Source of the DNA: Desulfatitalea sp. BRH_c12
GTDB lineage: Bacteria; Desulfobacterota; Desulfobacteria; Desulfobacterales; Desulfosarcinaceae
Assembly (NCBI GenBank): GCA_000961655.1
Contig: LADR01000018.1
Coordinates: 62,001-126,000, forward strand
Length of the DNA: 64,000 nt
Reading direction: 5' to 3'
In this document: positions 1-64,000 of the stretch, piece after piece
Numbering within the stretch: position 1 is the stretch's first letter
How the letters are laid out: each line of letters begins with the position of its first letter
Notes under the pieces: model-generated
What the model was told of the DNA's origin: nothing
Seen by the model: the letters and a program-made list of their open reading frames with translations, nothing else
The model's database searches: none
Position numbers and translations under genes: made by a program

Positions 1-320
1 AGGATAGAAACCCAATCCACCTGGATGAAAAAGCCGCTGCCGAATCGGTTTTTGGCCGCAGGGTCGTCCATGGGATGCTCGTGTCCAGCCTTTTTTCAGC
101 CCTGCTGGGCCAGCACCTGCCGGGAGAAGGCACCATTTTTCTTGGCCTGGACATTCAATTCAAGGGTCCTGTATTCATCGGCGAAGAAGTGACCGCTTTC
201 GTCAAAATCCTCACCATCCGGGAGGACAAACCCATTGTGACCTTGAGAGCCTGGTGCGAGAATGCTAGAGGTGAAACGGTTGTGGATGGCCAAGCCGTGG
301 CCAAAGCCGTCCTGCAATAA
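1..320 (+). CDS. MaoC-family (R)-specific enoyl-CoA hydratase, 3' part
   Basis: The frame is open from the window edge and ends at 320, so the N-terminus is missing. At the edge it reads DRNPIHLDEKAA and then GRRVVHGML, the hot-dog-fold hydratase-2 motif whose Asp and His are the catalytic dyad of MaoC/PhaJ enzymes. The rest, with LDIQFKGPVFIGEEV, matches the second half of the fold. Members hydrate trans-2-enoyl-CoA to (R)-3-hydroxyacyl-CoA in the cytoplasm. An ATG at 75 lies downstream of the motif, so it is not the start. A perfect hairpin follows at 341-379. Substrate chain length cannot be read from the fragment. Confidence 0.85.
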   Translation, partial: DRNPIHLDEKAAAESVFGRRVVHGMLVSSLFSALLGQHLPGEGTIFLGLDIQFKGPVFIGEEVTAFVKILTIREDKPIVTLRAWCENARGETVVDGQAVAKAVLQ

Positions 321-340
321 GAAAAAGTTTTCCACGGGAG

Positions 341-379
341 TTTCCTGCAGGGGCAACCGCCGGTTGCCCCTGCAGGAAA
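341..379. terminator. Perfect 19-bp inverted repeat, probable bidirectional terminator
   Basis: The left arm (341-359) and right arm (361-379) are exact reverse complements around one base. The core is GGGGCAACCG/CGGTTGCCCC and both ends are AAA/TTT. It sits between two convergent genes, 21 bp after the MaoC stop and 32 bp from the end of the GGDEF pseudogene. It could serve both strands as a terminator. The core also resembles the GGGCGACC-type REP palindromes elsewhere in the window, so it may be a domesticated repeat. Confidence 0.6.
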
Positions 380-411
380 AAACGTAATCTCATTCGATGA
401 TTCAGGCGTAT

Positions 412-1306
412 TTACGTTTCAGTCGCGATTTGATTGCGGCCGTTTTGTTTGGCCTGATAGAGACGCTGGTCCGCTCGGTCGAGGAGCTGGGCGAGGGTTT
501 CTCCGCGCTGGTGTGTGGCAATGCCGCCAGTCAGAGTGACTTTGAGCGGACGGCCGGCGATGGAAAAATCTCGCTTTTCTACTATACTGCGAATCCGTTC
601 GGCAAACTTAACAATATGCGCCATGTTCTCGGACGGCATAAAGATCAGAAACTCCTCTCCGCCGAATCGAATGGGCATATCGCTTTTGCGGCATTCCTGA
701 AGAATGACGGCCGCAACCTGCGTCAGGACATGGTCTCCGGCGAGGTGTCCGTAGGTATCGTTGATGCGTTTAAAATGATCCAGATCGAACATGACGACAC
801 CGATGCCGCCAATGTCACCCCTGTCATGGATTTTGTAAACGGATTCGACCGGCTTTTCGGATAGCGGTCGAATGGTCATCCCCTTGAAAGGGGCTTGCTG
901 CCGGCCTTCAACGTGATCCTGCGCGACGTCCACCAAATGATACAAGAAGGCCGGCCGGTCGCTAATAATGACAATCCCGGCATGATCGGTCACTATAAAG
1001 TGCTGACATTATTTACATTAGGCATGATCAGGGTCTGGGGGTCCTCAGATTTTCGATCTGGCTTTGCATGTAGCCCACGTTGATCGCCAGCTTTTCAGCG
1101 GCCACGGCATCCAGGTTCTGCAGAAACTCAGCGCGCGTTTTATCCGCCACATACATCAGCAAGGGAACGCCCAGGGCAAGAACGATCAGTACTCCCCACA
1201 GCCAGGGTTTTCTGAGTAGCGCAAAGAACGTCGGTCCATATCTTTTCAGCATCGCGCCTTTCATCACACCGTCAGCACAACAAGACCCACATACCATGTA
1301 AGGCAA
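412..1306 (-). pseudogene. Decayed membrane-bound diguanylate cyclase (sensor + GGDEF)
   Basis: Two fragments on the minus strand look like one broken gene. The upstream fragment (1306-1028) has a short cytoplasmic start, one membrane segment (WLWGVLIVLALGVPLLMYV) and the first part of a periplasmic helix, then a TGA stop. The downstream fragment (about 993-412) begins with a DctB-like double-Cache stretch (TDHAGIVIISDRPAFLYH) and runs into a GGDEF domain. Its GGEEF active site and the RKSD inhibitory site are intact. The middle of the sensor and the start of the GGDEF domain (the usual DxLTGLxNR region) are missing, so internal deletions are likely in addition to the stop. A functional c-di-GMP synthase is unlikely. 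A short soluble GGDEF fragment translated from the GTG at 993 cannot be excluded. Confidence 0.65.
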
Positions 1307-1351
1307 CTTTATTGGGTGCGAGCCGACTCCGGCGGCCGATCTGCGATGTTA

Positions 1352-3598
1352 TCACCCTTCTTCGATGGCAATCCCCGACACCCCTTGAAAGCCACGCGGC
1401 AGCTTTTTCCCCCGTGCTCCGCGATTGCCGCTGAATTCGGAGACAATATTATAGGTCATGCGGAAACTGCGTTTGCCGGCGAAAATGACGAATTTACACT
1501 GGTCCGGCAACACCGTGAGAAATGCCATTTCATCCGTGCCGGCCAGGATGTCTTTGGACAGCACATGGATGATCTTGTTGCCCTTGCCCTTGGCCATACG
1601 CGGCAGTTCGCCGGCGGGAAAAGCCAACATGCGCCCCTGACGGGTGACGGCCACAACCAACAGATGGTCGATGTTACGGTCGATGGGTATGGGCGTCAGG
1701 GGCACGGCGCCTTCGGGAAGACTTAAAAACGCTTTTCCCTTGGTATTGCGCGAGTGCATCTCCTCCAGTTTGCTGAAAAATCCATAGCCGGCGGTGCTGG
1801 CCACCAGATATTCTGTTTCAGGCTCTGCGATAACGACCGATAAAACGCGCGCATTCGCATCGATCGCAAAAGAACCGGTTAACGGCACGCCGTGGCTGCG
1901 CGCCGTGGGAAAGCTATTGGGGTCCGCCGCGTACGTGCGACCGTTCGAATCCATGAATATCGCGGACTGATTGCTGCGCCCGTAAGCCGCCGACAGGAAT
2001 TCATCGCCAGCCTTGTAGATCAGCTCTTCGGGTTTAATGTCGTGGCCTTTGGCGGTGCGAACCCATCCCATTTTGGACAGGACCACCGTGACGGGTTCCA
2101 CAGGGGCCATTTCGGTCTCGGAGATGGCGCGGGCTTCCGCACGTGCGACAATCCGGCTGCGCCGGGCGTCGCCGAATTTCGCGGCGTCGTCGGTCATCTC
2201 TTTTTTAATCAGATTGCCAAGGCGCGCCGGGGATGCCAAAACTTTTTCGATGGCGGCCTTTTCGGCCAGCAAGGTTTTTTGCTCCGCCTTCAACTTTTGT
2301 TCTTCAAGCCGGGCCAACTGGCGCAACCTGATCTGCAAGATGGCTTCGGCCTGGCGCTCGCTGATCGAGAAGGCCTTGATCAGTTCGGGTTTGGGGTCGT
2401 CGCTCGTGCGAATGATCTGGATGATCCGGTCCAGATTCAAAAAGGCGATCAACAACCCTTCGAGCACATGCAAGCGGTCAAGCAGTTGGTTCAGCCGGTG
2501 TTCCAGGCGGCGCGTGACAGTCTGTTTGCGGAACGCCAGCCATTCGACAAGCAGCGGCCGCAGGCCTTTGACTTGGGGTTTGCGCTCCGTGCCGATCATG
2601 TTCAGATTGACTTTATAGGTGTTCTCCATGTCGGTGGTGGCACACAGGTGCGACATGAGATCATCCAGATCCACGCGGTTTGATCGCGGGGTGATGACAA
2701 TGCGCACCGGCGCCTCGCTGTCACCTTCATCGCGGATATCGGACACCATGGGCAGTTTTTTCTGTTGCATCTGCATGGCGATCTGCTCGATCACCTTGGT
2801 CGGGGAGACCTGGTAGGGCAATGCCTGAATGACGATGTTGCCGTTTTCGCGCTGCCACACGGCACGCATGCGCACTGTGCCGAACCCGCTGCGGTAAATT
2901 TCGACGATATCCTGGGGAGCGGTAATGATTTCAGCCTCGGTGGGATAGTCCGGCCCCAAAATGTGCGCGCACAGTTCTTCCAGAGTGGCATCCGGGTGAT
3001 CCAAAAGATGGATACAGGCTTTGACCACTTCGTTCATGTTGTGCGGCGGAATATTGGTGGCCATTCCCACGGCAATGCCGCTGCCGCCGTTGAGCAGCAC
3101 ATTGGGCAGGCGCGCTGGCATGTAGAGGGGCTCTTGCAAGGTCCCGTCGAAATTGGCCCCCCACTCGACCGTGCCCATGGCGAGTTCGGAGAGCAGCAAT
3201 TCGGCATAGGGCGAAAGACGCGCTTCGGTATAGCGCATGGCTGCAAAGGATTTAGGATCATCGACCGACCCCCAGTTGCCCTGCCCTTCGACCAGTGGGT
3301 AGCGATAGGAGAACGGCTGCGACATGAGCACCATGGCTTCGTAACAGGCCGTGTCGCCGTGTGGGTGAAACTTGCCCAGCACGTCACCGATCGTTCGCGC
3401 CGCCTTCTTGAATTTGGCCGGTGCGCTCAGTCCCAACTCCGACATCGCGTAGAGGATTCTACGATGGACCGGCTTGAGCCCGTCGCCGATAAACGGCAGC
3501 GCCCGATCCATGATGACATACATGGCGTAATTCAGGTAGGATTGTTCGCTGAACACATGGATGGGAATGGATTCGACCAGATGGTTGTTCTTCTGCAT
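1352..3598 (-). CDS. parC: DNA topoisomerase IV subunit A
   Basis: This is the 748-residue DNA cleavage and religation subunit of a type IIA topoisomerase, which decatenates daughter chromosomes. The winged-helix breakage-reunion domain starts near residue 20. It contains GKFHPHGD (about 76-83) and [10 protein letters not shown] with catalytic Tyr123. A coiled coil follows around 360-460. The C-terminal region (about 490-748) looks like a shortened ParC-type beta-pinwheel and lacks an obvious GyrA box, which favours ParC over GyrA. It begins 79 bp after the parE stop on the same strand, the usual parE-parC operon order. The start is the ATG at 3598. Length and motifs are complete. Confidence 0.93.
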
Positions 3599-3677
3599 AA
3601 ACGTTTTCCATATCAGTTTGCCCAGCGACCGCTATGGCCGGCTGTGGATGCCCTGGGAGGCTGAATGCCTGCGCCCT

Positions 3678-5603
3678 TTATAATTCTTCGGCCTGACTGC
3701 CCCTTCTTTCCAACCAGAGCTTGCGATCATCGATGCTTTTTTTACCCAGCAGCATCGTCATCATGGCATGGATGCCTTCTTGCTCCTGCGGGTCACTGTC
3801 CAGGCGCATCAGGCGGCGCGTTTCCGGGGCCATGGTGGTCTCGCGCAGCTGCTGCGGGTTCATTTCCCCCAAGCCTTTGAAGCGCTGGATGATCGGCTTG
3901 CTCCGGTGGTCGGCATGTTTTTTGAGAATGGCCTCTTTTTCGTATTCATCCAAGGCATAAAAAACCTTTTTACCGATATCGATGCGATACAGCGGCGGCA
4001 ACGATACGTGGATGTGCCCTGCGTCGACCAGGGGCTTGAAGTGTTTCAGAAAAAGGGCGCACAGCAGGGTAGCGATGTGCTGGCCATCCGAATCGGCATC
4101 GGCCAGGATGCAGATCTTGTGATAGCGCAGACCGTTGGTTTCGGTTCCGCCGGGTTCGACGCCGATGGCTACCGAAATGTCATGAATTTCGTTTGATCCC
4201 AGAACGGATTCGCTGCGGTCGTCCCAGGTGTTCTTGATTTTACCGCGCAGCGGCATGATGGCCTGAAAATGCCGGTTGCGGGCCTGTTTGGCGGACCCGC
4301 CGGCGGAATCACCCTCGACCAGGTACAACTCGCACTGGGCCGGATCATCGTTGATGCAATCTGCCAGCTTGCCCGGCAGCACGGGACCGCCTGAGGCTTT
4401 TTTGCGGATCACCGTTTTAGCGGCATCCAGACGCCGGCGCGCTTTGGCGATGGCGATTTCGGCGAGCTGCTGGCCGATTTCAACGTGTTGGTTCAAGTAA
4501 AGGCTGAAGCTGTCTTTGAGGACCCCGGAAACGAAATCGGCGCATTGCCGCGACGCCAGACGCTCTTTGGTCTGCCCGGCGAAATGGGGGTCCTGCAGCT
4601 TGACCGAAAGCACGTAGGAGCAGGTGTCCCAGATGTCCTCCGGACCGATTTTAATGCCGCGCGGCAGCAACTTGCGCAAGTCGCAGAATTCTCTGATGGC
4701 GGCCAGCAGGCCGGCGCGGAACCCGTTGACATGCGTGCCGCCTTGCGCGGTGGGAATCAAGTTGCAGTAGCTTTCACCGATGCCCTGCCCGGCCCCGGCC
4801 TCGAGCAGCCAGGTGGCCGACCAGGTCACTTGCTCCTGGGCGCCTTGGTAGTTGCCGGAAAACGGCGGATTGGGGACGAAGGTCAAATCAGCCAGGCCAT
4901 TGACCAGGTACTCATCCAGGCCGGTTTCGAAATGCCAGGTTTCCAGCTCGCCGGTTTTGCGATCCTCGAAACTGACAAAAAGACCCGGGCACAGCACGGC
5001 CTTGGCGCGCAGGATGTGCTTGAGCCGCCCTACCGAGAATGTGACACTGTCAAAATATTTGGGTTCGGGCCAGAAATGCACGGCCGTGCCGCTATGTTTT
5101 TGGCCCACTTTACCTACGAGATCGAGGGGTTGGACCTTTTCGCCGTGTTCGAACGCCATGGTGTAAACGTTGCCATCGCGTTTGATTTCCACTTCAAGAC
5201 GCCTGGACAGCGCATTGACCACCGACACGCCAACCCCGTGCAGGCCTCCGGAAAACCGGTAATCCTTATTTGAAAATTTGGCGCCGGCATGCAACCGGGT
5301 CAGGATGACCTCTACACCGGACACCTTTTCGGTAGGATGTTCGTCCACCGGCATGCCGCGGCCATTGTCCGTGACCTGAATGGAACCATCTTCATGCAGC
5401 ACCACTTCGATGCGGTCGGCATACCCGGCAATGGCTTCGTCGGCCGCATTGTCGATGACCTCCTGGGCCATGTGGTTGGGCCGTTGGGTATCCGTGTACA
5501 TGGCCGGCCGCCGCTTGACCGGTTCGAGCCCTTCGAGGACTTCCACCGAGGCCGCGGTATATTCGGATTTGTCTCTATTGTTAAAAATATCGCCGTTTTT
5601 CAT
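3678..5603 (-). CDS. parE: DNA topoisomerase IV subunit B
   Basis: This is the 641-residue ATPase subunit of topoisomerase IV. The GHKL ATP-binding domain shows EVIDNAADEA (near 50), DNGRGMPV and GGLHGVGVSVVNAL. The transducer domain follows. The TOPRIM domain shows LVEGDSAGGSAKQARNR (about 430) and the metal-binding DADSDGQHI, and the protein ends with the KGLGEMNPQQL motif. There is no GyrB-type insert, and the next gene is parC, so ParE is preferred over GyrB. It is first in the operon. The upstream 900 bp hold repeats, so the promoter probably lies within about 100 bp of the start. Confidence 0.93.
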   Translation of the reverse strand: MKNGDIFNNRDKSEYTAASVEVLEGLEPVKRRPAMYTDTQRPNHMAQEVIDNAADEAIAGYADRIEVVLHEDGSIQVTDNGRGMPVDEHPTEKVSGVEVILTRLHAGAKFSNKDYRFSGGLHGVGVSVVNALSRRLEVEIKRDGNVYTMAFEHGEKVQPLDLVGKVGQKHSGTAVHFWPEPKYFDSVTFSVGRLKHILRAKAVLCPGLFVSFEDRKTGELETWHFETGLDEYLVNGLADLTFVPNPPFSGNYQGAQEQVTWSATWLLEAGAGQGIGESYCNLIPTAQGGTHVNGFRAGLLAAIREFCDLRKLLPRGIKIGPEDIWDTCSYVLSVKLQDPHFAGQTKERLASRQCADFVSGVLKDSFSLYLNQHVEIGQQLAEIAIAKARRRLDAAKTVIRKKASGGPVLPGKLADCINDDPAQCELYLVEGDSAGGSAKQARNRHFQAIMPLRGKIKNTWDDRSESVLGSNEIHDISVAIGVEPGGTETNGLRYHKICILADADSDGQHIATLLCALFLKHFKPLVDAGHIHVSLPPLYRIDIGKKVFYALDEYEKEAILKKHADHRSKPIIQRFKGLGEMNPQQLRETTMAPETRRLMRLDSDPQEQEGIHAMMTMLLGKKSIDDRKLWLERRGSQAEEL

Positions 5604-5693
5604 CTGTTTTCAGTTTCGCTCAGGAGTCGAATTTTTTTATCGGAAAGTGGACCATTCAATAAAAACTATTTTATCAAAGCCCTTACACCTACC

Positions 5694-6063
5694 TTGCGCC
5701 GTCGGGGCTGTCAAGATCACTGATGGTGGACGACAGGGCCCCGGCAAAGTTAATCAGGCACGCCGATGATACGCAGGACGCCGAGGCCGAGCCTTGCGCA
5801 GCAACGCAAGGCAGGGGCGATGAAGCCAGGTAGGGTGGGCATCGCCCACCATTGTCTTATGTCGAGCGCCTCTGTGACTGGCCGTATTCAACGTTTCACC
5901 GCTATGTTCGATCCGTGGCTATCCATTCGCTTGGGCGTATCAGTGTCAAAACCGATGATGTTGTTTGCGGGCAATAGTGGTGGGCAGTGCCCACCCTACA
6001 TTCGGACCACCCAATACTTTGCGCCGTCGGGGCTGTCAAGATTACTGATGGTGGACGACAGGG
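5694..6063. repeat. 45-bp direct repeats flanking a REP doublet
   Basis: Positions 5694-5738 and 6019-6063 carry the same 45 bp (TTGCGCCGTCGGGGCTGTCA and onward) with one visible mismatch (AGATCAC versus AGATTAC). The segment between them holds the REP doublet at 5830-6000. The second copy runs directly into the left end of the MITE at 6058. The arrangement suggests a local duplication or an insertion between duplicated flanks. Confidence 0.7.
5830..6000. repeat. REP doublet (REPIN-like), GTAGGGTGGGCA family, copy a
   Basis: The left end is the palindrome TAGGGTGGGCATCGCCCACC and the right end is its inverted counterpart GGTGGGCAGTGCCCACCCTA. They bracket about 130 bp containing CGCTATGTTC and CGCTTGGGCG. 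Copies with the same ends and similar interior lie at 16982-17116 and 32811-32940. A palindrome pair in inverted orientation in intergenic DNA fits a REPIN, the nonautonomous unit moved by RAYT transposases. No RAYT gene is present in the window. Confidence 0.7.
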
Positions 6064-6386
6064 TATCCGCATTTGAAATTGTTCTCGCAGGGGATCCCAC
6101 CTGTAGGGGCGACCGGCGGTCGCCCGGTGCGGGTGCAAAGCCGGCAGGCCAGGCAATCATGGGTGCGGGAGAAAAAAGGCCGCGCCAGTCTGTGCGATGA
6201 CTCAAATTCAGTGGTTCGCGCGGGCGACCGCCGGTCGCCCCTACAACGGGCACCGTGACTATCACGGTGTCCATTCGCCCCGGAATTGACCGACATTACG
6301 CATCGGGCGAGCACAAGGTTCGCTCTCGAGGAAGAACGATGTTCCATTTCTGAAATGCGGCCCATACGCAAATGCGGTTACCCTGT
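6058..6386. mobile_element. MITE with 18-bp terminal inverted repeats, copy 1
   Basis: The left end ACAGGGTATCCGCATTTG (6058-6075) and right end CAAATGCGGTTACCCTGT (6369-6386) are inverted copies with one mismatch. GGTGGACG occurs directly outside both ends (6050-6057 and 6387-6394), as expected for a target-site duplication of 8-9 bp. The 329-bp interior has no convincing gene. It carries two GGGCGACC(G/C)GCGGTCGCCC-type palindromes (about 6106-6129 and 6219-6245) and a third hairpin near 6303-6325. A second copy in the opposite orientation lies at 42639-42956. This is a nonautonomous element whose transposase is not in the window. Confidence 0.8.
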
Positions 6387-6523
6387 GGTGGACGAAAACT
6401 GACTACCGTAAATCATGCTTTGCAATACGCATTATTCTTGCGGGGTTTAATCCGGCGACCCAATTCTCAGAGCATGTCCCTGCATTACATTTAAGGAAAT
6501 AACTGAACTCGGAGGAACACAAA

Positions 6524-6787
6524 ATGGTCAAGGATCATGGCCCGCAGATTAAGGATGATGAACGTTACGAGAAACTTCGCGAAAAAGGCATGAGCAAGGA
6601 AAAAGCCGCGCGCATCGCCAATACGCCGCGCTCTGAAGCAGGCCGACGGGGCGGAAAATCGCCGCGTTATGAGGAGTGGCGCCGGGATGATCTTTACCAG
6701 AAAGCCAAAGAGGTCGGCATCCCGGGCCGCTCCAAAATGCAGAAGTCAGGCTTGATCGATGCGCTTCGCCATCATGGCAAAACCTGA
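6524..6787 (+). CDS. Small basic DUF7218-like protein with Rho N-like domain
   Basis: This 87-residue soluble protein has two parts. The N-terminus, with KDHGPQIKDDERYEKLREKG and SKEKAARIANTP, is the DUF7218 signature. The C-terminus, with LYQKAKEVGIPGRSKM and LIDALRHH, looks like the SAP-like Rho-N helix-extended-helix fold. Such proteins are small, charged and usually stand alone; their function is not established. The start is supported by the Shine-Dalgarno GGAGG at about 6511. It lies just downstream of a MITE, which may supply or disturb its promoter. Confidence 0.8.
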   Translation: MVKDHGPQIKDDERYEKLREKGMSKEKAARIANTPRSEAGRRGGKSPRYEEWRRDDLYQKAKEVGIPGRSKMQKSGLIDALRHHGKT

Positions 6788-6971
6788 TGATTCCTGCCAC
6801 AGGGTTTGACGCATCTGTCCTTGATTACAGCCGCCCTGGCCATCCAGGGGTACGCACAAGAAAGTCCCGGACTGGAAGATGATAAGCAGGTATAATCTGC
6901 GTTACCGAAACTAATACAGCCACAACCCCATATCACCTTGTTCAATTCGTCTTTAGAGTTCGGGTTCACAT

Positions 6972-7085
6972 TTAGTTATCCAGTTCGGACGACTAATGGC
7001 GTTTTCGGGATTGCACGGAGGAGGTGATCCGGGGCTTTTCTACGTCACCCCACGCCGTATCTCCTTACCGAAGTGGATAACCAGA
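6972..7085 (+). promoter_or_regulatory. Conserved ~110-bp element upstream of poxB-like gene, copy 1
   Basis: The shared core is TTGCACGGAGGAGGTGA, a variable stretch, then GTCACCCCA, CCGTATCTC and ACCGAAGTGGATAACCAGA. The same core recurs at 11560-11671 and 17131-17227. The two ends (TTATCCAGTTCGG at about 6975 and CCGAAGTGGATAA near 7069) are imperfect inverted repeats. The element ends about 42 bp before the next start codon. It may be a transcribed leader or promoter, or a MITE: its ends resemble the TIR GGTTATGCACTTCGC of the IS1595-type element at 44560. Confidence 0.6.
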
Positions 7086-7126
7086 AGTTCCGTATCCTAT
7101 CAACCCCATAGGGTGAGGAGGGCGTC

Positions 7127-8884
7127 ATGGCGAAAACAACAGCCGCCGATATCATGATTGACACATTGATTGACTGGGGCGTGGAGGTCGTTTTCGGTAT
7201 ACCCGGCGATGGCATCAACGGCATCATGGAAGCATTGCGACAGCGCCAGGACGACATCCGATTCATCCAGGTGCGCCATGAAGAGGCGGCCGCATTCATG
7301 GCTTGCGGCTATGCCAAATACAGCGGCAAGCTGGGCGCCTGTCTGGCGACATCCGGGCCGGGCGGTATCCATCTGCTCAACGGGCTCTATGACGCAAAAC
7401 TGGATGGCACACCGGTTATCGCGTTGACCGGCCTGCAGTACCACGATCTGATCGGCACCCAGACCCAGCAGGATGTGGAGCTCGACAAGGTCTTCCAGGA
7501 TGTCAGCGTTTATAATGCGCGCGTCATGGGTCCGGCGCATGTTCGCAATGTCATGGAACTGGCCTGCCGGACGGCGTTGGCCTACAAAGGGGTGGCCCAC
7601 GTCACCATGCCCGTGGATATGCAGGAAATGCCTCTGGATGCGGATACCCGCTCCAAGCGCAATGTGGCCCGCCACACCACTTCCGAATTCGCCCGCGGCG
7701 CACGCCAGCCGAGCGGCGAAGACGTGCACAGAGCCGCCGAGATCCTCAATGCCGGCCGCAAGATCACCCTATTGGTCGGCCAGGGCGCCCTGCAGGCCAC
7801 CGATCAGGTACTAAAAACGGCCGAAATACTGCAGGCCCCTGTGGTCAAAGCACTGCTGGGCAAGGCCGTCGTCCCCGACGACAACCCGTATACTACCGGC
7901 TCGGTAGGCTTGCTCGGCACGGAGGCTTCCTACACCGCCATGGAAGAGTGCGATACGCTTTTGATCGTGGGCAGCGGATTTCCGTATATCGAGTACTACC
8001 CCAAACCCGACAAAGCCCGTGGCATCCAGATCGATTACGATCCCCAGCGCATCGGTATGCGCTTTCCGGTTGATGTCGGACTGGTGGGGGACAGTGGTAA
8101 AACATTGCAGACATTGATCCCGCTGCTCAACCGCCGGTCCGAGTCGGACCATCTGAATAAGTGCCGCGGCCAGATGGCAAAGTGGCATGCACTCATGCAA
8201 AAACGCGGCAGCGTGGATACCCGACCGATGAAGCCGCAGGTGGTCGCCTGGGAGTTAGGCCAACGATTGGCCGACAACGCCATTGTCTCTTGCGATTCGG
8301 GCACTATCACCACGTGGTGGGCACGTCAGATTCCTGTAAAACGTGGGCAGATGCACTCGGTATCGGGCAATCTGGCCTCGATGGGTTGCGGATTGCCGTA
8401 TGCCATCGCCGCACAGATCGCTTATCCCGATCGGCAGTCAGTCGCCTTCGTGGGTGACGGCGGCTTTTCCATGCTCATGGCCGAGTTCTCGACAGCGGTC
8501 AAATACAAACTGCCCATCAAAGTCATCGTGATCAAAAACAATTCTCTGGGGCAGATCAAATGGGAGCAGATGGTGATCAACGGCAACCCCGAATTCGGCT
8601 GTGAATTGGAGAATATCGATTATGCCGCGGTGGCGCGCGCTTGCGGCGGTACCGGCTACACGATCGAGGATCCCAAAACGTGCGGCGACATCCTTGAAGA
8701 GGCCCTTCGTACACCGGGACCGGTGCTGGTCGATGCCATCGTCGACACGCACGAACCGCCCATGCCGCCCAAGGTTACCTACGAGCAAGCCAAGGAACTG
8801 GCGATATCCCTGGCCAAAGGCACCCCTTACCGGGGCAGGATCATCAAAACCATCCTGGGCGACCGCTTGCGTGAGTTGATTTGA
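7127..8884 (+). CDS. Thiamine-diphosphate enzyme, pyruvate oxidase/dehydrogenase (PoxB) type
   Basis: This 585-residue cytoplasmic or membrane-associated enzyme has the three domains of the acetolactate synthase/pyruvate oxidase family. The PYR domain starts near residue 5 with FGIPGDGING and the cofactor-activating Glu in VRHEEAAAFMA (about 52). The central FAD/Rossmann-like domain spans about 190-320. The PP domain carries the diphosphate motif VGDGGFSML with NN about 28 residues on (VIVIKNNSLGQIKWEQ). The last motif resembles PoxB (pyruvate:quinone oxidoreductase), which makes acetate and CO2. The weakly amphipathic C-terminus RGRIIKTILGDRLRELI could be the lipid-activation peptide of PoxB, but this is an inference. 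Other decarboxylases of the family cannot be excluded. The start follows GAGGAGGGCGTC. Confidence 0.8.
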   Translation: MAKTTAADIMIDTLIDWGVEVVFGIPGDGINGIMEALRQRQDDIRFIQVRHEEAAAFMACGYAKYSGKLGACLATSGPGGIHLLNGLYDAKLDGTPVIALTGLQYHDLIGTQTQQDVELDKVFQDVSVYNARVMGPAHVRNVMELACRTALAYKGVAHVTMPVDMQEMPLDADTRSKRNVARHTTSEFARGARQPSGEDVHRAAEILNAGRKITLLVGQGALQATDQVLKTAEILQAPVVKALLGKAVVPDDNPYTTGSVGLLGTEASYTAMEECDTLLIVGSGFPYIEYYPKPDKARGIQIDYDPQRIGMRFPVDVGLVGDSGKTLQTLIPLLNRRSESDHLNKCRGQMAKWHALMQKRGSVDTRPMKPQVVAWELGQRLADNAIVSCDSGTITTWWARQIPVKRGQMHSVSGNLASMGCGLPYAIAAQIAYPDRQSVAFVGDGGFSMLMAEFSTAVKYKLPIKVIVIKNNSLGQIKWEQMVINGNPEFGCELENIDYAAVARACGGTGYTIEDPKTCGDILEEALRTPGPVLVDAIVDTHEPPMPPKVTYEQAKELAISLAKGTPYRGRIIKTILGDRLRELI

Positions 8885-9043
8885 TGGTCATCAGACTTCA
8901 GCGAAGCCACCCCAAGGGCGTACAGTCGAAGCTGGATGGAAATAGGGAATAGACCTACTGTCCCGGGTCCTCTTTTCCTCTGTAGGATATGAAACACACC
9001 ACATTCAAAGATCCTCATGAGCTGACAGCAAAGGAAACGGCCT

Positions 9044-10588
9044 ATGCCCACCGATCAGCCACAGGCTGGGAGTACCCTGGACAAACCCGACCCGAGTGAC
9101 GCATCCGCAGTGCAGGCCTCAACGGCCTGCATGCAGCCCCGGACACTTACCGCTACGGATAAAATGCGGGCATTCTTGCTTTCCGGCAAGTACGTTGCAT
9201 CCGACAGTCTCGATGATTACAGCGGTGACTACCGCGCGTTTACACCCCTGGGAGCTGTGGAAACAGCCGACATGCGCTATCATCGCGAACGCCTGCGCGA
9301 CGCGGCCACTGCCGAACCGGAAACGGATGTCCCAAGCGCGCAGGCCATTGAGCCCATGCCCGATCGGGACATGGTTGAACTTCCGGCCGCGGCCGGAGCC
9401 GACCGCACGGCCGGCGCGCGGTTCGTGGCCCTTACGGCTGACCGCTGCCTGCATCGCTATGCCCGCCGCGAAGTTTGCCGCCGCTGCATTGAAAGCTGCG
9501 CGAGCGGTGCCATACACCCCGGCGATGATACGCCCCAAATGAATGATGCGGCTTGCATTGGATGTGCCGCCTGCGTCAGCGCCTGCCCCACGGACGCGTT
9601 ACGGTGGCTGCCGGCCACCCCGCAAGTATTGTTGCAGGACCTGCGGGACGCCATGGCGCCCCATATCCAACAAGGCGCCGCGCCGATTGTCGTGTATTTC
9701 CAACAAGGGACCGACTTTCCGGCTACTGGGCGGGAGTCGGAAGCGACCGTGGTGGTTCTGGAAGTAGCGGCCATCGGTCTGGTCGGAATGGCGGCCCTGC
9801 TGACTGCAATGGCCCTGGGGGCCGCCGGCGTGGTGATCCTGGTCGACGACACTGTGGGCGACCACGTGCGCCGCCGACTGTCCGAAGAGGTGCGCTGGAG
9901 TCTGTGCCTGTTGACCGCATGGGGCTTTTCCGATGACTGTATCGGTCTGTGGCCCTTCACAGGCGCAACGGCGCGTCTGCCGGCCCTGTCGAACCGCTAT
10001 AGCGTGCCACCCGCGCAGTATTCCTTCGACCACCTCGAACGCATCCTGATCCGCAGGGCGGCCGGGCACCTTGCCCGGCATGGGCGCAATCCATCGACCA
10101 TCGTAGCGCTGCCCCATGGCGCGCCTTTTGGAACCGTGCGGATCGACGGGGCGCAGTGCACGCTGTGCATGGCGTGCGCCGGCGCCTGCCGAATGAAAGC
10201 GCTGGTCGCGATCAGTGGCGATGCGCCCGGACTCGGTTTTATGGAAAGCCTGTGCGTGCAATGCGGCGCATGCGCACACGTCTGTCCCGAACAGGCCATC
10301 ACCCTGGTGCCGCGCATGAATCCGGACCCTATCAGCACTGCGTCGCGGTCAGCATTGCACCAGATCCAACCCGCGCGTTGTAGCCTCTGCGGCCGTGTAT
10401 TCGCTTCCAGTCAAATGATTGCATCCATTCAGCGCAAGCTGCGCGGGCATTGGATGTACGCGGACATCGCGGGCCAAAATCGTTTGCACATGTGCGACCA
10501 GTGCCGTGTACAGGAAATATTTCTGAAAAGTAAACCGGTGTCATCGCTGCTAACAGTGGAAAGTCAAACGAGGCCCTCATGCAAATAG
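9044..10588 (+). CDS. Multi-cluster 4Fe-4S protein of formate dehydrogenase operon
   Basis: This 514-residue protein has no signal peptide. Cysteine motifs start at CRRCIESC (about 145-152) and CIGCAACVSACP (about 171-182), then come CTLCMACAGACR and CVQCGACAHVCP (about 365-430). A final CSLC...CDQC pair may bind zinc or iron. The middle (about 200-330) resembles the hydrogenase iron-sulfur or coenzyme F420 subunit-like fold. Proteins of this class open the fdh3-type formate dehydrogenase operons of proteobacteria, with TorD, a Tat micro-protein and FdhABC downstream; the same order is seen here. It may pass electrons or help load clusters into the alpha subunit. ATG 9044 follows AAAGGAA. Its 3' end overlaps the next gene by 10 bp. 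Confidence 0.8.
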   Translation: MPTDQPQAGSTLDKPDPSDASAVQASTACMQPRTLTATDKMRAFLLSGKYVASDSLDDYSGDYRAFTPLGAVETADMRYHRERLRDAATAEPETDVPSAQAIEPMPDRDMVELPAAAGADRTAGARFVALTADRCLHRYARREVCRRCIESCASGAIHPGDDTPQMNDAACIGCAACVSACPTDALRWLPATPQVLLQDLRDAMAPHIQQGAAPIVVYFQQGTDFPATGRESEATVVVLEVAAIGLVGMAALLTAMALGAAGVVILVDDTVGDHVRRRLSEEVRWSLCLLTAWGFSDDCIGLWPFTGATARLPALSNRYSVPPAQYSFDHLERILIRRAAGHLARHGRNPSTIVALPHGAPFGTVRIDGAQCTLCMACAGACRMKALVAISGDAPGLGFMESLCVQCGACAHVCPEQAITLVPRMNPDPISTASRSALHQIQPARCSLCGRVFASSQMIASIQRKLRGHWMYADIAGQNRLHMCDQCRVQEIFLKSKPVSSLLTVESQTRPSCK

Positions 10589-11205
10589 CCACACCCAAAG
10601 AAGCCGCACCGGATACGCCATTTTTGAACGCCCGCACAGACAGTTATACGTTGCTGGCTGCTCTGCTGAACCGGGCGCCCAACCACGATCTTTTATGTCA
10701 ACTCCAGGGTATGGCATGGGATGCGAGCATGCCCCAACGCCTGATCGCAGCTTGGATCGACCTGCGCAAAGCCGCTCGCGCGCACACGGTGACGGCCGTC
10801 GAACGAGAGTATCAGTCCATTTTCGTGGGCCTGGGCCAAGGAGAAGTCGTCCCTTACGCGTCGTGGTACCGCGAAGGATTGCTGATGGCCCTTCCCTTGG
10901 CCCGTCTGCGACAGGATCTGGTCAAAGTGGGCCTCACACGCCGTCCCCAAGTGCATGAGGCCGAAGATCACGCCGGGCTGCTGTGCGAGACCATGGCATT
11001 GCTCGGCAGCAGGCGCACGATTCCCCTGCGGACTTACGCCCGCTTTTTCGATGACCATGTGGCCAGCTGGATGGTCGACTTTTTCTCCGATGTGCAAAAG
11101 GCGCCCAGCGCCCGCTTCTATCGCGCCGCGGCCGGTTTGGGTCTGTCTTTGCTGCATGCGGAGCAGATCTATCTGCGTGCGCATTGCGCGGCAAGCGTTC
11201 ATTGA
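10579..11205 (+). CDS. TorD/DmsD-family redox-enzyme chaperone
   Basis: This 208-residue, mostly helical cytoplasmic protein has the TorD-type features EREYQSIFVG, PYASWYREG and the late HEAEDHAGLLCETMALL region. Family members bind the Tat signal peptide of molybdoenzymes and hold them until the molybdopterin cofactor is inserted. The client is almost certainly the Tat-dependent formate dehydrogenase alpha subunit encoded at 11715. Its start lies inside the end of the preceding gene, so translation is probably coupled. Confidence 0.85.
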   Translation: MQIATPKEAAPDTPFLNARTDSYTLLAALLNRAPNHDLLCQLQGMAWDASMPQRLIAAWIDLRKAARAHTVTAVEREYQSIFVGLGQGEVVPYASWYREGLLMALPLARLRQDLVKVGLTRRPQVHEAEDHAGLLCETMALLGSRRTIPLRTYARFFDDHVASWMVDFFSDVQKAPSARFYRAAAGLGLSLLHAEQIYLRAHCAASVH

Positions 11206-11256
11206 AATGTCCTTGTTCACTATACCAGAGACAAAACAAGCGTGAAGGAGCAGCAT

Positions 11257-11457
11257 ATGCAGTCTGAAAAAGTACTCCAGAATCGAAGACGTTCTTTCTT
11301 CAAAAAACTGGCCTTGATCGGCGGCGCTTTGGCGTTGAGCCCATTGGCGTGGAAACGTTCGCCCCCATCAGGACCGCCGGATGCCCCGCGCACGCCGCAA
11401 GCGGGCTACCGGCTGACACCGCATATCCGTAAATATTATGAAACAGCCGCCAAATAG
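11257..11457 (+). CDS. Tat-signal micro-protein of formate dehydrogenase operon
   Basis: This 66-residue protein is little more than a twin-arginine signal. NRRRSFFKKLALIGGALAL (about residues 9-27) is followed by a Pro-rich linker and a short conserved-looking tail, YRLTPHIRKYYETAAK. The start is ATG 11257 because AAGGAG lies 8 bp upstream; an in-frame ATG at 11242 would swallow that site. Similar small Tat proteins sit between torD and fdhA in many fdh operons. They may be an anchored accessory subunit or assembly factor, but the role is not known. Confidence 0.75.
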   Translation: MQSEKVLQNRRRSFFKKLALIGGALALSPLAWKRSPPSGPPDAPRTPQAGYRLTPHIRKYYETAAK

Positions 11458-11559
11458 TCTCTCATGGCTTGGCAAATCGGAATTCCATCGAAAAGCGCAA
11501 GAAAAAGTAGTCTGTCAATGCGATGAATACATGGACGTTTCTGCGTGCTTTACCATAAT

Positions 11560-11671
11560 TTGGTCATCCTGTTCGCTCCACTGACTATTGGCGAAGTGTA
11601 TTCGGGATTGGCACGGAGGAGGTGAAGGTCACCCCATGCCGTATCTCACTTGACCGAAGTGGATAACCAGA
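11560..11671 (+). promoter_or_regulatory. Conserved ~110-bp element upstream of fdhA, copy 2
   Basis: It carries the same core as at 6972-7085: CGGGATTGGCACGGAGGAGG, GTCACCCCATGCCGTATCTC, then CCGAAGTGGATAACCAGA. The outer ends TGGTCATCCTGTTCGCTCC and the reverse complement of GACCGAAGTGGATAACCA match imperfectly as inverted repeats. It lies in the 257-bp gap between the Tat micro-protein and the alpha subunit, 44 bp before the ATG. It may therefore give fdhABC its own promoter or leader inside the operon. Confidence 0.6.
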
Positions 11672-11714
11672 TACCATAAATAAGAGTCTCAACATGAAAT
11701 GCGGAGAATGAAAA

Positions 11715-14669
11715 ATGGACATCCGTACAGCAGAGAAAAAAGGATCGAACGAGACAACCGCTGGAATGGATCGTCGCGATTTTATGCGACGCTCCGGCCT
11801 TTTGATTGGCAGCGGCGCCCTATTGGGCCTGTTGCCGCCGATTGCGATGGCCGCGGCCGAGGATAAGCAAAACATTCCCCAGCCGGAGGTCAAAACCGAA
11901 TTCCGGCGAAGCATATGTCCGCACTGTTCGGTGGGCTGCGGCGTGATCGCCGAGATTCAGAATGGTGTCTGGACCGGCCAGGAGCCTGACTTCGAATCGC
12001 CGATCAACCTGGGCGCCCACTGCACAAAAGGGGCTTCGGTCCGCTTTCACGGCATGGGCAGTCGCCGCTTGAAGTATCCGACAAAGTTGGTCGATGGCGC
12101 CTGGACGCGCATCTCCTGGGATCAGGCCATAGAAGAGATCGGCGACCGCCTGCTTAAAATCCGGGAAACATCCGGCCCCGACGCCGTCTTCTGGTGCGGC
12201 TCGTCCAAGGCCAGCAACGAAGGGGCGTACCTGCAGCGCAAGTTCGCCGCCTTCTGGGGCAGCAACAACTGTGATCACCAGGCGCGCATCTGCCACTCCA
12301 CCACCGTCGCCGGCGTGGCCAATACCTGGGGCTATGGCGCCATGACCAACTCGTACAACGACATGCACAACTGCAAAGCCATGCTCTTTATCGGCAGCAA
12401 CGCGGCCGAGGCGCACCCGGTGGCCATGCAGCACGTGCTGCGCGGCAAGGAAAACGGGGCCAAGATGATTGTGGTGGACCCGCGTTTCACGCGCACGGCA
12501 GCACACGCGCATCTCTACGTGCGCTTGCGACCGGGTACCGATATCGCCTTTACCTGGGGCCTGCTGTGGCACATTTTCGAAAACGGTTGGGAAGACAAGC
12601 AGTATATCGCCCAGCGCGTCTGGGGCATGGACCGCATCCGCGAGGAAGTGGCCAAATGGCCGCCGCAAGAAGTAGAAAACGTAACGGGCGTGCCGCGCGA
12701 AAAAGTCTTCCAGGTCGCCAAAATCATGGCCGAAAACCGGCCCGGCACCATTGTCTGGTGCATGGGCGGCACCCAGCACCACATCGGCAGCAGCATCGTG
12801 CGCGCGTACTGCGTTTTGCAGCTGGCCCTTGGCAACATCGGCGTGGCCGGCGGGGGGGCCAACATCTTCCGCGGGCATGACAACGTGCAGGGCGCTACCG
12901 ATGTGGGGCCCAACTGCGAGAGCCTGCCGGGCTACTACGGCTTGTCCGAAGGGGCCTGGAAACATTGGTGCCGGGTCTGGGAGGTGGATTACGAGTGGCT
13001 TAAAGCGCGTTTCGACAACAGCCGCCAGTATCCCACTGTGGAAGGCAAAGACATGTACCCCATGTTCGTCCCCGGTATTCCAGTGTCACGGTGGATCGAC
13101 GGCGTACTCGAGAATCCGGACAACCTGGCCCAGAGTAGCAACTTTCGCGCCGTCTTCTTCCAGGGGCATGCCTGCAACAGCCAGACGCGCGGGGTGGAGA
13201 TGAAAAAGGCCCTGGAGAAGCTCGAACTGGTGGTCATCTCCGATCCGTTTCCCACCCACATGGCCGTCATGAGCGACCGCCGGAACGATACCTATCTGCT
13301 GCCCACCTGCACCCAACTGGAGACCTACGGTTCGGTGACCGCATCCAACCGCTCCTTGCAGTGGCGCGAAAAACTCATCGATCCCATGTTTGAAGCACTG
13401 CCCGATCATGTCATTATGTACAAGTTCGCCAAGAAATTCGGTTTTGCCGATCAATTGTTCAAAAACATTAAAATCAATGGCGAAGAGCCGTTGATCGAAG
13501 ATCTGCTGCGCGAAATCAACCGGGGCACCTGGACCATCGGCTACACCGGACAGAGCCCCGAGCGGCTCAGGCTGCACGCCCAGTATCGATCCACCTTCAA
13601 CACCACCACCCTGCGCGCCGAGGGCGGCCCTTGCGACGGAGAGTATTACGGCCTGCCCTGGCCATGCTGGGGCACGCCGGAGATGAAGCATCCCGGCACC
13701 CCCATTCTCTATGACCCCAGCAAGCCGGTGGCAAAAGGCGGTCTGGTCTTCCGCGCCAACTTCGGCGTCGAACGCGACGGTGAGAACCTGCTCGCCGAAG
13801 GCACCTGGAGCAAGGGATCGGCCATCGAGGACGGCTACCCGGAATTCACCTACCAGATACTGGCCGAACTGGGCTGGGAAAAGGAGCTGACCGAAGCCGA
13901 AATGGCCGTCATCCGCAAAGTGTCCGGCACCCGCGATGCGCCCGAAACCCAATCGGAAGGACCGGGTGAGGCGCAGGCCCACTCTTCGGATTCGCTGAAT
14001 AAAGTCGATTGGAAAACGGATCTGTCCGGCGGCATCCAGCGCGTGGTCATACAGCACGGCTGTGCCCCCTTCGGCAACGCTAAAGCGCGCTGCGTGGTGT
14101 GGACGTTCCCGGATGGGGTGCCGTTGCACCGCGAGCCGCTGTATACCCCGCGCTACGACCTTGTGGAGAAGTACCGCACCTATGACGACCGCAAGGTCTT
14201 CTGGCGGGTACCCACGCGCTACTGGTCGATTCAATCCACCGACCATTCCAAAAAGTATCCATTGGCCTTCATCAGCGGACGCCTGGTCGAATACGAAGGC
14301 GGCGGGGCCGAAACGCGCTCAAATGCCTGGCTGGCCAAGCTGCAACGTGACATGTTCGCCGAAATCAATCCGGTGGATGCCGGCAACGCGGGCATTCAGG
14401 ATGGACGGTACATCTGGCTCGAGGGCCCCGAAGGCGGGCGCATCAAAGTACGCGCGATGGTCACCGAACGGGTGGGTGTCGGTGTGGTGTGGACGCCGTT
14501 TCACTTCGGCGGCTGGTTCCAGGGCAAGGATTTGAAAGACAAGTACCCGCCCGGGACAGTCCCGTATGTCAGGGGCGAAGCATGCAATACAGCCACAACG
14601 TACGGCTATGACGTGGTTACCCAGATGCAGGAAACCAAGGCGACCCTTTGCCGCATCTACCCGGCGTGA
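11715..14669 (+). CDS. fdhA: Formate dehydrogenase alpha subunit, molybdopterin, Cys type
   Basis: This 984-residue periplasmic catalytic subunit oxidises formate to CO2 at a bis-molybdopterin guanine dinucleotide Mo/W centre. A Tat signal (DRRDFMRRSGLL, residues 19-30) is followed by the CPHCSVGC cluster motif (C68, C71, C75, with C103 as the fourth ligand). The metal ligand is Cys193 in ARICHS, followed by the conserved His194, so this paralogue uses Cys rather than selenocysteine. The molybdopterin-binding regions and the C-terminal dinucleotide-binding domain (from about 860) are complete. Beta, two small lipoproteins and cytochrome b follow. A GGAG precedes the start. Length and partners fit the fdh3 type. 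A different oxo-acid oxidoreductase is unlikely given ICHS. Confidence 0.92.
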   Translation: MDIRTAEKKGSNETTAGMDRRDFMRRSGLLIGSGALLGLLPPIAMAAAEDKQNIPQPEVKTEFRRSICPHCSVGCGVIAEIQNGVWTGQEPDFESPINLGAHCTKGASVRFHGMGSRRLKYPTKLVDGAWTRISWDQAIEEIGDRLLKIRETSGPDAVFWCGSSKASNEGAYLQRKFAAFWGSNNCDHQARICHSTTVAGVANTWGYGAMTNSYNDMHNCKAMLFIGSNAAEAHPVAMQHVLRGKENGAKMIVVDPRFTRTAAHAHLYVRLRPGTDIAFTWGLLWHIFENGWEDKQYIAQRVWGMDRIREEVAKWPPQEVENVTGVPREKVFQVAKIMAENRPGTIVWCMGGTQHHIGSSIVRAYCVLQLALGNIGVAGGGANIFRGHDNVQGATDVGPNCESLPGYYGLSEGAWKHWCRVWEVDYEWLKARFDNSRQYPTVEGKDMYPMFVPGIPVSRWIDGVLENPDNLAQSSNFRAVFFQGHACNSQTRGVEMKKALEKLELVVISDPFPTHMAVMSDRRNDTYLLPTCTQLETYGSVTASNRSLQWREKLIDPMFEALPDHVIMYKFAKKFGFADQLFKNIKINGEEPLIEDLLREINRGTWTIGYTGQSPERLRLHAQYRSTFNTTTLRAEGGPCDGEYYGLPWPCWGTPEMKHPGTPILYDPSKPVAKGGLVFRANFGVERDGENLLAEGTWSKGSAIEDGYPEFTYQILAELGWEKELTEAEMAVIRKVSGTRDAPETQSEGPGEAQAHSSDSLNKVDWKTDLSGGIQRVVIQHGCAPFGNAKARCVVWTFPDGVPLHREPLYTPRYDLVEKYRTYDDRKVFWRVPTRYWSIQSTDHSKKYPLAFISGRLVEYEGGGAETRSNAWLAKLQRDMFAEINPVDAGNAGIQDGRYIWLEGPEGGRIKVRAMVTERVGVGVVWTPFHFGGWFQGKDLKDKYPPGTVPYVRGEACNTATTYGYDVVTQMQETKATLCRIYPA

Positions 14670-14683
14670 AAGGAGAATGAACG

Positions 14684-15307
14684 ATGGCGCGGATGAAATT
14701 CCTGTGCGATGTCGAACGCTGCATCGAATGCAATGCCTGCGTGACGGCCTGTAACAATGAACACGATGTGCCCTGGGACATAAACCGCCGGCATGTCGTC
14801 ACGATCAATGACGGCAAGCGGGGTGAAAAATCGATTTCGGTGGCCTGCATGCACTGCACCGATGCGCCCTGCGCGGCGGTGTGCCCGGTGGACTGCTTCT
14901 ATACCACCGTCGACGGCATTGTCTTGCACGACAAAGATTTGTGCATCGGCTGCGGCTATTGCTTCTATGCCTGTCCGTTCGGCGCGCCGCAGTATCCCGA
15001 GCAGCAGGCCTTCAACGTGCGCGGCAAAATGGACAAATGCACCTTCTGCGCCGGCGGCCCGCTGCCCGACAATTCCCCCGAAGAGTACCGCAAATATGGC
15101 CGCAACCGTATTGCCGAAGGCAAATTGCCGTTGTGTGCCGAGATGTGTTCGACCAAAGCCTTGCTGGCCGGCGATGGCACCCTGGTATCGGATATCTATC
15201 GCAAGCGGGTGATGAAACGCGGCGGCAGCATGGATTTTTGGCGCTGGGAGGCGGCCTATCCCGGGCAAGGCAATGAAAACCGTAGCGAAAACGACAAAGA
15301 GAAGTAA
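14684..15307 (+). CDS. fdhB: Formate dehydrogenase beta subunit, 4Fe-4S ferredoxin
   Basis: This 207-residue electron-transfer subunit carries four cysteine groups for 4Fe-4S clusters: CIECNACVTACNN (about 13-25), CMHCTDAPCAAVCP (about 53-66), CIGCGYCFYACP (about 86-97) and CTFCAGG...C (about 115-150). It should carry electrons from the alpha subunit to the membrane cytochrome b. It has no signal of its own and is presumably exported with the alpha subunit through Tat. The start follows AAAGGAG, 15 bp after the alpha stop. Confidence 0.92.
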   Translation: MARMKFLCDVERCIECNACVTACNNEHDVPWDINRRHVVTINDGKRGEKSISVACMHCTDAPCAAVCPVDCFYTTVDGIVLHDKDLCIGCGYCFYACPFGAPQYPEQQAFNVRGKMDKCTFCAGGPLPDNSPEEYRKYGRNRIAEGKLPLCAEMCSTKALLAGDGTLVSDIYRKRVMKRGGSMDFWRWEAAYPGQGNENRSENDKEK

Positions 15308-15402
15308 ATGAAACCGGTTCTTGGTAGGGTGAACCCCGGATAGACGCGCGAAACATTATGCAGTCCCTGCTCAGGCCGGCAATCAACAAGGGAACCGACA
15401 CT

Positions 15403-15609
15403 ATGAAGATCATTCGATCAGCGGGTATTGGGATCATCGCGGGCCTCATCGCGTCGGTGGCCGTCGGCTGTTACCGGTCACCGAATACCACCTGGTATGA
15501 GCCGCATGACTACAAGGGGGCGGACGATCCGCTGCTAAGCAAATTAGAACAAGGCGGCCTGCACGCCCAACTGGACGAACGGGTTAGGGCCGTGCAGACC
15601 GATCGGTGA
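15403..15609 (+). CDS. Small lipoprotein-like protein A of fdh operon
   Basis: This 68-residue protein starts at ATG 15403, 10 bp after AAGGGA; a longer frame from 15358 lacks a ribosome site. An N-terminal hydrophobic segment (IGIIAGLIASVAVGC) ends in a weak lipobox with Cys23. The tail HDYKGADDPLLSKLEQGG ends in VRAVQTDR. The next gene has the same architecture and ends in MWVQTDR, so the two look like diverged duplicates. Position between fdhB and the cytochrome suggests a small anchored accessory subunit. No known family was recognised. Confidence 0.65.
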   Translation: MKIIRSAGIGIIAGLIASVAVGCYRSPNTTWYEPHDYKGADDPLLSKLEQGGLHAQLDERVRAVQTDR

Positions 15610-15635
15610 ACCGAACCGGGAAGGATACAAAAAAA

Positions 15636-15812
15636 ATGCAACGCGCCCTATTTGGAATACTGCTGGCGATCCTGCTTTTGGCCTCCGCCTGCCAACGGAT
15701 TCAGGAACCTTGGGTTCGCGAAGACAACCCGCTCGCGCAGGAACGCGCGCGCACCCTGGAAAACCAGCAAATATTGCGGCACCGCTTCATGTGGGTCCAA
15801 ACCGATCGTTAA
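15636..15812 (+). CDS. Small lipoprotein B of fdh operon
   Basis: This 58-residue protein starts at ATG 15636, preceded by GGGAAGGA; a GTG at 15606 overlaps the previous stop but has no good ribosome site. The signal LFGILLAILLLASAC has a clear lipobox (LASAC). The mature part is about 40 residues, charged, and ends in MWVQTDR, the same terminal VQTDR as the preceding gene. It is probably lipid-anchored at the periplasmic face near the formate dehydrogenase. Function unknown. Confidence 0.65.
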   Translation: MQRALFGILLAILLLASACQRIQEPWVREDNPLAQERARTLENQQILRHRFMWVQTDR

Positions 15813-15849
15813 CGTTTAAATCCGATCGCTTCGAAGGAGATTCGCCACC

Positions 15850-16815
15850 ATGAAAAAGCATTTCGTCCTTACCCGGCGACGCGCCTGTTGGTTATGCCTC
15901 TGTCTGCTTTGCGTGCTCACGTTGAGCGCGGTCATAATGGCACAGGAGCGCGGCCCCAATCCGCGCGGTGACTTCTGGGGCAGCGTGCGAGAAGGGGTCT
16001 CCGGCTACACAGCCGTTTCTTCAGCGGGGCACGATGTTCTGATTCACAACGGGGGGCAAAATTGGCGCGAAATCCGCAATGGTCTCATCGCCGGCATTTC
16101 TCCCTGGATTCTGGCCGGCGTTTTTACCGCCATCATGCTGTTTTTTCTGATTGTCGGCAAAGACAAACTCGAAGAGCCGCGCTCGGGTATCCGCATTGCG
16201 CGCTTTTCGCTGGCCGAACGCATCCTTCATTGGTTCACGGCATTGTTTTTCATCATCCTGGCCCTGACCGGCGCCAGCAATCTTTTCGGGCGCGCCGTGC
16301 TGATTCCGGTTTTCGGACAGGCCCCTTTTGCAGCTTACATGCAGTGGGCCTTGTGGATCCACAATGTCAGCGGCCCGCTGTTCCTGGCGGGATTGTTGCT
16401 GGAGTTCATTATCTGGGTCAAGGACAATATTCCCAAAAAGATAGATATCATTTGGTTCCGGAATCTGGGCGGCATGGTGGGCAAAGGTCCCCGGCCGCAT
16501 GCCGAAAAGGTCAACGGCGGTGAGAAAGCCTGGTTTTGGGTGATGATCCTGGCTGGCATTGTGGTGGGCGTCACCGGGGTCATCCTGGATTTCCCGATCT
16601 GGGGTCAAAGCCGCGCGACCATGCAGATCTCCCACGCCATCCATGCCACGGTGGGTCTTCTTTTTGTCGCGGCATCCTTTGGACACATCTATATTGGCAC
16701 CATCGGCGCCGAAGGCACGTTCGAAGGCATGTGGCGCGGCAGCGTCGATGCATCCTGGGCCAAACAACACCAGGATTTGTGGTACGAACACAAAATCAAA
16801 GAAGAACAGGCGTGA
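15850..16815 (+). CDS. fdhC: Formate dehydrogenase gamma subunit, cytochrome b556 type
   Basis: This 321-residue membrane subunit has a cleavable-looking or anchoring N-terminal helix (residues 13-30), a periplasmic stretch, and then about four membrane helices. These include SPWILAGVFTAIMLFFLIVG, ERILHWFTALFFIILALTG and AWFWVMILAGIVVGVTGVI. Histidines typical of heme b ligation appear in LHWFTA and in the last helix region (ISHAIHATVGLL, FGHIYIG). It should accept electrons from the beta subunit and reduce quinone. The extra N-terminal periplasmic segment is typical of fdh3-type gamma subunits. AAGGAG precedes the start. Confidence 0.9.
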   Translation: MKKHFVLTRRRACWLCLCLLCVLTLSAVIMAQERGPNPRGDFWGSVREGVSGYTAVSSAGHDVLIHNGGQNWREIRNGLIAGISPWILAGVFTAIMLFFLIVGKDKLEEPRSGIRIARFSLAERILHWFTALFFIILALTGASNLFGRAVLIPVFGQAPFAAYMQWALWIHNVSGPLFLAGLLLEFIIWVKDNIPKKIDIIWFRNLGGMVGKGPRPHAEKVNGGEKAWFWVMILAGIVVGVTGVILDFPIWGQSRATMQISHAIHATVGLLFVAASFGHIYIGTIGAEGTFEGMWRGSVDASWAKQHQDLWYEHKIKEEQA

Positions 16816-16981
16816 TCTTTCTGCCGCATAGCGCAATCATTGCCGTAACGTAATAGAAAACAAGCAACTCCCCCGGCATGCACCGCCCCTGACAGCGGGT
16901 ATCTCTTCCCTGTCCTTCGGCAAGGCGACTGCGTGCGTCCGCCGATAGCACATTCTTGGCAACAATTCAGGCAGCAGCAGG

Positions 16982-17116
16982 CAGGGTGGGCACTGCCCAC
17001 CATTTATCTTATATTGTTCGCCTCTGCTATTGACGTTCCATCGCTATGTTCAATCCGGTGTCTATCCAATCGCTTGGACGATGTCAGGGAAGAGTGGTGG
17101 GCAATGCCCACCCTAC
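16982..17116. repeat. REP doublet (REPIN-like), GTAGGGTGGGCA family, copy b
   Basis: The ends are CAGGGTGGGCACTGCCCACC and GGTGGGCAATGCCCACCCTA. The interior (TCTTATATTGTTCGCCTCTG, CATCGCTATGTTCAATCCG, CGCTTGGACG) is clearly related to copy a at 5830. It occupies the left part of the 588-bp gap between fdhC and rpiB and directly precedes the third copy of the ~100-bp upstream element. The remaining bases of the gap show nothing recognisable. Confidence 0.7.
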
Positions 17117-17130
17117 AACTACAACTGCAA

Positions 17131-17227
17131 GTGTATTCGGCATTGGCACGGAGGAGGTGACCCGGCGGGTGGTCCGCGTCACATCACCCAAACCCAAATC
17201 TCACTTAACCGAAGTGGATAACCAGAT
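17131..17227 (+). promoter_or_regulatory. Conserved ~100-bp element upstream of rpiB-tal, copy 3
   Basis: It contains GTATTCGGCATTGGCACGG, GGAGGTGA, a longer variable stretch with GTCACATCACCCA, then ATCTCACTTAACCGAAGTGG and ATAACCAGATT. A run of seven T follows at 17229-17235. It lies about 170 bp before the rpiB start. The left inverted end seen in the other copies is replaced here by a REP doublet. Confidence 0.55.
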
Positions 17228-17403
17228 TGTTTTTTTAAGCCCTTGAAAAGCACAAAAAAAAGTCTAACTGTATTTGTACGCCGGCTTGGCCGGAGGTATC
17301 GATCTTATCCGCCGCAAGCTTCCTCCGGGACACACGCGTCCACTTGGATGTACATGACGAGATGGCTGAAAGTGACGCGATCATAGCGAAAGGAGCAATG
17401 ATC

Positions 17404-17853
17404 ATGCGCATCGGTATTGCCGCGGATCATGGTGGGTTCGAACTTAAAAAGCGCCTGCTCAAGGAATTGGCGCAGACCTCTTGGGTATGGACCGATTTTG
17501 GCGCCTTTCAACTGGACCCCCAGGACGACTACCCGGACTGGGTGGTCCCTCTGGCGCGCGCGGTTGGACGGGGCGAGGTGCAGCGTGGCGTGGCGGTTTG
17601 CGGCAGCGGCGTGGGCGCAGGCATCGCTGCCAACAAAATTCGCAACGTGCGTGCAGCCTTGATCATGGACAGCTATTCGGCCCGCCAGGGCGTCGAGGAT
17701 GACGATATGAATCTGCTTTGCCTTGGCGGACGCGTGCTCGGTTATGAGCTGGCGGCTGAACTGGTTAAAACTTATCTGTCGGCGGTTTACAAAGATGCCG
17801 AACGTTTCCGCCGGCGGCTGCAAAAAGTGGCGGCCCTGGAAACCGGGCCGTAG
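17404..17853 (+). CDS. rpiB: Ribose-5-phosphate isomerase B / LacAB-RpiB family
   Basis: This 149-residue enzyme interconverts ribose 5-phosphate and ribulose 5-phosphate. The Rossmann-like start MRIGIAADHGGFELK contains the AADHGG motif. The anion-hole region GVAVCGSGVGAGIAANK carries the catalytic Cys of the RpiB type. The C-terminus has LCLGGRVLG. ATG 17404 is chosen because AAGGAG (17390) is 8 bp away; ATG 17398 is too close. The transaldolase gene follows 13 bp after the stop, so the pair forms a non-oxidative pentose-phosphate operon. Confidence 0.88.
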   Translation: MRIGIAADHGGFELKKRLLKELAQTSWVWTDFGAFQLDPQDDYPDWVVPLARAVGRGEVQRGVAVCGSGVGAGIAANKIRNVRAALIMDSYSARQGVEDDDMNLLCLGGRVLGYELAAELVKTYLSAVYKDAERFRRRLQKVAALETGP

Positions 17854-17866
17854 GGAGGAGAATTCC

Positions 17867-18991
17867 ATGGCACCTAATTCGCTGCGTTCCATTCAGAATT
17901 TCGGGCAGAGCATCTGGCTCGATTACATCCGCCGCCAGATGATAGAGGACGGCGAATTGAAGCGTTTGATCGAGCGCGATGGCTTGCGAGGGGTCACTTC
18001 CAATCCGGCGATATTCGAAGAGGTGATCGCCCACAGCGGCGATTACGATGCGGATATTCGCGCCATGTCCCGTGAGGGACGCTCGGTGGAAGAAATTTAC
18101 GAGACCCTGACCATCAAGGATATCGGAATGGCGGCCGATCAGCTACGTCCGCTGTATGAACATTCCGATGGCAAATACGGGTTCGCCAGTCTGGAGGTCG
18201 ATCCGCGCCTGGCCTACGATGCGGACGGCACCCTGGCCGAGGCGCGCCGGCTCTGGCAGGCGCTCAAACGGCCCAACGTCATGATCAAGGTGCCGGCCAC
18301 CGATGCGGGCATGGTTGTCTTTCCCCAGCTGATCAGCGAGGGGATCAATGTCAATATCACGCTGCTGTTCGGTTTGCCGCGCTACCGGCAAGTGGCCGAA
18401 GCTTACCTCGAAGGGCTCGAAAGGCGGGCGCATGCGGATCTCCCGATCGATCGCATCACTTCATCGGCCAGCTTCTTTGTGAGCCGGATCGATGTATGGA
18501 TCGATGGCATGCTCAAACGCATTGCGGAAAACCATGCGGAAAACGCCGCTGCGATCGAGGCGGTTTATGGCCAGGTGGCCATTGCAAGCGCCAAATTGGC
18601 CTACCAGATCTACAAGGATCTGTTCGAAGGCAAACGGTTCGAACGCCTGCGTCTCATGGGCGCCCATCCGCAACGCCTGTTGTGGGCGAGCACCAGCACC
18701 AAGGAACCGGAGTTCAGCGATATCAAATACGTCGAGGCGTTGATCGGCCCTGACACGATCAACACCCTGCCCTGGGAAACCTTGAACGCCTATCGCGACC
18801 ACGGACAACCGCAACCGCGCTTGACCGAGGGCATAGATGGGGCCCGGCAGGTCCTTGATCTCCTGCCCGAGTTCGATATCGATCTCGAGCGCGTTACGCA
18901 CATGCTCGAAGAACAGGGTGTGGAAAAATTTGTTCAACCGCACGATCGTCTCCTGGAAACCATCGCCAAGGCGCGCGCTGACGCCTTGTAG
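17867..18991 (+). CDS. tal: Transaldolase, long (~374 aa) form
   Basis: This cytoplasmic 374-residue enzyme transfers a dihydroxyacetone unit from sedoheptulose 7-phosphate to glyceraldehyde 3-phosphate. GVTSNPAIF (about 42-50) and the Schiff-base Lys141 in VMIKVPAT identify the family. ITSSASFFVSRID (about 200) is a second signature. The length and the extended C-terminus match the transaldolase type of cyanobacteria and actinobacteria rather than E. coli TalB. The start is ATG 17867 after GGGAGGAG; an upstream frame from 17723 only overlaps rpiB. Confidence 0.9.
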   Translation: MAPNSLRSIQNFGQSIWLDYIRRQMIEDGELKRLIERDGLRGVTSNPAIFEEVIAHSGDYDADIRAMSREGRSVEEIYETLTIKDIGMAADQLRPLYEHSDGKYGFASLEVDPRLAYDADGTLAEARRLWQALKRPNVMIKVPATDAGMVVFPQLISEGINVNITLLFGLPRYRQVAEAYLEGLERRAHADLPIDRITSSASFFVSRIDVWIDGMLKRIAENHAENAAAIEAVYGQVAIASAKLAYQIYKDLFEGKRFERLRLMGAHPQRLLWASTSTKEPEFSDIKYVEALIGPDTINTLPWETLNAYRDHGQPQPRLTEGIDGARQVLDLLPEFDIDLERVTHMLEEQGVEKFVQPHDRLLETIAKARADAL

Positions 18992-19747
18992 GTGTGGTTC
19001 AGACGCTCAGCTATAGGACGCATCCGACGGCGCCGTTCATTTGAACCGCGCCGTCGCCTTCTGACCACAGAGGATGCCGCTCAAGCGTTGCTGCATTCTC
19101 ACCATTTTTTTACCTTCCGGATAGTTGCCACCTTCAAAGCAATGCCTGGCCAGTTTTATTATGCCTAAGGATTTTTTTTGAATAGTCTATCAACGGCGGA
19201 AGGTCTATTTCGAGCGTGTCCCACCCGCCGCCCTAGCACAATGCCCCGTTTCACCCGCAGGGTGGAACCTTGTGTTCCCCGCGTCCAACCCAGATGCATC
19301 TGTGCCAACGGCTGTATCCCATCGCATGCACCGGGCGAACACAAAGTTCGCCCGGTGCAGCTTGTACGAGGACTATTCAAATGGCAGATGTCGACTTTTT
19401 ACGATATCATCAGCTTTATTGCTTCCATTCAGCTGAATTGAAGGTTAAATTATTTTGTGATAAAAAAACCCCGGGGATCCGGTGGTGGGTGGCCCACGCC
19501 ACCCTCCATTCGATATCACCTCTTCCGCGCCAATCCCGAAAGCGGGCTCAAAATTGAATCTCATGAAAGAAGACTACTATGAGCAGGAACAGAAATGGTG
19601 GATGCCAAAGCCGTTTTCGATTCTCGCGCATAGATATGGACCACTTTCAGGCAAATCAATGAACGAACCATTGCCACTGACGAGACCGTTGCGGCGGCTT
19701 GCGCATGGTTTGCATTAAGCGATAACGTCAACCCAAAGGAGGAGAAT
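18992..19747. other. Repeat-bearing intergenic region, no convincing gene
   Basis: This 756-bp gap has no ORF with recognisable homology or a good ribosome site. It holds a degraded REP doublet of the GGGCGAACCTTGTGTTCGCCC family: the left arm near 19257-19284 (GGGTGGAACCTTGTGTTCCCC) and the right palindrome CCGGGCGAACACAAAGTTCG at about 19328. A short frame at 19561-19718 (KEDYYEQEQKWW...) has no support. A strong AAAGGAGGAG sits just before the next gene. Confidence 0.5.
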
Positions 19748-20563
19748 ATGGGGCCGTCACTTGACTGGAAGATCCCGAGCGAAGCGGTCGGAACACTTTT
19801 TGTGCGCGAGTGGCCCAATGATAAGGCCACCTGGACCGCGCTTTTGGCGCATGGGTACGGCGAGCACATCGGACGTTACGGCCACGTGGCCGAGGCGCTC
19901 CGTTCGGCCGGCGCGGCGGTGGTCGGCCCGGACCATCAAGGACACGGCCGCTCCGACGGCGAGAGGGCAACGATCATTGATTTCGAAACAGTCGTGTCCG
20001 ACCTGCACGATGCTGCCATCCGCATGACGGCCAAATATTCCGGGTTGCCCACGGTGCTCATCGGTCACTCCATGGGCGGCATGATCGCGGCACGCTACGC
20101 CCAGCGCTACGGCAGCGAACTGGCTGCACTGGTGCTGTCCGGACCGATGTTCGGCAGCCGCGCAGTGCTCGAGCAGCTTCTGGCAATGGATCCGATTCCC
20201 GATATTCCGCTCGATCCGGCCACGTTGTCGCGCGATCCGGCGGTCGGGCATGCCTATGCCGACGATCCACTGGTGTGGCACGGACCGTTCAAGGCACCCA
20301 CCCTGCGGGCCATGCTCCGGATGATGGATACGATCAAAGCTGCAAGCGCGCCGGGCGATCTGCCGATGCTGTGGCTTCACGGCGCAATGGATCCCCTGGT
20401 GCCCATGGCCGAGACACGTCCGATGATGCAACATCTGCGCGGAAGGCATTACGAGGAAAAGATCTATGCCGGCGCCATGCACGAAGTATTCAACGAAACA
20501 AACAAGAATGAAACTATCGCCGATGTGATCGATTTTGTGCGACGGCACCTTCTCGCGAAGTAA
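19748..20563 (+). CDS. Alpha/beta hydrolase, monoacylglycerol lipase-like
   Basis: This 271-residue soluble serine hydrolase has the oxyanion-hole motif LLAHGYGEHIGRYGHVA, which is close to monoglyceride lipase HGxGEHxxRY. The nucleophile is Ser108 in IGHSMGG. The acid is in LHGAMDPLVP and the His in YAGAMHEVFNE. The conserved PDHQGHGRSDGERA block also matches the lysophospholipase/monoacylglycerol lipase group. It has no signal peptide. It is alone on the plus strand between repeat-rich gaps and convergent with hflKC. Substrate is inferred from family only. Confidence 0.85.
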   Translation: MGPSLDWKIPSEAVGTLFVREWPNDKATWTALLAHGYGEHIGRYGHVAEALRSAGAAVVGPDHQGHGRSDGERATIIDFETVVSDLHDAAIRMTAKYSGLPTVLIGHSMGGMIAARYAQRYGSELAALVLSGPMFGSRAVLEQLLAMDPIPDIPLDPATLSRDPAVGHAYADDPLVWHGPFKAPTLRAMLRMMDTIKAASAPGDLPMLWLHGAMDPLVPMAETRPMMQHLRGRHYEEKIYAGAMHEVFNETNKNETIADVIDFVRRHLLAK

Positions 20564-20578
20564 GGTGGAAGTGGTTGC

Positions 20579-20685
20579 ACCCGGAGGGGCGAACCTTGTG
20601 TTCGCCCGCGTCCGACGCACGGCATTCCGGGCGAACGACATATCGACATCGCTCGATCCGGGCGAACACAAAGGTGGACTGGCGA
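20579..20685. repeat. REP doublet, GGGCGAACC-TTGTG-TTCGCCC family
   Basis: The left palindrome GGGGCGAACCTTGTGTTCGC (from about 20585) and the right arm CCGGGCGAACACAAAGGTGG (from about 20658) are in inverted orientation. A related pair lies in the 18992-19747 gap, and a hairpin of this type is inside the MITE at 6058. It sits between the convergent ends of the hydrolase and hflC and could end transcription from both sides. Confidence 0.55.
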
Positions 20686-20747
20686 CTGGTGCGGAGCCGC
20701 AGAGGCGCAGGGCGGTCGAATGCATCCGCCCTGCGCGCAATTATCAT

Positions 20748-21728
20748 TTATCGCGCTCTTGCGGAACCTGAAGGCCCACTGTCGGGGGCGGCGCGTTTGA
20801 GATAGCGGTAGAAATCACTGTCCGTCGTCATGATCACGGTGGTTTTCTCAGGCCGTTCCCGAAGGACTTCCAGGGTTCTCAGGAACGCATAGAATTCAGG
20901 ATCGCGATTGTAGGCGCGGCCATATATCTGAGTCGCTTCGGCATCGGCGCCGCCCTGCGTCTCCTGCACCTTGCGATAGGCGGTCGAGCGGATCTGGCGC
21001 AGTTCTTTTTCCATCTCGCCCAGAATTTCCGCGCTGCGCCCCTCGCCTTCCGACCGAAACTGCGCGGCGACGCGTTTGCGCTCGGAGATCATGCGATCAT
21101 AAACGCGTTCACGAACACTCTCGACATAATCGAGACGCTTGATGCGCACATCCACCAGTTCTATGCCGTATTGCGGGATGATTTTACGCGCTTCGTTCAA
21201 AATCGTGCGCGTGATCTCCTGGCGTCCGCGCGTGATCTCCTTCTTCAATTCTTTTTCCTGCTCCTCGGCAACTTCTTCGAGTTTCTCCTGTTCGGGCACT
21301 TCCCAGGACGAACTGCGCACAAGTTCGACCAGTTCACTGCTCGACACCTGATCGCGCACCACCGAATCGATGATGTCGTTCAGACGCGATTGCGCACCCT
21401 CCTCGGAGGCGACATTTTCAAGAAATGTGCGCGCATCGGAGATACGCCAGCGCGCAGTCGTATCGACCCAGATAAATTCACGCCCCTTGGTGGGAATCTG
21501 GTTGGGATCGCCATCCCACACCAGGAGCCGCTTTTCGAAGCGACGCACATCCTGTACGAAAGGTAATTTGACATGCAGACCGGCTTCGGTCACCGTTTCG
21601 CCGACTGGCCGCCCGAACTGCACGATGACAGCCTGCCACCCCTCTTCCAGGGTGTAGAATGCGCTGTAGAGAACCACCAGAACGATCACCACGGCACCGA
21701 CGAGCACTGTTTTAAGCGTGTTGTTCAT
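20748..21728 (-). CDS. hflC: HflC, FtsH protease modulator (SPFH family)
   Basis: This 326-residue protein has one N-terminal membrane helix (about 7-26), an SPFH/band-7 domain (VDTTARWRISDARTFLENV) and a long coiled coil rich in Glu and Arg (about 150-270). With HflK it forms a large membrane cage around FtsH and modulates its proteolysis. It begins 3 bp after the hflK stop, with GGAGG in the end of hflK, so the two are co-translated. Confidence 0.92.
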   Translation of the reverse strand: MNNTLKTVLVGAVVIVLVVLYSAFYTLEEGWQAVIVQFGRPVGETVTEAGLHVKLPFVQDVRRFEKRLLVWDGDPNQIPTKGREFIWVDTTARWRISDARTFLENVASEEGAQSRLNDIIDSVVRDQVSSSELVELVRSSSWEVPEQEKLEEVAEEQEKELKKEITRGRQEITRTILNEARKIIPQYGIELVDVRIKRLDYVESVRERVYDRMISERKRVAAQFRSEGEGRSAEILGEMEKELRQIRSTAYRKVQETQGGADAEATQIYGRAYNRDPEFYAFLRTLEVLRERPEKTTVIMTTDSDFYRYLKRAAPDSGPSGSARAR

Positions 21729-21731
21729 GGT

Positions 21732-22766
21732 CTATTTTCCTCCTTGGGTCACCGTCGGATTGCCCGTACCGAGCGGCAGCCAGGGCACCAATGCTTTCTG
21801 GTCGTCATCGACAACATAAATACCCTTGATATCGGCCAGGTACTCACCCATGGCCTCCAGGTACATGCGTCTGCGGGTCACTTCGGGAGCCTGCTGGTAT
21901 TCGTTAAAAATGGCCTCGAACCGGTTCGCTTCGCCCTTGGCGCGGTTTACACGCGCCTGAGCATAACCTTCGGCCTGAGAGATCTCCTGCTGGGCCACGC
22001 CACGCGCTTTGGGAATTTCCCGGTTGGCCTGTTCCTGCGCCTGGTTGATCGTGCGTTCCTTGTCCTGGCGCGCCTCGTTGACCTCGTTGAAAGCCGGTCT
22101 GACTTTTTCGGGCGGGGTGACATCCTGCAATTCGATCGTCACCAGGCGCACCCCCGTTTCATAGTCCGCCAGGATTTTCTGGATCTCTTCTCTGGCTTCA
22201 GTGGCCACTTCCACGCGATCGACCGTCAACACATCGCTGCCGAGGCGATTGCCGACCACGCGCCGCATAACCGCCTCTGTGATGTCACGGATCGTTTTAG
22301 GGGTGTCGCGCACATAGAACAAAAAGCGAATCGGGTCCTCGATGCGATACTGAAGGATCCACTGCACATCGATGACATTCAGATCGCCGGTCAGCATCAG
22401 GGATTCTTCCTTATTGGAATCGCCTGCATTATAGCGAGTGCGGCCGCCGGGAATGGTATCGATGGTCCGGAAGCCGAATTCTTCTTTAAGCACCCGTGCG
22501 GTAGGCACCAGGCGCACGGTTTCGATCCCCAACGGCAATTTAAAATGCAAGCCCGGAGGAGCGGAACGCACCACTTTGCCGAAACGCTGCACCACGCCCG
22601 TCTCCTGGGGCTGGACCGTGAACCAGCTGGTCCCGGCAAGGATCAGCACGGCCAGGGCTGCAATCATAATGATGGGAATGCTTTTGTTCTTTTGCACATA
22701 TTTCCTGAATTTCTCGATCATTTCCTCCAATGAGGGACCGCCTGAAGGCGGGGGCCATTGCTGCAT
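21732..22766 (-). CDS. hflK: HflK, FtsH protease modulator (SPFH family)
   Basis: This 344-residue partner of HflC has a short Pro/Gly-rich cytoplasmic start (QQWPPPSGGPSLEEM), one membrane helix (about 32-50), an SPFH domain and a coiled coil. The stretches QYRIEDPIRFLF and VARQ-like AQEQANREIPKARG support HflK over a generic stomatin. The C-terminal tail is short. It is the first gene of the hflKC operon. The 240 bp upstream (22767-23006) contain no gene and presumably the promoter. Confidence 0.92.
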   Translation of the reverse strand: MQQWPPPSGGPSLEEMIEKFRKYVQKNKSIPIIMIAALAVLILAGTSWFTVQPQETGVVQRFGKVVRSAPPGLHFKLPLGIETVRLVPTARVLKEEFGFRTIDTIPGGRTRYNAGDSNKEESLMLTGDLNVIDVQWILQYRIEDPIRFLFYVRDTPKTIRDITEAVMRRVVGNRLGSDVLTVDRVEVATEAREEIQKILADYETGVRLVTIELQDVTPPEKVRPAFNEVNEARQDKERTINQAQEQANREIPKARGVAQQEISQAEGYAQARVNRAKGEANRFEAIFNEYQQAPEVTRRRMYLEAMGEYLADIKGIYVVDDDQKALVPWLPLGTGNPTVTQGGK

Positions 22767-23006
22767 GTTTAAACTCCTTCTGAAGGTGAGATTTCACGTT
22801 AGGGTTATCAGGTGAAGGAAAACGCCACGACATTCACACACAAGCGTTTTCCGTCAGGTAAGCATTTGCTCAATACCCTTTGCGAAGAGGAGAGTAGATT
22901 ATGACACAACCCCCTCTATGAAGTCAAACAGGAGAGCACATCGATCGCCTGGGTATTTCCCCTCAGGGGTGTGCCAATTGAAGGAGAAGATCAGCATGAC
23001 GTCAAC

Positions 23007-24140
23007 TTATGGATTTTCGAGTTCGATCTTGTTCGAGAGGAATTTAAGCATGTCCTTTAACGCGATAATGCCGGTCAACTGACCTTTGTCCACGACCATC
23101 AGGCGACTGACATCGTTCTGGTTCATGCGCGCCAAGGCCTGGACCGCATCGGCCTGGGGCTCGATGGTATTTTCCTGTGAACAGGGTCGCATCAGACTTT
23201 TCACGGAGGTGCTGGCCCACTTTTCCTTCTCTATCGTGCGCACATCCTGCAAGCGGATACAGCCGATCAAGCGGCCTTCAGGGTCGACAACCGGATACAT
23301 TTTGAAGTGATATTTGTAGAAGTAATCGTCGACCAGCCGGTCCAGCGGCAGCGCAGGCGAGAGGGTTACCGGGTCATGGGTCATGAAGCGTTCCAGCGGT
23401 TCACCTTCCAGTGCCTTGCGCGCAACCAACTGCTGGTAGGAGGCCCTGGCCGCGCCTTGCAGAAACATGCCGATGAGAAAAAACCACATCCCTCCGATGA
23501 AATTGCCGTACAGCACCCTGATGACCCCCAATAGGATCAAGAAGACGCCGAAACCGGCGCCGATCGAAGCCGAAACACGCGTTGCCCAGCGCAGGTTCTT
23601 TTTATAGTGCCACAATATGGCTCGCAGGATCCTGCCGCCATCCAGGGGATAGGCCGGAATCAGATTGAATATGGCCAGAGCGATATTGATAAAAGCCAGG
23701 TATCCGATGACACCGTTAAACGCTATCGGCCAACCGCCGGCCATCCCGGCCGCATACACCCCGTAAAAGGAAATCGCCAGTGCGATGCTGGCGAGCGGGC
23801 CGGCGATGGCCATCCAAAATTCCGTTTTGGCATTGGGAGGTTCGTCGCCCATCTGGGCGATGCCACCGAAAATGAACAGCGTGATGCCGCGCATGGGCAA
23901 CCCCATCCGGCGCGCCACCACAGAATGGGCGAATTCATGGAGTATGATCGAGGCAAACAGCCCTAAAGCGCCGGTCACACCCATGATCCAATAGGACTGC
24001 GAGGACAGATCCTTGAATTGCAGGGGAAAATACCCCACGGAAAGCGACCACGTAATCAGAACGGCCAATATGACCCAACTCAGATCGATGCTGACTTCAA
24101 AGCCGGACAATCGAAAAAGTTTCCATTTTTTTCCGAACAT
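23007..24140 (-). CDS. Site-2-protease family zinc metalloprotease with CBS domains
   Basis: This 377-residue membrane protein has the HEFAH motif (H68, E69, H72) in its second membrane helix and NLIPAYPLDGGR (near 180), the third zinc ligand region of S2P enzymes. About five to six membrane helices are followed by two CBS domains (about 245-370), which suggests control by adenine nucleotides. Such enzymes cleave substrates inside the membrane. The start is ATG 24140 (MFGKKWK), with a GGGGGAAAG site; the frame remains open to 24221, but that extension has no membrane or family features. The substrate is unknown. Confidence 0.85.
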   Translation of the reverse strand: MFGKKWKLFRLSGFEVSIDLSWVILAVLITWSLSVGYFPLQFKDLSSQSYWIMGVTGALGLFASIILHEFAHSVVARRMGLPMRGITLFIFGGIAQMGDEPPNAKTEFWMAIAGPLASIALAISFYGVYAAGMAGGWPIAFNGVIGYLAFINIALAIFNLIPAYPLDGGRILRAILWHYKKNLRWATRVSASIGAGFGVFLILLGVIRVLYGNFIGGMWFFLIGMFLQGAARASYQQLVARKALEGEPLERFMTHDPVTLSPALPLDRLVDDYFYKYHFKMYPVVDPEGRLIGCIRLQDVRTIEKEKWASTSVKSLMRPCSQENTIEPQADAVQALARMNQNDVSRLMVVDKGQLTGIIALKDMLKFLSNKIELENP

Positions 24141-24257
24141 ACGCTTTCCCCCTCTGGGAGAAAGTAAGGCCCTCCTAAGACGATCTCCATACCGTCTAAG
24201 GAGTATTCGCGCGCCGGGCAACCATTATCGCCGCAGCCGAGTTTTAACCGGCAGTCG

Positions 24258-25421
24258 CTATACAGAAAGCGCCCAACTTGCACTGATTTCGGTGCCCTGC
24301 CCCCTGGCCGAGGCGAGCGCAAAGAGGCCACCGGACAACGCGACCCGTTCGCGCATGGTGGTCAGGCCCAGTCCTGTATTTGAGCTTGCCTGGTTGAGAA
24401 CGGCGTCCACATCGAAGCCGATGCCATCGTCACGGATAGACAGATCGAGACGGCCGTCGGTCTCTTTTAGAACAATACTGACCCGGGCCGCGGTATTGTG
24501 TTTGGCGGCATTGTGAACGGCTTCCTGGATGACGCGGAAGATGACGATTTTCAATTGCGCAGGTATGACGTCTTCCCGGACAGCAATTTCTTTATGCATC
24601 GTAAGACCGCTGTATACCGGACCGAACCGATCCTGAAACCAGTCGATGGCGGCGATCACGCCTTGCGTGTCGAGCACCGGCGGACGCAGGTTCACCATGA
24701 TGCGGCGCACCTCGTCGATCGTCTGCCGCACCATCTGCACCAACCTGGTCAAGGAATCCTGCACAGCTTTGTCGGACACCGATTCGCGCAGGTACTCGAG
24801 GGTGAATTTGACGGCGCTCAACGAGGAACCGAGGCTGTCATGCAACTCCGCCGCGATACGTTTGCGCTCCTCCTCCTGGGCGGTCAATATCCGGGCGGAA
24901 AGGGCGCGCAATTCTTCTTCAGAGGTCCGCAGCGCCTGGTTGGTCCGTTCCAGCGACGCGGTGCGTTCGCGCACCCGCGATTCGAGAACATCATTGGCGG
25001 ATTGCAACGCTTCGGCCATACCTTCAGTGACCATTCGCTGCCGGGCGAGTTCGAGGAATACGGATGCTTTGCCCAGAAGAATGTTCGGATGATAGGGTTT
25101 GACGATAAAATCGACCGCACCCGCTTTATAGCCTCGGGAAACATAACACTCCTCGTGGTACACGGCGGAGAGAAAAATGACCGGCAAGTTGCGTGTCCGC
25201 TCCTGGCTCCGCAGCAGCTCGGCCAGTTCATACCCATCCATTGCGGGCATCTGCACATCGAGGATGGCCAGGGCGAATTCGTGGTTTAAAGAAGCGATCA
25301 AAGCTTCGTTGCCGCTGGTGGCCTTGATCACCGTGACATCGAGGTCGCCGAGGATTTGCTCAAGAGCAAACAAGTTCTCAGGCTTGTCATCGACGATCAA
25401 TATTTTCAGTTGATGCGTCAT
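24258..25421 (-). CDS. Response regulator fused to HisKA_3-type histidine kinase
   Basis: This 387-residue cytoplasmic protein begins with a receiver domain (phospho-acceptor Asp55 in AILDVQMPAMDG, and Lys in FIVKPYHPN). A coiled coil (about 130-180) follows, then the NarL-partner type dimerisation helix with His194 in IAAELHDSLGSS. The HATPase domain has VIQEAVHNAAKHN, RDDGIGFD and GLGLTTMRERV. It could take phosphate from the hybrid kinase encoded upstream and pass it to an unlinked LuxR-type regulator. It is last of a three-gene operon. Confidence 0.88.
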   Translation of the reverse strand: MTHQLKILIVDDKPENLFALEQILGDLDVTVIKATSGNEALIASLNHEFALAILDVQMPAMDGYELAELLRSQERTRNLPVIFLSAVYHEECYVSRGYKAGAVDFIVKPYHPNILLGKASVFLELARQRMVTEGMAEALQSANDVLESRVRERTASLERTNQALRTSEEELRALSARILTAQEEERKRIAAELHDSLGSSLSAVKFTLEYLRESVSDKAVQDSLTRLVQMVRQTIDEVRRIMVNLRPPVLDTQGVIAAIDWFQDRFGPVYSGLTMHKEIAVREDVIPAQLKIVIFRVIQEAVHNAAKHNTAARVSIVLKETDGRLDLSIRDDGIGFDVDAVLNQASSNTGLGLTTMRERVALSGGLFALASARGQGTEISASWALSV

Positions 25422-25460
25422 TAAAAACTCCCCATCGTTTCCAAACTTTTATTAAAAGGA

Positions 25461-26300
25461 TCACCTGAAATTACGCACCGCCAACCGCTGAAATATACGG
25501 GCCGGTCCGTCAATGCTCCGATAAGAATGGCGGTCATCCGAAAAAAGAATATCTTCATTGGTTCCCAAGCATAAAAAACCGCCATGCACCAAGCTTTCCG
25601 TAAACACTCCAAGGACCCGGTTTTGCAGTTCCCGTTCGAAATAGATCATGACGTTCCGGCAGAAAACCAGGTGCATGTCGCTGAACACCCCGTCCGTCAC
25701 CAGGTTGTGATTGGCAAACACCACATTGTTTTTCAGGGCCGGCGCGATCGCCGCCGAGTCGTATCTGGCATGATAGTAGTCGGAAAACGAGCCGGTGCCG
25801 CCCGCCTGCTGGTAGTTTCCGGCATACTTGCGCAAGGCTTCAACGGGGTATACGCCGATTTTGGCCTTTTCCAGGGCGGCGTCGTTGAAATCGGTGGCAA
25901 AAAGGGTCGTGCGGTCATACAGCCCCTCCTCTTTCAATATGATGGCCAGGGAGTAGGCTTCCTCACCGGTGGCGCATCCCGCCACCCAAATGCGGATGAA
26001 TGGAAAGGTCCGCAAAAAGGGGATCACTTCCTGCCGCAGCTTGCGGAAGACAAAGGGGTCGCGGAACATTTCCGTCACGGTGATCGACAGTTCGTGGAGC
26101 AGAGTTTCGAAAAGCTCCTCGTTGTGAAGTATTTCCGGAATCAGCGTCGATATGCAGCCATCCTTGCGCCGCTCGACATACTGTTTAATCCGCCGCCGGA
26201 TGTGGCTCTTCGAATAGCCCCGAAAATCATGACCATAACGACGGTAAATGGCTTCGATCAGCAGGTCGAGCGCTATGTTTTCGATATCTTCTTTTTCCAT
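25461..26300 (-). CDS. CheR-type protein-glutamate methyltransferase
   Basis: This 279-residue protein has the CheR N-terminal helical domain (RYGHDFRGYSKSHIRRRI) and the SAM-binding domain with IWVAGCATGEEAYSLAI (about 105-120). The end carries the NVMIYFERELQ block. Classical CheR methylates chemoreceptors, but no receptor or CheB lies nearby. In this operon it sits between two kinases, so it may act on the hybrid kinase, which has a 4-helix-bundle sensor and HAMP like a chemoreceptor. That target is an inference. The start lies 1 bp after the preceding stop. Confidence 0.88.
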   Translation of the reverse strand: MEKEDIENIALDLLIEAIYRRYGHDFRGYSKSHIRRRIKQYVERRKDGCISTLIPEILHNEELFETLLHELSITVTEMFRDPFVFRKLRQEVIPFLRTFPFIRIWVAGCATGEEAYSLAIILKEEGLYDRTTLFATDFNDAALEKAKIGVYPVEALRKYAGNYQQAGGTGSFSDYYHARYDSAAIAPALKNNVVFANHNLVTDGVFSDMHLVFCRNVMIYFERELQNRVLGVFTESLVHGGFLCLGTNEDILFSDDRHSYRSIDGPARIFQRLAVRNFR

Positions 26301-26301
26301 C

Positions 26302-29300
26302 CTACCGATACATCCAGACGCGCATCATGGAGAGCAATCTTCCCAGGTCCACCGGTTTTGCAAGATAATCACTGGCCCCGGATTGGATACAGCGTTCACG
26401 GTCCTTTTTCATGGCTTTGGCGGTCAGGGCAATGATCGGAATGTTCCGCATGTCCTCCGAAGACCGGAGTCGCTGCATGGTTTCATAACCGTCCATGTCC
26501 GGCATCATCATATCGAGCAGGATCAGATCGACATCCGAGTGGGTGTCGAGCAGATCGAGTGCCTTACGTCCGTTCTCGGCCTTGAGAACCTGGATGCCCT
26601 TTTCCTCCAGCAGTTTGGATAATGCAAATACGCTGCGCATGTCGTCATCCGCGAGTAGTACTTTTTTATCCCTGAACATCATGTCGGCGTCGTACAGATT
26701 GGTGATCATGCGCCGCTGTTTTTCGGGCATCTTCTTCACGATCCGATGGAGAAACAAGGAGGCCTCGTCGTACAAACGCTCTTCCGAACGGACGCCCTTG
26801 ATAATGATCGATTCTGAATGTACCTGCAGTTCAGCTTCCTGCTCGCGCGTGAGTTCCCGGCCGGTATACACGATCACCGGCGGCAGAACCTCCTGCGCCT
26901 GCCCTTCAAGCAGACGCAGCATGTCAAGGCCGTTCATATCGGGCAGGCCCAGGTCGAGGATCATGCAGTCGTACCGTTTGGAACGAATCGCGGCGATCGC
27001 TTCGGCGGCCGTGGCAGCCTGATCGGTGCGCACATCCGTATTGCCGATCAGCGTGACAATGCTGCCGCGCAGATTTTGATCGTCTTCGACTACAAGCAAC
27101 TCCTTGATCTGCCTTTCGAAGACGTTTTCCAACTTGGCCAGCGCACGTTCAAGATCTTCAGCCTGCACCGGCTTGGTCAAAAAACCGATGGCGCCCCTTG
27201 CGTACGCTTCGATATCGGGGTCTTCCACCGAGACGATATGCACAGGGATGTGCCGGGTATTGGGGTTTTGTTTCAACGCTTCCAAAACAGCCCAGCCATC
27301 TTTTTCCGGCAGATGGATGTCCAGAAGAATGCCTTTGGGCAGATAGGCGGCAGCCAGGTCGAGCCCCATCTGGCCGCTGGGCGCATGCAGCACCTTGAGG
27401 TTTTTCAGGCGGCACAGACCGATCAGATGCTCTGCAAACAGGGGGTCATCCTCGATGACCAGGATGACGGCATCGTCCTTGCCAAGACTTTCGCGATCGT
27501 CCGGGACGCTCTGCAATTCAAGGACGGGAGGCGTGGCGGCCGGTTCGATCTTTCTGGGCAATCCAGGGCGGTCGATGCGCGCTTCGGGGTCCGGGGCAGG
27601 CAGGCGCAGTTCATCCGGCAAATAGAGCGTGAATGTGGAACCAACCCCGATTCGGCTGAAAAGAAGAATATCGCCTCCCAGCAAACGCGCCAGGTTCCGG
27701 GATATTGAAAGCCCCAGGCCGGTTCCGGCGAACTTGCGGGCGGCGCCGGTATCCAGTTGCTGGAAAGCTTCGAACACGAGGTGTTGTTTTTCGGTCGGAA
27801 TGCCGATGCCCGAATCGGTCACAGCAATCGCGATCGTACTCTCCGCGCGCATGCCCGCCGGCAGGACGTCACCGGGATCCGGACGGCCGATGACGATGTG
27901 GATCCCGCCTTTTTCGGTGAATTTGACCGCATTGTGGATCAGGTTGCGCAAAATCTGTCCCAGCCTTTTGCGATCGGTCCGCAATTGCGTCGGGCAATCC
28001 GGCCGTGTTTGCACGTCGATGGGCAACCCCTTGTCCGCAGCCAGATGGGTGTATTGATCGGTAATTTGCCGGGCCAGCTCCCGCGGGTCGAGCCGCTCGA
28101 CGCGCAGGTCCATTCGACCCGATTCGATTTTGGCCAGATCCAGAACCTCGTTGATGAGCGTGAGCAGATCGCTGCCGCTGCTATGGATGATGTGCGCGGA
28201 GCGCACCTGCTCTGGGGTCAGGCGGCCCTCCTTGTTGTCGCAGAACATGCGCGCCAGCAACAAGATGCTGTTCAAGGGTGTGCGCAGCTCGTGGGACATG
28301 TTGGCCAGAAACTCCGATTTGTACCTTCCGGACATGGCCAGCTGCTCGGCCTTTTCTTCGATCTCGCGCTGGCTCCTTTCCAGCTCGCGGTTTGCACGCT
28401 CGATGATCTGCTTGTGGTTTTCCAGATACTCATTTTTCTCCTCGAGTTCCGCATTGGCCTCTTCCAACTGATCCTGCTGCTGCCTCAATTTTTCTTCGGA
28501 CTGCTTCAGTCGCTGAGTCTGCTCCTCCAGTTCTCCATTGGTGGCCTTGAGTTCATCCTGCTGCTGTTGCAACTCCTCGGTCAGGACCTGCGCGCGCGCA
28601 AGCGCTTCGGACAGCTCTTCCCGGCCACGAACCGTTTGAAGCGTGATCGCGACCTTGGGCAGGACCTGTTGCAGAAAGTCGCGCTGCAATGCGGACGGCG
28701 TCTTGAAAAAGGCCAGCTCGATGGCGCCGACCGCATGATCTTCGAACAGTAACGGTGCAACGCTGATGCAGGCCGGGCAGCCGTCTCCCAGCGCGGAGCA
28801 CACCTTTATGTAGCCGGCCGGCACATCCTGGACGGTAATCGGCGCTTTGGTCAGCACGGCCTGACCGATCAATCCTTGGCCGGCATCGATGCCCTTGGGA
28901 ATCCGCTCCGCGCGGGTGCAGGCATAGCCCCCGCCGAACGCGAGCATCGGTTCGGAGCGGTGTTTTACCACGTATAGGGCCCCCACTGCCGCTTGCGTAT
29001 AAGTGGCGATCTCGGTGATGACATTGCGACACAGATCCGCAACACGGACCTGGCCGCGCATGGCCTCATTGACGCGTTCGATGCCGGTTTTAATCCAATT
29101 CTGACTGGCAAACGCTTCGGACGCTTCAATCAGGGATCCTTGCATCTGCTTGACCGATGCTGCCAGGCGACCGATCTCGTCCGCACTGGTCACCGTGACG
29201 GGGGTATCGAGCTTGCCGCGGGCAATGGCATCGGTCACGGTTACGACGGCATCCAGGCCCGCGGAGATTTTGCGCGCGACCAGCAGGCCCGCCCCCCAAC

Positions 29301-29937
29301 CCACACCGATGCCTAAACAGCACAGGATCAGCACACTGGTCAGTGCGAGCTTGAAGTAGTCTTCGCTTTCGACGCGATGCCGCGCCATCGATTCATCCAT
29401 GCGCTGGAGGATGCCATCGATTTGTTCGGAAAGCCGGTTGTAGGCGTCCCGGGCACTACCGAACGAGAGCGCTATCGCGGCGGCGTAAGCGTCCGATCGT
29501 TGCCCGTTGGGAAAAACGTCGATTTTGGGAATCAAGGCTTCAATTTCCCTGAACACCTTCATAAAGTCATCCAGACGGCTGTTCAATTCGATAAAAGCGT
29601 ACCGCTCCTGCTGGTTCGTGAGCCGGTCCAGATCGGCCAGGTTGAGGCGGAGTCTGGAAAGGTGCAGGGTCTTCTGATCGCTTTGACGTTCGATTTCCTC
29701 CTGCGAGGGATGCAGGATAATGTTCTTCTGCGCACGGTGGATTTCGAACAGATTCGTTTTTACGAGCGCAGCCAGATGCATTTTTCTGGCATCCACATCC
29801 ATCAAACGCGTCAGGCGATTGCTTACTGCGTCCAGGAAATAGATGGCGCCGGCCGACATGGCCAGTTCGAGTGCGATGATGAGAAATACGACGGAAAGGA
29901 TCTTGCTTTTGATGCTCAGATTACCAAAAAATGCCAT
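26302..29937 (-). CDS. Hybrid histidine kinase: 4HB-HAMP-GAF-HisKA-HATPase-3xREC
   Basis: This 1211-residue inner-membrane kinase has TM1 (about 13-35), a periplasmic four-helix-bundle sensor (about 36-195), TM2 (about 198-220) and HAMP (to about 275). A GAF domain (about 295-435) has a Cys-rich patch GDGCPACIS. A long Gln/Glu-rich coiled coil (445-540) precedes the phosphoacceptor His549 in SHELRTPLNS and a full HATPase domain. Three receivers follow: about 855-970 (ILLDIHLP), 980-1095 (ILDLGLPDMNG) and 1095-1205 (LLDMMMPDMDG). It heads the operon with CheR and the second kinase. The sensed signal is unknown. Confidence 0.9.
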   Translation of the reverse strand: MAFFGNLSIKSKILSVVFLIIALELAMSAGAIYFLDAVSNRLTRLMDVDARKMHLAALVKTNLFEIHRAQKNIILHPSQEEIERQSDQKTLHLSRLRLNLADLDRLTNQQERYAFIELNSRLDDFMKVFREIEALIPKIDVFPNGQRSDAYAAAIALSFGSARDAYNRLSEQIDGILQRMDESMARHRVESEDYFKLALTSVLILCCLGIGVGWGAGLLVARKISAGLDAVVTVTDAIARGKLDTPVTVTSADEIGRLAASVKQMQGSLIEASEAFASQNWIKTGIERVNEAMRGQVRVADLCRNVITEIATYTQAAVGALYVVKHRSEPMLAFGGGYACTRAERIPKGIDAGQGLIGQAVLTKAPITVQDVPAGYIKVCSALGDGCPACISVAPLLFEDHAVGAIELAFFKTPSALQRDFLQQVLPKVAITLQTVRGREELSEALARAQVLTEELQQQQDELKATNGELEEQTQRLKQSEEKLRQQQDQLEEANAELEEKNEYLENHKQIIERANRELERSQREIEEKAEQLAMSGRYKSEFLANMSHELRTPLNSILLLARMFCDNKEGRLTPEQVRSAHIIHSSGSDLLTLINEVLDLAKIESGRMDLRVERLDPRELARQITDQYTHLAADKGLPIDVQTRPDCPTQLRTDRKRLGQILRNLIHNAVKFTEKGGIHIVIGRPDPGDVLPAGMRAESTIAIAVTDSGIGIPTEKQHLVFEAFQQLDTGAARKFAGTGLGLSISRNLARLLGGDILLFSRIGVGSTFTLYLPDELRLPAPDPEARIDRPGLPRKIEPAATPPVLELQSVPDDRESLGKDDAVILVIEDDPLFAEHLIGLCRLKNLKVLHAPSGQMGLDLAAAYLPKGILLDIHLPEKDGWAVLEALKQNPNTRHIPVHIVSVEDPDIEAYARGAIGFLTKPVQAEDLERALAKLENVFERQIKELLVVEDDQNLRGSIVTLIGNTDVRTDQAATAAEAIAAIRSKRYDCMILDLGLPDMNGLDMLRLLEGQAQEVLPPVIVYTGRELTREQEAELQVHSESIIIKGVRSEERLYDEASLFLHRIVKKMPEKQRRMITNLYDADMMFRDKKVLLADDDMRSVFALSKLLEEKGIQVLKAENGRKALDLLDTHSDVDLILLDMMMPDMDGYETMQRLRSSEDMRNIPIIALTAKAMKKDRERCIQSGASDYLAKPVDLGRLLSMMRVWMYR

Positions 29938-30292
29938 AAACCTCTCTCTTTCACCAATGGGCGGAGGCGCAATGGATCGTTCGTTTTATGAGGGTGGCGA
30001 TTCCGTCAGCATACGGGCAGCAGCATTCGAACACAATTATTTTCTCGAATACATAAACAATATTTCGCATTTTATAAACTGAAACTTCAACTTTAACGGC
30101 AAACCTTGACAGCATTGTAAAAAGTCGCGTTCATCCAAGCAAGGTTCTGAACATTTTCATAACGCGATTTTTTTTTCGCCCCTACTGCCTGAAATAGACC
30201 TGCTTTGTCCTGAATCCGTCTGCGTGTTCGTCATATGATTGAACAACACAATCACAACAGCCAGAACACGACGAAAGCAAGGAGGCCGATAT
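29938..30292. other. AT-rich divergent intergenic region
   Basis: This 355-bp gap separates the divergent hybrid kinase and DUF1579 gene and must hold both promoters. It is clearly more AT-rich than its surroundings (30040-30175). A TTGACA at 30106 is a possible -35 box but has no good -10 partner. No palindromic repeat of the families seen elsewhere was found. Confidence 0.4.
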
Positions 30293-30820
30293 ATGGATAC
30301 CAATACAACCCAACAGGAATCAATGATGAACGCCCAGCCGCAAAAGGAACACGAATGGCTGCACAAGTTCGTGGGTGAATGGACCTTTGAAGGTGAGGCG
30401 ACCATGGCGCCGGATCAGCCACCCGAAAAATTCAAAGGAGTCGAGAATGTTCGGGCCATCGGAGGGCTCTGGATTGTGGCCGAGGGCAAGGGCGAGTGCC
30501 CGGGCGGCATGGGTGAGGCGACCACTTTGCTGTCGATCGGCTTTGACACGCAAAAAAAGCGCTATGTGGGCACATTTGTCGCTTCGATGATGACGTATCT
30601 CTGGGTGTACGACAATGGCGAACTGGACGCAGCCGAAAAAGTGCTGAGCCTCTACGCCGATGGGCCGGATTTCAAAGTTGAAGGCAAGATGGCGAAGTAC
30701 AAGGATGTGACCGAGTTCAGGAGCGATGATCACCGGGTGCTGACATCTTACCTATTGGGCGATGACGGGCAGTGGCAATGCATCATGACAGCCCACTACC
30801 GGCGCAGAAGATCCATTTGA
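30293..30820 (+). CDS. DUF1579 family protein
   Basis: This 175-residue soluble protein has the DUF1579 pattern: an N-terminal HEWLHKFVGEWTFEGEA, a central IGGLWIVAEGKGE, then GFDTQKKRYVGTFV and a Trp-rich strand set typical of a lipocalin-like barrel. Function of the family is unknown. The start at 30293 follows AAGGAGG. It precedes a DGPF/YCII protein and an ECF sigma factor. DUF1579 proteins are often neighbours of DGPF-sigma pairs, so it may belong to that regulon. Confidence 0.8.
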   Translation: MDTNTTQQESMMNAQPQKEHEWLHKFVGEWTFEGEATMAPDQPPEKFKGVENVRAIGGLWIVAEGKGECPGGMGEATTLLSIGFDTQKKRYVGTFVASMMTYLWVYDNGELDAAEKVLSLYADGPDFKVEGKMAKYKDVTEFRSDDHRVLTSYLLGDDGQWQCIMTAHYRRRRSI

Positions 30821-31012
30821 TCGGATGCGGCAATGGATCGGACGGCATTCAGCGCAGTACCGATCTTCTCCGGGTCATACACGCTTCACCCCATTTACAG
30901 GTCCATTGCCGCTTATCACATTGCTGGAACACCAGAGCGGTCATCGGCAATGTCCTGAACGTGCACAGTCATTCGTCGTTCTATCGAAAACGACACAGGA
31001 AAGGAAAATGCC

Positions 31013-31417
31013 ATGAGCACACCACCCGCATCGTCAGACTATCTTTTACTCATTCGCGGCACGCACTGGGATAAAGATCTTTCCCCTGAAGAAATTCAGA
31101 AGGTCATGAGCAACTGGAGCGCCTGGTTCGAGGACTTGACCCGCAGGGACAAGATCAAAGGCGCGCAACCGCTGGCGCCTGAGGGCAAAATCGTGGCCGG
31201 AAAAAAGGGCCACCTTGTGGCCGACGGTCCTTTTGCCGAATCCAAGGAGGCCATCGCCGGGTATTTCCTCTTGCAGGTACGCGATCTTGCCGAGGCGCTC
31301 GAGATCGCCAAGTCGAACCCCGCGCTTGAATATGGCATCACCATCGAGGTGCGGCCCGTAATCGCGCAGTGCCCGACCATGCAGCGCGCCAATGCGCTGG
31401 CCCAAGCGGAGGTATAA
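31013..31417 (+). CDS. DGPF-domain (YCII-related) protein
   Basis: This 134-residue protein has a ferredoxin-like YCII fold with the namesake motif ADGPFAESKEAIAGYFLL (about 64-81) and the start YLLLIRGTHWDKDLSPEE. Proteins of this kind are encoded next to ECF42 sigma factors, and the sigma factor here follows after 3 bp. Their biochemical role is not known; small-molecule binding or hydrolysis has been proposed from the fold. GGAAAGGAAAATGCC precedes the start. Confidence 0.85.
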   Translation: MSTPPASSDYLLLIRGTHWDKDLSPEEIQKVMSNWSAWFEDLTRRDKIKGAQPLAPEGKIVAGKKGHLVADGPFAESKEAIAGYFLLQVRDLAEALEIAKSNPALEYGITIEVRPVIAQCPTMQRANALAQAEV

Positions 31418-31420
31418 GCC

Positions 31421-32734
31421 ATGGACGGCGCGCAACACCAGGATATGCTGCCACCACCCGGCGATATCGCGCAGCTGGCCGAATCGCTCTTCCGCCGAGA
31501 GGCCGGCAAGCTGGTATCGGTCATGACGCGACTATTCGGTGTCACCCGTCTGCAACTGGCCGAAGACGTGGTCCAGGAGGCGTTGGTGCGGGCGCTGCGT
31601 ACCTGGCCGTATTACGGCGTCCCGCGAAATCCGGCCGCCTGGATCATGCAGACAGCCAAGCATCTTGCGCTGGATGTCATCCGGCGCGAAACCATTTTCA
31701 ATGGTAAACAGCCTGACATCGCAGCGGCCATGACGCCGCCGCAGCCGGATGCCGCCGTCGACGAAGCACCGTTGTTCGATAGCGAAATCAAGGACGACCG
31801 CTTGCGCATGATGTTCGCGTGCTGTCATCCGGCCATACCGCCCGAATCCCAGGCGGCGCTGGCCCTGAAAACGCTGTGCGGGTTCAGCACGGCTGAAATC
31901 GCCGGGGCCTTCCTGACCTCGGAGGCCGCCGCCGCCAAGCGGCTGACGCGTGCCAGGCAAAAACTCAACGAGTTGTGCATACCTTTTGAAATACCCTCAG
32001 GCGAGGCCTTGACCGCGCGTCTGGACGCCGTACTGCAAACACTCTACCTGCTATTCAATGAAGGCTACAAGGCCTCCCGTGGCGAAAACCTGATACGAGA
32101 GGAGTTGTGTCATGAAGCGACCCAACTGGCGATGTTGCTGGCCGAACACCCGGTGGGCAACCAACCGCGCACACACGCCCTGGTCGCCCTGATGCTCTTC
32201 AATGGTGCCCGGTTGCCCGCACGGGTCGATGAGGGCGGAAACATCCTGCTGCTCGAGGTGCAGGACCGCTCGCAGTGGAATCGGGCCATGATCCATCGCG
32301 GCATCGTACACTTGGGGCTATCCGCGGCCGGTGACACGCTCAGCGTCTATCATCTTCAGGCCGGCATTGCCGCCTGCCACTGCACCGCCGCCAATTACGC
32401 CTCCACGGACTGGCCACGCATTCTTTCACTTTACGACCAATTGGTGCGCATCGACCCTTCACCGGTGGCACTGCTCAACCGGGCGGTGGCCGTCGCCCAG
32501 GTTCAAGGGCCACGCGCCGGGATCGCGGCATTGCATGCGATTCGCAAAAGCCGGCGCCTCGATGCCTATTACCTGTTGTATGCGGTTCTGGGCGAATTCG
32601 AAGCCCAATTGAACGATTGCCGAGCTGCCGCAAAGCATTTTCGCAAAGCCCTGCAGCAGATTCAACTCAAATCGGAACAACTGTTTCTAACCAAAAAACT
32701 TCGCCAATTAGAAACCACATGCACCATCGATTAA
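31421..32734 (+). CDS. ECF42-like RNA polymerase sigma factor with C-terminal TPR-like domain
   Basis: This 437-residue protein has sigma region 2 (about 25-95, VVQEALVRALRTWP) and region 4 (about 125-185, TLCGFSTAEIAGAFLTSEAAAAKRL). A long helical C-terminal domain (about 195-435) has repeats of the TPR type, including DPSPVALLNRAVAVAQVQGP. This is the group-42 ECF architecture, in which the C-terminal domain replaces a separate anti-sigma factor. It is coupled to the DGPF gene. Regulated genes are probably the local DGPF and DUF1579 genes, by analogy. Confidence 0.87.
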   Translation: MDGAQHQDMLPPPGDIAQLAESLFRREAGKLVSVMTRLFGVTRLQLAEDVVQEALVRALRTWPYYGVPRNPAAWIMQTAKHLALDVIRRETIFNGKQPDIAAAMTPPQPDAAVDEAPLFDSEIKDDRLRMMFACCHPAIPPESQAALALKTLCGFSTAEIAGAFLTSEAAAAKRLTRARQKLNELCIPFEIPSGEALTARLDAVLQTLYLLFNEGYKASRGENLIREELCHEATQLAMLLAEHPVGNQPRTHALVALMLFNGARLPARVDEGGNILLLEVQDRSQWNRAMIHRGIVHLGLSAAGDTLSVYHLQAGIAACHCTAANYASTDWPRILSLYDQLVRIDPSPVALLNRAVAVAQVQGPRAGIAALHAIRKSRRLDAYYLLYAVLGEFEAQLNDCRAAAKHFRKALQQIQLKSEQLFLTKKLRQLETTCTID

Positions 32735-32810
32735 TCCATGAACCTGCGAATCGACCCGATAATGTATCAAATAACGATGACTCTGGTTATCCTGAGACAT
32801 AGGTGGAGAG

Positions 32811-32940
32811 TAGGGTGGGCATTGCCCACCATTAGAAATTACCAATTGACCGCCGCTTGGGCAGGGTCAGTGTCGGTAACCGAGGATGTTATTTGCGGAA
32901 ATGGTTGCGCCTACGATGGTGGGCAGTGCCCACCCTACAA
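32811..32940. repeat. REP doublet (REPIN-like), GTAGGGTGGGCA family, copy c
   Basis: The ends are TAGGGTGGGCATTGCCCACC and GGTGGGCAGTGCCCACCCTA. The interior shares CCGCTTGGGCAGGGTCAGTG and CCGAGGATGTTATTTGCGG with copy a. Outside it lie GGTTATCCTGAGACATAGG (about 32784) and GACCGAACGGGATAAGCC (about 32980), which resemble the ends of the ~110-bp upstream element, so the two may be nested. The 334-bp gap also has an ACACTTTAAACTTTACAC tract (32947-32965), repeated at 44485-44511. Confidence 0.65.
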
Positions 32941-33030
32941 CTTTACACTTTAAACTTTACACTTAACACTTCGCACCATAGGCATTGACCGAACGGGATA
33001 AGCCGATGAACGAATTAACGGAAACCAAAC

Positions 33031-33048
33031 TATCTTGACATAAAGATA
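33031..33048. promoter_or_regulatory. Putative MarR operator 1, upstream of marR
   Basis: TATCTTGACATAAAGATA is an inverted repeat with TATCTT and AAGATA arms. It contains TTGACA (33035-33040), a possible -35 box, 28 bp before the marR start. An almost matching site lies before the pump adaptor gene. Binding here would repress marR itself. Confidence 0.6.
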
Positions 33049-33068
33049 CACTGTTTTAAGCTACTCCC

Positions 33069-33503
33069 ATGCGAAAGGGATCACAAATACGATTGGCGTT
33101 GCGCAAAGCCTGCCGGTTGGTCGAAAAAGTTGGCCGCAAATGTATCCGCGATACCGGCCTTGGGCTTTCCGATTTCGCCATACTGGAAACGCTGCTGCGC
33201 GAGGGGCCTTCGCCAATCAACCAGATCGGAGAACGGGTGCATCTGACCAGCGGGGCCATGACTGCCGCCATCGACCGTCTGGAAAAAATACGTTATGTCA
33301 AGAGGATAAGGGATACCGAAGATGGGCGCTGCTGCTATGTGGCACTGACCAAACCGGGACAAGGCTACATCGAGGCCGCCCATGTCGAATATGAACACAA
33401 CCTGGAAAGCGTCGCCAATGCCTTGAGCACTGACGAACAAGAGGAACTTGTGCGACTTTTAGAAAAAGTAGTGCGGCATGTCCGCAACCGCAACGGGAAA
33501 TAG
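33069..33503 (+). CDS. MarR-family transcriptional regulator
   Basis: This 144-residue winged-helix dimer has the core DFAILETLLREGPSPINQIGERVHLTSGAMTAAIDRLE (helices 3-4, about 35-75) and the wing with RDTEDGRCCYVALT. The terminal helices LSTDEQEELVRLLEKVVRHV form the dimer arm. It lies upstream of and parallel to an RND efflux operon. Matching palindromes at 33031 and 33582 suggest that it represses both itself and the pump and is released by a small-molecule ligand. A pair of Cys in the wing (CC) could allow redox sensing, but this is speculative. Confidence 0.88.
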   Translation: MRKGSQIRLALRKACRLVEKVGRKCIRDTGLGLSDFAILETLLREGPSPINQIGERVHLTSGAMTAAIDRLEKIRYVKRIRDTEDGRCCYVALTKPGQGYIEAAHVEYEHNLESVANALSTDEQEELVRLLEKVVRHVRNRNGK

Positions 33504-33581
33504 CCGTATGATACACTTTTATCTTCGCCAATCGACAGTGGGTCACAGGCGTTAACCGCATACCTTATTTTTTTTATAATA

Positions 33582-33599
33582 TATCTCGATATCGAGGTA
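33582..33599. promoter_or_regulatory. Putative MarR operator 2, upstream of efflux operon
   Basis: TATCTCGATATCGAGGTA contains the perfect 12-bp palindrome CTCGATATCGAG. It agrees with the site at 33031 in 12 of 18 positions, giving the consensus TATCTyGAyAT with an inverted half-site. It lies 15 bp before the adaptor start, where a bound repressor would block transcription. Confidence 0.6.
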
Positions 33600-33614
33600 T
33601 TTGGAGATAGAACA

Positions 33615-34763
33615 ATGAACCGCATCAAAATGACCATAAGTGCCCTTCTGCTGTTTGTGGCGGTCGCCGGAATCGGCCTCGGTCTGGCCGCATGGAAACA
33701 CGCCATCACCCAGGAAGCCAATGCGGCCTCCGCAAATCAGCCCGAGCCGAAGGAAACGGTGACGGTCGCTGTTGCAAAATCATTCAAACACCGCCCGGCG
33801 ACAACGTCCATCGGGACGGTTATCGCCTTGCGTTCAATCACATTGCGCAATGAACTCCCCGGGACCGTGAGCCAGGTGATGCTCATACCCGGGCAAATTG
33901 TCGAAGCCGGCACCATGCTTGTCAGACTCGACGTTTCCGTCGAAGAGGCCGAACTGAAGGCACAGGCCGCGCAGGCCGCGCTTGCGCAGACCACGCTCAA
34001 ACGCGTGCGGCAGGCCTATCTGAAACGGGCCGTGTCTGAAGTCGAGGTGGATCGGGCCGCTGCGGAACGCGACGTCGCGCTGGCGAATATCGCGCGCATT
34101 AAAGCGACCATCGCTCGCAAAACGATACGGGCGCCCTTCCGGGCACGCGTCGGTTTGGCCGATGTCCACCCTGGCCAGTATCTGAACGCAGGCACCCTTC
34201 TGACAACGCTGCAGGGGGTCGACGACGCCGTGCATGTGGATTTCACGGTGGCGCAGCCGGTCGCCTGGGACCTGAAGGTGGGCCAGAATGTCGATGTGTT
34301 CGTCTCCGGCGATCTGGTGCCCGTCATCGCCACCATAGCGGCGCTTGATGCGCGCATCGATCCGGCCACCCGCAACGCTTTGGTCCGCGCCAGAATTGAA
34401 GGCGCCGCCAGATCACCTGCGCCGGGTTCTTCGGTACGCGTGCGCGTGCCGGTTGGCCAGCCCCGCAATGCGGTCGCGGTTCCCGTGAGCGCGTTGCGCA
34501 AAGGACCGGAGGGGGACCACGTATTCGTCATTGCGCCGGATACGGAAGGTGAGCCCCGCGCCCACCGGCGCCAGGTCCAGAGCGGCACGCTGCTCGGCGA
34601 TGAAATCGCGGTGTATGCCGGTCTTGCCGCCGGTGAGCGGATCGCGGTTTCAGGTTCTTTCAAACTTCGTGAAAACACTCTGGTTGCCATTGCCGACGAC
34701 CGGAGGACAGGTCATAGTGAGGCGTTCCATGGAGACATACAGCGAACCTCAGCAACCCAATAA
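33615..34763 (+). CDS. RND efflux periplasmic adaptor (membrane fusion protein)
   Basis: This 382-residue adaptor has an N-terminal membrane anchor or signal (about 8-27), a lipoyl/barrel-sandwich domain (LPGTVSQVMLIPGQIVEAGTM), a shorter helical hairpin (about 115-165), a beta-barrel domain and a membrane-proximal domain. It links the inner-membrane pump to the outer-membrane factor in the periplasm. The hairpin is shorter than in AcrA, like adaptors of the MexK/heavy-drug RND subgroup. Its 3' end overlaps the start of the pump gene, so translation is coupled. The operator at 33582 is directly upstream. Confidence 0.88.
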   Translation: MNRIKMTISALLLFVAVAGIGLGLAAWKHAITQEANAASANQPEPKETVTVAVAKSFKHRPATTSIGTVIALRSITLRNELPGTVSQVMLIPGQIVEAGTMLVRLDVSVEEAELKAQAAQAALAQTTLKRVRQAYLKRAVSEVEVDRAAAERDVALANIARIKATIARKTIRAPFRARVGLADVHPGQYLNAGTLLTTLQGVDDAVHVDFTVAQPVAWDLKVGQNVDVFVSGDLVPVIATIAALDARIDPATRNALVRARIEGAARSPAPGSSVRVRVPVGQPRNAVAVPVSALRKGPEGDHVFVIAPDTEGEPRAHRRQVQSGTLLGDEIAVYAGLAAGERIAVSGSFKLRENTLVAIADDRRTGHSEAFHGDIQRTSATQ

Positions 34764-37700
34764 CGACATTCAAAGGCGTTCGTTCACCGATATCTTCATC
34801 AAGCATCCCGTTTTGGCAGTGGTCGTCAACCTCGTGCTCGTTCTGGCAGGATGGCGGGCGCTGACGACCTTGCCGGTGCAGCAATATCCGGACATCAAAA
34901 GCTCGTCGGTGATCATCACGACCGTCTACACCGGCGCCGCCGCCGAGACTGTGCGCGGATTTCTCACCACCCCTATCGAACGCGTCGTGTCGGCCATCAG
35001 CGGCGTCGATCACATCGAATCGACCAGCCGCGCCGGCCTGAGCACGGTCACGGTGCGCCTTAAACTGAACCACGACAGCACGGCAGCCCTGGCCGAGGTC
35101 ACTGCGCGCCTGCAGCAGGTCCGCGCCGAGTTGCCGGCCGAAGCCGAGCCGCCGGTCGTCGAGGTGCAGCGCGCCGATCGGCCCTACGGGTCGTTCTATA
35201 TCAGCTTCACCTCCAACGCGCGCAGTGTGCCGGCCATGACCGATTGGCTGATGCGCACGCTGCAGCCGCAGCTGTCCACCCTTGCCGGCGTTCAACGCGT
35301 CACCATCGAAGGCGGCCGGCCGATCGCCATGCGTGTATGGATCGATCCGGATCGCCTGGCCGCGCTCAACCTCTCACCCGGCGATGTGCATGCGGCTCTG
35401 CAGCGCAACAATTACCTGGCTGCCGTGGGCCGCACCAAGGGCAACCTGGTGCAGGTCAACCTGTTGGCCAATACGGACCTGCGCTCGGTCGATGAGTTCA
35501 ACGATCTGATCGTGACCGAGCGCGGCGGCGCCATCGTGCGTCTGAGCGATGTGGCGCGCGTCGAACTGGGGGCCGAAGAAGCCGATATGGTGGCCAAGTA
35601 CAACGATGCACAGGCCGTCTACCTGGGTATCTGGCCGCTGGTCGGCTCGAACGAGATCGATGTGGCCGAGGATCTGCGGGCGGAAATGGCGCGCATCCAG
35701 CCAATGCTGCCTGAGGACATCCACATGCGTCTGGTGTGGGACGGGACGATGTTCATGCGCGATGCGCTCTCCGAGATCACCAAAACGCTCGGCGAGACGA
35801 TCCTGATCGTCGGAATCGCCGTGTTCCTGTTCATGGGGTCGCTGCGCACGGCGCTCGTGCCCCTGCTGGCCATGCCGGTCTCCCTGATCGGCGCCGCGCT
35901 GGTCATGCTTGCGTTCGGATTCAGCCTGAACCTTCTGACCATTCTGGCGATCGTGCTGGCGGTCGGCTTGGTCGTTGACGATGCCATCGTGGTGGTCGAA
36001 AATGTCGAGCGCCACGTGCGCATGGGCAAGTCGCGCAGCGCGGCAGCCATAGCGGCCGCACGCGAGCTGGTGGGTCCAATTATCGCCATGACGATCACGC
36101 TGGCGGTGGTGTATGTGCCGATCGGCATGCAAGGCGGTCTGACAGGCTCGCTGTTTCTAGAGTTTGCGATCACCTTGGCTGCCGCGGTGGTTGTCTCGGG
36201 GTTTGTCGCCGTGACCCTGTCGCCGGTGATGAGTTCGCGTTTCGTGCATCCGCAAGGCCGCGAAGGCCGCCTGACCAATTGGGTCAATCACGGCTTCACG
36301 CTCGTGCGGCAGGTCTATGGATGGCTGCTCGACCGTGCGCTGGCGATGCGCTGGGCCATTGTCGTGGCTGCCCTGGTGGTCATGCTGGCGGCCGGACCGC
36401 TTTACCAGCAATCGCGACGCGAACTGGCACCGGTCGAGGATCAGAGCCACATCAGTTTTTTCCTCGAATCTTCGCCCGATTCAACGCTCGAGGCGGCCGA
36501 TCGCGAATCGCTCAAAGTGGTCGATCAGGTCAAAGGGTTTTCCGAAGCGGATTTCATGTGGTCGTTGACGGCCGCATGGGGCGGCTTCGGCGGCATGGTC
36601 ACCAAGGACTGGAAAATGCGCGAACGCTCGACCGAGCAAATGTTCGGGGACGTGTTCGCCGCCGTGTCGGCCATACCCGGCCTGCGGGTGTTCCCGCGCC
36701 TCGATCCGCCCTTGCCCACTCCGGGTCAGTATGATGTCGAGCTGGTGTTGCAAAGCGACGCACCGCCTGAACGCCTGCTGCAGACGATCCAGGCGGTGGT
36801 CGACAAGGGCATGCAAAGCGGCAAATTCCTGTATGTCGACACGGATTTGAAGATCGATCTGCCTGAGGCGCACGTCGTGATCGACCGCGAACGGCTGGCC
36901 GATTTGGGACTCGACCTGGCCAGCGTGGGCCGCGAGCTGGGCACGCTGCTCGGCGGGGCTTACGTCAACCGCTTCAACTTCTTCGATCGCAGCTATAAAG
37001 TCATCCCGCAGATCGGCGATGAAGACCGGGCAACGCTCGAACCGTTGCTCGACCTCAAAATAAAAACGCCCGGCGGTGCGATGGTGCCGGTATCGGCGTT
37101 CACAAGGATCGAAACGAGCACCGCGCCACGCACATTAAACCGTTTTCAGCAGCGCAACGCCGTGCGGATTTTCGGCGGCGTCCAGGCCGGTGTCACCAAA
37201 GAAGAGGGGCTGCGCGTGCTCGAAGCTGCCGCAGTTTCCGCCGGCGGTCCGGACGTGGCTCTCGATTACGCGGGCGAGTCGCGCCAGATCCGCCAGGAAG
37301 GCGAGGCGCTCACGGCCACCTTTGGGTTCGCGCTGGTACTGATCTACCTGGTGCTCTCCGCCCAGTTCCGCAGCTTTCGCGATCCGTTGATCGTCCTGCT
37401 TGGATCGGTGCCCCTGGCCATCTCCGGAGCGCTAGTGTTTAGTTTTCTGGACCTGACCACCATCAACATTTACTCGCAGGTGGGTTTGATCACGCTGGTC
37501 GGACTGGTGGCCAAAAATGGCATTCTGATTGTGGAGTTCGCCAACCGGCAGCAGGAACGCGGGCTGGCGAAAGCAGCCGCTTTGCGCGACGCGGCGTTGA
37601 CGCGCCTGCGGCCCGTACTGATGACCTCGGCCGCCACGGTCTTTGGTCACTTCCCCCTGGTGCTGGTATCCGGACCGGGCGCCGAAGCCCGTAACAGCAT

Positions 37701-39351
37701 CGGCACCGTGTTGGTCGCGGGGATGCTTCTGGGAACGTTTTTCACCCTGATCGTCGTACCGGTATTCTATTCGCTGATCGCGGCCCAACACCGGCCCGAC
37801 CCGGCACCGCATGCAACCAGGCCTCACGTGCCTCCCGCTGCGGGCACACCCGTTCGCATCCCTTCCGGCCAGCATCTGGCGCAAGTGCACGCGCAGCCTG
37901 GCGGCGGCAGTGAAGACCCCGCCTCCGGCCCAAAAGGGGCGCGTGTTCGGCTGTTGAAATGGCTGGGCGCGCATCTCGCCCTGCTTGCCATGCTTGCCGG
38001 TTGCACCCTGGGTCCCGACTATCAACGGCCGGCCGTGCCCTCTACCGAGGCCTGGCGCGACGGCCGGTCGGAAACCGCCTCACTTGCGGATATCTCTTGG
38101 TGGGAGCTCTTCGAGGACGAAGAACTTCGCGGTCTGATTCAGGTCGCGCTCGAGGCGAACAAGGACCTGCGTATCGCCGTGACACGCATTGAGCAGGCGC
38201 GCGCCCGATTGGGGATCACGCGCGCCGAACGATTCCCCCAAATCAATGCCGGCGCCAGTGCGACCACCAACCGGTTCTCGGACAACAGCGCTTTGGGCCA
38301 GGGCGGCGAAACGGAGCTGCTGACCACCACGGTGGACATGGCTTTCGAACTCGACTTGTGGGGCCGGCTGCGACGCGCCAGCGAAGCGGCCCGCGCGGAA
38401 TTTCTGGCCAGTGAAGAGGCCCGGCACACCGTCATGATGACTCTGGTCAGCGACGTGGCCACCACCTACCTCCAACTGCGCCAGATAGACCTGGAACTTG
38501 AGATCACGCAACGCAATGTCGCATCGCGGCGTGACTCGCTGCAACTGGCCCGCGACCGTTTCGAATCAGGGCTGGCATCGACGCTCGATCTGCGTCAGGC
38601 CGAAGGGGAGCTTGCCGCCACGGCCTCCCAGATTCCGGATCTGGAGCGGCAGATCGCGCAGACCGAAAACCGGCTCAGCATCATTCTGGGGCGCACGCCG
38701 GGCGCGATCACGCGCGGCCGGCCGCTCATCGGCCAAACCTCTCCGCCCACCGTCCCGGCCGGATTGCCGTCAGCCCTGCTCGAACGGCGCCCCGACATCC
38801 GCCAGGCCGAAGCAGCGCTCGTCGCCGCCAATGCTCGTATCGGAGTGGCCAAGGCAGCCCTCTTCCCCCAAATCGGCCTGACCGGTTTTTTCGGAGTAGA
38901 GAGCACCGAGCTCTCCAAGCTGTTCACCAGCCCGTCGCGCATCTGGCAGTTCGGACCCAGCCTGACGCTGCCGATCTTCAACGCCGGTCGCAATCGGGCC
39001 AACGTAGACGCGGCCGAAGCCCAGCAGCAGGAGCTTCTGATCCGATACGAACAGACCATTTTGCAAGCCTTCCGCGAGCTGGAAGACGCCCTGATCGCAC
39101 ATCGCAAGGCCCGCGAATCGCTGGCCGAGCAGCGCGAAGCGGTGCGGGCGTCGCGCCAGGGGCTGAGCATTGCCGAATATCGCTACAAGAGCGGATTGAC
39201 CAGCTACTTGAACGTCCTGGATGCACAACGCACGCTGCTCACGCAGGAGGTCACCGAGAGCCGCACGCTGCTCGCGCAACTTGTGTCCGTTGTCCAGATC
39301 TACCGGGCGCTGGGCGGCGGGTGGCATACCGAACAGGCCGATCGGCAGTAA
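34717..39351 (+). CDS. Fused RND efflux pump and outer-membrane factor (NodT/TolC type)
   Basis: One uninterrupted frame of about 1544 residues encodes two proteins that are normally separate. Residues about 10-1025 form a complete RND permease with 12 membrane helices, two large periplasmic loops and the proton-relay motif VGLVVDDAIVVVENVE in TM4. A 55-residue Pro/Gly/Arg-rich linker (HRPDPAPHATRP...) follows. Then comes a lipoprotein signal, LKWLGAHLALLAMLAGC (Cys1096), and a full outer-membrane efflux protein of the NodT family (GPDYQRP start, PIFNAGRNRANV, EYRYKSGLTSYLNVLDAQR). An in-frame TTG at 37954, preceded by AAAAGGGG, might start the second part on its own. Start GTG 34717 has GGAGG 10 bp upstream; ATG 34729 is the alternative. 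Drug specificity is unknown. Confidence 0.85.
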   Translation: MRRSMETYSEPQQPNNDIQRRSFTDIFIKHPVLAVVVNLVLVLAGWRALTTLPVQQYPDIKSSSVIITTVYTGAAAETVRGFLTTPIERVVSAISGVDHIESTSRAGLSTVTVRLKLNHDSTAALAEVTARLQQVRAELPAEAEPPVVEVQRADRPYGSFYISFTSNARSVPAMTDWLMRTLQPQLSTLAGVQRVTIEGGRPIAMRVWIDPDRLAALNLSPGDVHAALQRNNYLAAVGRTKGNLVQVNLLANTDLRSVDEFNDLIVTERGGAIVRLSDVARVELGAEEADMVAKYNDAQAVYLGIWPLVGSNEIDVAEDLRAEMARIQPMLPEDIHMRLVWDGTMFMRDALSEITKTLGETILIVGIAVFLFMGSLRTALVPLLAMPVSLIGAALVMLAFGFSLNLLTILAIVLAVGLVVDDAIVVVENVERHVRMGKSRSAAAIAAARELVGPIIAMTITLAVVYVPIGMQGGLTGSLFLEFAITLAAAVVVSGFVAVTLSPVMSSRFVHPQGREGRLTNWVNHGFTLVRQVYGWLLDRALAMRWAIVVAALVVMLAAGPLYQQSRRELAPVEDQSHISFFLESSPDSTLEAADRESLKVVDQVKGFSEADFMWSLTAAWGGFGGMVTKDWKMRERSTEQMFGDVFAAVSAIPGLRVFPRLDPPLPTPGQYDVELVLQSDAPPERLLQTIQAVVDKGMQSGKFLYVDTDLKIDLPEAHVVIDRERLADLGLDLASVGRELGTLLGGAYVNRFNFFDRSYKVIPQIGDEDRATLEPLLDLKIKTPGGAMVPVSAFTRIETSTAPRTLNRFQQRNAVRIFGGVQAGVTKEEGLRVLEAAAVSAGGPDVALDYAGESRQIRQEGEALTATFGFALVLIYLVLSAQFRSFRDPLIVLLGSVPLAISGALVFSFLDLTTINIYSQVGLITLVGLVAKNGILIVEFANRQQERGLAKAAALRDAALTRLRPVLMTSAATVFGHFPLVLVSGPGAEARNSIGTVLVAGMLLGTFFTLIVVPVFYSLIAAQHRPDPAPHATRPHVPPAAGTPVRIPSGQHLAQVHAQPGGGSEDPASGPKGARVRLLKWLGAHLALLAMLAGCTLGPDYQRPAVPSTEAWRDGRSETASLADISWWELFEDEELRGLIQVALEANKDLRIAVTRIEQARARLGITRAERFPQINAGASATTNRFSDNSALGQGGETELLTTTVDMAFELDLWGRLRRASEAARAEFLASEEARHTVMMTLVSDVATTYLQLRQIDLELEITQRNVASRRDSLQLARDRFESGLASTLDLRQAEGELAATASQIPDLERQIAQTENRLSIILGRTPGAITRGRPLIGQTSPPTVPAGLPSALLERRPDIRQAEAALVAANARIGVAKAALFPQIGLTGFFGVESTELSKLFTSPSRIWQFGPSLTLPIFNAGRNRANVDAAEAQQQELLIRYEQTILQAFRELEDALIAHRKARESLAEQREAVRASRQGLSIAEYRYKSGLTSYLNVLDAQRTLLTQEVTESRTLLAQLVSVVQIYRALGGGWHTEQADRQ

Positions 39352-39471
39352 AGCATCACCCGAGCAACCCTCCGGCCGCGGCGGGCTTCCCTGCTGATGA
39401 GATGCCTGCCGCGGTCGCCGCATACACATCCATAATCCAACACTAATTGAAAGGCCCCATAAAGTTTTTTC

Positions 39472-39999
39472 CTACAGTCCCCTCTTTTCCAGCCACCTGA
39501 AGAGCACCAGCGCGCCGGCGATGAACAGGGGGATAACGATCCAGTGGTTCACGCCCAGGACCTGGGGCAATGTGATTTTGCCCAGGTCACCCCAGGTATA
39601 CACGGTCTCTTTGAGTACCGGGTAGGCTTCAGCGAACAAGGCCGCGCCGGCGACCATGCCGACGATGCCCCACAGAGCGTCCCAGCGTCCTTCGCCAAGC
39701 GCACCCAATGAGGTGCCCGGGCAATATCCCAGAAGACCCCATCCCAAACCAAAAATGAGCGCGCCGATGATGACGGGGCCCAGTATGGCGGCTTTGACAG
39801 AGAGTTTGACCAGTCCTAAGTCGTGCAGCAGATAGATCCCGACCATGCCGACGATGACACTGGACAACATGAATTTGACGATGGTCATATCCATCAGACG
39901 CAGGGCGCCGACCTGCTTATCGTAGCGCAGCACGCGACCCTTCTGCAGCAAAAAACCGAATAACACGCCGGTAACCAGTCCATATACAAGCATCGTCAT
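39472..39999 (-). CDS. YeeE/YedE family membrane protein, second half-gene
   Basis: This 175-residue protein has four to five membrane helices and the family motif GYCPGTSLGALGEGRWDALWG (near residue 78), whose Cys lines the substrate path in the thiosulfate transporter YeeE/TsuA. ATG 39999 is chosen because GGGGGAGGTG lies just upstream and because it overlaps the stop of the previous gene (ATGA). The two half-genes together equal one full YeeE. The pair probably imports a sulfur- or selenium-containing ion such as thiosulfate. This is inferred from the family. Confidence 0.82.
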   Translation of the reverse strand: MTMLVYGLVTGVLFGFLLQKGRVLRYDKQVGALRLMDMTIVKFMLSSVIVGMVGIYLLHDLGLVKLSVKAAILGPVIIGALIFGLGWGLLGYCPGTSLGALGEGRWDALWGIVGMVAGAALFAEAYPVLKETVYTWGDLGKITLPQVLGVNHWIVIPLFIAGALVLFRWLEKRGL

Positions 40000-40517
40000 C
40001 GGGCACCTCCCCCGTAGACCAGGCGGGCCGTGATCATGCCGCCGATAAAGAAACAAATCAAAGCGATGAAGCCGCTGACAGCCAGTTGGAGCGAACCGCT
40101 CAACCCGTGGCCGCTCGGTCAGCCATCGGCCATGCGAGCGCCAAACATGGCGACGACTCCGCCCGCGAAGGCCACTGCGGCGCGGCTGATCGTACTGCGC
40201 GTGCCAAAGCGGCCGGCCCACATATCGGGAACGGCCTGCAACCTGAACGATCCGGAAGTGAGCGCGGCAATCAGGGCACCCAGAAAAATGCCCACCACGA
40301 ACATCCATTGCCAGTCGATGCGCGGCACATTTTTGATAAAATAGTCCATGCTGGCCACCCGGTCCGGCCCGAAAAGCTGCTCGATCATGCCGGCGGTGCG
40401 CACAAAAGAGGTGGAGGCCCCAAAGTATTGGCCGGCAAACCAGACCGAAAAGACCCCCACCAACCCACTCAATCCTCCTGCCAGATAGGGGCTCCAGCCC
40501 CCGTCACGCTGCTGCAT
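39996..40517 (-). CDS. YeeE/YedE family membrane protein, probable selenoprotein (UGA = Sec133)
   Basis: The frame starts at ATG 40517 after AAGGAGGAGG and meets TGA at 40119-40121. Read through, it continues in the same frame for 40 residues (PSGHGLSGSLQL..., then ICFFIGGMITARLVYGGG) with family homology. It stops at 39996-39998 in an ATGA overlap with the second half-gene. YeeE/YedE proteins carry Cys in the motif GARLADGCxSGHGLSG; here the Cys position is the UGA (GARMADG-U-PSGHG). A hairpin with a G-containing apical loop lies 15-34 nt after UGA. A 173-residue selenoprotein with Sec133 fits all these points. A Cys-to-stop mutation is the alternative. Confidence 0.78.
40085..40104 (-). promoter_or_regulatory. 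bSECIS-like hairpin downstream of the in-frame UGA
   Basis: On the minus strand, GTTGAGCGGTTCGCTCCAAC folds as GTTG-AGCG, loop GTT, CGCT-c-CAAC. This is eight pairs with one bulged C. The loop begins 23 nt after the UGA, within the usual 16-37 nt range, and its first base is G, as SelB-binding SECIS loops require. It lies inside the coding sequence, as bacterial SECIS elements do. Confidence 0.6.
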
Positions 40518-40743
40518 ATACCTCCTCCTTTCTAATGATTGGCCCAACATTCAACGCACAATTGCCCGTCTGGAATATAAAAGATGATACGGGAAGATAA
40601 GGGAATTATCCTTATTTGCAATGTTGCACGCGGCCTATGGCGGCCTATGGAGGATATAGCGCCAGGCCTGACAGAGACTGTTACGGACGTGACGTGGTCC
40701 CTACCGGCTCACCGGCGTTTGAAAGCCCGACGTTAATGTCTCT

Positions 40744-42525
40744 TTAGAAGGGCCAGAAAAAAACGATCATCGGAACGGCGACTGCGACGACCAGAATGGA
40801 CAGCGGTAACCCAAGAAGCCAATAGTCTCCGAAACGATAGCCGCCGGGTGCCATGACCAGGGCATTGGATTGATGCCCGACAGGCGTTAAAAACGCACAC
40901 GAAGCGCCTATGGCCACCGCCATCAATAAAGGGTCGACCGAGACGTTCATGCCTTTTGCCAGATGGATCGCGATCGGTGCCATCAATACTGCCGCGGCAG
41001 CGTTGTTAACCACGTTGGAAAGCAGCATTGTGCCGGTCATGAGCACCGCCAGCGTGGCAACCGGATGAAAGTGATCGGAGAAGAGTATCATTTTTACAGC
41101 GACCAGTTGCGCGCCCCCCGTAGTCTCCAGAGCGTTGCCCAGTGGGAACATCGCTCCGAGCAGGACAATGATCGGCCAATCGATACTCTCATAGATTTCT
41201 TTCACGGAAATCAATCCGATCAGGATCATCACCATGGCGGCAATCAGAAAAGCGATCTGCACCGGCAGAATGTTGAAAGCGGCCGCGGCCATCGCGGCCC
41301 CGAAGATGCTTAAGGCCAGCAAAATCTTGCGCGGTTTGATCTTCAGCACACCGCGTTCCGCCAGGGGCAGGCAGCCCAGGTTCTCTAGGGCCTCCTTGAA
41401 ACCTTCCATTTTGCCCTGCAGCAGGAGAATATCCCCCACCGCAAAGGGCGTCCGTGCGACCCGCGATTTCAATCTTTGTCCCCGGCGGGCGACCGCAAGC
41501 AGGTTGACGCCGAAATTGTTGTGCAACTTCATGCCGATGGCAGTGTTTCCAGGCAACCGTGAGTGCGGGGTGACGACCGCTTCGATGATGCGGATGTCCT
41601 CCGATTCCAATGCGTCCATGTGCTTTTGTTGATCGGCTGCCAGTTCAAGACCGTGGTTTTCGACCAGAGCGTTCAAACTCTCGGAATCGGCTTGGACCAG
41701 AAGAATATCGCCGGCCTCGAGAATATCGTACCAGCCTGGCGCCGGGGTGTGGCGATCGCCGCGCACAAGCCCGACAACGACGGCATCCATCTCTTTTTCC
41801 ATCGCGGACGTCAGCTGATACAAGGTGTGTCCCACAATGGCGGCGCCTGCGGGCACCACCACTTCAGTAATATACTCTTCTATCTGAAACAGTTCTTCGG
41901 AAGTGGTGCCGCCTTCCCGTCGCGGAGTGAGCCGCCAGCCGACCAGCGCAATAAAAATCAACCCGGCCAGGGCAACACCGATGCCGACCGGCGTAAAATC
42001 GAACATTCCGAACGGTGCAGCACCGGTTTGGGCGCGGTAAGTGGCGATAATGATGTTCGGCGGCGTGCCGATCAGGGTGGTCAAACCTCCAATCAAGGAG
42101 CCGAAAGCCAGTGGCATGAGCAGCAAGGAGGGCGACCGTCCGCTTTGGCGCGACATCCATATGGCCACGGGCATGAGCAGCGCCAGCGCGCCCACATTGT
42201 TCATGAAGCCTGAACACAGAACCACGATACCGGTCAGAACGGCCACCTGCACCGTGAGGCGTGAATCCATTTTGGCCAGGTAGCGCGAAATGGCATCGAC
42301 CACCCCGGCATTAAGCAGACCGCGACTGATAACCAGTACGGCCGCCACCGTTATGACGGCGGGATGGCCGAAGCCCAGAAAGACCTCTTCGGCCGGGACC
42401 AGTCCGGCCATAAAAACCAGCACCAGGGCCGCGAGAGCGACAATGTCGTAACGCCAGCGCCCCCACACGAACAGAACAAGAGCGCCCAGAAGTATTCCAA
42501 AAACAATTCCTTGATCAGCAGTCAT
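40744..42525 (-). CDS. SLC13/ArsB-type anion permease with two TrkA-C domains
   Basis: This membrane transporter of about 593 residues has two sets of membrane helices around a cytoplasmic pair of TrkA-C/RCK-C domains (about 205-375, PAGAAIVGHTLYQL and NFGVNLLAVARRG). SLC13 signatures are FMNNVGALALLMPVAIW, LIGTPPNIIIATYR and, in the second half, SNVVNNAAAAVLMAPIA. The substrate could be sulfate, another oxyanion or a dicarboxylate. The neighbouring YeeE pair makes a sulfur anion plausible. ATG 42525 is chosen (AAAGGG 9 bp upstream). The frame stays open to 42759, but that extension runs into a MITE and is not credible. Confidence 0.82.
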   Translation of the reverse strand: MTADQGIVFGILLGALVLFVWGRWRYDIVALAALVLVFMAGLVPAEEVFLGFGHPAVITVAAVLVISRGLLNAGVVDAISRYLAKMDSRLTVQVAVLTGIVVLCSGFMNNVGALALLMPVAIWMSRQSGRSPSLLLMPLAFGSLIGGLTTLIGTPPNIIIATYRAQTGAAPFGMFDFTPVGIGVALAGLIFIALVGWRLTPRREGGTTSEELFQIEEYITEVVVPAGAAIVGHTLYQLTSAMEKEMDAVVVGLVRGDRHTPAPGWYDILEAGDILLVQADSESLNALVENHGLELAADQQKHMDALESEDIRIIEAVVTPHSRLPGNTAIGMKLHNNFGVNLLAVARRGQRLKSRVARTPFAVGDILLLQGKMEGFKEALENLGCLPLAERGVLKIKPRKILLALSIFGAAMAAAAFNILPVQIAFLIAAMVMILIGLISVKEIYESIDWPIIVLLGAMFPLGNALETTGGAQLVAVKMILFSDHFHPVATLAVLMTGTMLLSNVVNNAAAAVLMAPIAIHLAKGMNVSVDPLLMAVAIGASCAFLTPVGHQSNALVMAPGGYRFGDYWLLGLPLSILVVAVAVPMIVFFWPF

Positions 42526-42638
42526 GTGCATGTGCCCTTTTCGGGCCCCCTGCAGGGGGTCTATGTTTGGGTTTGGAAATGAAAAATCTGCATCGTGCAT
42601 TTTTGCATCCGGCGGGTCAAGAAATAAGTCGTCATTGC

Positions 42639-42956
42639 GCAGGGGGTAACCGCATTTGCGTATGGGCCGCATTTTAGAAATGGAACATCGTTCTTTCTTA
42701 GGGCGAACCTTTGTATTCGGGTCATCGCACAGGCTGGCGCGGAAATATTTCTCCCGCACTCATGAGTGCCGGGGATGGTGGCTTTGCTCCCGCACCGGGC
42801 GACCGCCGGTCGCCCTTACAGGTGGAACCCCCTGCGATAACACGGTGAAAAGGGTTCGCGGTATGATCCTCAAAAAGATATGGCCTTTTTTTTTAGCTCA
42901 GAGTAACGCTTATTGCAAAAGTACAGTAATGAAAATTCCAAATGCGGTTACCCTGT
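42639..42956. mobile_element. MITE with terminal inverted repeats, copy 2
   Basis: The left end GGGGGTAACCGCATTTG (to 42658) and right end CAAATGCGGTTACCCTGT (42939-42956) are inverted. CGTCATTGCG (42630-42639) and CGTCGTTGCG (42957-42966) flank the element as a 10-bp target duplication with one change. In reverse orientation it shares long tracts with the copy at 6058: CATCGCACAGGCTGGCGCGG, the CCCGCACCGGGCGACC palindrome, and the AGAAATGGAACATCGTTCTT end. The second inner palindrome of copy 1 is absent. It fills most of the 605-bp gap between the permease and yciH. Confidence 0.78.
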
Positions 42957-43130
42957 CGTCGTTGCGTGGCGGTCGTCATACTGGCAAGCGGGCATACCGC
43001 TCGCAGGAATCGCCGGTTTAGGAAACCGAAAAGAAAGATAGTCGTGATGACGATAGGCAAGGCAACGCGCCGGCGGATCCATTTGACTTCCAGGTTTGTA
43101 TCCTGCCGGTCTTGATGGTATAAAGCGATC

Positions 43131-43496
43131 ATGTCGAACCATCGCCTCGTCTATTCTACCGAAACCGGCCGCGCCTGTCCGCGTTGCGGACGCCCAGCGG
43201 ACCGCTGCAGCTGCAAAAAGCAGCCGGCACGCGAAGCGCCACGCCCTTTTCCAGCCGACGGCGTCGTGCGCATTCAACGCGAAAAACAGGGCCGTAAGGG
43301 CAAAACCGTGACCGTTATCCACGGCCTGCCCCTGGACAGCGGTGCCCTCGACGACCTCGCCCGCATCCTGAAACAGCGCTGCGGCACCGGCGGGACCGTC
43401 AAGGACGCCATGATCGTCATTCAGGGCGACCACCGTGAGCGCCTCCGCGAAGAGCTTCAGAAACAAGGCTACACGGTAAAGTTGGCGGGCGGGTGA
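43131..43496 (+). CDS. yciH: eIF1/SUI1-like translation factor YciH
   Basis: This 121-residue protein has a short N-terminus with two CxxC-like pairs (CPRCGRPADRCSC, about 15-27) and a SUI1 domain (about 45-118). The domain has KTVTVIHGLPLD, CGTGGTVKDAMIVIQGDH and the terminal LQKQGYTVKLAGG. YciH is the bacterial homologue of eukaryotic eIF1. In bacteria it is thought to act at the ribosome under stress. The Cys pairs may bind zinc. The gene stands alone. Confidence 0.88.
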   Translation: MSNHRLVYSTETGRACPRCGRPADRCSCKKQPAREAPRPFPADGVVRIQREKQGRKGKTVTVIHGLPLDSGALDDLARILKQRCGTGGTVKDAMIVIQGDHRERLREELQKQGYTVKLAGG

Positions 43497-43584
43497 CCAT
43501 GATCACCGGCATCGCGGGGATGGTACAGGTCCCGTATCTTGCGTGGGTGGACAGTTAGTGAGGCTGTCAGTGGCCTGGCGACGG

Positions 43585-44091
43585 TCAGAAGCCCCAGCCT
43601 TTGAAACCGTCCAGTGTGGCCTGGCGGACACGCCAGTCACCTTTTTTTTTGATGAGATCAAGTTCGAGTTTGTACAGATCGGCCTTCTCGCTGGCGGTCT
43701 GAAGCCACCGGCGCGGGTCTTCATAAAGCTCTTTGAGTCCCGGGATGGCGCGGCCGCGGCTTACGATGATCAAGTAGAGGGTGGCTGAACCGCTGTTGCC
43801 GTTTTCGTCAACGGTCACGGTGGGCCGGGGATAGTGGATATCGAAAGCGCCATAGTGCCGGAAAGCCGCGAAAAGGATGCCGCGAACCTGGGCAGCCGTG
43901 TGCGGCCCGGGAGTGGCCTTAAATCCTTCGGCCGTCAAGCGCATCAAATCGCCAATCTCATGCTGTTCGGCCAATTCGGCCCCTTTGGCGATCATGTTCT
44001 GAATGGCCGCACCATCATCCTTGCGTCCGCAGGCGGTTGCCGCCAGCATCAGCGCGACCCAGACAACGGCGTGAATTCTGTTTTTATGCAT
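43585..44091 (-). CDS. Putative lipoprotein, NTF2-like fold possible
   Basis: This 168-residue protein has a signal with lipobox LAATAC (Cys21). The mature part begins with a helical stretch (QNMIAKGAELAEQHEIGDLMRLTAEGFK) and continues with strands (PTVTVDENGNSGSATLYLIIVSRG, KKGDWRVRQATLDGF). The order of helices followed by curved strands and a final GDWRV strand resembles SnoaL/NTF2-like proteins, but no family can be assigned. It is probably anchored in the periplasm. No operon partner is seen. Confidence 0.65.
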   Translation of the reverse strand: MHKNRIHAVVWVALMLAATACGRKDDGAAIQNMIAKGAELAEQHEIGDLMRLTAEGFKATPGPHTAAQVRGILFAAFRHYGAFDIHYPRPTVTVDENGNSGSATLYLIIVSRGRAIPGLKELYEDPRRWLQTASEKADLYKLELDLIKKKGDWRVRQATLDGFKGWGF

Positions 44092-44359
44092 AGCGTATCT
44101 CCCTGACGATTCATAAGTTCGCCTGTTTGTGTCCCGACCGCTAAAGTGATATAAGCATATTCATGTTGCGCCGGCGTTTTCAACTGCCGGCTCAACTCTT
44201 TTTTTTACAGACGGTCATCATGACCTTACATTTGATGAACGCAAAGAAAATCGCCTGCCGCCGTGATCAGAAGGTAAGCTATTCACAGGTACCATGTGTC
44301 CCGGTGCGGTTCTGTGGTGGGGAAAACCATCGTGTTTTTAAAGTTTGTTTCTTGAAATC

Positions 44360-44547
44360 TGGTTATGCACTTCGCACCGTGTCATAAGAAGGTTACGTTA
44401 TCATTTTTACCTTTATCAAAAGCATGCACGTAAAAGCGTGCAACATGGGGAGGTGAGCATGTCAAATCGACAGAATGCCTCCCTTTACACTTTAAACTTT
44501 ACACTTAACACTTCGCCCATAATCACTGGAGCGGAGTGCATAACCAA
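44360..44547. mobile_element. IS1595-related MITE (188 bp) beside the complete IS
   Basis: The left end GGTTATGCACTTCGCACCGTG (shortened here) at 44360 and right end CACTGGAGCGGAGTGCATAACC (to 44547) are inverted. They match the ends of the adjacent IS1595-type element. The interior has no gene. It carries a GCATGCACG...CGTGCAACATG hairpin and the TTTACACTTTAAACTTTAC tract also found near 32945. TTGAAATCT precedes both this copy and the IS. It is probably a nonautonomous derivative mobilised by the neighbouring transposase. Confidence 0.65.
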
Positions 44548-44559
44548 ATATTGAAATCT

Positions 44560-45647
44560 GGTTATGCACTTCGCTCCAGTGATAAAAATTTTCAGCCGGT
44601 GTGACCGTATCTGTCACAGCCTCGGCGTATACTGGCCCTCAAAATTCATCATAGGAGGCAATAAAATGGGCCAACTTACGATCATAGAGGATTTTCCCAA
44701 AAACCAAGCCACTTTCGATGCGCGCTTTAACACCGAGGAGGCCTGTCAAGCGTACCTTTTCAAGCTGCGATGGCCTGATGGCTTTGTTTGCACTCAATGC
44801 AGCGACAAGCGCCACTGGAAAAGCAGCAGAGGGCTTTATATCTGCTATCGCTGTGAACATCAGCATTCGGTCACCGCTGGTACAATCATGTCAGGCACTC
44901 GCAAGCCACTGGTCGCCTGGTTTAAAGCCATGTGGTGGTTTACCACTCGAAAATCGGGAGTCAATGCCATCAATCTGCAGGACCTATTGGGTCTGGGCAG
45001 TTACAACACGGCCTGGCGTTGGTTGCAAAAATTACGGAGCTGTACGATCCGACAAAGCCGAGAGAAACTTTCGGGAAAAATTGAGGCCGATGAGTTCTAT
45101 CTTGGTGGCGAACACGGTGGCGGTAAACGAGGTCGCGGAGCTGAACATAAGTGTGCGGTTGCGGTCGCAGTTGAGCGCAAGGGGCACAAGCTTGGCCGCA
45201 TCCGATTGCAGTTGATAGATGATTGTTCATCGGGCCAACTGGTCCCTTTCGTATGTAGCAACATTACTCCAGGCAGTTATGTTACCACCGATGGGTGGAA
45301 AAGTTACAATGATCTCGGCGCTGAAGGTTACATGCATCAGAAAATCGTCCGGTCCAAGGCTCCTGATAAAGAAAGTGTATTGTCCGGCGCGCATCTGGTG
45401 ATCTCTTTAATCAAGCGGCTGATGATCGGAACTTTTCAAGGGCGTTTTGAAAAAAAGTACCTTCAGCGCTATTTGGACGAATACGTCTTCCGCTTTAATC
45501 GACGTACGACCGCTTCAGTAGGCAAGCGCTTCTTTCGGATCGTCCAGCAAGCTGTCACAACCAAAGCCTTGCCCAAAAAGCAAATCATGCTCGGCGTACC
45601 GAGCCTGGGCTTGGCGAACTAATGTCACTGGAGCGAAGTGCATAACC
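44560..45647 (+). mobile_element. IS1595-family insertion sequence
   Basis: The ends are GGTTATGCACTTCGCTCCAG at 44560 and its inverted copy finishing at 45647, a TIR of about 23 bp with essentially no mismatch. The 1088-bp element carries one intact transposase gene. ATATTGAAAT lies just outside both ends, offset by 2 bp, so the exact target duplication is uncertain. The right end is about 30 bp before the pyruvate kinase start. Confidence 0.82.
44666..45622 (+). CDS. IS1595-family transposase (ISXO2-like)
   Basis: This 318-residue transposase starts with a zinc ribbon (CTQC near 50 and CYRC near 70) and continues with an ISXO2-like catalytic domain. Acidic residues of the DDE/DDN site appear in KIEADEFYLGGE, SYVTTDGWKSY and the later KYLQRYLDEYVFRFNRR region. 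It is intact and full length. ATG 44666 has AGGAGG 7 bp upstream. The terminal inverted repeats surround it closely. Confidence 0.92.
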   Translation: MGQLTIIEDFPKNQATFDARFNTEEACQAYLFKLRWPDGFVCTQCSDKRHWKSSRGLYICYRCEHQHSVTAGTIMSGTRKPLVAWFKAMWWFTTRKSGVNAINLQDLLGLGSYNTAWRWLQKLRSCTIRQSREKLSGKIEADEFYLGGEHGGGKRGRGAEHKCAVAVAVERKGHKLGRIRLQLIDDCSSGQLVPFVCSNITPGSYVTTDGWKSYNDLGAEGYMHQKIVRSKAPDKESVLSGAHLVISLIKRLMIGTFQGRFEKKYLQRYLDEYVFRFNRRTTASVGKRFFRIVQQAVTTKALPKKQIMLGVPSLGLAN

Positions 45648-45677
45648 ATATATTGAAATTACCAAGAAAGCGAAAGA

Positions 45678-47114
45678 ATGATCTCCTTGCATACACCACT
45701 CCGGCGCATCAAAAAGACCAAAATCATCGCAACCATCTCCAACGTCCAGTGCGCCCCTGAATTCCTGGCGGCGCTCCATCATGCCGGCATGGACGTGGTG
45801 CGCCTCAATACCGCTCACCAGACCCCCGAGGAGGCCCTGCAAGTCATCCTGAATGTCCGCTCGGTGTCCGATCGCATCGCCATCATGGTGGACACCAAGG
45901 GGCCCGAGATCCGCACCACCCCTACCAGTGAAGAGATTCCGGTCAAAAGCGGCGAAATTATCCGCGTGCGCGGTGCCAAGGATGCACTTTCGTGCCGGGA
46001 ATGTGTCTGCGTAAACTACGATGGGCTGGTCGATGACCTCAAGGTCAATGACCGCCTCTTGATCGATGACGGCGATGTGGAGTTGCAGGTGGTCGAAAAA
46101 GACGCTACCGTGCTTAAATGCCTGATTCTCAACGATGGTTTCATCCGAGGCCGCAAAGGGGTGAACATTCCATCGGCCCACATCAAACTGCCTTCGCTGT
46201 CTGCGAAAGACGAAGCCTTCGTGCGCTTCGCCGCCGATAACGATATCGATTTCATCGCGCATTCGTTTGTGCGCAACAAGGAAGATGTGTTAGCGGTCCA
46301 GAAGATCCTGGATGAAAAGCAGAGCGCCATAAAGATCATCGCCAAGATTGAAAACCAGGAGGGGGTCGACCACATTGACGAGATCCTGGCGCATGCCTAT
46401 GGGGTCATGGTCGCGCGCGGCGATCTGGCCATCGAGATCCCGGCCGAACGCATCCCCTTGATCCAGAAGATGCTGGTCAGAAAATGCATAGAGCGCCGCA
46501 AACCGGTGATCATCGCGACCCAGATGCTGCAATCGATGATCACATCGCCACGGCCGACACGCGCCGAAGTGTCGGATGTCGGCAATGCTTGTCTGGACGG
46601 CACCGATGCCATCATGCTTTCGGGTGAAACCGCCCAGGGACGCTACCCGTTACAGGCCGTGGAGGTCATGACCCGGGTGGCCATGGAGATCGAATCAGGC
46701 CACGACACCTTCAACAACATCCCGTATGAAACCGACAACACCGTTACCAGCTACCTGGCCAAGGCAGCCGTCAAAGCCTCCATGCGCCTGGGCACCGAAG
46801 CATTGGTGGCTGACACCTTCAGCGGCGACACCATTCGAAGCCTGTCGGCCTACCGAGGCAAGAATCCCATATTCGCCCAGTGCTACCGCAAACACGTGGT
46901 GCGTGAACTGGCGCTCTCCTATGGGGTTGTGGCGCACCACATTCCCCACCACGCCTCGCATGATTTTCTGCATACGGCCCTGCCGCGTCTGGTGTCGGAA
47001 GGCTATTTTTCGGAAGAGAGTCTGATCACCATTCTGGCTGGCCACTTCGGTTCGGAATGCGGGGCCTCCTACATCGAAATCAGCTCGGCCAAAAATATGC
47101 TGAAACCAGAGTGA
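45678..47114 (+). CDS. pyk: Pyruvate kinase
   Basis: This 478-residue glycolytic enzyme converts phosphoenolpyruvate and ADP to pyruvate and ATP. Visible are KTKIIATISNV (start of the barrel), DTKGPEIRT, the active-site block KIENQEGVDHIDEIL (Lys-Glu metal and substrate site, near 220), VARGDLAIEIP, and TRAEVSDVGNACLDGTDAIMLSGETAQG. The C-terminal domain (about 350-475) is the usual allosteric domain. The ribosome site is weak (AAAGCGAAAG). The IS ends 30 bp upstream, so native promoter sequence may have been displaced. Confidence 0.93.
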   Translation: MISLHTPLRRIKKTKIIATISNVQCAPEFLAALHHAGMDVVRLNTAHQTPEEALQVILNVRSVSDRIAIMVDTKGPEIRTTPTSEEIPVKSGEIIRVRGAKDALSCRECVCVNYDGLVDDLKVNDRLLIDDGDVELQVVEKDATVLKCLILNDGFIRGRKGVNIPSAHIKLPSLSAKDEAFVRFAADNDIDFIAHSFVRNKEDVLAVQKILDEKQSAIKIIAKIENQEGVDHIDEILAHAYGVMVARGDLAIEIPAERIPLIQKMLVRKCIERRKPVIIATQMLQSMITSPRPTRAEVSDVGNACLDGTDAIMLSGETAQGRYPLQAVEVMTRVAMEIESGHDTFNNIPYETDNTVTSYLAKAAVKASMRLGTEALVADTFSGDTIRSLSAYRGKNPIFAQCYRKHVVRELALSYGVVAHHIPHHASHDFLHTALPRLVSEGYFSEESLITILAGHFGSECGASYIEISSAKNMLKPE

Positions 47115-47208
47115 GCTGGCAGTGGCGCCGATTGCCGATCACCTTCGAACGCAGGCCCGCTGAAATGCGGCCCGGAGGCATCGAAGGCCGGAACGCTCGG
47201 ACCGGAAC

Positions 47209-47547
47209 TCAACTGACCACATATGCGTCGATATCGTCAAAAAACACATCAACGGTGCGGTCTTCGTTGGAATCGTACAGGGCCACCACCGTTTCGGCAA
47301 TTTTAGAGGCAAACGGTTCAATGGGAAATAGATTGTCGGTTCGCAAGGTTGTAATCAAGACATTCATTCCCTTGGAAATTGCGGTCTCAATGACCTTGCC
47401 GGCATACTTTTCCTGATACATGAGGGCGTAAGAATCTTCTACAAGCATCCACGTGGAATGACGCAATTCCTTGTCGACAATGGCATATTCCTTGATGGTG
47501 AGGTCGTTTGCGGCACCCTCCTGAGAGATAGAATATTTTTGACGCAT
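47209..47547 (-). CDS. Hypothetical protein, 112 aa
   Basis: ATG 47547 follows AAAGGAG by 8 bp; the frame is open to 47682 but without a better start. The protein is acidic and soluble, with no signal. It has an alternating pattern: IKEYAIVDKELRHSTWMLV, YQEKYAGKVIETAISKGMNV, then a strand (VLITTLRTD), a helix (PFASKIAETVVALYD) and a final acidic strand (DRTVDVFFDDIDAYVVS). It could be a small alpha/beta domain. No family was recognised. It is convergent with pyk. Confidence 0.6.
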   Translation of the reverse strand: MRQKYSISQEGAANDLTIKEYAIVDKELRHSTWMLVEDSYALMYQEKYAGKVIETAISKGMNVLITTLRTDNLFPIEPFASKIAETVVALYDSNEDRTVDVFFDDIDAYVVS

Positions 47548-48069
47548 ACTGGTTTCTCCTTTGATAGTGTCGTAGGCTGAAAGATAGCGGTCGCTCGGCA
47601 AAACAGCTCTGATCCGCCGGGGGGTGGAAAGAAAGTGAACGCCTACGAAATACGCTTTGTTAATCCCCGTTGACAGATTCATGGTACGCTAATTTTGTAA
47701 AATAAGCATCAATGAATAAAAATCTAATAAAAATCCATTAATTACCCGCATTATGGCAAACCATCCAACGGCCGCACGCGATTCACCGCGGCCTTCGCGG
47801 TCGGGTGTTCTTACGATGTTCTCGCTGGCGTAGGGGCGAAAACTCTTTCGCCCTATCCGCGCCACAAGAAAATCGCCACTACATGTTTTTGCTTTCAACG
47901 CATTTTTGCGCATTCGACAACGCAAGGGATATCCCGAAAAAGGGCGAAAAATTTTCGCCCCTTGCCGTGTGGGTTATCGGGACATCGATGAATGGCCGCA
48001 CAACTCTTTGCACACGAATAATTCAGCGTTATTTTGAATTTTCGATTTCATAATTTGGCGAGGTGCCCG
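47548..48069. repeat. Intergenic region with a GGGCGAAAA-type REP doublet
   Basis: GGGGCGAAAACTCTTTCGCC (from 47833) and AGGGCGAAAAATTTTCGCCC (47941-47960) are two palindromes about 90 bp apart. They are another variant of the GGGCGA...TCGCCC hairpins of this genome. The left part of the gap (47683-47760) is AT-rich and may hold the promoter of the 112-aa gene. No other gene is supported in these 522 bp. Confidence 0.55.
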
Positions 48070-49014
48070 ATGCGCTCCATTGCTCATAACCTTTCAGGTA
48101 TTCACCACATCACTGCCATTGCGTCCTCCGCAGCGGAGAACGTGGCTTTTTACAGCAACACCCTGGGACTGCGGTTGATCAAAAAAACGGTCAATTTCGA
48201 CGATCCGCATACGTATCACCTGTATTTTGGTGACCATATTGGCACGCCTGGCACAATTCTGACTTTTTTCCCTTGGGAGAACATGCCCAAGGGGCGTCCG
48301 GGGACAGGTATGATCACAGCCATTGCCTTTGCGGTGCCCCTGTCCGCCCTGGATTTCTGGCGCAAGCACCTCGCAGACGCTTGCGACAGCCGGACGGAGG
48401 AGCGTTTCGGTGATCCGGTCCTGCACTTTACCGACCCGCACGGTTTGCCATTGGAGTTGGTCGGGCTTTCCGGCCTGCCGGCGACTTCCGGGCGACAGAC
48501 CGGTCCGATGGCCCCCGCTCACGCCATCGTCGGTTTTCATTCGGCCACGGCCACGCAGAACGATCTGTCCGCAACCAGAACACTGTTGATGGATACGATG
48601 GGCTTGACCCTGGTTGACCAATCCCGGAACCGTTATCGTTTTGCCATGTCCGACACACAAGCGCCCGGTCATTATCTGGATATGATTGTCGATCCGAATG
48701 CCCCCGCAGGCCAGCAGGGAGGCGGGACGGTCCATCATATCGCCTTCCGCACGCAAAACGACGCAGCCCAGCGGGATTGGCAGTCGCGATTGAGAAAAAC
48801 GGGCCTTTCGGTGACCGACGTCCGCGACCGCCACTATTTCCGCTCGATCTATTTTCACGCCCCGCAGCAACTGCTATTCGAAATCGCTACCGATGGTCCG
48901 GGGTTCACTGTGGATGAGGCCGAAAAAGATCTGGGCAAAAGCCTGAAACTGCCGCCGCACTATGAAAGAATGCGACCAGAATTGGAAGAGCGCCTGGATC
49001 CGTTGACGGGGTGA
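48070..49014 (+). CDS. VOC-family ring-cleaving dioxygenase-like protein (MhqO type)
   Basis: This 314-residue protein is a tandem vicinal-oxygen-chelate fold. The first half has GIHHITAIASSAAENVAFYSNTLGL with the metal ligand His and DDPHTYHLYFGD; the second has GTVHHIAFRT and a terminal Glu in LLFEIATDGPGF. It matches the MhqO/YkcA group of putative hydroquinone-specific dioxygenases, linked to quinone stress in Bacillus. ATG 48070 follows GGCGAGGTGCC. Glyoxalase activity is a possible alternative. Confidence 0.85.
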   Translation: MRSIAHNLSGIHHITAIASSAAENVAFYSNTLGLRLIKKTVNFDDPHTYHLYFGDHIGTPGTILTFFPWENMPKGRPGTGMITAIAFAVPLSALDFWRKHLADACDSRTEERFGDPVLHFTDPHGLPLELVGLSGLPATSGRQTGPMAPAHAIVGFHSATATQNDLSATRTLLMDTMGLTLVDQSRNRYRFAMSDTQAPGHYLDMIVDPNAPAGQQGGGTVHHIAFRTQNDAAQRDWQSRLRKTGLSVTDVRDRHYFRSIYFHAPQQLLFEIATDGPGFTVDEAEKDLGKSLKLPPHYERMRPELEERLDPLTG

Positions 49015-49120
49015 GATAATTACCGTGCGATTGAACGCATGAGCCGTGCGAAGGCGCCCTCGACCACGGTTGCACGGGAAAAAAATCCTCTTATTCAAGA
49101 AAAAAGACGGGAAGCGTACC

Positions 49121-49828
49121 ATGCACGTCTATGTTGGCACCAGTGGCTACAGCTACAAGGAATGGAAGGGGTCTTTTTACCCCGAAGATTTGGCGGCCAA
49201 GGATATGCTGAAGTATTACAGTGCGAATCTGCCGGCGGTCGAGATCAATAACACCTTTTACCGTATGCCTGCCGCGGGCATGCTGGCGACATGGGTCGAA
49301 CAAGTGCCGAGAGCGTTTCGATTCGTACTCAAGGCACCGCGCAAGATAACGCACACGCGGCCGCTCAAAGACAAGGACGCTGAGATCGGCTATCTCTTCG
49401 AAACGGCCGCAACGCTTGGGGATCGGCTGGGGGCGGTTTTGTTCCAACTACCGCCTTACCTGCGCAAAGACATAAAGCTTCTTGCGAACTTCCTGGATAT
49501 ACTGCCGTCCGCAACTCAGGCGGCTTTTGAATTCCGTCACCGTTCCTGGTTCGAGAAAGATATCTATGACCTTTTGCGCGCCAGAGGGTGTGCGTTGTGT
49601 TGCTCGGATGGCGAAAAGGAAGAACTTTGCGAATTTGTCCCCACCACGGATTGGGGCTATCTGCGGTTGCGCAAGCCTGATTATTCGGAGCAAGATCTTC
49701 AGGTTTGGGCCCGCAGGGTCCAAGCACAGAACTGGCACACGGCATACGCCTTTTTCAAACACGAAGATGCCGCCATCGGCCCCCAGATGGCGGGTCGTTT
49801 CATTCATTTGGTAAATCGTCACGAATGA
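49121..49828 (+). CDS. DUF72 (YecE-like) protein
   Basis: This 235-residue TIM-barrel-like protein begins with MHVYVGTSGYSYKEWKGSFYP. The family motifs VEINNTFYRMP, FRFVLKAPRKITH, GAVLFQLPP and AAFEFRHRSWF follow in order. The biochemical function of DUF72 is not established. The start at 49121 is preferred over an upstream in-frame ATG at 49046, which would add a non-homologous basic tail. The stop lies 13 bp from the convergent end of the motor cluster. Confidence 0.85.
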   Translation: MHVYVGTSGYSYKEWKGSFYPEDLAAKDMLKYYSANLPAVEINNTFYRMPAAGMLATWVEQVPRAFRFVLKAPRKITHTRPLKDKDAEIGYLFETAATLGDRLGAVLFQLPPYLRKDIKLLANFLDILPSATQAAFEFRHRSWFEKDIYDLLRARGCALCCSDGEKEELCEFVPTTDWGYLRLRKPDYSEQDLQVWARRVQAQNWHTAYAFFKHEDAAIGPQMAGRFIHLVNRHE

Positions 49829-49841
49829 ACGACCTGACAAA

Positions 49842-50495
49842 TTAACGCGCTTTTTCGTCACGTCTTCTGTTGAATTCCGCGATACTGTTGAGCGCTTTGA
49901 CCGAAGCCATTTCCAGGCTATCGACGATCTGGCCGGTGGTGGACGTCAACTTGGCGTGCAGAAGCAGCAGCGGGATCGCCGACATCAACCCGAAGGCCGT
50001 GGTGTTCATGGCCACCGATATACTGGCCGACAGCAGGTCGGCCTTCTCGGCCGGGTTGGCGTTGGCGACGGCCGTAAACGCTTCGATCAACCCCATGATG
50101 GTGCCCAACAACCCGAGCAAAGTGGCGATGTTCGACAGCAGTGCCACATACGGCGTGCGCTTTTCCAGCTGCGGGATAATCTCCATCATGCTCTCTTCCA
50201 TGGCGATTTCGATATCTTCACGCCGCCGGACCGCGCCCTGGCGCGCCAGACCCATACCCAGCATCTGCGAAATGGTGGACTTGTCTTTGCCGACCAACTG
50301 ACGGGCCCGATCAAAATCTCCCTTGACCATAATGGGATACAGCAGATCCCACATTTTGCGGTTCACGCTGCGGACGCGGCTCAACCGGAACCACCGTTCG
50401 AGTGCAATCCCCATCCCGGCCACGAATACGAACAGAATGGGATACATGAACAATCCACCCTTATGAAAGAAGGAAACCATTGAATAGAAACCCAT
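49842..50495 (-). CDS. TolQ/ExbB/MotA-family proton channel protein, second copy
   Basis: This 217-residue inner-membrane protein has three membrane helices: about 15-35, 125-150 and 165-190. Family signatures are LLGLLGTIMGLIEAF and NTTAFGLMSAIPLLLLHAKL, in which Thr residues line the proton path. ATG 50495 follows AGGAGA. It is the last gene of the cluster, after the AgmX-like gene. Positions 49894-50285 appear identical to 53167-53558 in the other copy, while the N-terminal parts differ. It should form the stator pentamer around a TolR/ExbD dimer. Confidence 0.88.
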   Translation of the reverse strand: MGFYSMVSFFHKGGLFMYPILFVFVAGMGIALERWFRLSRVRSVNRKMWDLLYPIMVKGDFDRARQLVGKDKSTISQMLGMGLARQGAVRRREDIEIAMEESMMEIIPQLEKRTPYVALLSNIATLLGLLGTIMGLIEAFTAVANANPAEKADLLSASISVAMNTTAFGLMSAIPLLLLHAKLTSTTGQIVDSLEMASVKALNSIAEFNRRRDEKAR

Positions 50496-50650
50496 TTGCT
50501 TCTCCTGTGGTCGTTGCGTCGTTGAACCATTCACGCACCCCGACGCAACGATTATCTTGACGAACGACTGAACGTTTACATCATCTCAACGCAGCAATGC
50601 GAACTCAAGGACAAACGAATCAACCGAATTACAGATTAACCGATCACGAA

Positions 50651-52123
50651 TCACCCCGCTGGCAAAAAGTCGATCGGGTACAGGATGGTCGTCTTGGGCA
50701 CGCCTTCTTTGGAGCCAAAATTGAACCGTTTGACGCGCTCGACAATCTGGGCCACCAGCGACGGCGAGCCTAAATCGGTGGACTCCACCTTGCACAATGA
50801 GACTTCCCCGCCCGACTCGATGCTGATGCGCAGCAAAATTTTTCCACGCAGGGTCGGGTCTCGGCGCAATTCGGTATTGTAAATGCGGTAGAGGGTCGCC
50901 TTGTACCGATCGAAGACAATCTGGATCTCCTCATCGGTCCGGCCGACACCCGGCCCATCGCTCAGCGGTCGGGGCGCCTCCGCACGACCGGCGATGGCAC
51001 TCTTGACCTTGGCAAAACCCGAACCAGTGCCATCGCCGCTGCCATAGCCGCCGCCCATCCCGATACCGTATCCGCCGCCACCGCCACCACCGCCGCCGCT
51101 GCCGACATTACGACTGACGCCGAAATTGCTGATACCACCGCTGGTGCCGCCCTGGCCCTGCATGGAAACCAACGACCGGTGGGCCACAGCTTGGCCCGCT
51201 GGCTGCAGGCTGTCTTTGGTCAGGCGCGCCTCGGTACCGAGCCTCGCGACAGGCGTTTCTTTCATCAAATCCTTGAATGTGTTTTTGAACGCAAGGACGC
51301 CGACGCTTTCAGCTTTTTTGCGTGCCCCCGGAGACCCGCCGCCCCCAGCTACCTTCTTCGGTTCCGGCGCTGGTTCGCCACCCCCCTTGGTTGCCTTTTC
51401 CGGCTTCTCCGGTTCAGGCGCGGGTTTGGTTTCATCCAGCTTTTTGGGCTCTGGTTTGGGTTGCGGGGCCGGTTTGGGCGGCTCCTTTTTGACCAGCATC
51501 GCCAGGCGTTCCGGAATCTCCACCTGCGCGACCGACCGATCCGGTATCGGCACCTTCACCAGGGGAATCACGGAGCCAAAGAAAAAGCACAGGAGCAACG
51601 CAACGAGTACGGCGCGGCGAAATATCTTTTCACTTTCGGCCTGTTTGGTCCAGGGCATGATCATCGTACGATAGGGAACTGGCGATATCTCGCGTTCGAT
51701 GACCAACTCTTCCTGGCGCCGTTCTTCACGTTCGTGTGCGTCATGCACCTCTTCGTAAAGGTCGTCCATTTCAGAGCGCTTTTCTGCGATCCGCGCCTGG
51801 AGCGAAGACTGTTTCTCCAGAACACCGCCGATCTTGCCATCGAAGTGGGCGACGCGTTCCATCACGCTTTGCAGGTGCCCGGCGGCATCCTTGGCTTCCG
51901 AGATTCCTTCCCAGAAGAGCTTGGACGCTTTCAGCTCTTCCAACCGGCCGAAAGCATTGCAGACATCCCGCAAGGCATCGAATCGTTGTCTATCGCCAGA
52001 AAACTTTTCGAGCACCGTCGTGACAACGTGCAACTCTGCTTCGAGCGCCTCGCAGTGTTTCCGTGCTTGCTCGATTTGCGCATTGAGAGGCGCCAATTCC
52101 TGTTCTAACAAGGATGTATTCAC
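50651..52123 (-). CDS. AgmX/PglI C-terminal-domain, TonB-like energy transducer
   Basis: This 490-residue protein has an unusual layout. A cytoplasmic coiled coil (about 1-145) is followed by one membrane helix (about 165-190), a Pro/Lys/Glu-rich periplasmic spacer (PKPAPQPKPEPKK, 215-260) and a Gly-rich linker (GGGGGGGGGYGIGMGGGYG). The C-terminal domain (about 390-490) has DPTLRGKILLRISIESGGEV as in AgmX, PglI and TonB. Such proteins span the periplasm and transmit force from a TolQR motor to outer-membrane partners. It lies between the two TolR genes and the second TolQ. The long cytoplasmic coiled coil suggests an extra inner partner. Confidence 0.82.
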   Translation of the reverse strand: MNTSLLEQELAPLNAQIEQARKHCEALEAELHVVTTVLEKFSGDRQRFDALRDVCNAFGRLEELKASKLFWEGISEAKDAAGHLQSVMERVAHFDGKIGGVLEKQSSLQARIAEKRSEMDDLYEEVHDAHEREERRQEELVIEREISPVPYRTMIMPWTKQAESEKIFRRAVLVALLLCFFFGSVIPLVKVPIPDRSVAQVEIPERLAMLVKKEPPKPAPQPKPEPKKLDETKPAPEPEKPEKATKGGGEPAPEPKKVAGGGGSPGARKKAESVGVLAFKNTFKDLMKETPVARLGTEARLTKDSLQPAGQAVAHRSLVSMQGQGGTSGGISNFGVSRNVGSGGGGGGGGGYGIGMGGGYGSGDGTGSGFAKVKSAIAGRAEAPRPLSDGPGVGRTDEEIQIVFDRYKATLYRIYNTELRRDPTLRGKILLRISIESGGEVSLCKVESTDLGSPSLVAQIVERVKRFNFGSKEGVPKTTILYPIDFLPAG

Positions 52124-52133
52124 GGCATTCCCA

Positions 52134-52628
52134 CTAGCTTTGAGCGGCCTTCTGGTTAACGGCGAGGGAAATCCTTCCGTATCCAGATTCCGTGCAGGTT
52201 GACATTATTTTTTTGAGCACACTGAAAGGTATCGTCTTGTCGGCAAGAATGGTGACCTCCTTGCTGTCGACGACACTCCTGGTGCTTATCCCGATGATGT
52301 TGCGTTCAAGTTGCTTGAGCCGTTCGGTCACTTGCGCCACGCTCTCGTTGCCGGCAATCAGCAATTCAGAGGTATTGATGACAGCCTCGCCTTGTACCAG
52401 GACCATTTCAGGGGTGACCAGGATGACCACGGTTTCCCTTGGCTTGGCTTCGACCACCGAGTCAGGCAGCTTGATCTGCTTGGGCGCCTCCAGAATTTCG
52501 CTGCTTCCCGAGTTGAAGAGCAGAAAGAACACCAAAATAGTGAAGACATCCATCAGAGAGGTCAAATTAAGACTCGTTATGACTTTTCTGTTACGCCCCA
52601 TCCGTTTCATGCGCTTGCTGTTTCTCAT
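52134..52628 (-). CDS. TolR/ExbD protein with the proton-carrying Asp (Asp27)
   Basis: This 164-residue protein has a basic cytoplasmic start, one membrane helix (about 20-42) with SLMDVFTILVFFLL containing Asp27 at the essential ExbD position, and a periplasmic ExbD domain (about 60-160). Its start overlaps the stop of the previous ExbD gene by 4 bp. It probably forms the active half of a heterodimer with the Asn24 protein encoded upstream. Confidence 0.87.
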   Translation of the reverse strand: MRNSKRMKRMGRNRKVITSLNLTSLMDVFTILVFFLLFNSGSSEILEAPKQIKLPDSVVEAKPRETVVILVTPEMVLVQGEAVINTSELLIAGNESVAQVTERLKQLERNIIGISTRSVVDSKEVTILADKTIPFSVLKKIMSTCTESGYGRISLAVNQKAAQS

Positions 52629-53116
52629 GGCGCGTCTCCTATCGATATGTCCGGGAAAAGCACCATCCGCTGAACTTCTTCACTACCCTCGACCGGTATT
52701 TCGGTACCGCGCACCACGTCCATGATTTGAATCAGATGGTCATATTCTATTTCAGGTTCCATCAGGACGGTCGCATCTTCCTTCTCAGGGTACTGAGCCT
52801 TCAGACGCATCAGCATTTCCGACAGCATCTTAATATCGTATTGGTCATCAACTTTGGGAAAAGCGGCCTCGACGGTCGCTCCATTGGCGATTTCGATTCC
52901 AGCCGCGCGCACAATCACTTCGATCGCGAAGTTGGGTGTACTCGGGCCCGATCCGCCGGAGCCGGTCGGAACGCTCAACTCCATGATGGTCACGCGTGAG
53001 AAGACGGCGCTGATGAGCAGAAACGGGATAAGCACCACCATCAGATTCAAAAAAGTCGTGATATCCAGCCCGGGCGTTTCCGTCTTCCCTCTTTTGAAAC
53101 GATTTAACCGGGTCAT
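52625..53116 (-). CDS. TolR/ExbD protein lacking the essential Asp (Asn24)
   Basis: This 163-residue protein has the same topology as its neighbour: one membrane helix (about 20-42) and a periplasmic ExbD domain. When TTFLNLMVVLIPFLL is aligned with the ExbD motif TPFIDVMLVLLIIF, the proton-carrying Asp is Asn24. It also has a Pro in the middle of the helix. It may act as a structural or regulatory partner of Asp27-ExbD rather than carry protons. It starts 1 bp after the TolQ stop. Confidence 0.85.
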   Translation of the reverse strand: MTRLNRFKRGKTETPGLDITTFLNLMVVLIPFLLISAVFSRVTIMELSVPTGSGGSGPSTPNFAIEVIVRAAGIEIANGATVEAAFPKVDDQYDIKMLSEMLMRLKAQYPEKEDATVLMEPEIEYDHLIQIMDVVRGTEIPVEGSEEVQRMVLFPDISIGDAP

Positions 53117-53117
53117 A

Positions 53118-53768
53118 TCAATTCCTCTCGAATTGTCGCTTGGCGAAATTGGAGATATTGTTCAGTGCTTTGACCGAAGCCATTTCCAGGCTATCGACGA
53201 TCTGGCCGGTGGTGGACGTCAACTTGGCGTGCAGAAGCAGCAGCGGGATCGCCGACATCAACCCGAAGGCCGTGGTGTTCATGGCCACCGATATACTGGC
53301 CGACAGCAGGTCGGCCTTCTCGGCCGGGTTGGCGTTGGCGACGGCCGTAAACGCTTCGATCAACCCCATGATGGTGCCCAACAACCCGAGCAAAGTGGCG
53401 ATGTTCGACAGCAGTGCCACATACGGCGTGCGCTTTTCCAGCTGCGGGATAATCTCCATCATGCTCTCTTCCATGGCGATTTCGATATCTTCACGCCGCC
53501 GGACCGCGCCCTGGCGCGCCAGACCCATACCCAGCATCTGCGAAATGGTGGACTTGTCGTTGCTAACCAATTGGCGCGCCTTGTCGAACTCTCCCTTGGA
53601 TAGCACCGGCAGTACCCGGTTCCACATTTTGGTGTTCGCACTGCGGATACGGGTCAATTGAAACCAGCGCTCGAAAGCGATGGCCATGCCGACCGCAAAC
53701 ACCAGCAAAATGGGGTACATGAACATGCCGCCTTTCTGAAAAAATGCCACCATCGTGTAAAAACCCAT
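53118..53768 (-). CDS. TolQ/ExbB/MotA-family proton channel protein, first copy
   Basis: This 216-residue protein has three membrane helices and the same signatures as the copy at 49842. The N-terminal 75 residues have diverged (GFYTMVAFFQKGGMFMYPILL versus GFYSMVSFFHKGGLFMYPILF), but the central part appears identical at the DNA level. ATG 53768 has AAGGAG 8 bp upstream. The order tolQ-tolR-tolR-agmX-tolQ is read from here towards lower coordinates. Confidence 0.88.
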   Translation of the reverse strand: MGFYTMVAFFQKGGMFMYPILLVFAVGMAIAFERWFQLTRIRSANTKMWNRVLPVLSKGEFDKARQLVSNDKSTISQMLGMGLARQGAVRRREDIEIAMEESMMEIIPQLEKRTPYVALLSNIATLLGLLGTIMGLIEAFTAVANANPAEKADLLSASISVAMNTTAFGLMSAIPLLLLHAKLTSTTGQIVDSLEMASVKALNNISNFAKRQFERN

Positions 53769-53870
53769 CACCTTTACTCCTTTTTTTGGTCCGTTAACTC
53801 GTTAAATCGTAGATTCGTCAATGTGTTCATCGATCGGAGAAGCGGATTGGCCAAATCAACGATCGACGAT

Positions 53871-54269
53871 TTAACGCGTTGACGAACGACTGACATTATA
53901 AAAATCAAGCTGCCGCATAAAAACGTCGCGATCCACCGGGCCGTCGTTTTCGTTCAACATCATGTGCAGACTTGTCTCTACCCCGATCTCCGAGCTTTTC
54001 CACGGCACGATATAGAGCGATTTGGGAGCCTCGTCGTTGCCCACGATCGACATGCCCGACAACTCCTTGGCCTCGGATGTCTTGCCTTTATCCTTATCCT
54101 TAGCGTCCTTGTCATCCATGGCCTTATCCTGGGCCAGCGCCACACCCGCCGTCATTAATGTCACAAACACGGTCAGCGTCACTGTGCGATATATCAGCCG
54201 GCGCCACTGGGGTTGACGTGGACAGTGGCAAGTAGAAAGTGACGTACTTTTATCGATTTTATCCGCCAT
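53871..54269 (-). CDS. Small periplasmic protein of the motor cluster
   Basis: This 132-residue protein has a long N-terminal region with a signal-like helix (TVTLTVFVTLMTAGVALA, about 30-47). A highly charged Asp/Lys linker follows (DKAMDDKDAKDKDKGK), then a short folded part (SLYIVPWKSSEIGVETS). The tail MLNENDGPVDRDVFMRQLDFYNV is conserved-looking. It sits between a TPR lipoprotein and TolQ, so it may be exported and bind the motor. No family was recognised. Confidence 0.7.
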   Translation of the reverse strand: MADKIDKSTSLSTCHCPRQPQWRRLIYRTVTLTVFVTLMTAGVALAQDKAMDDKDAKDKDKGKTSEAKELSGMSIVGNDEAPKSLYIVPWKSSEIGVETSLHMMLNENDGPVDRDVFMRQLDFYNVSRSSTR

Positions 54270-54320
54270 GACGATGTCTCCCTGACACTCGCTTTGCCAT
54301 GTGAATGCCTTGTAAGCGAT

Positions 54321-54992
54321 CTATTGTCCTATCCGGTTGCGCAGATCAGCGATCCAAATGCCCACTTTCTGATCGTCGGGACAGGCCTCACTGTAGATTT
54401 CGTACTGCGCCAGAGCACATTCCAGGTCGTTCAGGTACAGGTCACACAGAATCCCGAGATTTCGGCGGGCCGGGTAATAGTCAGGATAGCGCGCCAGCGC
54501 CTTTTCATAAAACGACCTGGCCTCGTCAAATCGTCCGGCTTTGCGGCACAGCAACCCATATTGATTGCATGCCACCGGATGGTCGGGAACCAAGCCCAGC
54601 GCAGTTTTAAGATGCTCCTCGGCCTGCTTCGGCCGGTCCGTGTGCATCAGTGCAATCGCCAGATTGATGTAAGGTGCCGTAACTCCCGGCGACTGCGCGA
54701 TGATCTTTTCCAGAAGATCCGCGGCCGGACCGTAATCCTGCGCGCTCATCAAAACAATTGCGCGCTCGAAATCACCACGCCCGGCTGAATCCAATTGGGA
54801 ACTTTCCGTGATGATGAAGCCCTGCCGGCCATCGGCAAGCTGCCCCTGCGCAGGACTTTTGGCCGCGGCGGATTCCTTTGCGGCCGGCTCGGGCTTGAGT
54901 GTCCACCCGCCTACACACCCTGCGAAAACCATCAGGGCGATCGCCATCAAAACGAATCCGGCGCACTTGCGTAGGGTTAACCACGGCATCAT
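54321..54992 (-). CDS. TPR lipoprotein of the motor cluster
   Basis: This 223-residue protein has a lipoprotein signal (FVLMAIALMVFAGC) and a Glu/Ala/Lys-rich spacer. About four tetratricopeptide repeats follow (FERAIVLMSAQDYGPAADLLEKI, APYINLAIALMHTDRPKQAEEHL, ...). ATG 54992 follows AAGGA. The frame is open far upstream through the minisatellite, but those residues are repeat translation and not part of the gene. TPR lipoproteins of this kind anchor assembly of Glt-type envelope machines. Confidence 0.8.
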   Translation of the reverse strand: MMPWLTLRKCAGFVLMAIALMVFAGCVGGWTLKPEPAAKESAAAKSPAQGQLADGRQGFIITESSQLDSAGRGDFERAIVLMSAQDYGPAADLLEKIIAQSPGVTAPYINLAIALMHTDRPKQAEEHLKTALGLVPDHPVACNQYGLLCRKAGRFDEARSFYEKALARYPDYYPARRNLGILCDLYLNDLECALAQYEIYSEACPDDQKVGIWIADLRNRIGQ

Positions 54993-55089
54993 TTGATCCT
55001 TCATGCTCTGTGTCTTACATGGTTTTATTTTAACAGTATGGCCCATTTCCTCAGCACACGCTGTTGCCGACATGTTTTCGATCAAGCGT

Positions 55090-58000
55090 CTAACCATTGT
55101 CGATCCCGTCATCCGGTTGTCCGGTCGGCAGGGGCGCTTCGGCCGGGACACGTTCGGCATCACCCCCCGCATCACTTTCCCTATCCACCGCATCCACCGC
55201 ATCCACCGTGTCGACCGTGTCGACCGTATCGACCGTGTCCACCGTGTCCACCGTATCGACCGTGTCGACCGTATCCACAGTATCCACCGTGTCCACCGTG
55301 TCCACCGTGTCCACCGTGTCCACCGTATCCACCGCATCCACCGCATCCACCGCATCCACCGTGTCGACCGTGTCCACAGCATCGACCGTATCCACCGTAT
55401 CCACCGTATCCACAGCGTCCACCGCGTCCACCGTGTCCACCGTGTCGTTCACCACATCGTCCAAGCCACCAGCCGGTTCTTCTCCCAACCCGGGTTCGGT
55501 GGCATCGGCCTGTGCGCTTGCTTCTGCTGCGGGCGCAGGCGGTTCTGGTGGTGCAAGCGGCAGTGGCTGAGCGATTTCGAAAACGAAGGCATCCAGTGAT
55601 TGGATAATGCCACTGGCCTCTTCCGGCCGGTCATAGCGCGCCGGAACGAATTCAGCCAGTTTACGCAAACTTTTTTCAATCCATTCGTTGTAGAGCCCCA
55701 AGTCTATCAGCTTGTGGTTCTTCTCATGCACGACAATGGCCTGTTCCTCGAACGGATAGGCCTGCTCTTCGATGGCCAGTTCGTACTCTTCCAGTTCCAG
55801 GGGGCTCAGACCCTCGGGACGCTCGGAGGTCATCAAGGCGTTGCTGAAATGAGAATAGATCTCGGCCAGGTAGTAGGTCGCGGCGGCCGTGACGTCACCG
55901 ATTTCATAATCGATCAGATGGGTGAACGACTGAATGGCTGTTTTCATCAGCATTTGCTTCTGGCGCAGATTGTCCTCGAACGGTTTTTCCAGCTTAACGG
56001 CCGCAAATGCGTCGTACTGCGGCTCGGCCAGAACCAGGGCGGCGTTGGCCGCAAGATAGCGGGTCCGTGGGGTCCGCTCAGGTCCAGCAGAGGCGTCGAT
56101 CGCGACTATGTGCCTGAGTTCGTCCAGGTACGCAGTACGATCGTCGCGCGGCTTCAGCAGCTCGGCGATTTTATTGCGCCGCTCCAGGTTGAGTTCGACC
56201 GGTTGCGGAAAGAAATCAACGTAACGCCGGTATACCGCAATCGCTCGAATGATGTTGCCATCTTCTTCATGCAGCTCGGCTGCAACCATCAGGGCATCTC
56301 GTCTGATCTCTTCGTCCTGAGATTCGCTTTCGATGCGTTCGAATTCATTGGCGGCCAGCGAGAGTTGCCCGTTTTCGCGGTAGACGAAAGCGATTTTCTT
56401 GGTCACTTCCGGCTGCAGCACGTGCCCAGGAAAGGTTTCGCGGAAAGCCACCAACACCTTGGCAGCCAGCACCCAGTCCTTAAGCTGAATCAGAGCGGCG
56501 GCACCGTCGTACTCGGCTGTCGCACGAATCTTGGAGGTCGGTGCCATGCGGCCAACACGCAGGAAATGCTCGGCCGCGGTGCGAAAATCTTTGTCGGCAT
56601 TGGCCTGTTCGCCCTGCTTGTAGATCGATGCGGCGAGATTGTCGACCAAGCCTTCGCGCGCCTTGTCATCCTCCGGCAGCAAACTCAGCACATTCAGATA
56701 CGCGCTTTCAGCTGCGCTGTAGCGCGCGAGCTCATAGGAAGAATGGGCGATGACCAGCCAGGCCGAGCGGCGGACAACCACCTCCGCGTTTGGAAAAACC
56801 TCGAGAAGCTTGTTGGCGGCAGACAGCGCCTGTTCATATTCTTTCATATCATAGAGATCGTCGCCGGCTGCCCCAAGCACAATCGCTGCTTTCTCATGCT
56901 CCGGGAAAGTATCGGCAAAGGTGAGCGAACTGCGCACGACTTCCCGTCTGACCGCTTCCTTGTTTTCGGGCGCGACAACGGCGTAATGCTCCCGGTACGC
57001 GTATACGGCTGCATAACCGGCTTTGGAAGATTTGTCATGCAACGGGTAGTTGTAGGCGGTCTTTTCGTATTCCACGGCTGCCGCACCAAAGGATTTGTCT
57101 TCCAGCAGTAGATCCGCCATCTGGTAGTTGATGGTCGGCGAATCGGTATCCGCCGGAAACGATACCAGAAATTCGCTGTACCAGTGCAACGCTTCTTTAA
57201 AATGAGCCGGCTTATCTTCGGCTTTCGCAGGGTCCTGATACCAAGCGTGGTAATGGTTCCCCAAGTCGGTCAGGTTGGTTTTTAGAAATCCCAAGACCTC
57301 CGGACGGTCGCCAGGCACAAAATGCTTCCAATACTCGGATTTCAATCCGTAGCTGGTAGCAAAACTCTTCTTGGCATCCAGGACCAGGCTGGGAAATCCG
57401 CCGGCCGCATGAATTTCAATCACCCGCATATGAAAATTGGGCGACACCTTGTGGAACGGATTGCGGCTCACGAAGGCATTGTAGGCCGCACTGGCATCGG
57501 CGTAGCGCTGTTTGTCAAAGTAGAATTCGGCCAGGTTGCTGTAGACGCTATCTTCATAAGTGCGTTTACCGTAGCGGGCGAAATACGCGACCACGGAATC
57601 GGCCCCGCCAAGGTTCGAAAAGCTCAAACTGATGACGCGGAACGTATCTTCCATGCGCTTGCGTTCGGGTTCATCTTCGGTCTGGTCGAAGGCATAGCCA
57701 ACCGACACCTTATAATCGAGCAATGCGATGAATCGATGGAGGGCATCATCATAAAGTTCCTGTTTGTAAAATGTCCAGCCCAGCTTATACAGTGCAAGAT
57801 CATAATACGTCGAGCCAACGCCCATCGTCACGATGCTTCCATAGGCTTCTTCAGCATCCAGATAACGACGACGTGTAAAGAAGTATTCAGCGCGCCGGAA
57901 CTGCACCTCGTCGATATAGCGCGAAGATGGAAATTCAGCGACCAGTCGGTCCATGACCGACATGGCCTCGGGTATCCGCCCTAACTCTTCGTAGGCGCGG

Positions 58001-58587
58001 CTCATTTGGTAAAGCACCTGGTCATTGCGGTCGTACAAGGGATATTCGGCAAGCAGTTTCTTGTAGAGCGTGATGGCCTCCAGAGGCCCTGCCCTTTCCA
58101 GATCATCCGCACCGTCCGGTTCGTTCGCCTGCGCCAGCGTTCCGTCCGCCGGTTGGCTGTGGGTTGCGCGCCGTTCAAAATCCGCCTCGGATTCATCCTG
58201 AACCGTTGCGGGCGCTTCCAGGCCGGTCTGCGCGGCAGCTCCAATGGCGGCCACCGCAGGTCGGGGCGCTTTTTCGGGTGCCGACAGGGTCCCGACCGTC
58301 GTCTTAGCGACGGGCGCGTTCGCTTCCCCGTCGGTCAATGTGCCGTATTCCTGCTCGATCTTCAGGTCCGCAAGCCGGCGAATCGCCTCGGGCGTCAAGG
58401 GCGAATCCGGCGTAACCTCCAGAAAACTCTGATAACTCAACATCGCTTTCTCGAGACCGCCTTCGATCTGCTCTTCCTTGATCTCGACGCGCGTATTGCG
58501 CAAGCGGGCAATCGTTTCCCGATCAACCGACTGACAGGCCAAAAGGAAAACCGGCACAAGTAGTATCGCATATCGGATCCAGTTCAT
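55090..58587 (-). CDS. Giant TPR lipoprotein with VD(T/A) repeat tail
   Basis: This 1165-residue protein has a lipobox (VPVFLLAC, Cys18). TPR/Sel1-like helical repeats extend over about 150-960 (for example LYQMSRAYEELGRIPEAM, YDLALYKLGWTFYKQELYDDAL). A Pro/Ala linker is followed by about 28 tandem VD(T/A) units (about 1046-1133). The final residues are VPAEAPLPTGQPDDG. It would be held in the outer membrane or inner membrane by lipid and act as a scaffold in the periplasm. Its start overlaps the stop of the preceding gene (ATGA). Confidence 0.82.
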   Translation of the reverse strand: MNWIRYAILLVPVFLLACQSVDRETIARLRNTRVEIKEEQIEGGLEKAMLSYQSFLEVTPDSPLTPEAIRRLADLKIEQEYGTLTDGEANAPVAKTTVGTLSAPEKAPRPAVAAIGAAAQTGLEAPATVQDESEADFERRATHSQPADGTLAQANEPDGADDLERAGPLEAITLYKKLLAEYPLYDRNDQVLYQMSRAYEELGRIPEAMSVMDRLVAEFPSSRYIDEVQFRRAEYFFTRRRYLDAEEAYGSIVTMGVGSTYYDLALYKLGWTFYKQELYDDALHRFIALLDYKVSVGYAFDQTEDEPERKRMEDTFRVISLSFSNLGGADSVVAYFARYGKRTYEDSVYSNLAEFYFDKQRYADASAAYNAFVSRNPFHKVSPNFHMRVIEIHAAGGFPSLVLDAKKSFATSYGLKSEYWKHFVPGDRPEVLGFLKTNLTDLGNHYHAWYQDPAKAEDKPAHFKEALHWYSEFLVSFPADTDSPTINYQMADLLLEDKSFGAAAVEYEKTAYNYPLHDKSSKAGYAAVYAYREHYAVVAPENKEAVRREVVRSSLTFADTFPEHEKAAIVLGAAGDDLYDMKEYEQALSAANKLLEVFPNAEVVVRRSAWLVIAHSSYELARYSAAESAYLNVLSLLPEDDKAREGLVDNLAASIYKQGEQANADKDFRTAAEHFLRVGRMAPTSKIRATAEYDGAAALIQLKDWVLAAKVLVAFRETFPGHVLQPEVTKKIAFVYRENGQLSLAANEFERIESESQDEEIRRDALMVAAELHEEDGNIIRAIAVYRRYVDFFPQPVELNLERRNKIAELLKPRDDRTAYLDELRHIVAIDASAGPERTPRTRYLAANAALVLAEPQYDAFAAVKLEKPFEDNLRQKQMLMKTAIQSFTHLIDYEIGDVTAAATYYLAEIYSHFSNALMTSERPEGLSPLELEEYELAIEEQAYPFEEQAIVVHEKNHKLIDLGLYNEWIEKSLRKLAEFVPARYDRPEEASGIIQSLDAFVFEIAQPLPLAPPEPPAPAAEASAQADATEPGLGEEPAGGLDDVVNDTVDTVDAVDAVDTVDTVDTVDAVDTVDTVDAVDAVDAVDTVDTVDTVDTVDTVDTVDTVDTVDTVDTVDTVDTVDTVDTVDAVDAVDRESDAGGDAERVPAEAPLPTGQPDDGIDNG
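55187..55448. repeat. 9-bp minisatellite coding VD(T/A) repeats
   Basis: About 28 tandem copies of GTGTCCACC and GTCGACCGT type units fill about 260 bp. All lie in frame with the 1165-residue TPR protein and encode VDT or VDA. Unit length is a multiple of three, so copy-number change would alter tail length without a frameshift. The repeat also leaves other frames open, which gives false ORFs on both strands. Confidence 0.9.
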
Positions 58588-60473
58588 TGACCCACCCTCT
58601 TTTGGGTCTGCGTCCGGGTGGCACGGTCGTAACTGTCCGCCAAGGCAAAACGTGCTTTGACCTGAAATTCATCCAAACGGTCGCGACGCCTGCTCAGTTC
58701 ATTTACAGCCATGGTTTCAAGCATATGCCCCTGACGCGCCATTAATGTCTCCACCTTTTCCCCGGCCGCCCCTATCAGAATCCGTTGACGGTGTATCCCG
58801 TCCTCGTAGCCTTCATAGCTTTGCGTGGCGGCTTGACGGGTCCGCACGAAGGCGCCGTATTGTTTTTTCAATAAATCGATCGCATGATTCAAGTCGTGTA
58901 GATTTTTATGCGCTTCGGTAAAGCGGTGGTCATATTCGGTAAAGATGTTCCAATGCAATACCCCGCGCAGGCGGCGGATCCTGGCGCCGATCTCTTCCGG
59001 CATGGCCGCGCCGCCAGTGGTCAGCTTCTCTTCCAGGTAGGTGAGACGTTCACTAAAGATTCGCTCTGCCGCGTTGGCCAGGTAATCCGGGCGCGGCGCT
59101 ACCAACATGTCTTGCAAGCGTTCTTCGATCCGATCGCGCTGCTCGAGCCGCAAGCGCATCTGGGCATCGAGCAGGCGGAATTCACGGTCGATCGCAGGCA
59201 GCAACGGCTGGTAATAAGCCCGGCGCTGTTCAATGATCTCCTCGTAAGCGTCCAGGTCTCTTTCCCAGATTTCCAGCTTCTTGCGCAGTTGCTCCAGGTC
59301 AAGATAGTTTTTGAGGGATTCCTGAAAATCGTGCGAAGCCATCAAGTCCAGAAGATAAAATGTCTCGGGCGTTTCCGGCAGTTCGCGCAGTTTGACGACC
59401 CAGTTGGTGTCTTGTTTCAGCTCTTCGCGCACCAGGGCTTTTAGAAATTTCCCCTCACGGATGCTCTTGATCGAGGCCCCCAACTTGTCGATTTCAGCGA
59501 TGAATTTTTGCAGCGCATCGCCATACATCAGGGCAGCCTTGCTGTGCACGTTGAGCTTGCCATATGCGTAGGGAACCGCGAGCATGGCTTCCTGCACGGC
59601 AGGGTCGGTGACCTCGCGCCCGACCAGAATGCTCCAGGGCACCAACGCTCTTTCGAAGTTTTCCTCGAAAGCATCCGCCCACCCGGAACCCAGCAGCGCC
59701 CGATTGGAAAACGGTCCATTTAACCGCACGCGATCAAGGATCTGCTTGGCGGACAAAGTATTTCTTTCTTCGAGCAACTTGGTTCCCAGGACCAGGTTGG
59801 CTTTGTCCTTGATGGCCATGGTGGCCGCGTCGCTGCTGCTGATCAGACCGGCACGGTCGAGATACTCGCGCCCCTCCCGCTCCTGGCCGTCGAAAACCAT
59901 CACGATGCCAAGATTGTAAGCACTGAACCCTTGGAGGCTTTTAGCGCCTTGCAGGTCTTTCAAAATCCGCGCAGCCTCGGTGAAGCGGCCATTGGCCATC
60001 AGGATCTGGGCGCGCAGAAAAGCCAGATCGTCACGGATTTTCTGGGGCACGGCCCCGCGGATGCGCTCTACGGCGTGCAAGGCATTGAGCGGTTGGTCTT
60101 TCTGGAAGTAAATCCGCGCCAGGCGGAAGATGGCCTCGTTGCGCACGGTCTCCTCGACATTGCCTTCGATGACCCTGGTAATGGCGCGCCCGGCACGATA
60201 ATGCATCCGGTAGGCCAGTTCGAAATCGCCCACGGCAAATTCGGCATGGTTGATATGATGGTACAGGGTGTCCCGTTCGGGTTCATCGAGGCCGTGATGC
60301 TGCTGCAACTCGGCGTCGAGCCGGGCGATCGAATCGAACCAATCTCCTTGCATGGCGTAGTACAGGGCTTCTCCGAAATAGAGATCTTTTAATTCTTTCG
60401 GAGCGACTGGACCGGCCGCCATCGAAGACGATGCGAAAATCAGACCCATCAGTATAGCTATCAGCCTGGACAT
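58584..60473 (-). CDS. Periplasmic TPR/coiled-coil protein of the motor cluster
   Basis: This 629-residue protein has a cleavable signal (SRLIAILMGLIFASSSMAA). Helical TPR-like repeats follow (about 25-330, with FRLARIYFQKDQPLNALHAVERI). The C-terminal half is a long coiled coil (about 390-620, LEIWERDLDAYEEIIEQRRAYY). It should be soluble in the periplasm. It overlaps the giant TPR gene by 4 bp and lies 3 bp after the 170-residue gene, which indicates tight co-expression. Confidence 0.8.
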   Translation of the reverse strand: MSRLIAILMGLIFASSSMAAGPVAPKELKDLYFGEALYYAMQGDWFDSIARLDAELQQHHGLDEPERDTLYHHINHAEFAVGDFELAYRMHYRAGRAITRVIEGNVEETVRNEAIFRLARIYFQKDQPLNALHAVERIRGAVPQKIRDDLAFLRAQILMANGRFTEAARILKDLQGAKSLQGFSAYNLGIVMVFDGQEREGREYLDRAGLISSSDAATMAIKDKANLVLGTKLLEERNTLSAKQILDRVRLNGPFSNRALLGSGWADAFEENFERALVPWSILVGREVTDPAVQEAMLAVPYAYGKLNVHSKAALMYGDALQKFIAEIDKLGASIKSIREGKFLKALVREELKQDTNWVVKLRELPETPETFYLLDLMASHDFQESLKNYLDLEQLRKKLEIWERDLDAYEEIIEQRRAYYQPLLPAIDREFRLLDAQMRLRLEQRDRIEERLQDMLVAPRPDYLANAAERIFSERLTYLEEKLTTGGAAMPEEIGARIRRLRGVLHWNIFTEYDHRFTEAHKNLHDLNHAIDLLKKQYGAFVRTRQAATQSYEGYEDGIHRQRILIGAAGEKVETLMARQGHMLETMAVNELSRRRDRLDEFQVKARFALADSYDRATRTQTQKRVGQ

Positions 60474-60476
60474 GGA

Positions 60477-60989
60477 CTACCACTCTTTAAGGATGATGGT
60501 TTGGTGCGCCAGAGAAATTTCAACGATCTTGGGGCCCACGTCTTTGGCGACCGTGAAATGCTCCGTAGTCTGAAAATCGCTGCCGCCTGCCTTTCCGATG
60601 ACGGTGACCTGCAGATCGTGTTGCCCGGTCCGGACGTTGCCCGTATAAATACGCTGTACACCGCCCTTTTGCAGGGCTTCGAGCTCCTTGGCCGTGTACA
60701 GGTGCTGCGCGACGGGCTTGCCGCCCAACTGCAGTTCGACCGAATCGAGGCGGAAGGTTTCCCCACTGGCCAGCGACACAAATGCGGCGATCTGAGTATT
60801 GGACGGATACAGCAGTTTTTCTTCCAAGCGGCTCAGTTCGGCCGCGATACCGAGAACATCGCTCTTGATTTCCTGGACCTGCTCGTCCAGACCCTTGATC
60901 TGTTCCTTGGAGACTTCCTGGGCATGGACGGCCACGCCCACCAGAAGTAATGCCAGGCCTGCAATGAACATTTTCATCATGTTACGCAT
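60477..60989 (-). CDS. Periplasmic coiled-coil and beta-domain protein of the motor cluster
   Basis: This 170-residue protein has a cleaved signal (MFIAGLALLLVGVAVHA). A short coiled coil follows (EQIKGLDEQVQEIKSDVLG, about 28-60), then a beta-rich domain (about 62-165, with FRLDSVELQLGGKPVAQHLY, HDLQVTVIGKAG, KIVEISLAHQTIILKEW). It resembles a pilus- or adaptor-like Ig domain but no family was identified. It stands between the outer-membrane barrel gene and the TPR genes. Confidence 0.72.
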   Translation of the reverse strand: MRNMMKMFIAGLALLLVGVAVHAQEVSKEQIKGLDEQVQEIKSDVLGIAAELSRLEEKLLYPSNTQIAAFVSLASGETFRLDSVELQLGGKPVAQHLYTAKELEALQKGGVQRIYTGNVRTGQHDLQVTVIGKAGGSDFQTTEHFTVAKDVGPKIVEISLAHQTIILKEW

Positions 60990-61113
60990 TGTAATTCACC
61001 TTTTACTTAAAAAGTAAGAATGAAGGATGAAGCAAAAAATTCACCCACCCAACATGCGTCCACCCCGGCGCGATTAAGAAAGTTTTTCACTTTCATCCTT
61101 CATTCAAATCTGG

Positions 61114-64000
61114 CTATATTTTACCGATCAGGTTGATAAACACGCCCTGATGTCTGTAATCCAGGTCCGTCAAGTCATCTGAAAAATCGCTGAAGTTGTA
61201 ACCGAGACCCAATTTGAGGTGATTGCCCAAGTGGCGGTATATCCCTAACAACGCACCGCTGCGACTGTCCTGCGCGTCCGGAAGATCGAGAAGCCGCAAT
61301 TCGAACAGCGCATCCCAGCGATGGATAAAGTGCCAGTCTGCGCGCAGCACATACAGGTGGGCGCGACTGGCGAAGTATTCCGGGTTCTCCCGATCCTGAG
61401 CCAGCTCGCCATGGCGGTAGGCATACTTGCCGCCCAGCGTCCAGCGCGCGGTCAGATCGTACATGACATCCAATGCCAGAATATGGCTGCGCTGGATAAA
61501 ATCGGATGCTGTGCTGGCGCCGGTCACGCGATCAGCCGAAGGGACATTGTAAAAATAGGTATACTTGATCAGGGCATTGATCCGGTCGTAAGCGATCGGC
61601 CGATACGCGTACCCCATGACCGCTTCGGTATAATTACCGTCATAATATTGGCCCAGCGAGCTTTCGCTCTGGGCATAATTGAACTTGCCGATCAGCCGCC
61701 AATCGGGCGTCAGTTCGAGTTTGAGATTGTTTTTCCACAACCAGGTGGTGCGCTCGGAATAGGTGGCATCGGTTTGCTCGGTGTTGTCGACCCGGTACTC
61801 CAGGGCGCTGGCGATCTTCAGTTTGTCGAACCCGTAGCCGGCGTTGACGCCCAGCGCCTTGCGTTCGAGCTCAGCCGCGGTCTGATGATCCTTGAGCGTG
61901 CCGAAATCCACATGGGCACCGAAATTAAAGCGGTCGAACGGCGCGAGGTCGACACCCGTGGAGTGCATCAGGCCCGTGGGGACGTCGCCATGGCTGTAGC
62001 GCTCCTCGAGGTAGACACTCGCGCTGTCCGAATAACGCGTCCGGAAACCGGAAGCCATATTGCCTTTCCGGGCGCGCAGACCGTCATCGGAGCGATCGTT
62101 TTCAAGGGTGTAGTTCAGGTAAACCGTGGTCCGATCGGAATACAGGTACTCGGTGCCCAGTTGGGCGCCCGTTCCCAGATCGCCCTCGGACAGCTCGCCG
62201 GTTACATTGAACCGATCGCTGACCCGGAAACTGCCGCCCAGGCCGACCCGCGCATTGTCTTCACGGTTGCCGCTGGTCTCAAGCGTTTCTTGTACGAAAC
62301 CATATGTTGTCCAGCGCTGGCGCGAATCGTACAGCAGCTTGGTGACCACATCGGTGCGATCGCCCTCTTCCTGGGTGGCAGGCACGACCGGCGAGTTGTC
62401 CTGACGGGTGTCCTGGCGCATCCCGCCACTCAACACCCAGTGCTCGCCCATCCGGTAATCGAGATTCATTTCAGCAGCGCCGGTTTCCAACCCTTGATCC
62501 TGCTCCTGCTTGTCCATCTTCAAACGCGCGCTTAACTGATCCGTAAACGGCAAGTTGGCCGTTGCACCATATTGATCCAAGTCCTGGGCGGTGGCCAGGC
62601 CGGGTGCCGAGTAGCCTGCGGCAAGACTTTGCTGGTAGAAAGTAATCCGACCGCGGCCGTTTTCGAAGAGGTCTTTAAAACCGATGCTGGCATCGATACG
62701 ATGGGCGTTCGCGGTCACCTGGCTGTCCTCGGACAAGGCGGAGGAACCGAAACTGTAGCCACCATCGATGGAGTTCGTTGACAGCACGCCCGGTCCCTTG
62801 GTACGGCCGGCTTCGAGCCTGACCCACGACTCCGCGGATTTGCGCAACGTCAGATCCGCGCCGCCCAAGCTGTTTTCGATATCGGCCTCTTCATCCTGGT
62901 TGGCGGTCAGGCCGACCTTGATGTAGTCGTTTAACCAGTAATGGACCCTGCCGCCAAACGCCATCGTGTCCGGGTCTTCAAATCCGGGCGTAAATTCATA
63001 GCGGACCACCAGAAAGACCGGGTTGCCGCCGATGCCGGCGGTGTTCACCAGCATGTCGTCGGTGGCCGTGGACGGCAGGGGCTGCACCAGCACGACCCGG
63101 CCCTGCAGGTAGTCGATATCGTAATCGAGCAGCGGCGTCAGGTTTTTTACGCCCAGGACCAGGCCGGAATCCTTATTGCGTACTTCGATGCGCACTCTTT
63201 CGGAGCCTTCCAGAACATCGCTGCGGCGCAGGAAGTAAAGCGATCCACTCGTTCCGCGAAACTCGTCGCGTCCGGCGACCGTGCCCGGATCCGCGGCAAA
63301 ACCGTCGAACAGGAAGCGCTGCTCGCCGAAACTGGTGGTGCCCAAGCTTTGGTGGTGCAGATTGGCGCCGTACAATCCACGGTCCACGTGCGCCAGATAG
63401 TTATCGGTATAGCCCACCTTGAAATTGCCCCACAGCCCGTAAGTTTCCTCTTTTTTCATTTTGAGGTAGAACTTGCCCATGGTCGGTGCGTCTTCGGCGA
63501 CGGTGCTGTCGTCGCCCATGGTCGGATAGTGGTAATCCGGGTCCATGCGCCGGAAAAGCGCGTCAGGGGACTTGTCCATGAAATTGGAGAAGATCTCGTC
63601 CAGGGGGCCTTCGCGCGTATCGGCGCTCGCGGTCAGCGACCAGCCGTTCTCGAATTTGCCGGTGCTGTAAAAGGCCATGCGTCCGTTCAGGCTGATGTCT
63701 TCACTGTACTGGGGTTTATCGGGCGCCAACAGCCGGGCCGGTCCGTCTGTCTTGTTGGCGGACAAAGTCAGATCGGCCAACCCCACGATGAACCAATCGC
63801 TCTTTTTCAGCGCCAGATCACGCAGGAACAGTTCGCCGTTGCCGACCGCATCCAGGACAGCCACTTCGACGGTGTGCGTCCCCTCAGGCAGGATCTCCTC
63901 AGCCACGAAGCGGCCCTGATCGTCTACGGGCAAGGCATACCCGGCCAACCACACCCCGTGTCCTTCCGGAATGGCAGTGCCGTAAACCTGCACCGTTCCG
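61114..64000 (-). CDS. Large outer-membrane beta-barrel protein, 5' end cut by window
   Basis: The frame is open to the right window edge, so the N-terminus and start are missing; at least 961 residues are visible. The visible N-terminal part has Ig-like strands (GTHTVEVAVLDAVGNGELF). A conserved block, LRRSDVLEGSERVRIEVRN followed by YDIDYLQGRVVLV, precedes a region of many amphipathic strands ending in aromatics (about 330-961). It closes with VFINLIGKI, as a transmembrane barrel would. The block recalls the DYxIDYxxGR motif of large secretion or gliding barrels, but homology is not proven. It is the likely outer-membrane partner of the TolQR-AgmX motor. Confidence 0.75.
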   Translation of the reverse strand, partial: GTVQVYGTAIPEGHGVWLAGYALPVDDQGRFVAEEILPEGTHTVEVAVLDAVGNGELFLRDLALKKSDWFIVGLADLTLSANKTDGPARLLAPDKPQYSEDISLNGRMAFYSTGKFENGWSLTASADTREGPLDEIFSNFMDKSPDALFRRMDPDYHYPTMGDDSTVAEDAPTMGKFYLKMKKEETYGLWGNFKVGYTDNYLAHVDRGLYGANLHHQSLGTTSFGEQRFLFDGFAADPGTVAGRDEFRGTSGSLYFLRRSDVLEGSERVRIEVRNKDSGLVLGVKNLTPLLDYDIDYLQGRVVLVQPLPSTATDDMLVNTAGIGGNPVFLVVRYEFTPGFEDPDTMAFGGRVHYWLNDYIKVGLTANQDEEADIENSLGGADLTLRKSAESWVRLEAGRTKGPGVLSTNSIDGGYSFGSSALSEDSQVTANAHRIDASIGFKDLFENGRGRITFYQQSLAAGYSAPGLATAQDLDQYGATANLPFTDQLSARLKMDKQEQDQGLETGAAEMNLDYRMGEHWVLSGGMRQDTRQDNSPVVPATQEEGDRTDVVTKLLYDSRQRWTTYGFVQETLETSGNREDNARVGLGGSFRVSDRFNVTGELSEGDLGTGAQLGTEYLYSDRTTVYLNYTLENDRSDDGLRARKGNMASGFRTRYSDSASVYLEERYSHGDVPTGLMHSTGVDLAPFDRFNFGAHVDFGTLKDHQTAAELERKALGVNAGYGFDKLKIASALEYRVDNTEQTDATYSERTTWLWKNNLKLELTPDWRLIGKFNYAQSESSLGQYYDGNYTEAVMGYAYRPIAYDRINALIKYTYFYNVPSADRVTGASTASDFIQRSHILALDVMYDLTARWTLGGKYAYRHGELAQDRENPEYFASRAHLYVLRADWHFIHRWDALFELRLLDLPDAQDSRSGALLGIYRHLGNHLKLGLGYNFSDFSDDLTDLDYRHQGVFINLIGKI

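Follow-up and report, generated by a model that had tools for sequence, protein, structure and literature searches.

Does the TGA inside a YeeE/YedE-family half-gene of Desulfatitalea sp. BRH_c12 end the protein, or does it encode selenocysteine (Sec)? We addressed this question in a 64,000-nucleotide stretch of DNA (hereafter the window; G000:C48:62001-126000, from a genome of 6.0 Mb) by comparing the locus with its relatives. A first-pass annotation had proposed a Sec-containing gene at 39996-40517. Its frame is confirmed; the strand, which it left unstated, is minus. The features discussed below are:

39996..40517, minus strand: PF04143 half-transporter gene, C-terminal-type (PmpA-like), predicted selenoprotein of 173 aa with Sec133 (read-through translation, PF04143 profile)
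40119..40121, minus strand: in-frame TGA, read as selenocysteine at residue 133 (TGA/Cys column in relatives, alignment with Cys293)
40085..40104, minus strand: bSECIS-like hairpin, nucleotides 18-37 counted from the U of the UGA (folding, comparison of relatives)
39996..39999, minus strand: ATGA, in which the true stop of the Sec half overlaps the start codon of the partner (sequence, relatives)
39475..39999, minus strand: partner half-gene, N-terminal-type (PmpB-like), 175 aa, with Cys93 in GYCPGT; stop codon at 39474..39472 (PF04143 profile, alignment)

The TGA codon and its column in relatives

Read through from 40517 to 39996, the frame encodes 173 residues, is interrupted by just one TGA (40121-40119, in the motif GARMADG-U-PSGHG) and ends in TGA. 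The read-through protein matches PF04143 at 75.9 bits (cut-off 27) over residues 5-162, on both sides of the TGA, and covers profile positions 174-310. The proposal that the codon sits at the family's conserved Cys, with homology resuming after it, is thus borne out. As foreseen, the mechanical ORF list ends the gene at 40119, an annotation issue that shortens the protein by 41 residues. An AlphaFold model of the Sec half alone, built with 26 sequences, was poor (mean pLDDT 52.6, pTM 0.34).

Relatives were fetched from genome contigs, and the best 80 of the 171 found were compared at the Sec column. The codon is TGA in 60 of them, TGC or TGT in 20 and anything else in none, in line with the expectation that homologues would carry Cys or Sec here. 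When every locus with a read column is counted (129, duplicates included), there are 94 TGA and 35 TGC/TGT, and 115 distinct proteins divide into 82 and 33. An alignment of 26 members has invariant residues on both sides of the column. The nearest named copy among the best 80 of 171 relatives comes from a Desulfatitalea sp. MAG (86% identity). The copy in Desulfatitalea alkaliphila, a cultured carrier, likewise has the TGA.

Wider searches gave matches at several taxonomic depths. Within the genus, ten other genomes were searched; seven have the gene, all with TGA at the column, and three gave no match to the Sec half-gene. As all seven share the codon, a sequencing error at the TGA is very unlikely. 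At family level 17 of 30 genomes gave a match, and the best one contains one TGA in 12 (the window's own included) and none in five. A spread of 395 genomes across the phylum yielded 139 with a match at E 0.001, and the 30 best matches listed, again with the window's own, contain one TGA in 23 cases and none in seven. Among the weaker phylum matches, those in G410, G074 and G133 and a second copy in G328 each contain one TAA, that in G196 contains two TGA codons, and those in G422 and G139 are fragments.

These counts bear on the reading of the TGA as a true stop, in a pseudogene or through sequencing error, followed by decaying homology. Mechanical ORF calling, which ends at the TGA, is what one would expect under this reading. 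However, three quarters of the 80 relatives share the codon and the remainder have Cys, residues past it are conserved, a covarying hairpin comes next, and the genome encodes Sec machinery. We consider a true stop barely conceivable.

The hairpin after the UGA and the selenocysteine machinery

A bSECIS is recognized as a hairpin shortly past the UGA with a G starting its apical loop. The hairpin proposed here lies 15-34 nt past the TGA. Its stem consists of seven pairs (18-21 with 34-37 and 22-24 with 30-32), with a bulged base at 33 and the apical loop GGUUC, and the loop starts with GG in 59 of 60 TGA relatives. For a 27-nt core of the window sequence, 5 of 200 shuffles fold at least as well (z -2.1), and for a 46-nt stretch 32 of 200 do (z -1.0). 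Alone, the window hairpin is therefore modestly better than chance, which is weak; the comparative support is much stronger.

Compensatory changes fall at two pairs. In 60 distinct TGA sequences, that of the window among them, pair 18-37 consists of G-C in 46 and of A-U in 10, while at pair 19-36 there are 39 with C-G and 19 with U-A; the bulge at 33 is C in 31 of these sequences and U in 29. We quantified covariation over 56 distinct 45-nt rows of the TGA set against 500 shuffles, which ignore relatedness. Cells altered on both sides number 27, against a shuffled mean of 8.4, and no shuffle reached the covariation score (0/500). Paired cells make up 96.9% of the set, and sliding the partner by one to three columns lowers this to 50.8% or less. 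Because only two pairs vary, the number of doubly changed pairs and that of further pair types, two of the five measures, stay within the range of the shuffles (460/500 as high).

Cys copies retain far less of this structure. Of 60 TGA relatives, 54 have the complete set of seven pairs and six do not, versus 3 of 20 Cys relatives with the complete set, and paired cells in the 20 Cys copies fall to 68.6%. The Cys set nevertheless beats most shuffles on two measures (1/500 and 3/500 as high), a signal that perhaps comes from recent descent from Sec copies. Codon choice within the hairpin follows the same division: codon +8 is GGT in 57/59 TGA copies versus 4/20 Cys copies, and codon +9 is TCG in 55/56 versus 4/10. 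Five codons beyond the hairpin served as controls, and one of them (+16) differs between the two groups as well, less strongly (p 0.004). Since the Fisher tests used for these codon comparisons ignore relatedness, we place weight on effect size and on covariation. When ten chosen sequences were folded singly, five TGA copies gave z values from -1.6 to -2.3 and five Cys copies from -0.3 to +1.2. In some TGA copies (for example L091, L101 and L102) the loop differs and is closed by a stem that matches it.

A quick tree of the 115 distinct proteins, with the Sec/Cys column masked, requires 16 changes of the Sec/Cys label, at least four of them forced by well supported branches; 53 of its 112 inner branches are open. 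On this sequence comparison, Sec and Cys forms appear to have exchanged repeatedly. Three Cys copies, L089 (codon at 3388), L027 (3397) and L041 (3388), retain all seven stem pairs, and L089 retains the exact GGUUC loop as well. Their hairpins are possibly relics of recent replacement of Sec by Cys. At least L089 looks like such a replacement, the direction being our interpretation.

The selenocysteine genes sought in the window's genome, selA, selB, selC and selD, are all represented above cut-off: tRNA-Sec at 72.4 bits (cut-off 47), SelA at 517.4 (22.8), SelB at 379.5 (242) and SelD at 372.6 (125). The SelD gene (G000:C66:111700-112626) has one in-frame TGA, so SelD is probably itself a selenoprotein.

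We also examined SelA across 80 genomes and found a match in 75, comprising 49 of 52 with the TGA form (TGA read at the column in 34, and assigned by TGA count alone in 18) and 26 of 28 without it; the matches in G006 and G181, both with the TGA form, are partial. With SelA in 75 of 80 genomes, its co-occurrence does not discriminate TGA from non-TGA genomes and is uninformative. In G012, G301 and G098, the three TGA-form genomes with no SelA match, tRNA-Sec and SelB both exceed their cut-offs, suggesting that the gene was missed or fell into a gap of the assembly. Of these, G301 and G098 are nearly complete genomes with one TGA in the gene, and their missing SelA match may reflect an assembly gap or a divergent Sec synthase. 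Another TGA-form genome, G280, has tRNA-Sec and SelA, with a SelB match below cut-off. Two non-TGA genomes likewise gave no SelA match: G421, in which tRNA-Sec and SelB both pass their cut-offs, and G063, in which neither does. As G063 carries a non-TGA copy, the pair is thus not tied to selenocysteine use.

The UGA might instead be decoded as another residue, or read through without Sec. Nothing was found in favour of this, and all non-TGA relatives read have Cys at the column (20/20, and 35/35 over 129 loci), in addition to the presence of tRNA-Sec, SelA, SelB and SelD in the genome; we regard such decoding as highly improbable, if slightly less so than a true stop. Selenocysteine is almost certainly inserted at position 133, to judge from these comparisons. 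SelB, guided by the hairpin just past the UGA, would insert Sec at this position of the C-terminal-type half.

The partner half-gene and the predicted transporter

The partner half matches PF04143 at 50.5 bits (cut-off 27) over profile positions 18-152. Together with positions 174-310 for the Sec half, this identifies the two proteins as N-terminal-type and C-terminal-type halves of one transporter, the C-terminal-type half being encoded first. As the first-pass annotation noted, the true stop and the start codon of the next YeeE gene overlap as ATGA. Most relatives have ATGA here too, 56 of the 60 with TGA at the Sec column and 18 of the 20 with Cys. That annotation was equally right that the partner (39999..39475) keeps Cys in GYCPGT. 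This residue is Cys in 78 of 78 loci with a readable motif (58 TGA, 20 Cys). A second, distant YeeE pair in the same genome (G000:C5:64894-65981) has TGC at the Sec column and 36% identity to the Sec half.

Aligned with the YeeE of Spirochaeta thermophila (YeeE/TsuA; PDB 6LEO, 8K1R), Sec133 falls at Cys293 and the partner Cys93 at Cys91, and the column of Cys22 is Leu in the partner. An interval of 8.6 A between Cys293 and Cys91 is reported (PMC11073785). The Spirochaeta protein differs in being one chain with that third Cys and a YeeD partner, whereas here there are two chains. Adjacent halves, the Cys293 and Cys91 columns and no Cys22 place the pair with the split PmpAB/YedE1E2 type, with the predicted Sec replacing Cys in the first half. 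PmpA/PmpB and YedE1/YedE2 are likewise described as adjacent halves, with the Cys293 equivalent in the C-terminal-type and the Cys91 equivalent in the N-terminal-type half (PMC11582611, PMC10812762). They have Cys in both halves, unlike the pair here with its one Sec, and the halves of 173 and 175 aa are longer than the approximately 130 given for PmpA/PmpB (PMC11582611).

Taken as a whole, we give a probability of roughly 0.87 to the reading that the Sec half is a selenoprotein in a split YeeE/YedE transporter. Comparison shows the signal for insertion, a column of Sec or Cys, the Sec machinery, the splitting into a pair and the alignment with Cys293; expression and pairing, like substrate, direction and Se-S chemistry, are inferred. 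The full-length Sec half would pair with the co-translated N-terminal-type half to form one membrane unit, an arrangement that has been proposed for PmpA/PmpB and has functional support in YedE1/YedE2. Sec at the Cys293 position would then be the first residue of the published substrate relay, in place of its first cysteine, and the Cys91 equivalent of the partner would be the second. Sec133 may form a short-lived Se-S bond with the substrate, or make contact with it, before handing it to the partner Cys.

For Cupriavidus, the split YedE1E2 is reported to speed the import of zero-valent sulfur, an effect lost when either conserved Cys is changed to Ser; whole-cell polysulfide oxidation was reportedly sped up by split pairs and not by full-length YedE3 (PMC10812762). 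PmpAB is described with the same split and the same two cysteines, and a heterodimer is proposed (PMC11582611). The Cys293/Cys91 alignment, read with these accounts of PmpAB and YedE1E2, points to a transporter of two chains that imports reduced sulfur and has Sec as its first relay residue. By this analogy the most likely job is the import of reduced sulfur, of polysulfide or zero-valent sulfur with thiosulfate less likely, and we lean, with some confidence, towards zero-valent sulfur as the substrate.

A TsuA-type thiosulfate importer is the nearest competitor on substrate. TsuA is the best NCBIfam match of both halves, and the Cys91 and Cys293 columns are common to TsuA and the pair. Yet the half-length proteins score 46.5 and 49.2 bits with the TsuA model NF052577, far under its curated full-length cut-off of 400 bits, and the partner has Leu at the Cys22 column. 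Furthermore, no TusA/YeeD-like gene was seen by eye among the recurrent neighbours of 81 loci, and the effect on polysulfide oxidation reported in PMC10812762 was that of split pairs, unlike full-length YedE3. Thiosulfate import is unlikely on this evidence, at perhaps one chance in four.

The same selenoprotein could instead carry a selenium compound and serve selenium supply. YedE has been linked to selenium use, with split YedE genes in archaea (Lin et al. 2015, PMC5322559), and both halves score weakly with the YedE/FdhT model NF033796 (28.2 and 31.3 bits, cut-off 350). A second selenium-linked YedE model, TIGR04112 (cut-off 200), matches the partner only (29.6 bits). These models, which derive from selenium users (PMC5322559), belong to the same superfamily, but the scores here are far below the cut-offs, though a half cannot easily reach a full-length cut-off. 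Moreover, no selenium gene was recognized by eye among the recurrent neighbours of the 81 loci, and the non-TGA copy of G063 occurs without SelA and without tRNA-Sec or SelB above cut-off. A selenium cargo is improbable, more so than thiosulfate.

Within the preferred reading of reduced-sulfur import, selenium at the entry site might allow a faster and more reversible bond to sulfane sulfur. We offer, tentatively and at a little under even odds, a specific model for Sec as the entry residue of a two-chain sulfur importer: it would form a selenopersulfide with polysulfide and pass the sulfane sulfur to the fixed partner Cys, and Sec/Cys swaps would tune the entry site only. Known selenoproteins are described as mostly redox proteins, more than half of which have a thioredoxin-like fold (PMC13188914). 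If Sec does lie in the path that the substrate takes through this transporter, selenium chemistry would be at work in moving sulfur across the membrane. Close relatives with Sec or Cys at one residue provide a natural experiment in which the gain from selenium is measurable.

Relation to the known family and genomic neighbourhood

Sec in this transporter family, which the first-pass annotation called notable at the conduction or relay site, is not new in itself. YeeE/YedE (pfam04143, WP_012471001.1) is tabled as a predicted selenoprotein in a 2022 review (PMC9312934), and a 2026 review (PMC13188914) also tables it, with the motif GUxSG. The example in the reviews belongs to the same Pfam family, and the GUPSG found here fits the motif; the selenoprotein family is thus already known as a prediction. 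The window gene is a well-supported further member of this known, little-studied family. As tabled, the reviews' entry is a predicted family without mention of a split pair, hairpin covariation or a relay position. What is added here is the relay position, the covarying SECIS and the repeated Sec/Cys exchange. The split-pair context, relay position, covarying SECIS and relic hairpins were not found in the literature searched, supplements and closed journals aside. The main texts of PMC2398784 and PMC5029168, primary sources cited by the reviews, contain no YedE, COG2391 or DUF395, and YedE, YeeE and transporter are all absent from the text of PMC12013277. Two papers that deal with YeeE in sulfur bacteria, PMC13293266 and PMC13047784, use no word that starts with selen.

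ORF clustering over the 81 loci identified only two widespread neighbours, the partner gene and, antisense to it, an overlapping shadow ORF, and neighbouring genes say little about the substrate. In 7 of the 64 loci that have enough sequence, the same strand encodes a CoA-disulfide-reductase-like protein no more than 2.7 kb downstream (one example scores 452.4 bits, cut-off 458), a weak hint of polysulfide metabolism. In the window, a DASS/SLC13-type anion permease (40744-42759, minus strand; 129.7 bits, cut-off 198.6) lies upstream of the pair on the same strand, and its relatives adjoin the pair in two other loci, L017 and L057. A 352-aa ORF at 44564-45622 (plus strand) is presumably, from its look by eye, an IS1595-type transposase. 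In a 1606-aa open frame at 34531-39351 (plus strand), a match to an RND efflux permease (residues 86-1084) is followed, without an intervening stop, by one to a NodT-type outer-membrane efflux protein (1150-1597); the frame represents either a natural fusion or a lost stop or frameshift.
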